This document shows, one piece after another, positions 1-26,538 of a DNA stretch of 26,538 bases; position 1 is the first letter of the stretch, and each line of letters opens with the position of its first letter. Below the pieces are notes generated by a model, which was not told where the DNA came from, made no database searches, and saw nothing but the letters and a program-made list of their open reading frames with translations. The position numbers and the translations under genes are program-made. The stretch is from a virus: positions 1-26,538 of the IMG/VR virus record IMGVR_UViG_3300043464_001005. One strand, 5' to 3'.

Positions 1-130
1 GGATCTGGGTGACCTCGGAATACGCCCGCTGGACGGCCGTCCGGATGTCCCGCTGTTCGGCATCCTGGGGACCGCCAAAAGAGGAGGTGATTAGATGCTC
101 AACCGCGTCGAAATAGGTCAGATACGGCAT
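1..130 (-). CDS. Partial phage protein, C-terminus beyond the left edge
   Basis: An open frame begins with ATG at 130 and runs off the window. It reads MPYLTYFDAVEHLITSSFGG and then a charged helical stretch (AEQRDIRTAVQRAYSEV). An AGGAG ribosome site lies 6 bases upstream. It is the last visible gene of the late minus-strand run. A small, helical, acidic protein downstream of portal and accessory genes could be a head-completion or head-tail adaptor protein of the gp6 kind, but that is inference from position and helix content. With 43 codons visible the identity cannot be settled. Confidence 0.7.
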   Translation of the reverse strand, partial: MPYLTYFDAVEHLITSSFGGPQDAEQRDIRTAVQRAYSEVTQI

Positions 131-146
131 GGGGGGCTCCTGAGAA

Positions 147-239
147 CTATTGCCCCGCAGCCATGACTAGAAAAGCGGCCAAAACCGCCGCCAAGATGAA
201 CCCGGCGGCGGCCATGGCCAGCAAGTAGCAACGGATCAC
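147..239 (-). CDS. Tiny single-span membrane peptide (30 aa)
   Basis: A GTG start at 239 overlaps the TGA stop of the upstream Ig-like gene (GTGA junction). The product is VIRCYLLAMAAAGFILAAVLA plus a short tail ending in GQ. Nearly the whole peptide is a hydrophobic alanine/leucine helix, so it would be a membrane segment if made. A weak GGGAAG ribosome site is present. An internal ATG would give 22 residues. Coding is supported by the tight junctions on both sides and the membrane-like composition, not by recognised homology. A membrane micro-protein could relate to lysis or envelope contact, but nothing in the sequence proves it. Confidence 0.4.
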   Translation of the reverse strand: MIRCYLLAMAAAGFILAAVLAAFLVMAAGQ

Positions 240-523
240 TCTTCCCGCACCAGGGTCACCCCAAACTCTGGGGCTGCCGGGGGCAGGGTGTCGGCGGCGG
301 TAAAGGAAAGCTCGGCCGGTGCAGAGACGTTCCCGGCGTCATCGGTGTCGGTCAGCACCAAGACCACCAGATCGCCTTCCTTGGCAGCAACCTCGCCCAG
401 GTCCGTGGCCCCCGCGGTGTAGGACTTGGTGTCAGCCACCTCACCGTTGATGGTCACGGTCAGGGTGCGGGCAACAACGTCCTTGTCAACTGGCGGGGCG
501 GCAGAAACGGCATAAAACAGCAT
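236..523 (-). CDS. Ig-like / fibronectin-fold small virion protein (95 aa)
   Basis: The chosen start is ATG at 523, with an AGAGG site 7 bases upstream; a longer frame exists but begins with Arg-rich, non-phage-like sequence. The protein alternates beta-strand segments (residues 18-27 RTLTVTINGE, 48-59) and ends with a typical beta-sandwich edge: TDTDDAGNVSAP (58-69), ELSFTAADTLPPAAP (71-85) and FGVTLVREE. I recall similar short proteins with a DDAGN...DTIPP...GVTLV ending in phage structural regions. By family analogy it may be a decoration or tail-associated beta-sandwich protein. It is coupled to a 31-residue ORF upstream (1 base apart) and to a membrane peptide downstream (GTGA overlap). 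Confidence 0.75.
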   Translation of the reverse strand: MLFYAVSAAPPVDKDVVARTLTVTINGEVADTKSYTAGATDLGEVAAKEGDLVVLVLTDTDDAGNVSAPAELSFTAADTLPPAAPEFGVTLVREE

Positions 524-524
524 G

Positions 525-620
525 TCAATCCTCTTGGTTAGGCGGCAACGGAACCCACAGGGCCTCACCAGCCTGAAACTCAGCCGCCGGATGGCGCGCT
601 CCACGCCGGTAAATGGCCAC
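525..620 (-). CDS. Possible 31-residue peptide coupled to the Ig-like gene
   Basis: The frame GTG(620)...TGA(525) encodes a basic then acidic peptide (starts MAIYRRGARHPAAEF if GTG is read as Met; ends PLPPNQED). Its stop lies 1 base before the ATG of the Ig-like gene, the spacing seen at many real junctions here. There is no Shine-Dalgarno site and an in-frame TAG lies just upstream, so the start is uncertain. It may be a short gene or a spacer. Confidence 0.35.
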   Translation of the reverse strand: MAIYRRGARHPAAEFQAGEALWVPLPPNQED

Positions 621-848
621 ATACTAACTATTGCCCAGGCAGGGCCGGTTGCAGAACCGAGAAGGCCAGCTCTGCTGCCTATGGGGCCCTGTGACGCGAC
701 GTTCGCTCAAGAGCGCAACTAGTCGGAAATCCCTACGAGTTGCTCTGTCTGATTTCAGTACGGCACAATGCCGCATGTGCGGAGTGTGCAAAAACTGTCA
801 CTTTTCGCCAGTTTTGTTTGGCTTGTGTATCAAAAGTGACACACAACG
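621..848. other. Noncoding stretch with a 10-bp inverted repeat
   Basis: About 230 bases without a convincing gene. A 50-codon minus-strand frame (624-776) lacks a ribosome site and has atypical composition. The only clear structure is the inverted repeat listed at 796-841 and a short palindrome near 771-782 (CCGCA-TG-TGCGG). Confidence 0.6.
796..841 (-). terminator. Candidate weak terminator or operator hairpin
   Basis: TGTCACTTTT (796-805) and AAAAGTGACA (832-841) are perfect inverted copies with a 26-base loop. On the minus strand the stem lies 8 bases after the stop of the 849-1055 gene and is followed by AGTTTTTG, so it can be read as a rho-independent terminator. The stem is AT-rich with a long loop, so it would be weak. 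A dimeric repressor site is an equally fair reading. Confidence 0.35.
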
Positions 849-1055
849 CTAATGCTCCAGGAGTTCCTCTGGGATCATCCGGCGAATCTCCTCCGCTAGT
901 TCCCGCTGCTCTGCCGTTGGGCTGCCATGCTTGAGCAGCGAGCGGCAATGCTGGTCAATCTCCCAGAGCGTTGACAGAGCCTCGCCGCCCAGCCTCGCGG
1001 CATCGTACTCGCTCTGTTCGTCGGGCAATCGGTAGCGGAGCGTGACGGTCGGCAT
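849..1055 (-). CDS. Small conserved phage protein of unknown role (68 aa)
   Basis: The product starts with a beta-strand (MPTVTLRYRLPDEQSEYDAA), followed by ALSTLWEIDQHCRSLLKHG and a helical acidic end (AEQRELAEEIRRMIPEELLEH). I recognise the pattern of a small phage family with a LPEE..E...A..G.....LWDID..LR...K.G layout, present in many unrelated phages with no assigned function. There is no Shine-Dalgarno site, but a TAGAAT -10 element sits 7 bases before the ATG, so the message may be leaderless. A 172-base gap with a strong inverted repeat separates it from the gene upstream, so it is probably its own transcription unit. Confidence 0.8.
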   Translation of the reverse strand: MPTVTLRYRLPDEQSEYDAARLGGEALSTLWEIDQHCRSLLKHGSPTAEQRELAEEIRRMIPEELLEH

Positions 1056-1062
1056 GGCTCAG

Positions 1063-1090
1063 ATTCTACCGCCCTGTCCATCGGGCGCAA
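1063..1090 (-). promoter_or_regulatory. Candidate promoter giving a leaderless message
   Basis: On the minus strand TTGCGC (1085-1090), 16 bases and TAGAAT (1063-1068) are followed 7 bases later by the ATG at 1055. The -35 match is poor (3 of 6), the -10 good (5 of 6). The predicted transcription start falls at or next to the ATG, which fits the missing ribosome site of the 849-1055 gene. Confidence 0.35.
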
Positions 1091-1117
1091 TGCTGTTTTG
1101 CGGCCTGTTTGCTGGCC

Positions 1118-1164
1118 GTTACGGAACCTATGCTGTGCAACGTCTCTGGCATAGGTTCCGTAAC
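1118..1164. repeat. Perfect 16-bp inverted repeat, 15-base loop
   Basis: GTTACGGAACCTATGC (1118-1133) and its reverse complement (1149-1164). It lies in the gap between the 1228-1602 gene and the candidate promoter of the 849-1055 gene. Neither side has a T run, so it is not a textbook intrinsic terminator. Two shorter GGCC-bounded inverted repeats flank it (1101-1118 and 1170-1190). Confidence 0.75.
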
Positions 1165-1227
1165 AGGCGTGGCCGGTTGTTTGGCCGGTATCGCAAACTG
1201 CGATTGCCGTACTCTGGTGCAAGAGCG

Positions 1228-1602
1228 TCAGTGCGGGCAACTCGGACACGGCGTAACGGCCCGCACCGTCTGCAAACCGGCCGCGTCTAGGCTGGCGTCA
1301 AAAGACCACGCCTGCCCAGAAACCTGAGTCACGTTTGAATTCTGCAATCCATCATCGCTCCATCGCCAAAACATCACGCCGGGAAGATTCGGCAATGCCG
1401 CCGACATTGCGGCGACCATTTCATCTGTCGCCAACGTGCAGAGAGCCCGGTGGGATGCAGGTCGCTGGCCGTCGCCAGACAGTTCAATCCGGAAGTGCGG
1501 CCCTGTGCATGACGGGTCCGGCTCAACGCTAGCCGCGAGCGACTCGGCCGCCTGCAAGGCGGATGCAGGAACGACAATCGCTACCCTGAACGACCAAGTC
1601 AC
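1228..1602 (-). CDS. Accessory late protein, function unknown (124 aa)
   Basis: I prefer the GTG start at 1602, which forms a GTGA overlap with the stop of the upstream gene and has a GGGGGA ribosome site; an ATG 12 bases earlier (1614) has none. Starts VTWSFRVAIVVPASA. The middle has FRIELSGDGQRPASHRALCT (residues 47-66), TDEMVAAMSAALPNLPGVMFWRW and a closing SGQAWSFDASLDAAGLQTV. The protein ends in CPSCPH, a possible metal-binding tail. The layout recalls small phage proteins found beside tail-fibre or lectin-like genes, but I cannot name a family. It follows the LamG-like gene and is probably translated with it. Confidence 0.7.
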   Translation of the reverse strand: MTWSFRVAIVVPASALQAAESLAASVEPDPSCTGPHFRIELSGDGQRPASHRALCTLATDEMVAAMSAALPNLPGVMFWRWSDDGLQNSNVTQVSGQAWSFDASLDAAGLQTVRAVTPCPSCPH

Positions 1603-2378
1603 GCGATCCCCCATTTCGATACAAGGTAGTTTGTGATCGTCGCGCGGTCTGCGTCCGAAACAGCCGCCGCGTAAAGCAAAACCTCGCACACAACTCCAGG
1701 GTAGTAGAACGCCGCAGCAGATTCATTGCCGTTGCCGCCAATGCTTGCGAAACTTCCCCAAGAGACGGCGCTGCCGGTTTTTGTAGTCGCCAGCGTGTCC
1801 TTAAACCAGAATCGCCAGTCGGCAGAGCGGGACATAACAACCCCAACGTGCGTCGATGTAAATGGCGGGTCGTATGAAAAACTGAATCGCGTGTCCCTGC
1901 CGAATGAGGAATAGTGATCAAAACCTCCGCACGGATAATGGTCGGCATCAACAGTGTCTCCGAACTTCGCCAGCGGGTGGCCGATGCAGGCGTCCTCCCC
2001 AAGATCGCCGCGACAAACGTAGAACGCCGTGCCAGCGGCACTTCCTGCGAGCGGATTCGCCGCAAACTTCAAACACTGCAACGAATCATTGTCGAACGAA
2101 AGAGACGCCTTGCCGTTGGTGGAGGCTGTGGCGAGTGTGGGTTTGAGCGAAGTTGAGCCTGACTGCGTGGCGTGATTTCCCGTGCCGCTCTTGTCCTGCC
2201 AGTAACCAACTGGATCGTCGCCTCCAACCGCCCCCGTGCCGTTGGAGTTCTGAAACAGTGTGGCGAGGTCGCTGGCGTCGTACCAGCCCACAAGACCCGC
2301 AACGGAGGACGGCGAGAAGGGAGGCGCAGAAGCCTGCCGTCGGGCGAGTGGGCGCAACAGTCGCGGATTCATCGGCAT
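1599..2378 (-). CDS. LamG/concanavalin-like adhesin candidate (259 aa)
   Basis: Start chosen at ATG 2378 (GAGAG site upstream; earlier frame sequence is antisense-like Arg/Cys-rich). The N-terminus MPMNPRLLRP matches that of the gene at 2718-3593. Residues 28-37 GLVGWYDASD and 58-72 GYWQDKSGTGNHATQ are hallmark motifs of LamG-type concanavalin A-like domains found in surface and phage fibre proteins. The C-terminus (YPGVVCEVLLYAAAVSDADR) is the usual closing strand and helix. Expected role: carbohydrate-contacting tail fibre, spike or capsid decoration. Proline/serine-rich residues 15-26 may link a virion-anchoring N-terminus to the lectin domain. Domain call is confident; the place on the virion is inferred. 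Confidence 0.85.
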   Translation of the reverse strand: MPMNPRLLRPLARRQASAPPFSPSSVAGLVGWYDASDLATLFQNSNGTGAVGGDDPVGYWQDKSGTGNHATQSGSTSLKPTLATASTNGKASLSFDNDSLQCLKFAANPLAGSAAGTAFYVCRGDLGEDACIGHPLAKFGDTVDADHYPCGGFDHYSSFGRDTRFSFSYDPPFTSTHVGVVMSRSADWRFWFKDTLATTKTGSAVSWGSFASIGGNGNESAAAFYYPGVVCEVLLYAAAVSDADRATITNYLVSKWGIA

Positions 2379-2406
2379 CGAACGGCTCTCTCTAAGGTGA
2401 AGAGCG

Positions 2407-2721
2407 TCACACCACCGGATCGGGCGGGAGCAATGCCACCGCCTCCGACCAGGGCAGCACTTCAACCGCCTGCCCCAGCACGGCCTTATCCGCTGCGGCC
2501 CACATTGCCTCCAGCAATCCGCCCGGCCCGATCTCTGTGAGAACGTCCGCGTACAGCATGAGCCGCCCATCGGTCAGCGTGCGAGGAAAGGGCACGCAGT
2601 TGGGCGAGCCGTATTGCGCGTGCAGTTCCGCGAGCCTGCCAGCCAGCGCGGGCGTGAAGACGAGGGCCAGCCCGCGAGCGTCGGCAAGGCTGATCGGGAG
2701 CGTCAGTTCAGAAAGCGTCAT
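2407..2721 (-). CDS. Unknown late protein (104 aa)
   Basis: Starts MTLSELTLPISLADARGLAL, with helices rich in Ala/Leu and two loops with prolines; ends LLPPDPVV. ATG at 2721 overlaps the TGA of the upstream lectin-like gene (ATGA), and a 28-base gap separates it from the next LamG-like gene. The GGGACG ribosome site is weak, so coupling is likely. Its place between two paralogous-looking adhesin candidates suggests a chaperone or connector for them, but that is only context. No family recognised. Confidence 0.75.
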   Translation of the reverse strand: MTLSELTLPISLADARGLALVFTPALAGRLAELHAQYGSPNCVPFPRTLTDGRLMLYADVLTEIGPGGLLEAMWAAADKAVLGQAVEVLPWSEAVALLPPDPVV

Positions 2722-3593
2722 ACGTTGCGTCCCAGCGCCGCCATGAATGTGTTCATCGCATTGGTGTATCGGGTGACTTCAGTGGCGTTCAGAGATCGCC
2801 CAATCGAATACGACCCAAGCGCACCAGAGAAATAAAGCGTCGGGCTGTATGAGCCAGCCGTCGGCGGCGTGCCCGTTACAAGATTGCGGGCGAACACGGT
2901 GAAAGGAATGCTCGTTGCGACGGGCGTGATAGAGGAGGTTAGTTCGCTGCCTGCTACGCCATTGTGATAGGTAAACATCGACGATGCCGACGAACGGCTG
3001 CCGACCTGCAATGCCGGATACGTTGGAGACGACGGGCCAGCCTGCCCGGTTTCGCGCCCAAACGTGAAATTGTTTGGCACCATCTCGTACCGATGCCGAT
3101 CCGCCGCAGTGGTCGAATGAAACGAATAACTGGAAATCATGGCGTTGTTATTCGGCGTCGTCCGAACATACACAGACAAATGCCCGTCTGTTTCGATGCC
3201 TGCGGGCAGTTGATCCAGCCTGAGGCCGGTCTGTAGGTATTTACTGCTCCCGTTGCCGGTGAGTCCCGTCGCCAGCGTGTAGTCGCCACTGACAAACGGC
3301 CCGGCGGATACATTTGCGTCCGTCGTAAGTCCGTACTGCGCTCCGCTCAGGCTCGCGCCCCGAAACAGCGGCACCAGCACGGCCGACAGGTTGTCGCCCG
3401 CAAAAACATTCAAACGCAGAAAGCGACTGCGTATACCGGCGCTGTCGATTGCTCGGCACAGGTCGGAAACGGCCTTCAGTGTCGCGGCCGAGACTGTGCC
3501 GCCGTTATCGACGACGCGAGTACGCCACGACGCAGCCTCCGGGTGGAGGCCAGATGAGCGGGGGCGAAGCAGTCTCGGGCTCATCGGGGACAT
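2718..3593 (-). CDS. Second lectin-like adhesin candidate (291 aa)
   Basis: Starts MSPMSPRLLRPRSS; a second ATG three codons in is equally possible. Residues 31-42 GGTVSAATLKAV and the following helix (SDLCRAIDSAGIRSRFLRLNVFAG) form a module I have seen at the head of phage and planctomycete LamG-type proteins. The rest is glycine/serine/threonine-rich beta sequence with LSVYVRTTPNN (about 139-149), a typical concanavalin-like inner strand, and a C-terminal helix TEVTRYTNAMNTFMAALGRNV. Expected role: receptor-binding or particle decoration. It shares the PRLLRP N-terminus with the 1599-2378 product, suggesting the same docking partner. Upstream ribosome site AAGAG is modest. Confidence 0.8.
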   Translation of the reverse strand: MSPMSPRLLRPRSSGLHPEAASWRTRVVDNGGTVSAATLKAVSDLCRAIDSAGIRSRFLRLNVFAGDNLSAVLVPLFRGASLSGAQYGLTTDANVSAGPFVSGDYTLATGLTGNGSSKYLQTGLRLDQLPAGIETDGHLSVYVRTTPNNNAMISSYSFHSTTAADRHRYEMVPNNFTFGRETGQAGPSSPTYPALQVGSRSSASSMFTYHNGVAGSELTSSITPVATSIPFTVFARNLVTGTPPTAGSYSPTLYFSGALGSYSIGRSLNATEVTRYTNAMNTFMAALGRNV

Positions 3594-3620
3594 AGGTGCG
3601 CTCTTGTGGTGAGAGAGAGA

Positions 3621-3950
3621 CTAGCCCTTCAGCGTGACAGTCATGGCGCAGGTTGTGGCGCCGACGATCACCGGGGCGATGTAGGGGAAGCCAAAGCAGG
3701 CATCCGGAATCGGGTGGGCTCCATCGGTTACGGCCGTGGTCACAGCAGAGCCGTCTGATCGAATCTGGAGCGGGGTGCTTTCCGGACCAATGGAGGCATG
3801 CCAGTTGATCTGCGTGGCACTGTTGGTGGCGCCGATCAAAACACCGCCGCCGGCCCAGCGGTCAAACGGAAACCTGGGTGTGAGGGTGTTTGCAGAGGAG
3901 CCGGCCGTGATCACGGCGGTGGTGGAAAAGCGTTCAATACTGGCGGTCAT
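3621..3950 (-). CDS. Small beta-rich virion protein candidate (109 aa)
   Basis: Starts MTASIERFSTTAVITAGSSA; alternating short hydrophobic strands and loops, with WAGGGVLIGATNSATQINWHAS in the middle and a closing VIVGATTCAMTVTLKG. The composition and length fit a beta-sandwich decoration or tail-completion protein. GGAAG ribosome site; ATG overlaps the TGA of the upstream gene. The gene upstream ends in GRNV* just as the gene at 2718-3593 does, a coincidence of the AACGTATGA junction used twice. No recognised family. Confidence 0.75.
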   Translation of the reverse strand: MTASIERFSTTAVITAGSSANTLTPRFPFDRWAGGGVLIGATNSATQINWHASIGPESTPLQIRSDGSAVTTAVTDGAHPIPDACFGFPYIAPVIVGATTCAMTVTLKG

Positions 3951-4483
3951 ACGTTTCTTCCTTTCGGTCGGTAGGCGTGTTTCTCAATGATTCGTTCGCG
4001 GACCTCGCCGGCCTTTGCACCGGGGCGCCGCTTCATCTCCGTCGCCACCTCGCGGCGGAGGATCTTTTCGTTCATCAGCTTGCGTTTCGGGGGATCCACA
4101 GAGCCAGGGTCATATTGTACTGAACCTTTGACCACCAGTCTACGCTTCTGGGCTACACGCAGGACATCGTCCGACGAGGACACCCAGGCTTCTGGATCCC
4201 TCCACGCACGCTTGTCCGCGATGCCGCCGCAGTAGTATTTGCCCGATATGTTTATCCCGGCCGCCTTGGCCTCTTTGACCATCCACTGAGCCGAGAGCTT
4301 CGGCATGCTATCCAGTTGCTGGTTGTTGTAGCGGCCTTCCATGAATGCCCTGTCCGTACCCCTTGTTCCGGGGGCGATCTGGAGGGCGCACATTTCCGCC
4401 CAACGCTCTCCATGGGGGAGAGCCTTCTTGTACGTCTCAACGGCCTCGTGGCCGGCGTCTCGGATCTGGCGAGGGATATCCAT
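3947..4483 (-). CDS. Conserved-looking protein after portal (178 aa)
   Basis: Start ATG 4483, 1 base after the portal stop codon; a longer frame into the portal gene is a shadow. Starts MDIPRQIRDAGHEAVETYKK. Middle: ERWAEMCALQIAPGTRGTDRAFMEGR, QLDSMPKLSAQWMVKEAKAAGI, and GKYYCGGIADKRAWRDPEAWVSSSDDVLRVAQKRRL (about 96-131). The last third is strongly basic (KRKLMNEKILRREVATEMKRRPGAKAGEVRERIIEKH). The ordered motifs look like a compact conserved domain that I associate with phage genes next to portals, with no function known to me. The basic tail suggests nucleic-acid contact. Confidence 0.8.
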   Translation of the reverse strand: MDIPRQIRDAGHEAVETYKKALPHGERWAEMCALQIAPGTRGTDRAFMEGRYNNQQLDSMPKLSAQWMVKEAKAAGINISGKYYCGGIADKRAWRDPEAWVSSSDDVLRVAQKRRLVVKGSVQYDPGSVDPPKRKLMNEKILRREVATEMKRRPGAKAGEVRERIIEKHAYRPKGRNV

Positions 4484-4484
4484 G

Positions 4485-6497
4485 TTATTGCGGCGGGGGT
4501 GCTTGCTCCTGCGGAGGCTCTTCTGGAGGCTGGCCCTCTTGGCCAGGAGGCCCGCCCGGGGGTTGCTGTGGCGGCGGAGGCGGGGGCGGAACCATGTAGC
4601 GAGTGACATCCACTTGCATGGCCTTGCCCCAATCCTCCAAGAGGGCATTGAACAGTTCCGGCCTGCCGGCCTGGAGCAAGCCCTGCGAGATCGGAGCCAA
4701 AATCTGCATGGCCTGCGTGATGTTCTCAATGCGGGTTGCGATGTTCGGCTTGCGAGCGCTGCCAGCCTCAACGCGGTAGTCGTACTCTCTGACAATCGCA
4801 TCCGGAGACTCGCCCTGGACATGCATCCGCCACGCTTGCGCAGCCATCGGTCCCAAGACCGGCGCAACATCTTGCGGATAGATCAACCACCGCGCAAGCA
4901 ATGCTTCCTTGCGGGCGACCTCGGACAATGCGTCTTCCAGAATATTTGCATAATCGTCCGGGCGCACACTGATCTGTTCAGCCTTCACCTGCGCTTCTGC
5001 AGCCGACCGGAACTGATTTCTGGTCATGCCGTACAACAGTTCAGTAAGGCCCACGCGCCGGTCGAAGAGGGCCGTCACCTCGGCAATGATGTTGTACATG
5101 TCCTGGGTGACACCAGGAACTTGGAACACGCTGATGACATCGTTCACGCTCCGGCCAACGGCTTCGGAGATTTCAATGATGTTGAATCCCTTCTCGCCCT
5201 TGTCCAGGATCTTCGCCTTCAGGTCTGGGTCCGCGCTCTTTGCCACGCCGATCAGCGTTTGCGAAGACACTGCAATCCTGGTGGCAAGGAAGGACATCGC
5301 CCAATTGATGAACCGCAATTCCCCAATACCAGGGCGAATCAGCGAGATCGGCCAAGAGTAGCCCGGCTTGCCGTGCCACGCGAGCAACGTAAACGGCCAG
5401 CCCGCCGGTTCCGCCCAAAATGGAATGGGCCACTGGGCCCGCATGAACATCTCCTGCGGGATGCCAGTCTCGTCTACTTCTTCTTGGAGAAGGGCAGGGG
5501 GGAGGTTCAATGGGAAGTCCACGCCCTCTGCGACAACGATGTAGCAGTTCACGCCAAGCGCATCGAACTTGCCCCTGAGATCCTTGTCGGCGTCCTTTAG
5601 CCGATCACCAAACCCAGTCTTGGAATAAATCTCCCAGTAGCAGATCAGGTCGTTGGTCTTGCCGTTCTTCTTGCGGAACTCATACCCGCGTTCATTTTCA
5701 TCTGCGCGGGACGAGTAGGATTCGATGTGGCCCTTCAGATCCTCGCGGGTCAGGCCGAACTTCGCAGCCACTTCGTCCACCGGCTGGACACGTTTGCGCG
5801 CAGCCCAGCGGATGTCCTCAAACTCGTCGGCGTCCGGATCCCACACCAGATTGTCTACGGAGTCATAGAAGGAGCCGGCCATCTTCACCGAAGACCCCGG
5901 CGGCTGGTACAGCTCATGCCACCACACGCCAGCGCCTTTGATGAACGCCTCTTCCACCACCTTGCGGGAATGCTTCTTCAGATCCAGTTCGTTGGGTGTG
6001 TAGTTCAGGTAGTCTTCCAAGAGCTTGGCAATAATGCCACGCCGCTCTTGAGCGAACATCTGCTGCTGCATGCCCTGCTGGTACTGCTGCATCCCGGGAT
6101 CGGGCATCATCACCGGCTGGCCGTCCGGCCCCATCACAGGGCCGTCAGGCCCCATCTGGGGAACCGGCGGCTGTGGAAAAATACCAAGCAAATGCGGCGG
6201 GACAACAGGGTACTGCTTGGCGTTCACCGCCCGGGTGGGGTTGCGGTGGTGGATGACCGAACTGAACAGACGCACGGCTTCCCACACCCGGTTGACGCAA
6301 ATGCGCATCGCCGGCGCATCGATGCCCTTGTTGTAGGACCGGCTGGTTTCCGGACCCCACATCGCCTCCGGGTCAGAGGCATAGAACCCCATGGCCTCCT
6401 TGGCGTCATCCGCAAAAGGCTTTTTGTGTTTTTCGCCCTGTTTCACGCACTCCAGCCAGCGTTTGGCAATTGGAGCGAGTGGGTTTTGTTCGGCCAT
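4485..6497 (-). CDS. Portal protein (670 aa)
   Basis: Forms the dodecameric vertex ring through which DNA is packaged. The length, position two genes after the large terminase, and segments such as PEAMWGPETSRSYNKGIDAPAMRICVNRVWEAVRLFSSVI (about 44-82), SFYDSVDNLVWDPDADEFEDIRW and the membrane-free helical stem fit P22/podovirus-type portals. An insert rich in Gln/Met/Pro (about 100-150) and a Pro/Gln C-terminal tail (last ~45 residues) are likely flexible. The C-terminal helices before the tail (NALLEDWGKAMQVDVTRYM) would form the barrel. Strong AGAGGA ribosome site upstream. Portal identity is by motif layout and context; a profile search would settle the subfamily. Confidence 0.85.
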   Translation of the reverse strand: MAEQNPLAPIAKRWLECVKQGEKHKKPFADDAKEAMGFYASDPEAMWGPETSRSYNKGIDAPAMRICVNRVWEAVRLFSSVIHHRNPTRAVNAKQYPVVPPHLLGIFPQPPVPQMGPDGPVMGPDGQPVMMPDPGMQQYQQGMQQQMFAQERRGIIAKLLEDYLNYTPNELDLKKHSRKVVEEAFIKGAGVWWHELYQPPGSSVKMAGSFYDSVDNLVWDPDADEFEDIRWAARKRVQPVDEVAAKFGLTREDLKGHIESYSSRADENERGYEFRKKNGKTNDLICYWEIYSKTGFGDRLKDADKDLRGKFDALGVNCYIVVAEGVDFPLNLPPALLQEEVDETGIPQEMFMRAQWPIPFWAEPAGWPFTLLAWHGKPGYSWPISLIRPGIGELRFINWAMSFLATRIAVSSQTLIGVAKSADPDLKAKILDKGEKGFNIIEISEAVGRSVNDVISVFQVPGVTQDMYNIIAEVTALFDRRVGLTELLYGMTRNQFRSAAEAQVKAEQISVRPDDYANILEDALSEVARKEALLARWLIYPQDVAPVLGPMAAQAWRMHVQGESPDAIVREYDYRVEAGSARKPNIATRIENITQAMQILAPISQGLLQAGRPELFNALLEDWGKAMQVDVTRYMVPPPPPPPQQPPGGPPGQEGQPPEEPPQEQAPPPQ

Positions 6498-6519
6498 GAA
6501 GTCCTCTTAGGTAAATGCC

Positions 6520-6837
6520 CTACTTGGCCTTCTTGGCCTCCAGGGCTTCCAGGCGCTTCTCCGCCAGGGCCAACTTCTCCTGGAGGGCGATCAGCTTGCT
6601 GGGCCGGGGTGCCCAGAAGCCGTACTCCTTCCAGGCAGGGAACTCGTTGACACCGGGATCGTCTACATGGTGGACCGAAAACCGCTCCACGCCGCCGTAG
6701 CTGGGGGTAATGACCCACAGCGTCAGGGTGCGGCTGGAGATTTCGGTGACGAGGGCCAGTGACGGCGGGGCGCCCTCATGGCGGTAGTAGAAGACTTTGT
6801 CGCCCAGTTCGGCGGTCGGCATCTGGAAAGCGCTCAT
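6520..6837 (-). CDS. Small protein between terminase and portal (105 aa)
   Basis: Starts MSAFQMPTAELGDKVFYYRH; the first 75 residues read as a small beta-barrel (PSLALVTEISSRTLTLWVI, GGVERFSVHHVDDPG), reminiscent of SH3-like folds. WKEYGFW follows, then a C-terminal coiled coil (KLIALQEKLALAEKRLEALEAKKAK). ATG overlaps the terminase TGA (ATGA). The position between terminase and portal suggests a packaging or portal-assembly accessory factor. I recall short proteins of this build in the same slot in other phages, without a known role. Confidence 0.85.
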   Translation of the reverse strand: MSAFQMPTAELGDKVFYYRHEGAPPSLALVTEISSRTLTLWVITPSYGGVERFSVHHVDDPGVNEFPAWKEYGFWAPRPSKLIALQEKLALAEKRLEALEAKKAK

Positions 6838-8507
6838 CGTAATGCTCCTTTGGGGGCAAGGTAGGTAACTCCGTCATCGTCTTTGCGCAGGCGCTTTTCA
6901 CGCTCTGCCAAGTACTTCACCCACCATGGCTCCGGGCCAGGGCGGCGAGGTGGTTTGTGGTATCGGGGCTCATGGGCCGCAAGGTATTCCAACGTCTGCA
7001 CGGCATGGACCTCACCCCGCGTCTGCGGTTCGTCGGTCACGTAGACCTGTCCGTTTACGGTGGTGGTTTTCTTGCGGTAGCGTTTTATTTCTCTGAGGAG
7101 GTTGGGGCAGGCTCCGTCCAAAATCTTCAGCTTAGTTGTCCCGTCGCCCCGCACATGCAGCATCTGGCGTACCAATGCCGTTCTGGCGGGGATGTCGTCG
7201 GACCCTGGGATGAAGCTGCTGCCGCCGATGGAGAACCTGTAGCCACGCTTCTTCAGTTCCTCCGAATACAGCTCATGGGGCAATCGTCCCGATCCGAGAT
7301 CGCGGAGCGTGCCGCCGTGCATGTCCATGATCGCGGCGTAGATCGATTGCTCCTGTACCTTCCCGTAGAACCGCTCGCCCCAAATCATGGCGTTGCACTG
7401 CCGGAGATACAGTTCGTCGTAGATGAGAATAAACCGTTCGTCCGGCGGAACTGCTGCGAACAGTGTCGCCATGACTACGTGGCCGGGGTCAATCGCGGCG
7501 TAGCGGGTCCAGTCTGCAGGCACCTGACCGTCCGGCAATTCCTCCCGGCGCAGGATGTGAACTGCGGGATTGAACGTCGGGTACATGAGCGTGGATTCGG
7601 TGGTGAACTCACCCTCCGCACGCATCTTCAATTCCTCTTGCCCCAAGGCAGACCAGCGTTCGATGTTCTTCCGTTTCTCTTCGTCATCAATGAACTGGTT
7701 GTCCAGGAACCGGAACGTGAACTTTTGGATGAGGGGCTTGGGGTTGTTTGTTTCAATCTCCTTGTCGGCACGTTCGCACAATCCCAGAAGTGCATCATTC
7801 CGCGAATGTGGCATGGCCGCCCACACAAATCGGCCTTTGCGATCCGCGAGGCGAGCCTGACATTCGCCCACCCACCGCTCGTTGTTTAAGTCTTCGTCCA
7901 GCCAAATAAGATCGGCCTGATAGCCTTGCGGGGGCTCTCCCTCTGACGAGAAGCACCAGATCGTCCAGCCGTTCGTCAGCTCCACTTTGTTTAAATAGCC
8001 GGCGTTCTTCAGCACCCAAGACATGTCTTTGATGAGCCTGGGCGGGATGAGGGGCGGCGCAGGCTTGGACTTCGACTTGTCATCGCCCTGCCTGATGCTC
8101 CTCCACTCGCCTGTCTCCTCGTCTTTGATGATCCGGAACGCGCCGGCCTTAAAGAGGATCGGGTAGATCACAAGACCGATGTGGGGCCAGTTCCGGCCGA
8201 CTATCGCAATGTTCCCGCCTTCCAGCGGATACTTGCCGTAGGGGTCTTGGCCGGTCGCTGCGCGGGCCGCCTCCACCGCCACAGCCAATGACTTGCCGCC
8301 ACGGTTACCACCCAAGACGATCCGTTCACTGACCATCGACTTGTGGAACTCTTCTTGGTGGGGCATGGGTCTGTACAGGCGGAGGGCCTCCAGCCGGCGG
8401 GAGGCCAGTTCGGCCTGCACCTCCCGCATCTGCTGGATCTGGTGTTGCGTGACTACGGGCGCGTCAGGCTGTGGAATCGGGGCGCTGAGCTTGGGATGCT
8501 TTTTCAT
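6834..8507 (-). CDS. terL: Terminase large subunit (557 aa)
   Basis: The packaging motor and headful nuclease. Walker A GGNRGGKS at 66-73, preceded by an adenine-binding Q (PHQEEFHKS, 49-57). Walker B ADLIWLDED at 198-206 with the catalytic Glu. The nuclease domain begins at YAAIDPGH (D340) with a second acidic site at IMDMHGG (D395) and a third near GEVHAVQTLEYL close to the C-terminus. Length is normal for the Terminase_6/Terminase_3-like class. ATG overlaps the TGA of the zinc-ribbon gene upstream. The small subunit should be one of the genes just upstream. A basic C-terminal tail (PWWVKYLAEREKRLRKDDD) is usual for portal or DNA contact. Confidence 0.95.
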   Translation of the reverse strand: MKKHPKLSAPIPQPDAPVVTQHQIQQMREVQAELASRRLEALRLYRPMPHQEEFHKSMVSERIVLGGNRGGKSLAVAVEAARAATGQDPYGKYPLEGGNIAIVGRNWPHIGLVIYPILFKAGAFRIIKDEETGEWRSIRQGDDKSKSKPAPPLIPPRLIKDMSWVLKNAGYLNKVELTNGWTIWCFSSEGEPPQGYQADLIWLDEDLNNERWVGECQARLADRKGRFVWAAMPHSRNDALLGLCERADKEIETNNPKPLIQKFTFRFLDNQFIDDEEKRKNIERWSALGQEELKMRAEGEFTTESTLMYPTFNPAVHILRREELPDGQVPADWTRYAAIDPGHVVMATLFAAVPPDERFILIYDELYLRQCNAMIWGERFYGKVQEQSIYAAIMDMHGGTLRDLGSGRLPHELYSEELKKRGYRFSIGGSSFIPGSDDIPARTALVRQMLHVRGDGTTKLKILDGACPNLLREIKRYRKKTTTVNGQVYVTDEPQTRGEVHAVQTLEYLAAHEPRYHKPPRRPGPEPWWVKYLAEREKRLRKDDDGVTYLAPKGALR

Positions 8508-9187
8508 TGCGCTGGCACATCGTTAGGTGATGCCACTCCGCGCACCAGTGACTTTTGTCCGTCAGCGGATTCTCCCACTTGCCGTTCCGCGACTGCGGCG
8601 GGAATCTCCGGCATTCCCCCACCAACGCCTCCGGCTTGTAGGTTGTCCACCACCGGCATATCTCGCACGTTTGCATGATCTTCCAGCCTTGCGGGCTGTC
8701 CGTTGACTTTGATACTCATGGCGGCGGCGAGAACGTCCCGCCGGTACTGCGCTTCCAGCTCTTCTTCAGTCATCAACTCCAGCGGCTTCTTGGCTCCGCC
8801 CATGGCGGTGTTGGCGGTGATGAGTTTGAGGATGGAGTCCAGTTGCTTGGTTCGGAACGCACCCCCGGCCGGGGCGTCGTAGTACTGCTTCATAAACGCG
8901 GTGATGAAGCCTTCGACACCGCCGAAGTATTTCATCGCCACTTCCAGCAGTTCCGCTGAGTGGGGGATGTTCGTCCCGCCAACCCGCGACACGGCGATGA
9001 ACGTGTCTACTGCCCCGCGTTCGATCTCCGCCAACTTCTTCTGCGAGCGGATGACGCGGCCGTCCTTCTGCTTTTTGTTGCGGCACTTCCTGCACCGCGA
9101 ATGAAACTCTCCCTTACTAACGTGCCAGTACTGCTTGGTGAGCGGGTAGGACTTCCCGCAGTGCGTGCAAGACTTAGCTTCCGCCAC
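8504..9187 (-). CDS. Zinc-ribbon protein, small-terminase candidate (227 aa)
   Basis: A zinc ribbon opens the protein: C7-x2-C10 and C32-x2-C35 with basic residues around (KSCTHCGKSYPLTKQYWH, RCRKCRNKKQKDGR). The middle is helical (AVDTFIAVSRVGG, ELLEVAMKYFGGVEGFITAFMKQYYDA, QLDSILKLITANTAMG), followed by a disordered Gly/Ala tail. It overlaps terL by 4 bases, the usual slot for the small terminase, and helices of this layout fit terminase small subunits that carry an N-terminal DNA-binding module. The zinc ribbon in place of a helix-turn-helix is uncommon. A recombination-endonuclease-VII-like ribbon has a similar start, but no catalytic His motif follows. Confidence 0.7.
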   Translation of the reverse strand: MAEAKSCTHCGKSYPLTKQYWHVSKGEFHSRCRKCRNKKQKDGRVIRSQKKLAEIERGAVDTFIAVSRVGGTNIPHSAELLEVAMKYFGGVEGFITAFMKQYYDAPAGGAFRTKQLDSILKLITANTAMGGAKKPLELMTEEELEAQYRRDVLAAAMSIKVNGQPARLEDHANVRDMPVVDNLQAGGVGGGMPEIPAAVAERQVGESADGQKSLVRGVASPNDVPAQ

Positions 9188-10034
9188 GGACGGTGAACTT
9201 TGGCTTCAGGTCAACGAGCGACACCGTGTGGTCGTAGTTCGCTTCCCAGCAGTCCTTCAACTTCTTGGAGATGTGCTTGGCTTCGATGAACTGCGGCTTG
9301 CCGACACACTTCGGCTTCCAATGCCCAGCCCAGGCGTCCCAATTGCAGAACACTGGGTTGTACCCCAGCTTTTCCGTGCCGGCGAGCGACAAGTCGCGGG
9401 TCATAGTGACATCTTCGGTCGATGCCTTCTCCGCCTGATACTTGTTGGGGAATTCGTAATAGAACCACGGCTTGTCTTCTTCCGTCTTCGGCTCCGTGAC
9501 CTCAAAGGCCCGCATGTCGTACATGATCAGGCCAGTCGGCAAGGCAGCGCATGGCTGGATGCCGGCCATCTTCACGGCCTGGGTGCGTTCGTACATCTTC
9601 AGTTGGAAGTCCGGGTTCGGGTGGCCGGTCTGCATGTCGCGCCACTCAAACACGTACACACACTCCATCGGCGGCGGCCCGCAATACGGCGCGCCGATGA
9701 CCACCGGGCCCTTGTCGTAGTGGTCGTACAAGAAGTCGAACGACGAGGGGAAAAACTTCTTGGAACCCTCCAGGTCGGGCTTCATGTCGGAATCGATCAT
9801 CACCAGGACATCCAGCCCAAACTCTCTGGCCTGGAGGACGGCCCGGTTGCGGGTCATGGTGATCGGCGTATCCGCGAGATTCCAGATGCGGATGTTTTCA
9901 ATCCGTGGATCGCGGGACGCTTCTGCTACAAGCGGAACCATCCACTCGCGGATGTCCGGGACTTCAGAGGAGATTCCGCCGTTGCCGCCGTACGAAAACG
10001 TAACCAGACCGACGTTCAGCTTGCGCTGTTGCAT
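9174..10034 (-). CDS. GT-A fold glycosyltransferase (286 aa)
   Basis: A nucleotide-sugar-dependent transferase. The N-terminus has a Rossmann-like strand (KLNVGLVTFSYGG), TRNRAVLQAREFGLDVLVMIDSDM (61-84) holds the DxD metal site at D81-S82-D83, and later GLIMYDMRAF, YYEFPN and EDVTMTRDL (about 214-222) match the acceptor and catalytic region of family-2-like enzymes. It is soluble, without membrane segments. It has its own sigma70 promoter (10058-10086) and GAGGT ribosome site, and its 3' end overlaps the zinc-ribbon gene by 14 bases. In phages such enzymes glucosylate modified DNA bases, virion proteins or host surface glycans; the substrate here is unknown. Confidence 0.85.
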   Translation of the reverse strand: MQQRKLNVGLVTFSYGGNGGISSEVPDIREWMVPLVAEASRDPRIENIRIWNLADTPITMTRNRAVLQAREFGLDVLVMIDSDMKPDLEGSKKFFPSSFDFLYDHYDKGPVVIGAPYCGPPPMECVYVFEWRDMQTGHPNPDFQLKMYERTQAVKMAGIQPCAALPTGLIMYDMRAFEVTEPKTEEDKPWFYYEFPNKYQAEKASTEDVTMTRDLSLAGTEKLGYNPVFCNWDAWAGHWKPKCVGKPQFIEAKHISKKLKDCWEANYDHTVSLVDLKPKFTVRGGS

Positions 10035-10057
10035 GTGTCACCTCGGGGGAGGGTGAT

Positions 10058-10086
10058 AGTATACTGAACTTGCGTACAGCCGTCAA
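10058..10086 (-). promoter_or_regulatory. Sigma70-type promoter of the glycosyltransferase-terminase unit
   Basis: On the minus strand TTGACG (10081-10086), a 17-base spacer and TATACT (10058-10063). The -35 begins right after the TAG stop of the upstream gene. The predicted start near 10051 leaves a short leader with GAGGT before the ATG at 10034. Its -35 end belongs to a 15-bp motif repeated upstream of the next gene (10745-10759). Confidence 0.8.
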
Positions 10087-10716
10087 CTAATAACGCGGGT
10101 ACGCACGGCCGGTCCTGCCAATCGACGCGGACGAAGGACGGACGCCGCCGAAGCCGCCTCTTGGCCCCACGGGCGGCGCAGTCCCCATGCCTGGAGTGCC
10201 GGCAGGGTACGACTGCGGCCGCGGGCCGTTGGGGCCAATTGGCGAGCCACTGGGAGGCCGATCCGGAGGGGATGGCCTCCACTTGGGCGGCCTCACCGTG
10301 CCGAAGCCGGTTTCCCCCGGAATCTTTCCCGGCGGCCTCCACATGAACTCCCCTCGCGGGCCAGTAAACGGCACCATGCCGGCAAGGCCGCCGGGTCGGC
10401 TATATGTCGGCGGAGGGGGAGGGGCGCGACGTTGCCCGGGCGGCAGTCGCTTTCCAACGTACCCCCCAGTCCCCTGCAAGTCTGCGTCGTAGCTGAACTC
10501 GTCGTACTGCGGAGCTATGGTTGTGTTATAGTGGTTCAGCATCGCGTTTTGGATGTCGGCTGTGCGCGTCCCAGTTCCGTTGAACTGGCTATGCGCCCAG
10601 TAGCTGCCGGCTTTTCCTTGCTTCCACGCATTGTATCCGGCAGCAAGCTCGCTGTCGTAGACGGCGCGCATCGCCTCTTCGGGCGTGGCGTAACCTGTCG
10701 GCGTGTAAATCCGCAT
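10087..10716 (-). CDS. Pro/Gly-rich virion-associated protein (209 aa)
   Basis: The first 85 residues form a small helical domain (MRIYTPTGYATPEEAMRAVY, GYNAWKQGKAGSYWAHSQFN, NAMLNHYNTTIAPQYDEFSYD). The remaining 120 are low-complexity Pro/Gly/Arg (PPPPPTYSRPGG, FTGPRGEFMWRPPG, PRYP-type ends), likely disordered. ATG at 10716 has a GGAGAC ribosome site. Neighbouring genes of similar composition (10791-11912) and the late context suggest an internal or tail-tip virion component. No recognised family. Low-complexity tails of this type are often virion glue or surface extensions. Confidence 0.75.
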   Translation of the reverse strand: MRIYTPTGYATPEEAMRAVYDSELAAGYNAWKQGKAGSYWAHSQFNGTGTRTADIQNAMLNHYNTTIAPQYDEFSYDADLQGTGGYVGKRLPPGQRRAPPPPPTYSRPGGLAGMVPFTGPRGEFMWRPPGKIPGETGFGTVRPPKWRPSPPDRPPSGSPIGPNGPRPQSYPAGTPGMGTAPPVGPRGGFGGVRPSSASIGRTGRAYPRY

Positions 10717-10744
10717 GCGTTGTGTCTCCTGTGCGATCTCTAGT

Positions 10745-10759
10745 GTACAGCCGTCAACT
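10745..10759 (-). repeat. Second copy of a 15-bp intergenic motif
   Basis: The 15 bases AGTTGACGGCTGTAC (minus strand) occur here and at 10074-10088. At the other copy they supply the -35 of a good promoter; here no matching -10 lies 16-18 bases downstream, so the motif may be an operator, or the promoter is weak. Confidence 0.7.
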
Positions 10760-10790
10760 GTTGTCTGGGGTGTCTATCTAATTAGTGTCC

Positions 10791-11912
10791 CTAGAACACG
10801 TAGCCTTGCGCAGCCATGTTGCGCATCCAGTCAGTTTCTTGGAATCCGGGTGAGCCGGGCCCCATGCCGGCGCGCCAGCGGCTCACGGGCGAGATCGCCG
10901 TGGGGTCGTATCTGCTTGGCGGGGCCTGCTGGCCGATTTGCGAGAGAGGGTCGGGGCGAAAGTAGCCCTCACTGTTCGCCCATTGCGCCATGGCTTGGTC
11001 TTGGTATTCCTGCGACGTGCCGGGGGCAAACGACATCGTCCCCGCAAAGGGCCTGCCCTCTGCGTTGTAGAACATCATCTGGTTGCGCGGGCGGCCACTG
11101 GCGTCTAGAGGCTGCGGCGGGGGTGAAGGTACAGGAGGCTGCGGCGGTCGCGCGGGTGCCTGTGGATTGCCTTGTCCGGCCATCCACCTGTCACGCGGCT
11201 GGTAGCCGGGGAGCGTAGCCAGCCATTCTTGGTACGGGTCGTACAGCGATGGCGGGGCCTGCTGGCCGATCTGCGTCAGGGGGTCGCTCGTCTCATCGAA
11301 GTAGCGGGTGAATGGGTTGTAGAACCCGCTTTGAATGGCGTCGTTGGCACGGCCCAGCATGGCCTGGAAATCGAATTGCGGCGCGCCGAGATCCTGGCCA
11401 AAGATGTTCGCCATCTGGTATGGCAGCGTGGCTTGGTTCATCTGCTGAACCATCGCGTCCCGCTGGAGTTGCGCCTGCCGCAATCCCGTCACCAGATCCC
11501 CGCCGAAATACTGGCCAGTTGGCGTATAGACGCCGGGCTTCATGTCCGAAAACGGCGAGTGATACACGTTCATGTCCAGCGCGCCGGGGATTGGCGGGAA
11601 CGACGCTGGTCCGTACCCAGGCCATTGGGAGGACTGTTGCGATTGCTGCGGCGCTGCGGTCTGCGGACGGTTGAATGGCGCGCCCTGCGGGAGCGGAGGC
11701 GGTGGGGCAGGGGCGGGGGCCTGCTGCTGCTGCTGGACAGGAGTCGGCTGGTAATACCGCATCTCAATCGGCTCGCCAGTCCGCTGCGTCCAACTGCTTG
11801 GACGTTGCTGCTGGGGCTGGAAGACCTGACGCTGGAACTGCGGCTCTTCCTGCTGGAAGCCGTCCACGTATTGCTGGGCGGCCTGGGCGTCACTCCACTG
11901 AGGAAGCTGCAT
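10791..11912 (-). CDS. Gln/Pro-rich virion protein with an internal repeat (373 aa)
   Basis: Starts MQLPQWSDAQAAQQYVDGF. Residues 25-110 are Gln/Pro-rich and likely disordered; 115-205 are more structured (YHSPFSDMKPGVYTPTGQYF, QAQLQRDAMVQQMNQATL, DFQAMLGRANDAIQSGFYNP). A repeated module follows: DPLTQIGQQAPPSLYDP at 210-226 and DPLSQIGQQAPPSRYDP at 321-337, each followed within 13-16 residues by a RW-x-AG-x-G motif. This suggests a duplicated structural unit. The composition is like internal virion or tail-needle proteins. Start overlaps the stop of the upstream gene (TAATG). No family recognised. Confidence 0.8.
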   Translation of the reverse strand: MQLPQWSDAQAAQQYVDGFQQEEPQFQRQVFQPQQQRPSSWTQRTGEPIEMRYYQPTPVQQQQQAPAPAPPPPLPQGAPFNRPQTAAPQQSQQSSQWPGYGPASFPPIPGALDMNVYHSPFSDMKPGVYTPTGQYFGGDLVTGLRQAQLQRDAMVQQMNQATLPYQMANIFGQDLGAPQFDFQAMLGRANDAIQSGFYNPFTRYFDETSDPLTQIGQQAPPSLYDPYQEWLATLPGYQPRDRWMAGQGNPQAPARPPQPPVPSPPPQPLDASGRPRNQMMFYNAEGRPFAGTMSFAPGTSQEYQDQAMAQWANSEGYFRPDPLSQIGQQAPPSRYDPTAISPVSRWRAGMGPGSPGFQETDWMRNMAAQGYVF

Positions 11913-12097
11913 TACTCGTCGCCCCGTTGCGTCGAAAGTCCGTCAGTCCCCATGCCCGTGCCCTGGAGCATGCGGAGTTTCTCCATGTCGGCGTAGTTGC
12001 CCTGGCCCCGCGTCTCGGCAATCAACTGCCGGAGGAAGTCCAGGTTTTGGATTGCTGGTTGTTCGCCCATGAGCGCGAGCAGAAGTTGTTCATCCAT
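11912..12097 (-). CDS. Small helical protein right after a terminator (61 aa)
   Basis: Starts MDEQLLLALMGEQPAIQNLD; helical and acidic with an amphipathic first half and a Gly-rich end. There is no Shine-Dalgarno site: the 9 bases before the ATG are the T-rich trail of the terminator at 12103-12137. Its expression therefore depends on read-through or on an unseen start site. The stop overlaps the next ATG (TAATG). The conserved LL..L.G....Q...L layout suggests a protein-protein adaptor. Function unknown. Confidence 0.7.
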   Translation of the reverse strand: MDEQLLLALMGEQPAIQNLDFLRQLIAETRGQGNYADMEKLRMLQGTGMGTDGLSTQRGDE

Positions 12098-12102
12098 AAG
12101 AG

Positions 12103-12137
12103 AAAAGGCGGCCAGCCAGTTGCCCGGCCGGCCGCCT
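12103..12137 (-). terminator. Rho-independent terminator after the capsid genes
   Basis: On the minus strand AGGCGGCC (12130-12137) pairs perfectly with GGCCGCCT (12106-12113) around a 16-base loop, followed by TTTTCTCTT. It lies 28 bases after the stop of the 12165-12425 gene. A small CCCC-TTCAC-GGGG hairpin precedes it. Confidence 0.85.
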
Positions 12138-12164
12138 CCCCCGAACCCCGTGAAGGGGCATGCG

Positions 12165-12425
12165 TTACGAAGTGGTGGCGATCAGGCCAAGGTTAGCAAG
12201 AGCAGTCGCGAGGGCAGTCACGTTGTTGAGCGTCACGCCAGTCGGCTTGGCGGTCACGGCAGCGCCGTAAAAACCAAGGCTGCTAGTGGACGCGCCAACG
12301 GTGATGTTGGTCGCACCGACCGTCAGGGCGTTTGTGGCGCCCGTCAGGTGCTGGAGCGAATTGGCCAACTGGTTCCCGAACTGGTCGCTCGCGAGGCCGA
12401 CGATCAGCGTATTGCGAAGCGTCAT
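12165..12425 (-). CDS. Short trimer-type decoration or fibre domain protein (86 aa)
   Basis: The last half, TSSLGFYGAAVTAKPTGVT and then VTALATALANLGLIATTS, matches a short C-terminal domain I know from many phage fibre and head-decoration proteins (LGFFG..PV.KP...G......AL..LL.ALANLGLI). The N-terminal half is Thr/Ala/Gly-rich beta sequence (NALTVGATNITVGAS) that may repeat strands. It follows two capsid genes and ends at a terminator, so a capsid decoration protein is the best guess. The AGGAG ribosome site overlaps the upstream stop. Confidence 0.75.
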   Translation of the reverse strand: MTLRNTLIVGLASDQFGNQLANSLQHLTGATNALTVGATNITVGASTSSLGFYGAAVTAKPTGVTLNNVTALATALANLGLIATTS

Positions 12426-12427
12426 GG

Positions 12428-12982
12428 TTAGCTCCTGGCGAGTTTGACAATAGCCAACACGTTCTGACCCGTCGTTCCAGCGGAGACGGCCCGCCCGATG
12501 TAGTGGTGCTGCAAGAACGTCACCGCCGCCGTCTGGGCCTGCCCAGCCGTGGTGGAGTGCGTGCTGGCTGCGGCCGTGAGGGCCACCAGCGCCGTGTCCA
12601 CCGCAGCTTCCTGGGCCGGGCCCAGTTTCACTTCGGTCGGACCTTCGACAGTCAACCAGAACACATCGTTGTTAGCCACACCGCTCGTCGGGATGAACTC
12701 ATCCACAACGCCGGCCGGGAGCTTGGTGGTGTCGTTGTCGTAGCCGTCCACTTCCGTGAACGAACCCGCCTTAAACATCACCACCCGCTTGGGAAGCAGA
12801 ATCACGCCGCTGGTGTTGCGGACAGCGATACAGGTCTTCACCCGGTTGCTGCGGACTACGCCCGTAACAGGATTAACGTCAGGGAACGTCTTCACGGCCC
12901 CAACCCAATTGCCGCCCTCTGTGGCCAGCGTGACCCCGAGGGTCTGACCGAGTGCGAACGGCGGATCGTCAAACAGACTCAT
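12428..12982 (-). CDS. Capsid-associated (decoration-like) protein (184 aa)
   Basis: Starts MSLFDDPPFALGQTLGVTLA; a beta-rich body (RVKTCIAVRNTSGVILLPKRVVMFKAG, GVANNDVFWLTVEGPTEVKLG) and a C-terminal helical, Ala-rich segment with QHHYIGRAVSAGTTGQNVLAIV. The motif pattern 'VRN.SG..LL...VV.F' and the closing 'GRA..A..G......V' are shared with head-stabilising or DUF2190-like proteins encoded just after major capsid genes. It lies 18 bases after the capsid gene with an AGAGGTG ribosome site. The role as decoration protein is inferred from position and composition. Confidence 0.75.
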   Translation of the reverse strand: MSLFDDPPFALGQTLGVTLATEGGNWVGAVKTFPDVNPVTGVVRSNRVKTCIAVRNTSGVILLPKRVVMFKAGSFTEVDGYDNDTTKLPAGVVDEFIPTSGVANNDVFWLTVEGPTEVKLGPAQEAAVDTALVALTAAASTHSTTAGQAQTAAVTFLQHHYIGRAVSAGTTGQNVLAIVKLARS

Positions 12983-13000
12983 TTCAGATCACCTCTTTCT

Positions 13001-14113
13001 TTAGGCAAGGGCGGCAAGTTTGAAGAAGTTGCGCGGCGTCTTAAACTTAAGGTTGCCGAGCGTTGACACAACGTAGCGATACTGTTGCGTGAGTTCGTCG
13101 TAGAACGGACCCTCGCTGACCATCAACTGATCGGTCATGCAAAGGAGTTCCATGTTCCCGATGGCGAGGCCGTAGCCCGTGTCGGCGGGAACAGAATTTT
13201 CCGACGAAACCTCAACGCCGTCGAAGTCGAACACATCCGTGAAGCCGTAGCTCCGCAGACCGTCCGTCCGGCCGACGATGACACGCTCCTTGGCGTCCAG
13301 CGTATTCAGGAAGTCGATGTACCACCTGCGGTTCAGGAGGCACATATCGATCTGATCCTGCTTCGTATCATTGCGGCGCGTCTGATGAAGCGCCTCGCGA
13401 AGCGCCTTGGTGCAGTTGGCTGCCCAAGTCGAACCGCCGAAGTAGGTGCTGGTCACGTTGGTGATGACCGGCGAATAGAAATCGAACTCTGGATCGGCTT
13501 CGCCGTTGGGCCACACGCCCGTCTTCTGCGAGCCGCCGTACGCACCCAACGCGGTCGAAAGACCGGCATAGGTGTCGGACGGAGAGCCGAACGGATCGGC
13601 AGCGTTGGCCGTACGCTGGGCACCCGTGGACACGTTGAGCGTGCCGTTGTTGCCCATGAACGACTCAATGCCATGGAACCGCAGCTCGTTCCCGTTGGCC
13701 GTTCCATCGACCGCCCACTCCTTGGCAAGGTACTGCTCCATGCTGGTGATGAGCCGCGAAGCCATGCGGCCGGCGACGTTCACAAGAGCCTGAGCGCTGC
13801 GATTTTCCAGCATCTCTTTCTTGTAGATCGCGTCGGTCGCTTGCGCGCCACGAAATTCCAGCTCTGCGTTCTTCCAGAGGTTCTGGCGAGCGAACGAGCG
13901 AGGAGTCTCACCGTTGTTGCCGGTTGGCGTATGGTTGCGGTATTGGATTTCCCACTGAAATCCCCGGCCGCTCATGTTGGTGCGGATGTTGCCAGAACCT
14001 TCCAAAGCCGCGAAGACTTTGTACTTGCGGAGGGAAGCGATTTCCTCTTCCCGCAGGAACGTCTGGATGGTTGTGGCAATAGACCTTGCCCAATCAGTTG
14101 ACGACGATGCCAT
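13001..14113 (-). CDS. Major capsid protein (370 aa)
   Basis: Starts MASSSTDWARSIATTIQTFL. An N-terminal helix (14-35) is followed by a beta-hairpin-like GRGFQWEIQYRNHTPTGNN (E-loop position) and a long spine helix (NVAGRMASRLITSMEQYLAKE). The body has strand-rich stretches with RDD-type polar turns, GEADPEFDFYSPVITNV and the A-domain-like DQIDMCLLNRRWYIDFLNTL. HK97-fold layout, length and the position right after a scaffold-like gene support the call. No N-terminal prodomain is obvious. Start overlaps the scaffold stop (TAATG) with GGAGTG upstream. Expected to be the most abundant virion protein. Confidence 0.85.
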   Translation of the reverse strand: MASSSTDWARSIATTIQTFLREEEIASLRKYKVFAALEGSGNIRTNMSGRGFQWEIQYRNHTPTGNNGETPRSFARQNLWKNAELEFRGAQATDAIYKKEMLENRSAQALVNVAGRMASRLITSMEQYLAKEWAVDGTANGNELRFHGIESFMGNNGTLNVSTGAQRTANAADPFGSPSDTYAGLSTALGAYGGSQKTGVWPNGEADPEFDFYSPVITNVTSTYFGGSTWAANCTKALREALHQTRRNDTKQDQIDMCLLNRRWYIDFLNTLDAKERVIVGRTDGLRSYGFTDVFDFDGVEVSSENSVPADTGYGLAIGNMELLCMTDQLMVSEGPFYDELTQQYRYVVSTLGNLKFKTPRNFFKLAALA

Positions 14114-15153
14114 TAGATCACTCCATCAGTAACGAGTTGGCCTTTCAGCCGATCTTCAAAGCTCATCCTCTGGCGCGGTGCCCGAGGCTCTGTAGTGCCT
14201 GCAGACCTGTTGGGCGTGCGGGTGGCACGCTCGCGCAGGAACTGCATGTTCTGTTGGGCAACCGGATCGACCGGCTGCGGTGCGTACTCAGGCTGCGGCG
14301 CGTAGTCCATGGGCTGCGGATACGCGGCCTGCGGCGGAGCGGCGAACTGCGACTGCATCTGCTGGTAGCGCAGATTCAGAAGGTCGCGCTGCAGCATTCC
14401 AGTGGCGTACTGCCAGCGGGCCTTGGGGTCGGCTATGCCGATTTGAGAAGCCTGCTGGATGTACGCCTGGATCGCCTGACCTTCGCGGGAGACTTGGCCG
14501 TTCTGGTCATACAGCCAGTCGGCGTTCTGCCGCTCCAGGTCGGTTACGAAATTCTGGGCCTGATACTGGCCGAGGTGCTGCTGGACCAGTTCCTGGGCCT
14601 TCTGCATCGCGACCTGTTCAACGAACGGCTTCAGCGTGGACTCCGGATCGGTGACCAGCTTCCGCGCGAACTGCGCGGTGTAGTCCTGGTACTTCCGGAG
14701 AGCCTGCTGGGCCTCAAACGGGGCGTTGGGGTCGATGACCTCTTTGCCCGTCTGGGGGTCGCGGATGATGTAGTTCTTGTAGGTGTCTTCGACCGAGGGC
14801 GGGTTCCACCACTTCGGCTGCTCTGCCGGCTTGGGCTTGCTGGCCTCCTGCTGGGCGGCGAGCCACTGCTGGTACTTCTCGCGGTTGGCCACGTATTCCG
14901 TGGTGTGCGGAATCAGCGACTGGTACTGCTGAAGCTGGCGCTGTGTTTCGCCGTAACCATTGAACGCCCGGTACAGGTTCTGGGCGATGGCGAGATCGTC
15001 CTGGCCCTGGAACTCCGGGAGATGGCGGAAGGCTTCGTAGGGGGACGCAAAGCTCTCGCTCTGCGGAGTCGGCGCAGACTGCGGGGCGGAATCAACGGGA
15101 GCCGAAACGGTGTCTTCGGCAACGGATTCGTTCTGGATTACTTCGTCGGACAT
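14113..15153 (-). CDS. Scaffold protein candidate (346 aa)
   Basis: Highly charged and Gln-rich, starting with an acidic disordered stretch (MSDEVIQNESVAEDTVSAPV), then long helices (about 60-270) with coiled-coil character (QKAQELVQQHLGQYQAQNFVTDLERQNAD), a Pro/Gln/Tyr segment (280-310) and a basic C-terminus (RTPNRSAG..RAPRQRMSFEDRLKGQ). The layout is typical of assembly scaffolds with a basic capsid-binding tail, and the gene immediately precedes the capsid gene, as scaffolds do. GAAGG ribosome site. It lies 71 bases after a small conserved gene. Confidence 0.8.
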   Translation of the reverse strand: MSDEVIQNESVAEDTVSAPVDSAPQSAPTPQSESFASPYEAFRHLPEFQGQDDLAIAQNLYRAFNGYGETQRQLQQYQSLIPHTTEYVANREKYQQWLAAQQEASKPKPAEQPKWWNPPSVEDTYKNYIIRDPQTGKEVIDPNAPFEAQQALRKYQDYTAQFARKLVTDPESTLKPFVEQVAMQKAQELVQQHLGQYQAQNFVTDLERQNADWLYDQNGQVSREGQAIQAYIQQASQIGIADPKARWQYATGMLQRDLLNLRYQQMQSQFAAPPQAAYPQPMDYAPQPEYAPQPVDPVAQQNMQFLRERATRTPNRSAGTTEPRAPRQRMSFEDRLKGQLVTDGVI

Positions 15154-15224
15154 TTATTTCACCTTCGGGGGGAGGAGGTTCCTCTGGTGAATAAGTGTCC
15201 AGTTCAGCCGGAACGCGAACCGAT

Positions 15225-15443
15225 TTATTGGGCTTCGACCTCCGCCTCCGTCTCAATCCACACCCGGGCGCCACATGAGAGCGGGCTGTCCGGTTCGTAT
15301 CGCACCACGCAGGGACCGTTGATCTTCACGGAGTGGGCGTATTGGTTGGACTTGTACGTCTTTACCGTGAGGACGGGGTCGCGCTCCCCGGTCTTGTTGT
15401 TCTTTTTGATTACGTGCTGGTTAACGTGGATGATGTGCTTCAT
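15225..15443 (-). CDS. Small conserved phage protein (72 aa)
   Basis: Starts MKHIIHVNQHVIKKNNKTGE; continues PVLTVKTYKSNQYAHSVKI, GPCVVRYEPDSPLSCGARVW and ends IETEAEVEAQ. I recognise this as a widespread small phage protein (IHVNQH.IKKN...P.ITVK...PLSCGA.VWIET) found in phages of many hosts. Function unknown. There is no ribosome site: the bases before the ATG form a GTGTAC-CAGT-GTACAC inverted repeat, so translation or transcription control differs from neighbours. Confidence 0.9.
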   Translation of the reverse strand: MKHIIHVNQHVIKKNNKTGERDPVLTVKTYKSNQYAHSVKINGPCVVRYEPDSPLSCGARVWIETEAEVEAQ

Positions 15444-15459
15444 GTGTACCAGTGTACAC
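15444..15459. repeat. Inverted repeat GTGTAC-N4-GTACAC abutting a start codon
   Basis: A perfect 6-bp inverted repeat with a 4-base spacer directly before the ATG at 15443, where a Shine-Dalgarno site would normally be. It also contains an 8-bp palindrome GTGTACAC. AGTGTAC words recur in three other intergenic spots (10743-10749, 19135-19164). Candidate operator. Confidence 0.6.
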
Positions 15460-16067
15460 TATTCGTCACTCAATAGCCCATAGGCTATGCCGCCACCCAT
15501 GACTCCCCCTGCGCCCATCAGTCCTCCGACGATCTCTGGGTTCTCTTGGAGTGCCTTTCGGAGAACGACTTGCGGGGATTCTGCGGCGAGCCTTGCCAAG
15601 AGTTTGTCGGGGAGGATTCCAGGTCGCAGACCCATGGGGAGCATGGAGGCGATCTCTGGATTTGTTCTTGCCTGATCCAGGTAGGCTTCGGCCATGGCCT
15701 GACGGCGCATTGCGCGGAGTGCTTCAGGATCCACGGGCCACTCTTGCGGCTCATGGTATTGCAGTCGATGACCTACTTTGCGGGCCCAGCCGGGAGACTC
15801 TGACATCGTCTCCTGCATGGCATCCCACCGCGTCTTGTTGGGTGGAAGAGATACACGGCCTTGGTCGTAGCCGTAGTTCTCTTCGCCGCGCATCTGCTGC
15901 CGGATCATCTCCAAGGGACTGTCGTCCACCGGGATGTTCCTGCGGGCCATCATCATGGCTTCCATGGCAGTCTCTGGGTCTGCGCGGGGGAGGTTCTTGG
16001 CGATGTCCTCCGCGATCCATGGGAGTTGGCCGGTGAAGTCTGCGACGTAGCGGGTTGGGTTAGGCAT
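15459..16067 (-). CDS. Virion protein candidate (202 aa)
   Basis: Starts MPNPTRYVADFTGQLPWIAE; largely helical, with methionine-rich helices (TAMEAMMMARRNI, AMRRQAMAEAYL) and a hydrophobic Gly-rich C-terminus (GGLMGAGGVMGGGIAYGLLS), which may be a membrane-inserting helix. Such Gly/Ala-rich termini occur in internal (ejection) proteins. It is coupled to the upstream gene (TAATG). GAGGAG ribosome site at 8 bases. No recognised family; an ejected protein is a fair inference. Confidence 0.75.
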   Translation of the reverse strand: MPNPTRYVADFTGQLPWIAEDIAKNLPRADPETAMEAMMMARRNIPVDDSPLEMIRQQMRGEENYGYDQGRVSLPPNKTRWDAMQETMSESPGWARKVGHRLQYHEPQEWPVDPEALRAMRRQAMAEAYLDQARTNPEIASMLPMGLRPGILPDKLLARLAAESPQVVLRKALQENPEIVGGLMGAGGVMGGGIAYGLLSDE

Positions 16068-16993
16068 TAGCGCAACTCCTCATTCAGGCGGCGAGCGGTT
16101 TCTTCGGCTTTTGCTCGCATGGCTTCGCTGATCCCCATGAATGCTCCTGGTAATGCAGTCTCGCCAAGCATGTGACCGCCGGCCGCAAGTCTGCGTCCTT
16201 GCAGAAGAGCGCGGATTGCATGCGGGCCTTCACTGAGAGGGTCAGTAACTGCATCGATTGCCATTGCAGCGACCTTGCCCCCCAGGCCGTCGCCAAAGAT
16301 TGGGAACGCCATATCACCGCCATCGGTCATTCCGCGACGGGCGGTCATCTCATAGGGCAATGAGGACATGGCCATCGACGCTCGCGGGCGATCCAGGGCG
16401 TCGATAGCGAATGTCAGATCCCCCACAGGGCGATCCTCTTCCGCCTTGCGCTCCGCCTCCCACGCATACTGCATCGGATCCTTCTCGCCAGACAGCGCCC
16501 TGGGAAGCCCCAGAAGCAGGCGGTTGGCAGAATCCGATAGGTCGTCAGCAGCCTTCTCGTCTCCGCCAAGCATCCGGCCGGCATTCATGTTGGTGGATGC
16601 GAAAGCCTGCATGTAGTCAGTTCCTGCGCGAAGTGGCTGACCGAATGCCAAGACGCCGCGATTCCAGTAGGGTGACTTCAGGGACTTCTGCTTGCCGACC
16701 GCTTCTTCCAGGAAGGGGATACCGGATCGCCCCATGCCTTCAGTGAATACGTGAGCGGACTGATCTCCGGTGACTCGCATGTAGCGGTCGTTGCGGGACT
16801 TCATATCCTCCACGCCGTCCAGGAACTTTCCTCTCCGCATGTCCTGCTGGTAGTGCGGTTGGGTTTTGACCTGATACGCCAGAATGCCGGGATGATTGAC
16901 TGCAAGAGACACCATGCCGGGCATCTCATAGTCGGTGTCTTTGGCGTCCCGGAGGAGTTGGCGGATCTCGTCCGCAATCTGGTCAGGGCCCAT
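16067..16993 (-). CDS. Large alpha-helical late protein (308 aa)
   Basis: Starts MGPDQIADEIRQLLRDAKDT; contains VNHPGILAYQVKTQPHYQQDMRRGKFLDG (about 33-61), a Met/Ala-rich middle (ASTNMNAGRMLGGDEKA, NRLLLGLPRALSGEKDPM), and a C-terminus rich in glycine and alanine (GDGLGGKVAAMAIDAV, GGHMLGETALPGAFMGISEA). It resembles an internal virion or core protein more than an enzyme. There is only a weak ribosome site, consistent with coupling. Paired with the adjacent 202-residue protein with the same Met/Gly style; the two may act together. Confidence 0.75.
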   Translation of the reverse strand: MGPDQIADEIRQLLRDAKDTDYEMPGMVSLAVNHPGILAYQVKTQPHYQQDMRRGKFLDGVEDMKSRNDRYMRVTGDQSAHVFTEGMGRSGIPFLEEAVGKQKSLKSPYWNRGVLAFGQPLRAGTDYMQAFASTNMNAGRMLGGDEKAADDLSDSANRLLLGLPRALSGEKDPMQYAWEAERKAEEDRPVGDLTFAIDALDRPRASMAMSSLPYEMTARRGMTDGGDMAFPIFGDGLGGKVAAMAIDAVTDPLSEGPHAIRALLQGRRLAAGGHMLGETALPGAFMGISEAMRAKAEETARRLNEELR

Positions 16994-16999
16994 CAGCGC

Positions 17000-17272
17000 T
17001 CACCATGACCAGTTGCATGACCAATAACCCGGCTTCAGCTTGTCGGTCTTCTCGGAGCAGTTGTGGCGGGCTTTGAAGTTTTCTCTTCGGCCCTCGTCTC
17101 CATGACCGCCCCCGGAGCCGTCCTTGTAGTGTTCCATGGACGCATCCCCGAAACGGACCAGTCGCTCCTCGTCACCGACCTTGGCGCGGACGACGAACTT
17201 CTTGCCGCCCTGGACATCCCTGACGGGACGATTCGGAATCAGCTTCCGGATCTTGTCACCCTCGCTGTCCAC
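17000..17272 (-). CDS. Small protein with a RFGD...RARHNC domain (90 aa)
   Basis: A GTG start at 17272 overlaps the upstream gene by 17 bases. MDSEGDKIRKLIPNRPV begins like the neighbour at 17256-17411. The core is VRFGDASMEHYKD, RRENFKARHNCSEKTDKLKPGYWSCNWSW. I recall this RFGD..M......RR..FRARH.C......KA.YWSC.. domain in phage and giant-virus proteins, often at the end of capsid or protease polyproteins. Function unknown; the paired Cys and His suggest metal binding. It lies within the structural block. Confidence 0.85.
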   Translation of the reverse strand: MDSEGDKIRKLIPNRPVRDVQGGKKFVVRAKVGDEERLVRFGDASMEHYKDGSGGGHGDEGRRENFKARHNCSEKTDKLKPGYWSCNWSW

Positions 17273-17411
17273 TCAACTTCCTCCACTGCTTGGGATCTGG
17301 GTAGTCCTTGTCACCCGGCTTGGCGGGAGCTTCGCCGCGTTCACGCTTGGCGTGGACGTTGGCCCACAGACCCTTGCGGAGTTTGCGGATCTTGTCGCCT
17401 TCAGGGTCCAT
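17256..17411 (-). CDS. Small conserved basic protein (51 aa)
   Basis: The product (MDPEGDKIRKLRKGLWANVH, then AKRERGEAPAKPGDKDYPDP and KQWRKLSGQRG) has the LRKGLWAN.HAKR.RG...KPG core of a small phage family I recognise, with no known function. There is no ribosome site of its own; the start codon lies inside the 14-codon leader ORF (17401-17445), which has a strong GGAGGT. It is therefore likely translated by coupling or by a +1 shift. Its first 10 residues match those of the following gene. Confidence 0.8.
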   Translation of the reverse strand: MDPEGDKIRKLRKGLWANVHAKRERGEAPAKPGDKDYPDPKQWRKLSGQRG

Positions 17412-17445
17412 CGTCCCAGTCGTCGTCAAAGAGAAAGTCGAACAT
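17401..17445 (-). CDS. Leader peptide ORF of 14 residues
   Basis: MFDFLFDDDWDDGP then TGA. It has one of the best ribosome sites in the block (GGAGGT, 4 bases) and ends inside the next gene's start. CCC-TGA at its end puts a slippery proline codon before a UGA stop; a +1 shift there would fuse it to the 51-residue protein in the frame used by that gene. Confidence 0.5.
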   Translation of the reverse strand: MFDFLFDDDWDDGP

Positions 17446-17447
17446 CG

Positions 17448-17888
17448 TTACCTCCGTGCTGCATCGATGCGGGCCAGGAGAGCATCCAACTCCATGCGCT
17501 TCAGTTCCTTCTCATGCTCCATGCGGCGTAGTTCTCGGAGTTGGGCGACACGGGAGTCGTTCTCGTCCTGGTGCGCAGACATGGTCTGGGAGATCATGTC
17601 GCCAAGGGCCTTGCCCTGTTGTGCAGAGCCCATCGCAGCGTGGTAAGCGCCTGAGGCGCCGTGGTTCATCATGGAATTTCCTGTTGCAAAGGTTTGTGTA
17701 CGGCGGGCGTCCTGCTGGGCCTGGGCGCGTTCTTGGATCTGCCGCTGTCGGGCGGCGAGTTGCTGGGCTTGGGCCTCCGGTGAAGTGGCGCGACCAAGGT
17801 TGGCCCCACCGCGCTTGCGCATCTCCTCCAAGAGATCGAAGCCTTGGACATCCGCCAGATCCGCCTCGCCCAGTAAGTCAAAGGCCAT
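17448..17888 (-). CDS. Coiled-coil late protein (146 aa)
   Basis: Starts MAFDLLGEADLADVQGFDLL; a Gln/Arg-rich helix (PEAQAQQLAARQRQIQERAQAQQDARR, about 37-63) is followed by a Gly/Ser/Ala hinge with MMNHGASGAYHAAMGSA and a second charged helix (SRVAQLRELRRMEHEKELKRMELDALLARIDAARR). Excellent TTAGGAGA ribosome site. It looks like a structural or assembly coiled-coil. No family recognised. The stop abuts the ribosome site of the leader ORF, 2 bases apart. Confidence 0.8.
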   Translation of the reverse strand: MAFDLLGEADLADVQGFDLLEEMRKRGGANLGRATSPEAQAQQLAARQRQIQERAQAQQDARRTQTFATGNSMMNHGASGAYHAAMGSAQQGKALGDMISQTMSAHQDENDSRVAQLRELRRMEHEKELKRMELDALLARIDAARR

Positions 17889-17905
17889 GTGGTTCTCCTA
17901 AGAGA

Positions 17906-18367
17906 TCACTGTCCCTTTTTGCGGGCATTGCGAATGGCCTGCCGGACAAGAATCTTGGCAGCCATGCGGACGAAGGGGAGTTTCCTTTTCGTCGCCTCTT
18001 CCTGGAGCCAGTCGCAGATCGTCTCCAGGTTCTTCTCGCACCACCCGGGTTCCTCTAACTCATTGGCATCCATGAGCTTGGCGCGGGTGTTACATGAACA
18101 ACTGGGAGAGGCGACGATACCGACTTTCTTCAGGAGGGCCTTCAATTCCGTGCCTGGACCGTGACCGACTTCTTCGACTTTGGGGGGGCGGGGCTTGGGG
18201 GGGGCGGTTTCAAATCCCGGTTTGGACTCTCGCGGATACGCCGGGTGCGTTTCATCGACTGTAATCCTGTTGCCATCACGCCGGACAACACACGGCATAA
18301 CTTCTGCCAGCGTGTAGCCGCGCTCTTTGCATCTGTCGGCCAAGTTTTGGAGGCGTGTGGTAATCAT
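17906..18367 (-). CDS. GPGTELK / CSCN domain protein (153 aa)
   Basis: Two modules. Residues 5-46 (LQNLADRCKERGYTLAEVMPCVVRRDGNRITVDETHPAYP) look like a short N-terminal unit. Residues 69-150 carry GHGPGTELKALLKKVGI, PSCSCNTRAKLMD (C90, C92) and GWCEKNLETICDWLQEEATKR (C110, C118), ending basic. I recall this ELK.LL...GI....CxC..RA..MD...WC..N...I..WL..EA..R domain from phage and planctomycete proteins, often next to or fused with glycosyltransferases. The function is not established. The cysteines may bind a metal. Start overlaps the cysteine-rich gene (ATGA). Confidence 0.85.
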   Translation of the reverse strand: MITTRLQNLADRCKERGYTLAEVMPCVVRRDGNRITVDETHPAYPRESKPGFETAPPKPRPPKVEEVGHGPGTELKALLKKVGIVASPSCSCNTRAKLMDANELEEPGWCEKNLETICDWLQEEATKRKLPFVRMAAKILVRQAIRNARKKGQ

Positions 18368-18690
18368 GGCAGTGGGTTTACTCGCGGGCAGTCACACGGA
18401 GTTGCCGCGCAGAACTGACTGGCGTCAATGCAGCACCACCAATTAGTTTCCGGGCAACACCCGGTAGGACAGCATGTCTCGTCAGGCTGGCATGGGCTCG
18501 GATCGCCGCAATCTCCGCCGGGTGTGGCTATGGCTACCAGTTCCGATTGTGGGACGCATTGCCCACCGCAGCAGTATTCGCCCTCGCCGCAGTCTCCAGC
18601 GCCCTCGCACCCATCGCACGGGCTATCCTGGCACGCACCATCACAGCAGTGCTTGTCCAGTTTTTCGCAGCAGCAGTTGCAGCAGGCCAT
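18364..18690 (-). CDS. Extremely cysteine-rich protein (108 aa)
   Basis: Start at ATG 18690 with AGAAGGA upstream; a longer frame reads into Arg/Pro-rich noncoding sequence. 25 of 108 residues are cysteine, many in CC pairs (MACCNCCCEKLDKHCC, GEYCCGGQCVP, DETCCPTGCCPETNWWCC). The spacing resembles repeated disulfide or metal-binding knots more than one zinc finger. No signal peptide is visible, so in the cytoplasm it would bind metals (metallothionein-like) or stay reduced. It is the first gene of the long structural run. A virion surface or tail knob rich in disulfides is possible. Confidence 0.75.
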   Translation of the reverse strand: MACCNCCCEKLDKHCCDGACQDSPCDGCEGAGDCGEGEYCCGGQCVPQSELVAIATPGGDCGDPSPCQPDETCCPTGCCPETNWWCCIDASQFCAATPCDCPRVNPLP

Positions 18691-19099
18691 GACGATTCCT
18701 TCTAACAGGCAAGTGTCCGCTGGGCTGGAAACTAGGGGCGGAGGGCGAGTTGTCCAAAACGGCACGCGGTTGCGGCGTGACGAAACCGGCGGGAAACGCG
18801 GGAGAAAAAGCTGACGCCCGAAGGGGACAAAAAATCCCGGGGTGGGTATGACAAGAATACGCTGACGCGCCGGGGGGGGATGGGGGAGGGGTCGTGCGTG
18901 CCGATAGGCTTCCCAGCCATGCCGCAACCCCCTACGCTGCAACGGGTTACGCTTTCGGCTAGGCAAGCAATTCCAAATGCAACACAATTGCAAGATCAAT
19001 TCTCCAGTTTTTTGACTCCGGAGAAATTTCGATGCATCGTCCCCCCTCCCGTTCATTTGTACCCTACTGTCCACACGTACACTCTCCGCCCGGCGCATG
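18691..19099. other. Noncoding region before the structural operon
   Basis: About 410 bases with no convincing gene; a 62-codon minus frame (18732-18920) has no ribosome site. A possible minus-strand promoter TTGGAC-17-TAGTTT ends about 60 bases before the cysteine-rich gene, but its -10 is poor. An AT-rich patch (18965-19030) contains TGCAA-N5-TTGCA, an 8-bp CTCCGGAG palindrome and imperfect arms AATTCTCC/GGAGAAATT. This region must start the structural operon, since a terminator precedes it. Confidence 0.5.
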
Positions 19100-19131
19100 A
19101 AAAACCCCGCCCCCCGATTAGAGGGGCGGGG
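19100..19131 (-). terminator. Strong rho-independent terminator
   Basis: CCCCGCCCC (19105-19113) and GGGGCGGGG (19123-19131) form a perfect 9-bp GC stem with a 9-base loop; on the minus strand it is followed by TTTTT. It ends the 19164-20015 transcript. Confidence 0.9.
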
Positions 19132-19163
19132 CTATAGTGTACGCTTGTGAAGTGTACGCTAGT

Positions 19164-20015
19164 CTACTTCCCCGCGTAGTATTCCGCCAACTCCGCCCGG
19201 TACGCTTCCGGGTTGGGATGGATAGTGGTGAGCATGGATCGCTCCCCACTATCCCGGCCGCGTACCATCGGCCCGGGCGCGGCCGGAGTGTATCGGCGGC
19301 GGGGTTGCGGCTTCCCGTCCGTTACAATGCACGCGGGGTACTCCTGCGCCTTGCCAAACCGACGATCCATCCGCCAACCCGTTTCCACCTCCGCCATCTC
19401 TTCCAACTCTTCCCCCCTACGTTCCACCCACTGGCGCAGGATCGTCATGGTGGGTACCATTTTTCCGTCCGTCCGTGGCCTACCTTCCCCTCCCGCCACT
19501 GCGACAGTATCGCCCGGGGCGTCGTCATGCTCCCCCATGAGCGCGGCCCTGTCTTCCGTCGCGTTAAAACTGGCTGCGACAATCCGCGACGGGTTGGGGG
19601 TTCCGGCATTCAATGCCCGATTGTAGGGGTACCACTTGCGGCTATCCCGGCGGCGGGGTTGGTCGCCTACTTGCGGCAGAATGTAGTACGCTCGCCGCAT
19701 ATAAGCGGCTGCGCCCATTACTGCCCGCGTAGGCTCGTCGGCTGTTATTTTCGCCTTGCCATAGTCGCGATCCAAAAACACCGAGAGCGTATCCTGCGCG
19801 GCCTGTTCTAGCCTCGCCTCGCGCAAGTCTCGCGGCAATCCATCCCCAACCCCCGCCCGGGCTGCTTTGTACTTCCACCATGCCATACAATCGCGGAACC
19901 GGCCCGGGTCTGCCAGATAGTCCCGTGGATTGAATACCGTCCCCGGCGCGGGGTTGGTAACAATCAGACCGAACAAACGATGCCGGATACCGGCGAGATG
20001 CTTTTTCGTTGCCAT
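19164..20015 (-). CDS. Lone gene with own promoter and terminator (283 aa)
   Basis: Start ATG 20015 (AGAGGAG, 9 bases), since the longer frame begins upstream of the predicted transcription start. Starts MATKKHLAGIRHRLFGLIVT. Helical N-half with WWKYKAARAGV, LREARLEQAAQDTLSVFLDRDYGKAK and VMGAAAYMRRAYYILPQVG; a polar Pro/Arg middle; a helix MTILRQWVERRGEELEEMAEVETGWRMDRRFG; and a C-terminal acidic tail. The first half faintly resembles the region-2 layout of sigma factors (helices with EAAQDTL..F), but no -10-binding or region-4 motif is certain. It is monocistronic and divergent from the early genes, a position typical of a regulator. Function unknown. Confidence 0.8.
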   Translation of the reverse strand: MATKKHLAGIRHRLFGLIVTNPAPGTVFNPRDYLADPGRFRDCMAWWKYKAARAGVGDGLPRDLREARLEQAAQDTLSVFLDRDYGKAKITADEPTRAVMGAAAYMRRAYYILPQVGDQPRRRDSRKWYPYNRALNAGTPNPSRIVAASFNATEDRAALMGEHDDAPGDTVAVAGGEGRPRTDGKMVPTMTILRQWVERRGEELEEMAEVETGWRMDRRFGKAQEYPACIVTDGKPQPRRRYTPAAPGPMVRGRDSGERSMLTTIHPNPEAYRAELAEYYAGK

Positions 20016-20064
20016 TGTCCCATACTCCTCTAATGGTTTGACGGGTTTCAGCCCGTCGCGTTGT

Positions 20065-20093
20065 AGTCTAGTTGTCTTTTCGTCCAGTGTCAA
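20065..20093 (-). promoter_or_regulatory. Strong sigma70-type promoter with a 5' stem-loop
   Basis: Minus strand TTGACA (20088-20093), 17 bases, TAGACT (20065-20070). The predicted start is near 20058, and the next 18 bases (20040-20057) form the hairpin GACGGG-CTGAAA-CCCGTC, so the message would begin with a stem-loop. Drives 19164-20015. Confidence 0.85.
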
Positions 20094-20121
20094 TAGCCCA
20101 CTGAAAAATATTTTTGGCGTT

Positions 20122-20146
20122 TGTACCTTCCCGCCATATATGTTGC
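20122..20146. repeat. 25-bp direct repeat, copy 1
   Basis: Starts TGTACCTTCCCGCCA and ends ATGTTGC; differs from copy 2 (20259-20283) at two of 25 positions. An ATATTTTT block lies 6 bases upstream (20108-20115), and the same block lies 10 bases upstream of copy 2. With TTGGCG 17 bases before TATATG this copy can be read as a plus-strand promoter. Confidence 0.8.
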
Positions 20147-20149
20147 CAA

Positions 20150-20179
20150 TTCAATCCGGCCCGGTTCAATCCGGCCGGG
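20150..20179. repeat. Tandem 15-bp repeat, two units
   Basis: TTCAATCCGGCC plus three bases, twice in a row (20150-20164, 20165-20179), differing only in the order of the last C/G bases. It sits between the two 25-bp repeat copies, in the divergent control region. Confidence 0.8.
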
Positions 20180-20258
20180 ATGGATTTTTCGGCATGGATC
20201 GTCGCCACAGGCTTGGCGTGTGATGTGTCATGCGGTCAGGATATTTTTCCTGCCCGTG

Positions 20259-20283
20259 TGTACCTTCCCGCCAGTTATGTTGC
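20259..20283. repeat. 25-bp direct repeat, copy 2
   Basis: Second copy of the 20122-20146 element, 137 bases downstream in the same orientation and 64 bases before the first plus-strand start codon. Confidence 0.8.
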
Positions 20284-20296
20284 GACGATTTTCTGA

Positions 20297-20319
20297 CAGG
20301 AGGAAACGTATTACTCCTG
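20297..20319 (+). promoter_or_regulatory. Hairpin hiding an orphan ribosome site
   Basis: CAGGAG (20297-20302) and CTCCTG (20314-20319) are perfect inverted copies around 11 bases. The left arm contains a full AGGAGG, yet no ATG, GTG or TTG lies at normal distance. An in-frame ATG (20323) for the next gene is 19 bases away. The structure may modulate use of that upstream start. Confidence 0.4.
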
Positions 20320-20346
20320 CGCATGCGGGCAGCCAATGGAGGTTCC

Positions 20347-20688
20347 ATGTCGAAAGTGGATCACTCCCTAGTGGTGATGGCAGCCTTGGCTGAACCCTTG
20401 GCCAAACTTCGGGCGGCTGGCAATGTTGCTGTGCCGTCTGATGAATTGGCCGTTCGGGCAGTCTCAGGGTGTCTCAACACTAGGACGGGCGGCTGGCGGG
20501 CTTCTAAGCCCTCTGACGATGCCGCTGGATTGTTGTGGTCGCTGGTGAAGTTTCACCGCTCTGGGGGCAGCCTGTATGGCTGGCCGTGGTTTGCGGATGA
20601 AACGCTCCGCGATCAGTTAGACACGCTGGCCATTGTGCTGTGCGGCGGCTCGCGGGCCGCTAATGCATGGCAGCGTGCGCTCAGTTAA
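20347..20688 (+). CDS. First early gene, unknown function (113 aa)
   Basis: ATG 20347 has GGAGGT 5 bases upstream; an in-frame ATG at 20323 would add 8 residues. Starts MSKVDHSLVVMAALAEPLAK and is helical. Middle: LAVRAVSGCLNTRTGGWRA, DDAAGLLWSLVKFHRSGGSLYGWPW, then DETLRDQLDTLAIVLCGGSRAANAWQRALS. It is the promoter-proximal gene of the plus-strand array and should be expressed early. The W- and G-rich middle loop is notable. No family recognised. Confidence 0.7.
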   Translation: MSKVDHSLVVMAALAEPLAKLRAAGNVAVPSDELAVRAVSGCLNTRTGGWRASKPSDDAAGLLWSLVKFHRSGGSLYGWPWFADETLRDQLDTLAIVLCGGSRAANAWQRALS

Positions 20689-20703
20689 CGGGATTCGATC
20701 CCG
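20689..20703 (+). terminator. Small hairpin right after a stop codon
   Basis: CGGGAT-TCG-ATCCCG, 6 perfect pairs, begins immediately after the TAA of the first plus-strand gene. No T run follows, so termination is doubtful; it may protect or pause the transcript. Confidence 0.35.
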
Positions 20704-20769
20704 GGCAGTGGCAGCCCTTATGGGTTATTCCGTGTCGCTGTCCGGGTTCGGTTGCCGTTTCTACGGTGT

Positions 20770-20954
20770 CCGAATAGCCCGCCATGGGCTGACTGTGGTG
20801 CTGGGGCTGCATGCGGCCTAAAAGCAACACGCAACAACCGCCTGCATCGGCGTGGGCATGTCAACAGCGGCATGCACTAATCCGATCTCAAAGGCCGGCA
20901 AATGGTGAGGTTTGCCGGGTTGCGTGATCGGCCACAGCATGGCGGGCTATTCGG
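20770..20954 (+). ncRNA. Candidate structured RNA closed by a 17-bp stem
   Basis: CCGAATAGCCCGCCATG (20770-20786) is perfectly complementary to 20938-20954. Inside, CCGATC (20882-20887) pairs with GATCGG (20926-20931) and encloses CCGGCAAA/TTTGCCGG (20895-20902 with 20911-20918). CGCC-TGCATC-GGCG (20839-20852) and GCATG/CATGC (20856-20860 with 20871-20875) give further stems. It lies in a 298-base gap without a credible gene, and a further hairpin (20953-20970) sits just before the next ribosome site. It may be a long 5' leader element, a small RNA or an origin-like structure. Confidence 0.35.
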
Positions 20955-20986
20955 CTGCCGTTCGGTAGCCATTCATGGAGGTGCGT

Positions 20987-21799
20987 ATGGTCACAAGATC
21001 ACGCACCGTCCGTCCGCTCGGTGTCATTCTGCACCGGGGCCGGTCTGACTTTGACGGCTCCCCGTATGTGGTGATCATGCCACTCGGGAAGTCTGGCAAT
21101 GTTAAGACCGGCGGTATGCTCCAGACCTACATCATTAGGTCGCATGTGCATCCCGTACAGGCGGTGCGTACAGGTGGCGATTCGGCCATCTGCGGTGCGG
21201 GTGATACTGCCTGCCCGCTGCAAGGAGTTTTCGTCCGCAAGCGCGGCAAGCGAAAGTTCCGTGCGTGTTATGTCAACGTAGGCCAGGGCCCTGCCATGGT
21301 CTACAGTGCGTTCAGGCGTGGTCGATACGTGGAGTATTCCGCCATTGACCATGACCAGTTCATTCGGGGTCGCAAGATCCGGTTCGGTACATACGGCGAG
21401 CCGGTGCTGATCCCCCTGGAGCTTATGCACCATCTGGCCAGTATTTCCGCTGGCTGGACGGGGTATACTCACCAGTGGTCAAAGGTACAGTATTCGGGCT
21501 ATCGGCAGTATCTCATGGCATCCGTCCATGGTCTTACTGGCCCGTGGTCCCGTGAGCATGCCAAGCATCTAGGCTGGCGTACCTTCCGCACCATGCGTGG
21601 AGGCGAGCCTGCTGACAGTGAGATTCTGTGCCCTGCCTCCCTAGAGGCTGGCAAGCGGCTCACTTGTGAGCAGTGCCGTCTATGCGACGGTGCTGGTACT
21701 CGCAAGGCGGGCCTGTCGTTAGTGGACGTTTACATTCCCGGGCATGGTGGCAAGGCGATTATGTCTGCCATTGCACATCTGCCCATCCTTCAGGCGTGA
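20987..21799 (+). CDS. Large early protein with two cysteine clusters (270 aa)
   Basis: Start ATG 20987 (GGAGGT, 4 bases); an ATG at 20975 overlaps the ribosome site. Starts MVTRSRTVRPLGVILHRGRS. Conserved-looking segments: KTGGMLQTYIIRSHVHPVQAVRTGGDSAICGAGD (40-73), CYVNVGQGPAMVYSAFRRGRY (94-114), RIRFGTYGEPVLIPLELM, and a C-terminal CEQCRLCDG cluster (C227, C230, C233). I recall this KTG.M.Q..IL....P..A...G.D..ICG...CYVNV.Q.P..V...Y..G.Y family from phages, without a function. The cysteines at 69, 76 and 94 and at 215-233 could bind two metals or a cluster. Confidence 0.85.
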   Translation: MVTRSRTVRPLGVILHRGRSDFDGSPYVVIMPLGKSGNVKTGGMLQTYIIRSHVHPVQAVRTGGDSAICGAGDTACPLQGVFVRKRGKRKFRACYVNVGQGPAMVYSAFRRGRYVEYSAIDHDQFIRGRKIRFGTYGEPVLIPLELMHHLASISAGWTGYTHQWSKVQYSGYRQYLMASVHGLTGPWSREHAKHLGWRTFRTMRGGEPADSEILCPASLEAGKRLTCEQCRLCDGAGTRKAGLSLVDVYIPGHGGKAIMSAIAHLPILQA

Positions 21800-21807
21800 G
21801 GTGTGAC

Positions 21808-22032
21808 ATGGCCGAATGGGGCGAGGTTGAAGGCAAGCCGATCTGGTTCCACAAGGGAGGGTGTTACGAAACACGGTTCCTTGTGATGGATGACGGTTCC
21901 GTGAGCATTCGCGTGGATGCCGGAACGCACGGCGTGATCGGGCAGCAGACAGGCATCGGGGTGCGTCTAGTTCCTGAGTCTCTGCCGAGCCTGACGCAAT
22001 TCTTGGCGAAACACTGCCATCAGGAGGTTTGA
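21808..22032 (+). CDS. Small early protein (74 aa)
   Basis: Starts MAEWGEVEGKPIWFHKGGCY; a compact beta-rich body (RFLVMDDGSVSIRVDAGTHG, IGVRLVPESL) and a helical end (LTQFLAKHCHQEV). GAGGTG ribosome site and 8-base gap from the upstream stop. No recognised family. Confidence 0.75.
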   Translation: MAEWGEVEGKPIWFHKGGCYETRFLVMDDGSVSIRVDAGTHGVIGQQTGIGVRLVPESLPSLTQFLAKHCHQEV

Positions 22033-22033
22033 C

Positions 22034-22243
22034 ATGCGTTGGAATGCTGATGCCTTGCGTGAAATGCCAACCCTTCGCACCGGGCAGTGTTGTAGCTGCA
22101 AGGTGGACACCGGCAACGTGCGGGTGTGGGTGTGCCGCGTGGCTGGCGGCGTAACGGTCGAACAATATCAACCGGACACGGGGCGATGGGAAACCGTGGC
22201 GGGTGGATGCAATGGGGAGGTTGACGATGAGATTCTTGGTTGA
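22034..22243 (+). CDS. Small early protein with a CCSC motif (69 aa)
   Basis: Starts MRWNADALREMPTLRTGQCC; CCSC (residues 19-22) precedes beta-strand sequence VRVWVCRVAGGVTVEQYQP, and the end is acidic and overlaps the next gene by 17 bases. GGAGG ribosome site. Possible metal-binding mini-protein; function unknown. Confidence 0.75.
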   Translation: MRWNADALREMPTLRTGQCCSCKVDTGNVRVWVCRVAGGVTVEQYQPDTGRWETVAGGCNGEVDDEILG

Positions 22244-22403
22244 AATCGACTGCGACAACGCAGCCTTTGAGGATGACCCTGCCTGTGAGGTGGCGAACAT
22301 CCTGCGGAAGGTCGTGCGGGCCGTGGAAAAGGACGGCAGCCAGGAAGGCCGGCTCGCTGATTCAAACGGCAATACCTGTGGCTTTTACAAGTACGAGGAG
22401 TGA
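22227..22403 (+). CDS. Small conserved phage protein (58 aa)
   Basis: Start ATG 22227 (GGGAGG, 7 bases). MRFLVEIDCDNAAFEDDPAC, EVANILRKVVRAVEKDGSQE, GRLADSNGNTCGFYKYEE. I recognise a widespread small phage family with the layout F.V.IETDNAAF......E.ARIL...A......G....L.D.NGN.VG. Function unknown. Confidence 0.85.
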   Translation: MRFLVEIDCDNAAFEDDPACEVANILRKVVRAVEKDGSQEGRLADSNGNTCGFYKYEE

Positions 22404-22404
22404 C

Positions 22405-22614
22405 ATGGGCGAGCCTGCAACATGGACTGCCTCCAACGGTAACGTCTGGCGGTTCATTCGCACGGAGCAAACAGTTGGTGTGGAGGGATTCAGCCCCGAG
22501 CATCAGCGGAAAATGGTGTACGTGGACCGCATATGCAGGGTGACGCGGCCAGACGGCACGTTTTATTACGACTATGAGATGATCGATTGCAGAATCTTTC
22601 ACGGGGAGGTGTGA
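22405..22614 (+). CDS. Small early protein (69 aa)
   Basis: GAGGAG ribosome site; the ATG follows the upstream stop by 1 base. Starts MGEPATWTASNGNVWRFIRT, ends TFYYDYEMIDCRIFHGEV. Aromatic-rich (W, F, Y) and beta-strand-like. No recognised family. Confidence 0.75.
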   Translation: MGEPATWTASNGNVWRFIRTEQTVGVEGFSPEHQRKMVYVDRICRVTRPDGTFYYDYEMIDCRIFHGEV

Positions 22615-22615
22615 C

Positions 22616-22894
22616 ATGGTGGCAATCACCAGCAAGTATCACGGGCCGACGAATACACGCGGCTCATGTGTTCGGGCTACGGCCAACGGCCATATGGTCA
22701 CAGTGCCATGGGCTAGCGAGCTAGACAGCGAAGCCAACCATCGGGAGGCGTGCAAGCGGCTCTGCGAAAAGCTGGGCTGGGATGCGGATCGGTTCTTCGG
22801 TGGTGCGATGGACGATGGGAGATGGGCATGGGTGCCCGTCTTCCCGTACGAATGGGAGCAGCGACAAAAGGAGGCGACACATGCCAACAGTTGA
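22616..22894 (+). CDS. Conserved small phage protein (92 aa)
   Basis: Starts MVAITSKYHGPTNTRGSCVR. The sequence fits a family I recall from many phages: ITTKY.GPTN.RGSRI.A......V.....LN.E.NH..A...L..KL.W. Function unknown. The end (KEATHANS) and stop are supplied by the 24-bp junction element that also starts the next gene. GGGGAGGTG ribosome site upstream. Confidence 0.85.
   Translation: MVAITSKYHGPTNTRGSCVRATANGHMVTVPWASELDSEANHREACKRLCEKLGWDADRFFGGAMDDGRWAWVPVFPYEWEQRQKEATHANS
22871..22894 (+). repeat. 24-bp junction element, copy A
   Basis: GAGGC-N5-ATGCCAAC-N-(A/G)TTGA. It holds a ribosome site, the next start codon and the current stop codon. Three more copies lie at 24966, 25150 and 25331. 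Confidence 0.85.
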
Positions 22895-23303
22895 ACAGTC
22901 GGTACACATGACCACGGTATCGAAGGAGGTGGCCGAAGCGTACGCGGATTGCTGGGACTATCACCCAAAAGTATCCGCACCATACATTGATGTCCCTGCC
23001 TGGGAGGCGATGGAACAGCGGCGAAATCTGGAGTTCTTCGCGTCCCGCTGGCTGCCGCGGGATGACGCTCAGTGGATCATGGAACAGTGGGTGAAGGGCT
23101 ACAACGACTTTGCCCCGAGCGTGATCGGCCGGCTCCCCGAGGAGGCGCTGATTCGCATAGCCCGAGAGGGCAGCGTCTGCCTGTATGTGAAGTTGCCATA
23201 TGGGTGCAAGGCGAAACTTCCGACTGCCAAGCGGGTGCTGGCGGATGAGCGAGACGAGGTGTTCCTGCAATCGTCTCGGTGTGTTCGGTACTGGTGGGAC
23301 TAA
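22881..23303 (+). CDS. Early protein, largest of the small array (140 aa)
   Basis: Starts MPTVEQSVHMTTVSKEVAEA; then YADCWDYHPKVSAPYIDVPAWEAMEQRR, FFASRWLPRDDAQWIMEQWVKGYNDFAP, and CLYVKLPYGCKAKLPTAKRVL, with helical ends. Trp-rich throughout. AAAAGGAGG ribosome site. Start and the upstream stop overlap inside a junction element. No recognised family. Confidence 0.8.
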   Translation: MPTVEQSVHMTTVSKEVAEAYADCWDYHPKVSAPYIDVPAWEAMEQRRNLEFFASRWLPRDDAQWIMEQWVKGYNDFAPSVIGRLPEEALIRIAREGSVCLYVKLPYGCKAKLPTAKRVLADERDEVFLQSSRCVRYWWD

Positions 23304-23314
23304 GGAGGTGCGGA

Positions 23315-23485
23315 ATGCAATGCCCCGTCTGTGACTGTTGCGAGGTGTCGTTTGCCGGTGTTCTCGGTGACGTAGGTCATGCGAGATGCCGGGATTGTGG
23401 GATTGTTTACACGTTTGACCCGTCATTGGAGGACGAGTGCTATGTGGGCAGTACGGACACGGAAGAGGATCATTGCGACGTTTGA
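23315..23485 (+). CDS. Zinc-ribbon mini-protein (56 aa)
   Basis: Starts MQCPVCDCCEVSFAG; C3-x2-C6 and C25-x2-C28 (RCRDCGIVYTFD) form a classic ribbon, followed by an acidic tail (LEDECYVGSTDTEEDHCDV). It would bind zinc and could be a transcription or nucleic-acid-binding regulator. TAAGGAGG ribosome site overlaps the upstream stop. Confidence 0.8.
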   Translation: MQCPVCDCCEVSFAGVLGDVGHARCRDCGIVYTFDPSLEDECYVGSTDTEEDHCDV

Positions 23486-23570
23486 TAACCGATGGGAGGC
23501 GGAAGAATGGATGCGGACTTGGCGTTCGCTCCATGGACATAAGTGTTACCTAGTGCGTACGGAGAATTGA
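23442..23570 (+). CDS. Very small early protein (42 aa)
   Basis: Starts MWAVRTRKRIIATFDNRWEA; helix EEWMRTWRSLHGH and strand KCYLVRTEN. It overlaps the zinc-ribbon gene by 44 bases in another frame, with a GGAGGA ribosome site, so it looks translated. The FDNRWEAEEWM..W...G..CY.V pattern resembles a small fold used by phage accessory proteins. Confidence 0.65.
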   Translation: MWAVRTRKRIIATFDNRWEAEEWMRTWRSLHGHKCYLVRTEN

Positions 23571-23571
23571 G

Positions 23572-23856
23572 ATGAGCCGAGAGTACAACATTCGTCATGT
23601 GGTGCGGCAGCATGCGGATGCCGATACGCGAGCCAACTCCGCAGAGTTCTCCTACACACCCTCGCAGGCGTGCTTGGTGTGGTGGGGCCTGTATCTGCTG
23701 TCCATGGAGTTGCGTAAGCCCATCCCCGGCGGATGCTGGGAAGATTACCCCGATACCATGCGTTGCTATGCGGACGCTATCGACTGGATCCGCACCGCCC
23801 AGGTGCAACTCTCGGCCCACGCTAGCAAGCACAAGTTGGAGTTGAGCAAGGCATGA
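23572..23856 (+). CDS. Small early protein (94 aa)
   Basis: Starts MSREYNIRHVVRQHADADTR; then TPSQACLVWWGLYLLSMELRKPIPGGCWED and a helical end AIDWIRTAQVQLSAHASKHKLELSKA. The hydrophobic VWWGLYLLSM could be a buried helix or a short membrane contact. GGAGAATTGAG ribosome site. No recognised family. Confidence 0.75.
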   Translation: MSREYNIRHVVRQHADADTRANSAEFSYTPSQACLVWWGLYLLSMELRKPIPGGCWEDYPDTMRCYADAIDWIRTAQVQLSAHASKHKLELSKA

Positions 23857-24044
23857 AATACCGAGACGGCATGACCGAAGACGAGGAGCGCGAACCGCTG
23901 GCCGAGTGTGAACGGCTGGACCAGTGCTATGCCGATGCAGACGCAATGGCTGCCTCGGCCAGCGAATGCAGCGACGATGAGGAGTTCGATTATTTCGATC
24001 CAGTGCGTGACGGTTGGGTAGACCGCAACACTGGTCGTCCGTGA
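23853..24044 (+). CDS. Acidic mini-protein (63 aa)
   Basis: Starts MKYRDGMTEDEEREPLAECE; strongly acidic (many E and D), with FDYFDPVRDGWVDRNTGRP at the end. The ATG overlaps the upstream TGA. The charge and length are typical of DNA-mimic or inhibitor proteins, but nothing specific is visible. Confidence 0.65.
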   Translation: MKYRDGMTEDEEREPLAECERLDQCYADADAMAASASECSDDEEFDYFDPVRDGWVDRNTGRP

Positions 24045-24058
24045 ACGGAGGATGACGA

Positions 24059-24271
24059 ATGAGCTTTCGACCGATGGTGAAGGTGGGCAATGAGTGGGCT
24101 GGCAATGGCATTCGGTTTGCCACCCGTGAAGAGGCAGAGTCTTCCGCCCGTGATCTGTACGGACGGTGGACGCTGTGTGTGGATCACCGGGCAGATGAGT
24201 CCGATGATCCGGTAAACTGTGAGTGGGATCCGTCCCGTGGCAATGTGCATTTGGAGGTGGTCAATGCCTAA
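24059..24271 (+). CDS. Conserved small phage protein with ESDDPVN (70 aa)
   Basis: Starts MSFRPMVKVGNEWAGNGIRF; ATREEAESSARDLYGRW, CVDHRADESDDPVNC, EWDPSRGNVHLEVVNA. I recognise a widespread phage protein family (Y.P......W..N...F.T..EA......L..RW......R..ESDDPVNY). Function unknown. GGAGG ribosome site. Confidence 0.85.
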   Translation: MSFRPMVKVGNEWAGNGIRFATREEAESSARDLYGRWTLCVDHRADESDDPVNCEWDPSRGNVHLEVVNA

Positions 24272-24515
24272 CACCAATGTCAGTCAGAGCCACTTCGCCA
24301 AGGCTGCTGCCGGCAAGGCGGCGACGTTTTGCGAAGAGGCCAAGAGCGAGGCAAGCCTAGCCGTTATTGCCCGCATGGTACTGGAGGAGTTCGACACGGC
24401 CCCCAAGTCACAGGAGTACCTTGCATTGGCGGCTGCGTTCCGCAAGTCGCATGGCAAGAAAGACTGGGCGATAGTGGACGACATTGTCCGTGAGTTCAAA
24501 TGGTTTCGGAGGTGA
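24264..24515 (+). CDS. Small helical early protein (83 aa)
   Basis: Starts MPNTNVSQSHFAKAAAGKAA; helices with AVIARMVLEEFDTAPKSQEYLALAAAFRKSHGKKDWAIVDDIVREF. All-helical, mixed charge. TTTGGAGGTGG ribosome site; overlaps the upstream gene by 8 bases. No recognised family. Confidence 0.75.
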   Translation: MPNTNVSQSHFAKAAAGKAATFCEEAKSEASLAVIARMVLEEFDTAPKSQEYLALAAAFRKSHGKKDWAIVDDIVREFKWFRR

Positions 24516-24519
24516 CGAC

Positions 24520-24810
24520 ATGACATCCGGTGACCTCGCCAAGATGGCCCGTGCCGCAGCCGTCATTCGGTCTGTGGTCGGCCAGGACTTTGAGTGCCAC
24601 ACCCGGGAGGAATGGGACGGTGAGTACGGCAAGGGTGCCTTGCTCATCCTGGAACACTACCTTGGCGATCCGCTCTGGCCCTATGTGAACTACGACGGCG
24701 GGCAATACGACAAGATCGAACAGTTGTCCGATGCGTTGTCGGCTGCGGGGTTCTGGGTTGAAGACTGCACCGGGTGGTACTCCGGCGTGTATGAGAAGGA
24801 GGTGGTGTGA
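24520..24810 (+). CDS. Small early protein (96 aa)
   Basis: Starts MTSGDLAKMARAAAVIRSVV; the C-terminal half has HTREEWDGEYGKGALLILEHYLGDPL, NYDGGQYDKIEQLSDALSAAGFWVEDCTGWYSGVYEKEVV. The pattern of EQLS..L...GFWVED...W.S..Y is close to small phage proteins I have seen, unnamed. CGGAGG ribosome site. Confidence 0.75.
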   Translation: MTSGDLAKMARAAAVIRSVVGQDFECHTREEWDGEYGKGALLILEHYLGDPLWPYVNYDGGQYDKIEQLSDALSAAGFWVEDCTGWYSGVYEKEVV

Positions 24811-24989
24811 TGCAAAACTTTATTGTCGTTGATGCGACCGACCGCATCTGTTCGTACTGTTCTGATCGGGACCATGCGGAGCGCATTGCTGATCGGGAAG
24901 CCGCAACGCAGAGGATGGACATGTTTGTTTACGCGGTCACTGAGTTGTCCGCGCATAAGCACGAGGAGGCCAGCGATGCCAACCATTGA
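24810..24989 (+). CDS. Small early protein (59 aa)
   Basis: MQNFIVVDATDRICSYCSDR, DHAERIADREAATQRMDMFV, YAVTELSAHKHEEASDANH. A beta-helix-beta layout with a CSYC pair. TGATG overlap with the upstream gene, AAGGAGG site. The last residues, from the GAGGC on, are the junction element and are shared with the next gene's start. Confidence 0.75.
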   Translation: MQNFIVVDATDRICSYCSDRDHAERIADREAATQRMDMFVYAVTELSAHKHEEASDANH

Positions 24990-25173
24990 TTGGACTGCTG
25001 ACCAAGGCGAGGAGGTTCGGCAGTTGATTCTGGACCGCATCGAATACCTCACCGAGAGCGAGGGGCGTGCTGTCCGCAGGAATGATACTTCCGATCTGCA
25101 ATTTATTCGCAGGATGTTGGAAGACATGCGTGTGGTTCTAAAAGACCTGGAGGCTGCATATGCCAACGATTGA
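24976..25173 (+). CDS. MPTI-type helical mini-protein 1 (65 aa)
   Basis: Starts MPTIDWTADQGEEVRQLILD; helices IEYLTESEGRAVRRNDTSDL and FIRRMLEDMRVVLKDLEAAY. It reads as an antiparallel helical hairpin. Paralogue-like start with the next two genes. GAGGAGG ribosome site in the junction element. Function unknown. Confidence 0.75.
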   Translation: MPTIDWTADQGEEVRQLILDRIEYLTESEGRAVRRNDTSDLQFIRRMLEDMRVVLKDLEAAYAND

Positions 25174-25354
25174 ACTAACCAAGGCAGAACTCAAAGAAGC
25201 CTGGGGTTGCCTGACTGTTGAGCAGGAGAACGTGACCGAGATGTTGCGGCGATACCCCAAGGGCGACCGGGACCATGACTCATACGCCAAGGCGGCTCGC
25301 CTATTGGATTCCATCCTTTACAAGATTGCGGAGGCCAAGCATGCCAACCATTGA
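25160..25354 (+). CDS. MPTI-type helical mini-protein 2 (64 aa)
   Basis: Starts MPTIELTKAELKEAWGCLTV; helices EQENVTEMLRRYPKGDRDHD and SYAKAARLLDSILYKIAEAK. Same MPTIELT start as the next gene and same junction, but a diverged body. Probably a helical hairpin; function unknown. Confidence 0.75.
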   Translation: MPTIELTKAELKEAWGCLTVEQENVTEMLRRYPKGDRDHDSYAKAARLLDSILYKIAEAKHANH

Positions 25355-25508
25355 GCTGACCGACGAGCAGGCCGAGGAGTTGAAGGACTTGTTGGACAGG
25401 GAGATATGCGAACTAAAGGCGGGGTTCGATGACAGCGAGTTCTTTGATGAGCATCGACACCGCTACGAGGTGCTGCGGGAAACCTTGGAACTACTGGAGA
25501 TTGCGTGA
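25341..25508 (+). CDS. MPTI-type helical mini-protein 3 (55 aa)
   Basis: MPTIELTDEQAEELKDLLDR, EICELKAGFDDSEFFDEHRH, RYEVLRETLELLEIA. It resembles the widespread small phage protein type 'ELTDEQAE.L...L..E...L'. Third of the three in-line copies with the MPTI start. Ends in the second shared junction word (GGAGATTGCGTGATG). Confidence 0.75.
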   Translation: MPTIELTDEQAEELKDLLDREICELKAGFDDSEFFDEHRHRYEVLRETLELLEIA

Positions 25509-25711
25509 TGCTCCCGCTCAAAGTTTTGTCGGAAGCCGAGGCAGTGCAGGAATTGCGGGACATGATCGACGGGTTTGACATAGACGATCTGGCTCACATG
25601 TGCAGCGAACTCACCACCTACGAGGGGCTGCGTGTCGTTGTGCGGATGGGTGGTGTTGATTCGGATGCCTGGGTGGACGGTCAATGTCTGGCCGACCAGC
25701 AAGAAACATAA
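25508..25711 (+). CDS. Small early protein (67 aa)
   Basis: ATG 25508 overlaps the upstream TGA; a GTG 3 bases earlier is possible. Starts MLPLKVLSEAEAVQELRDMI; DGFDIDDLAHMCSELTTYEGLRVVVRMGGV, then DSDAWVDGQCLADQQET. Helix-strand mini-domain, acidic. GGAGATTGCGTGATG at the start is repeated at the next gene. Unrecognised. Confidence 0.7.
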   Translation: MLPLKVLSEAEAVQELRDMIDGFDIDDLAHMCSELTTYEGLRVVVRMGGVDSDAWVDGQCLADQQET

Positions 25712-25723
25712 GGAGATTGCGTG

Positions 25724-25975
25724 ATGACCTTTGAAGACTGGCGAGCGACACAGCATCAGGCCACGCAAGGTCTGGAGCATGACATTCTGGAAGACCACTT
25801 CGGCTACGTGCCAGACAACGTACAGTCGGTGTGGGTCTATGAGGTGGGCGTGCTGGCTGGTCTAAAGGACGGCCAGTACTACACGCACATCGGACGGTCG
25901 GAATACACGGGCACGCTGGACGATATTGAGCGTCGGCTGTGGGAAGATCACGCGAAACAGGAGGTGGGCACATGA
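25724..25975 (+). CDS. Small early protein (83 aa)
   Basis: Starts MTFEDWRATQHQATQGLEHD; then GYVPDNVQSVWVYEVGVLAGLKDGQYYTHIG and SEYTGTLDDIERRLWEDHAKQ. AGGAGATTGCGTG precedes the ATG, the same 15 bases as at 25496-25510. Alpha/beta with aromatic strands. No recognised family. Confidence 0.7.
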   Translation: MTFEDWRATQHQATQGLEHDILEDHFGYVPDNVQSVWVYEVGVLAGLKDGQYYTHIGRSEYTGTLDDIERRLWEDHAKQEVGT

Positions 25976-26166
25976 ACGCAGAGATCGCTGCCGTCTATGA
26001 GACGTACGATACCGCCCGTCTTCGGCTGACTGAACTGGCACCATGCCCCAAGTGCTGCCCGCCACGGCACCCCTGTAGTCCCGGCGAGTACATCCGCGGG
26101 TGCGACATCCTGCGATGCAAGAAGTGTGGTGGTGATGGATTCCTTATCAAATGGGAGGATGAATGA
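25972..26166 (+). CDS. Zinc-binding mini-protein (64 aa)
   Basis: Starts MNAEIAAVYETYDTARLRLT. The Cys motifs C25-x2-C28 (CPKCC) and C49-x2-C52 (CKKCGG), with extra C35 and C44, give a zinc ribbon with DILRCKKCGGDGFLIKWEDE. The CGGxG motif resembles DnaJ-type and small phage zinc proteins. ACATGA overlap; AGGAGG ribosome site. Confidence 0.8.
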   Translation: MNAEIAAVYETYDTARLRLTELAPCPKCCPPRHPCSPGEYIRGCDILRCKKCGGDGFLIKWEDE

Positions 26167-26538
26167 TGGCACATACACCTGGGCCGTGGTGGATCGACGA
26201 GGACGGTGACTACCTGTGCATATGCGAGGGCGAAGTCAACGAGTACGGCGAGCGAGAAGAGGTCGCGACCCTCGCTTGCAATCGCCCTTCACTCCTGCTT
26301 TGCCAGCCAGCCAATGCCCGCCTCATCGCCGCTGCCCCTGAGTTGCTGGATGCGTTGCGGAAAGCTGTTGCCGCATTGGAAATCTTGGATGAGGACAGTG
26401 ATGTCGCGGGGTGGCGCAACCTAGACGCCACCTATGTGGACGCCACTATTGCCGGCCTGCTCTGCCATCTGGAGCAGTGCATCGCCAAGGCGGAGGGAGT
26501 AACCATGGAGGGAACCAATGGCAAGGAGCGATCATTGG
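26166..26538 (+). CDS. Partial conserved phage protein (HTPGPW family), open at the right edge
   Basis: Starts MAHTPGPWWIDEDGDYLCIC, with RPSLLLCQPANARLIAAAPELLDALRKAVAA. This is a widespread small phage protein with the layout HTPGPW.....IANARLIAAAPELLEAL..L. Function unknown. ATG at 26166 has GGGAGG 7 bases upstream; ATG 26163 also possible. No stop in 124 codons to the window edge. Confidence 0.85.
   Translation, partial: MAHTPGPWWIDEDGDYLCICEGEVNEYGEREEVATLACNRPSLLLCQPANARLIAAAPELLDALRKAVAALEILDEDSDVAGWRNLDATYVDATIAGLLCHLEQCIAKAEGVTMEGTNGKERSL
26518..26538 (+). CDS. Possible next gene start, overlapping the window edge
   Basis: GGAGGGAACCA precedes ATG 26518, in another frame than the HTPGPW gene, and reads MARSDHW to the edge. 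Overlaps of this kind are common in the array, but only seven codons are visible. Confidence 0.3.

Follow-up and report, generated by a model that had tools for sequence, protein, structure and literature searches.

A repeated start/stop joint in a chain of overlapping phage genes and its probable place in gene exchange

A 24 bp sequence that is ribosome site, start, and stop at once occurs four times in one phage genome, and raises the question of what keeps such a sequence at the joints of different genes. The DNA analyzed, hereafter the window, is the 26,538 nt of IMG/VR record IMGVR_UViG_3300043464_001005. The copies lie on the plus strand in an array (21808..26538) of small genes that share one direction and mostly overlap; 21 genes were called, of which the last is truncated at the window end. 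An earlier sequence-only reading had seen in them a mobile or amplifying junction. Judging from the sequences of relatives, the 24-mer is probably an allelic form of the joint between genes that are interlinked in a chain and exchanged at their joints.

The array belongs to a clade of uncultured tailed phages of ~60 kb. The clade set comprises 29 contigs with 810 genes, 231 families, and 663 junctions, and the arrays of the relatives are collinear with that of the window. Five contigs with identical junction proteins were excluded as near-copies (L014, L020, L026, L027, L029), as was L005, which represents the same phage as the window (0.99986 identity across 7198 nt); L037, L040, and L062 are other phages and stand outside the 29. 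A megablast of window positions 2001-26538 and searches with the terminase and an M1 protein (see below) returned no cultured relatives. Genes were called with a simple purpose-made caller. Wrong starts are possible, and the caller admits overlaps only up to 45 nt, which makes one of the comparisons partly circular. A Pfam scan covered 18 of the window's 21 called array proteins, and none scored over the curated cut-off.

The four copies and the form of the joint

The pattern GAGGC-N5-ATGCCAAC-N-R-TTGA has exact matches at 22871..22894 (copy A), 24966..24989 (copy B), 25150..25173 (copy C), and 25331..25354 (copy D), all on the plus strand, which bears out the four-copy cassette of the sequence-only reading. 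No fifth copy is present in the window, even with three mismatches allowed. The expectation from 100 dinucleotide shuffles is 0.02 copies and no shuffle reached four, which rules out chance for the four copies together. Every copy combines ribosome site, start, and stop, and the stop ends 14 nt inside the next gene; copy A, for instance, holds a Shine-Dalgarno site, an ATG, and a TGA in a 14-nt overlap. The upstream gene ends in AN(S/H/D/H)-TGA at the four copies and the downstream gene begins with MPT(V/I)(E/D).

At copy A, F19 (22616..22894; phrog_3199, E 3.9e-14, unknown function) has an open tail and takes its stop from the next gene, F60 (gene A, 22881..23303), a protein of 140 aa of unknown function that starts with MPTVEQ. 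The other three copies open M2 (gene B, 24976..25173), F84 (gene C, 25160..25354), and M1 (gene D, 25341..25508). M2, of the MP.IDW type, and M1 (MPTIELTDEQ...LLEIA) are homologous members of family F1. M1 is predicted to fold into a two-helix hairpin (helices 8-27 and 32-54, mean pLDDT 94.8).

The GAGGC segment is simply a Shine-Dalgarno site and varies among relatives: over the 23 starts compared, G occurs 16 times and A 7 times at position -7, and C 14 times at position -6. In the stretches analyzed, the exact 24-mer occurs in 9/29 clade contigs and the core ATGCCAACNATTGA in 23/29, a frequency that includes several contigs found via the MPT-type joint start itself. Among the 22 contigs reached via three other genes, ATGCCAACNATTGA is present in 16 and absent from 6, and all 6 have a member of family F1 with an in-phase stop at 8-17 nt. 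ATGCCAACNATTGA goes with the helical-hairpin family of M1 and M2; F84 and a chimeric gene also have it, and F60 has a form close to it.

Copy A is probably, rather than provenly, a true joint copy. Its start scores 12/15 against the M1 consensus. Of 621 other distinct starts five score at least 12, and the best score reaches at least 12 in 2.45% of 2000 column shuffles; some of the other high-scoring starts may be distant M1 relatives, which is why copy A is called only probable. F60 occurs in three contigs, each time behind an F19-type gene. The neighbor at copy A thus never varies, and exchange at copy A itself was not seen.

Outside the clade, bacterial genomes (257 Gb) were scanned with GGAG-N7-ATGCCAAC-N-ATTGA, which specifies 17 bases. 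The 66 matching stretches lie at many different genes and are about twice the 30 estimated for even base composition. Several are starts that resemble that of ribosomal protein S12. We rejected the 24-mer as a widespread element, as these matches are close to chance and scattered over different genes. Viral contigs gave 47 matching stretches, 24 of them from this clade and the remainder from other phages or by chance.

Exchange of genes at the joint

Joints in the clade come in several dialects, with overlaps of 1, 4, -1, 8, and 14 nt among them, and the 24-mer is one of these dialects. Overlaps of at least 1 nt are found at 464 of the 663 junctions and gaps of 0-10 nt at another 147; by class, there are 173 TGATG, 84 ATGA, 72 8-nt, and 71 14-nt junctions. 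Upstream genes often have no stop of their own, and the incoming gene provides it. This is so for F19 at 8/8 junctions, with five partner families, and for F2 (24059..24271) at 24/24, with 15. The F2 tail, LEVVN, carries GGAGGTGGTCA, and the gene that follows in the window, F61 (24264..24515; MPNTNVSQ), brings ATGCCTAA in an 8-nt joint. Among phase-2 starts (n = 162), a stop falls within 14 nt in 78%, compared with 20% when synonymous codons are randomized (maximum 30% of 300 runs) and 40% (maximum 59%) when only overlaps up to 45 nt are counted. Once overlaps are limited to 45 nt, codon shuffles reproduce the stop position of the phase-1 (ATGA) class. The Ile codon at position 4 of family F1 (37 members) is ATT in 33/33 members with Ile there, against 26% usage. 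M1-type genes retain TTGA in both cases in which the upstream gene has its own stop, so stop supply need not be the sole constraint.

Module boundaries coincide with start codons, and the breakpoint is the ribosome-site/start joint. When two junctions share the upstream family and differ in the downstream family, mean identity is 49-51% upstream and 30-31% downstream. The values are 28-29% and 55-58% when only the downstream family is shared, and 26-27% and 28% when both families differ. The contrast across the start codon is alike without families F1 and F0. There are exceptions: 24/93 upstream families lack higher identity upstream, and 7/92 downstream families are reversed. For F84, the window and L006 are 29-39% identical ahead of the ATG and 87-97% identical across the following 181 nt. 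As the sequence-only reading had anticipated, gene content changes in relatives while the junction persists. ATGCCAACNATTGA is found at 26 junctions, where it is preceded by 16 upstream families, and the same sequence therefore stands at junctions of different gene pairs, as a boundary sequence would. In 43 cases an 11-mer recurs at two or more junctions of the same contig.

Single genes are also present or absent between joints. The window has M2-F84-M1 with the joint on both sides; L008, L013, and L024 join M2 directly to M1, and L006 has F45-F84-M1. A second empty site, M1-F12, is found in L007, L010, L021, and L028. In the window F34 (25508..25711) lies between M1 and F12 (25724-25975), and a second joint dialect, GGAGATTGCGTGATG, is located both in the M1 tail (25496..25510) and before F12 (25712..25726). 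F62 (24810..24989) separates F8 (24520..24810; MTSGDLAK, 14 called junctions with nine partner families) from M2 in the window; in L150, F8 is directly joined to M2. The empty and filled sites around F84 and F34 agree with the earlier picture of a gene unit bounded by the joint.

Gene order is kept in 3049/3126 instances, which argues for exchange in place and not for transposition. With the several dialects and the near-chance occurrence of the 17-base form in bacteria, the conserved order speaks against a 24-mer that moves or amplifies on its own. What survives of the mobile-junction reading is a cassette-like exchange.

The mechanism we propose starts from translation. The last codons of the upstream gene hold the Shine-Dalgarno site of the next gene, whose first codons, read in another frame, hold the upstream gene's stop codon; ribosomes finishing the upstream gene would thus be positioned to start the next one, as in known termination-reinitiation. 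Comparison of relatives shows that genes are replaced, gained, and lost at the joint, from about -12 to the ATG, in a nearly fixed order. Homologous recombination between co-infecting phages would be the most likely motor. The phage's own ERF-type annealing protein would help, via short joint similarity or flanking homology, and selection for intact overlapping frames would follow. An ERF protein was found in 13/13 relatives searched and RecT in 0/13. The ERF protein of phage D3 is described as roughly equal to lambda Red in recombining diverged DNA (PMC3945230).

Targeted exchange and other explanations

Do the joints themselves guide the exchange? The alternative described as standard in phage genomics (PMC3233612, PMC3029335) is random illegitimate recombination, after which selection keeps whole genes and short overlaps, with joints shaped by translation alone. 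We give it a chance that falls a little short of even. Selection acting on random recombination also yields breakpoints at gene ends, and Shine-Dalgarno and start constraints alone bring 42% identity at -12..-1 among unrelated junctions. Some of the joints are harder to reconcile with this explanation. Identical 11-nt joints flank an unrelated gene in 26/583 cases, in excess of class-preserving shuffles (8.8, maximum 17, and 4.8, maximum 11) and, more weakly, of position-preserving ones (1-kb bins; 26 vs. 16.6, reached in 3/500 shuffles), and a regional preference for one joint form accounts for part of the excess. The same 12-nt tail precedes F12 in the four empty sites and follows the inserted genes in three contigs, with another tail at 3 of 11 F12 junctions. 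Similarity among joints of unrelated gene pairs exceeds column shuffles in most classes, the full-width test of the 14-nt class falling within the shuffles; we do not rely on this excess because shifts in Shine-Dalgarno register can produce it.

The further step would be to regard the array as a cassette system without a dedicated integrase. The dual-coding joints would serve as short homologies for the annealing protein, open-tailed genes would accept only genes that bring an in-phase stop, and insertion would leave a joint on both sides. We consider this unlikely and offer it as a speculation. The flanking-joint excess shrinks with position control, which takes weight from the cassette reading and adds it to recombination without targeting.

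Tandem duplication followed by divergence, with the joint as the conserved 5′ end of one gene family and the stop overlap inherited, is on the whole a rather improbable origin. It fits genes B and D. M2 and M1 are homologous over their full length (hhalign E 1.6e−10), and weakly so without the first 12 residues (E 6.6e−5, probability 64%; 11 unrelated control families at least 0.024), and family F6 gives a weak signal (E 1.3e−5, trimmed 0.0012). Duplication with strong divergence would likewise leave the same joint flanking a gene. F84 matches M1 at E 2.6e−8 with the N-terminus kept, but trimmed C vs. D (E 0.052) and A vs. D (0.61) fall among the controls (0.024-0.84), and the alignment of F60 with M1 is confined to the first five residues. 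The diverged protein bodies of the sequence-only reading are, by this test, seen in C and A, which share only N-terminal residues with the others, and not in B (24976) and D (25341), which are homologous along their length. Full-length homology thus links B with D and was not found for C or A. Simple tandem duplication of a single gene does not account for the array, as that reading had held, because neither C nor A can be shown to be a paralogue of B and D. The change of upstream partners argues in the same direction, as do L022|16 and L150|13 from two phages, in which an M1 N-terminus precedes a body that resembles the C-terminal portion of L019|1, a protein of another family (54-55% over 40-41 aa).

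That the joint is the target of a site-specific recombinase, e.g., a serine recombinase near the array end, in an integron-like array is very improbable: a PF00239 serine recombinase occurs in 13/13 relatives searched and serine recombinase family F4 lies at or near the array 3′ end in 21/32 loci, but the joints have many dialects with little in common beyond Shine-Dalgarno site and ATG, the joint sequences are coding, and the genes keep an almost constant order.

Related systems and meaning for phage mosaicism

In integrons, genes come and go singly, as cassettes of one orientation within an array. The array of this clade resembles them in both respects and differs in its nearly fixed order and its coding joints.

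The closest known system is the nin region of lambdoid phages, cited in PMC8022706 as a chain of interlinked genes (Kroger and Hobom, 1982). Its small genes likewise overlap in a chain, and its content is mosaic. We compared the annotated genes of lambda and 15 phages chosen among 60 of 371 matches listed (16 phages, 167 genes, 36 families, 136 junctions), and the breakpoint is again at the start codon. The tail of lambda NinF, GAGGAAGAAGACG, occurs in 10/14 NinF junctions, before four partner families, and in 11/14 the next gene supplies the stop in an 8-nt overlap. The class proportions differ. ATGA dominates in nin (68/136) and makes up only 84/663 in the clade array, whereas nin has 19/136 8-nt junctions and a single 14-nt case, compared with 72 and 71 of 663.

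Other short sequences have been described at phage gene boundaries. In lambdoid phages, conserved stretches that separate genes have been put forward as targets of module exchange (Susskind and Botstein, 1978; Clark et al., 2001, as cited in PMC3233612). The clade joints are like them, but are tail codons, ribosome site, start, and stop at once, so that the match in phase between tail and head can be counted. The Start-Associated Sequences of cluster K mycobacteriophages are described as 13-bp repeats upstream of starts, with 11-19 copies per genome (PMC3203893). They contain AGGAG, stand at the starts of different gene families, and may include the upstream stop; the conserved core of the clade joint follows the start and is coding sequence of both genes. 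The Start-Associated Sequence GGGATAGGAGCCC has no match in the window with up to two mismatches.

Stop/start overlaps with the Shine-Dalgarno site in the upstream gene, as in the clade joints, are reported for termination-reinitiation coupling (PMC6728339, PMC10666635). According to PMC10666635, distances outside -8..+6 are at least tenfold rarer in prokaryotes than the 4-nt overlap; in the clade array the 14-nt overlaps (71) are nearly as many as the 4-nt class (84). The literature we searched holds no report on the clade or on downstream-supplied stops as a rule of exchange.

It is an old open question whether the mosaic of phage genomes breaks at gene ends by targeting or by random exchange with selection. 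The clade offers 29 collinear arrays, 479 distinct gene adjacencies, and empty and filled sites flanked on either side by joint copies, for which the two models predict different counts. The joints point to a simple rule of compatibility, under which small genes plug into an operon with overlapping, and probably coupled, translation kept. If the array were indeed a cassette system of the kind outlined above, selection would act on the joint for exchangeability and not for translation alone.

The 24-mer and the phages that carry it

A pattern search of the window found the 24-mer four times on the + strand, at 22871, 24966, 25150 and 25331 (copies A to D), and no further copy was found there with up to three mismatches allowed. 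Each copy combines a Shine-Dalgarno site, the ATG of the next gene and, 11 nt on from that ATG, the TGA of the upstream gene, with a gene overlap of 14 nt at all four, and the description of it in the sequence-only reading was correct. A fifth ATGCCAAC occurs at 22064 without the remaining joint sequence; it is in frame within MRWNADALREMPTLRTG, in a gene spanning 22034-22243. The window is nearly identical to the 59.5-kb viral contig IMGVR_UViG_3300042452_000420 (identity 0.99986, 7198 nt compared), in which a P22-like portal and large terminase are encoded on the other strand. No cultured relative was found by megablast of window positions 2001-26538, or with the terminase or an M1 protein (M1 being gene D).

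A scan with gene D matched 25 viral contigs, near-copies among them. All 25 loci contain a gene start ATGCCAAC[G/C]ATTGA and an upstream frame that ends at the overlapping TGA, a figure that is biased because the scan query included the peptide MPTIELTD and a DNA pattern scan queried the joint string itself. The upstream genes vary among these loci. The start belongs to the matched gene in 24 of the 25; in the exception, L022, the matched gene begins ATGAAGACGATTGA and likewise overlaps its upstream neighbour by 14 nt; ATGCCAACGATTGA is the start of the preceding gene. Among 22 non-redundant contigs reached via three other genes, ATGCCAACNATTGA is present in 16 and absent in six, and all six have a member of family F1 (to which M1 and gene B, M2, belong) with an in-phase stop at 8-17 nt. 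Together these scans gave 29 non-redundant contigs, to which one more scan added none. Our own gene caller yielded 810 genes, grouped into 231 families, with 663 junctions between them; there were 20-36 called genes per relative in the stretch analysed.

Supply of the upstream stop

The Shine-Dalgarno core lies within the upstream reading frame in 523 of the 611 junctions that have one, with its GAG read as a Glu codon in 447/608. The upstream stop lies wholly within the downstream gene in 291/663 junctions. Family F2 (24059-24271 in the window) lacks a stop of its own in 24/24 junctions with 15 partner families, as does F19, which precedes copy A, in 8/8. Among 162 distinct starts of downstream genes in phase 2 (overlaps of 8, 11, 14 ... 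nt), 78% provide the stop in the first 14 nt, versus 20% (maximum 30%) after synonymous codon randomisation, or 40% (maximum 59%) when only overlaps up to 45 nt are counted. Under that same count the ATGA class has no excess in stop position. A stop within 17 nt occurs in 83% of 162 genes behind open tails versus 33% of 325 behind self-stopping genes, a comparison that is partly circular. In family F1, all 33 members with Ile at codon 4 use ATT there, against 26% across genes of the clade, and CCA encodes the Pro at codon 2 in 29/36, against 17%. The peptide scan does not bias this codon choice. Two of these members, the M1 genes from L050 and L051, entered via the DNA pattern and are biased; the L051 contig was additionally reached through F2. 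A natural broken joint in L017 (5630-6001) is a counter-example: the gene start ATGCCAACGATTCGA lacks the TGA (ATTCGA), and the upstream M2 gene runs 18 codons further, giving an 18-residue tail.

Overlaps of 14 nt make up 71/663 junctions, in 28/29 contigs and before 22 downstream families, with 40 of the 71 outside F1. For prokaryotes at large, one study reports that distances beyond -8 nt are less frequent than overlaps of 4 nt by a factor of ten or more (PMC10666635). In L040 and L062, contigs of a different kind (53% GC), MPTIDAIIAAAFLW genes follow this 14-nt joint too, and the upstream tails differ. In L145, MPKARRKRVR replaces the first residues of an M1 gene (gene 11) ahead of IELTGEQ, and the upstream stop is at 17 nt.

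Exchange of genes at the joint

Junctions were compared between contigs with the start codon as anchor. With a shared upstream and a different downstream family, about 50% of positions match up to -13 and more than that at -12 to -1, before identity drops to the background of about 30% from +4. With only the downstream family in common, the stretch up to -13 shows background identity, -12 to -1 a raised one, and the sequence past the start 55-58%. The picture is unchanged without families F1 and F0. This shift at the start in both comparisons places the exchange point at the ribosome-site/start joint. Not all families conform; the expected side is more alike in 69/93 upstream and 85/92 downstream families. 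Gene C (F84) illustrates the pattern cleanly: between the window and L006, identity is 29-39% 5' of its ATG and 87-97% in the 181 nt that follow. Family order is kept in 3049/3126 pair instances, and 616 of the 672 family pairs occurring in at least three contigs are never inverted; array genes are thus exchanged in place rather than scattered.

The idea that gene content changes while the joint persists held up at the relatives' junctions, where F84, F34 and F11 are gained or lost. M2 is joined directly to M1 at the same 14-nt joint in three contigs (L008, L013, L024); F84 lies between them in the window with a joint on either side, and in L006 it is preceded by a different gene. Likewise, M1 leads directly into F12 via GGAGATTGCGTG-ATG in L007, L010, L021 and L028, and the interval is filled by F34 in the window, F11 in L025 and two genes in L016, the same 12-nt tail preceding every start in the filled cases. 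F12 follows other genes in four more contigs, and the tail differs in three of these.

Over all contigs, identical 11 nt precede both starts flanking a gene of a family unlike its neighbours' in 26/583 consecutive junction pairs. Shuffling within contigs gave 4.8 such cases (maximum 11) and within overlap classes 8.8 (maximum 17 of 500 shuffles). Position-keeping shuffles, which are conservative because joints inherited by descent are also retained, gave 16.6 in 1-kb bins (maximum 29; 26 reached in 3/500) and 13.6-13.9 in 2- or 3-kb bins (26 reached in 1/500 and 0/500). By this stricter measure, regional preference accounts for some of the excess. What remains is the footprint that recombination through joint similarity would be expected to leave; duplication followed by strong divergence could be another source of it.

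An ERF-type annealing protein was detected in 13/13 relatives searched, the weakest match (E 5.2e-7) narrowly passing the cut-off; RecT was matched in 0/13. Phage D3 ERF is described in one report as similar to lambda Red in recombining identical and diverged DNA (PMC3945230), and with ERF in all 13 this makes exchange through short homology plausible. A serine recombinase (PF00239) was also found in 13/13, with nothing tying it to the joints; this family (F4) lies at or near the 3' end of the array in 21/32 loci. In 10 contigs, including L007, family F17 lies downstream of M1; we take it to be a candidate DNA cytosine methyltransferase (DLYCGAG motif). The start of a HTPGPW / ANARLIAAAPELL type gene, family F0, lies at 26163-26537, and F0 is multi-copy (56 copies in 28 loci), although distinct genes may have been joined by the single-linkage grouping.

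Genes behind the 24-mer and known systems

Simple tandem duplication of one gene does not account for the array, as the earlier reading held: C and A could not be shown to be paralogues of B and D. B and D align with an hhalign E of 1.6e-10, and 6.6e-5 (probability 64%) with the first 12 residues removed, against 0.024 or more in 11 control families, and by this comparison are paralogues. D is predicted to be a two-helix hairpin (mean pLDDT 94.8). C without its N-terminus is indistinguishable from the controls, and A has five residues in common only. In two phages a gene combines D's N-terminus with a body similar to the C-terminal portion of a protein from another family, and in L051 ATGCCAACGATT begins a family F16 gene. 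The joint-coded N-terminus thus occurs on other bodies, the chimera being the clearest case. We have moderate confidence in copy A as a true joint copy; no change of neighbour was seen in the three contigs that carry it.

The same comparison was run on the nin region, a chain of small genes, in 16 lambdoid phages: lambda itself and 15 chosen among the matches listed (60 of 371 records). As in this array, the breakpoint is at the start codon. In the family of lambda NinF, 10/14 junctions show the tail GAGGAAGAAGACG, before four partner families, and in 11/14 an 8-nt stop comes from the following gene. Since nin shares the breakpoint and the downstream-supplied stops, an interlinked gene chain with exchange at gene ends is already known in kind. 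Boundary-targeted exchange and random exchange followed by selection stand in the literature as rival, undecided explanations (PMC3233612, PMC3029335). This array differs from nin in scale, in the dialects of its joints, among which 14-nt overlaps are numerous, and in its visible empty and filled sites. The sequence-only reading picked out a real feature and the right kind of role for it, but the 24-mer is no mobile element: it is a well-preserved version of the joint by which genes are generally linked in this shuffling array.
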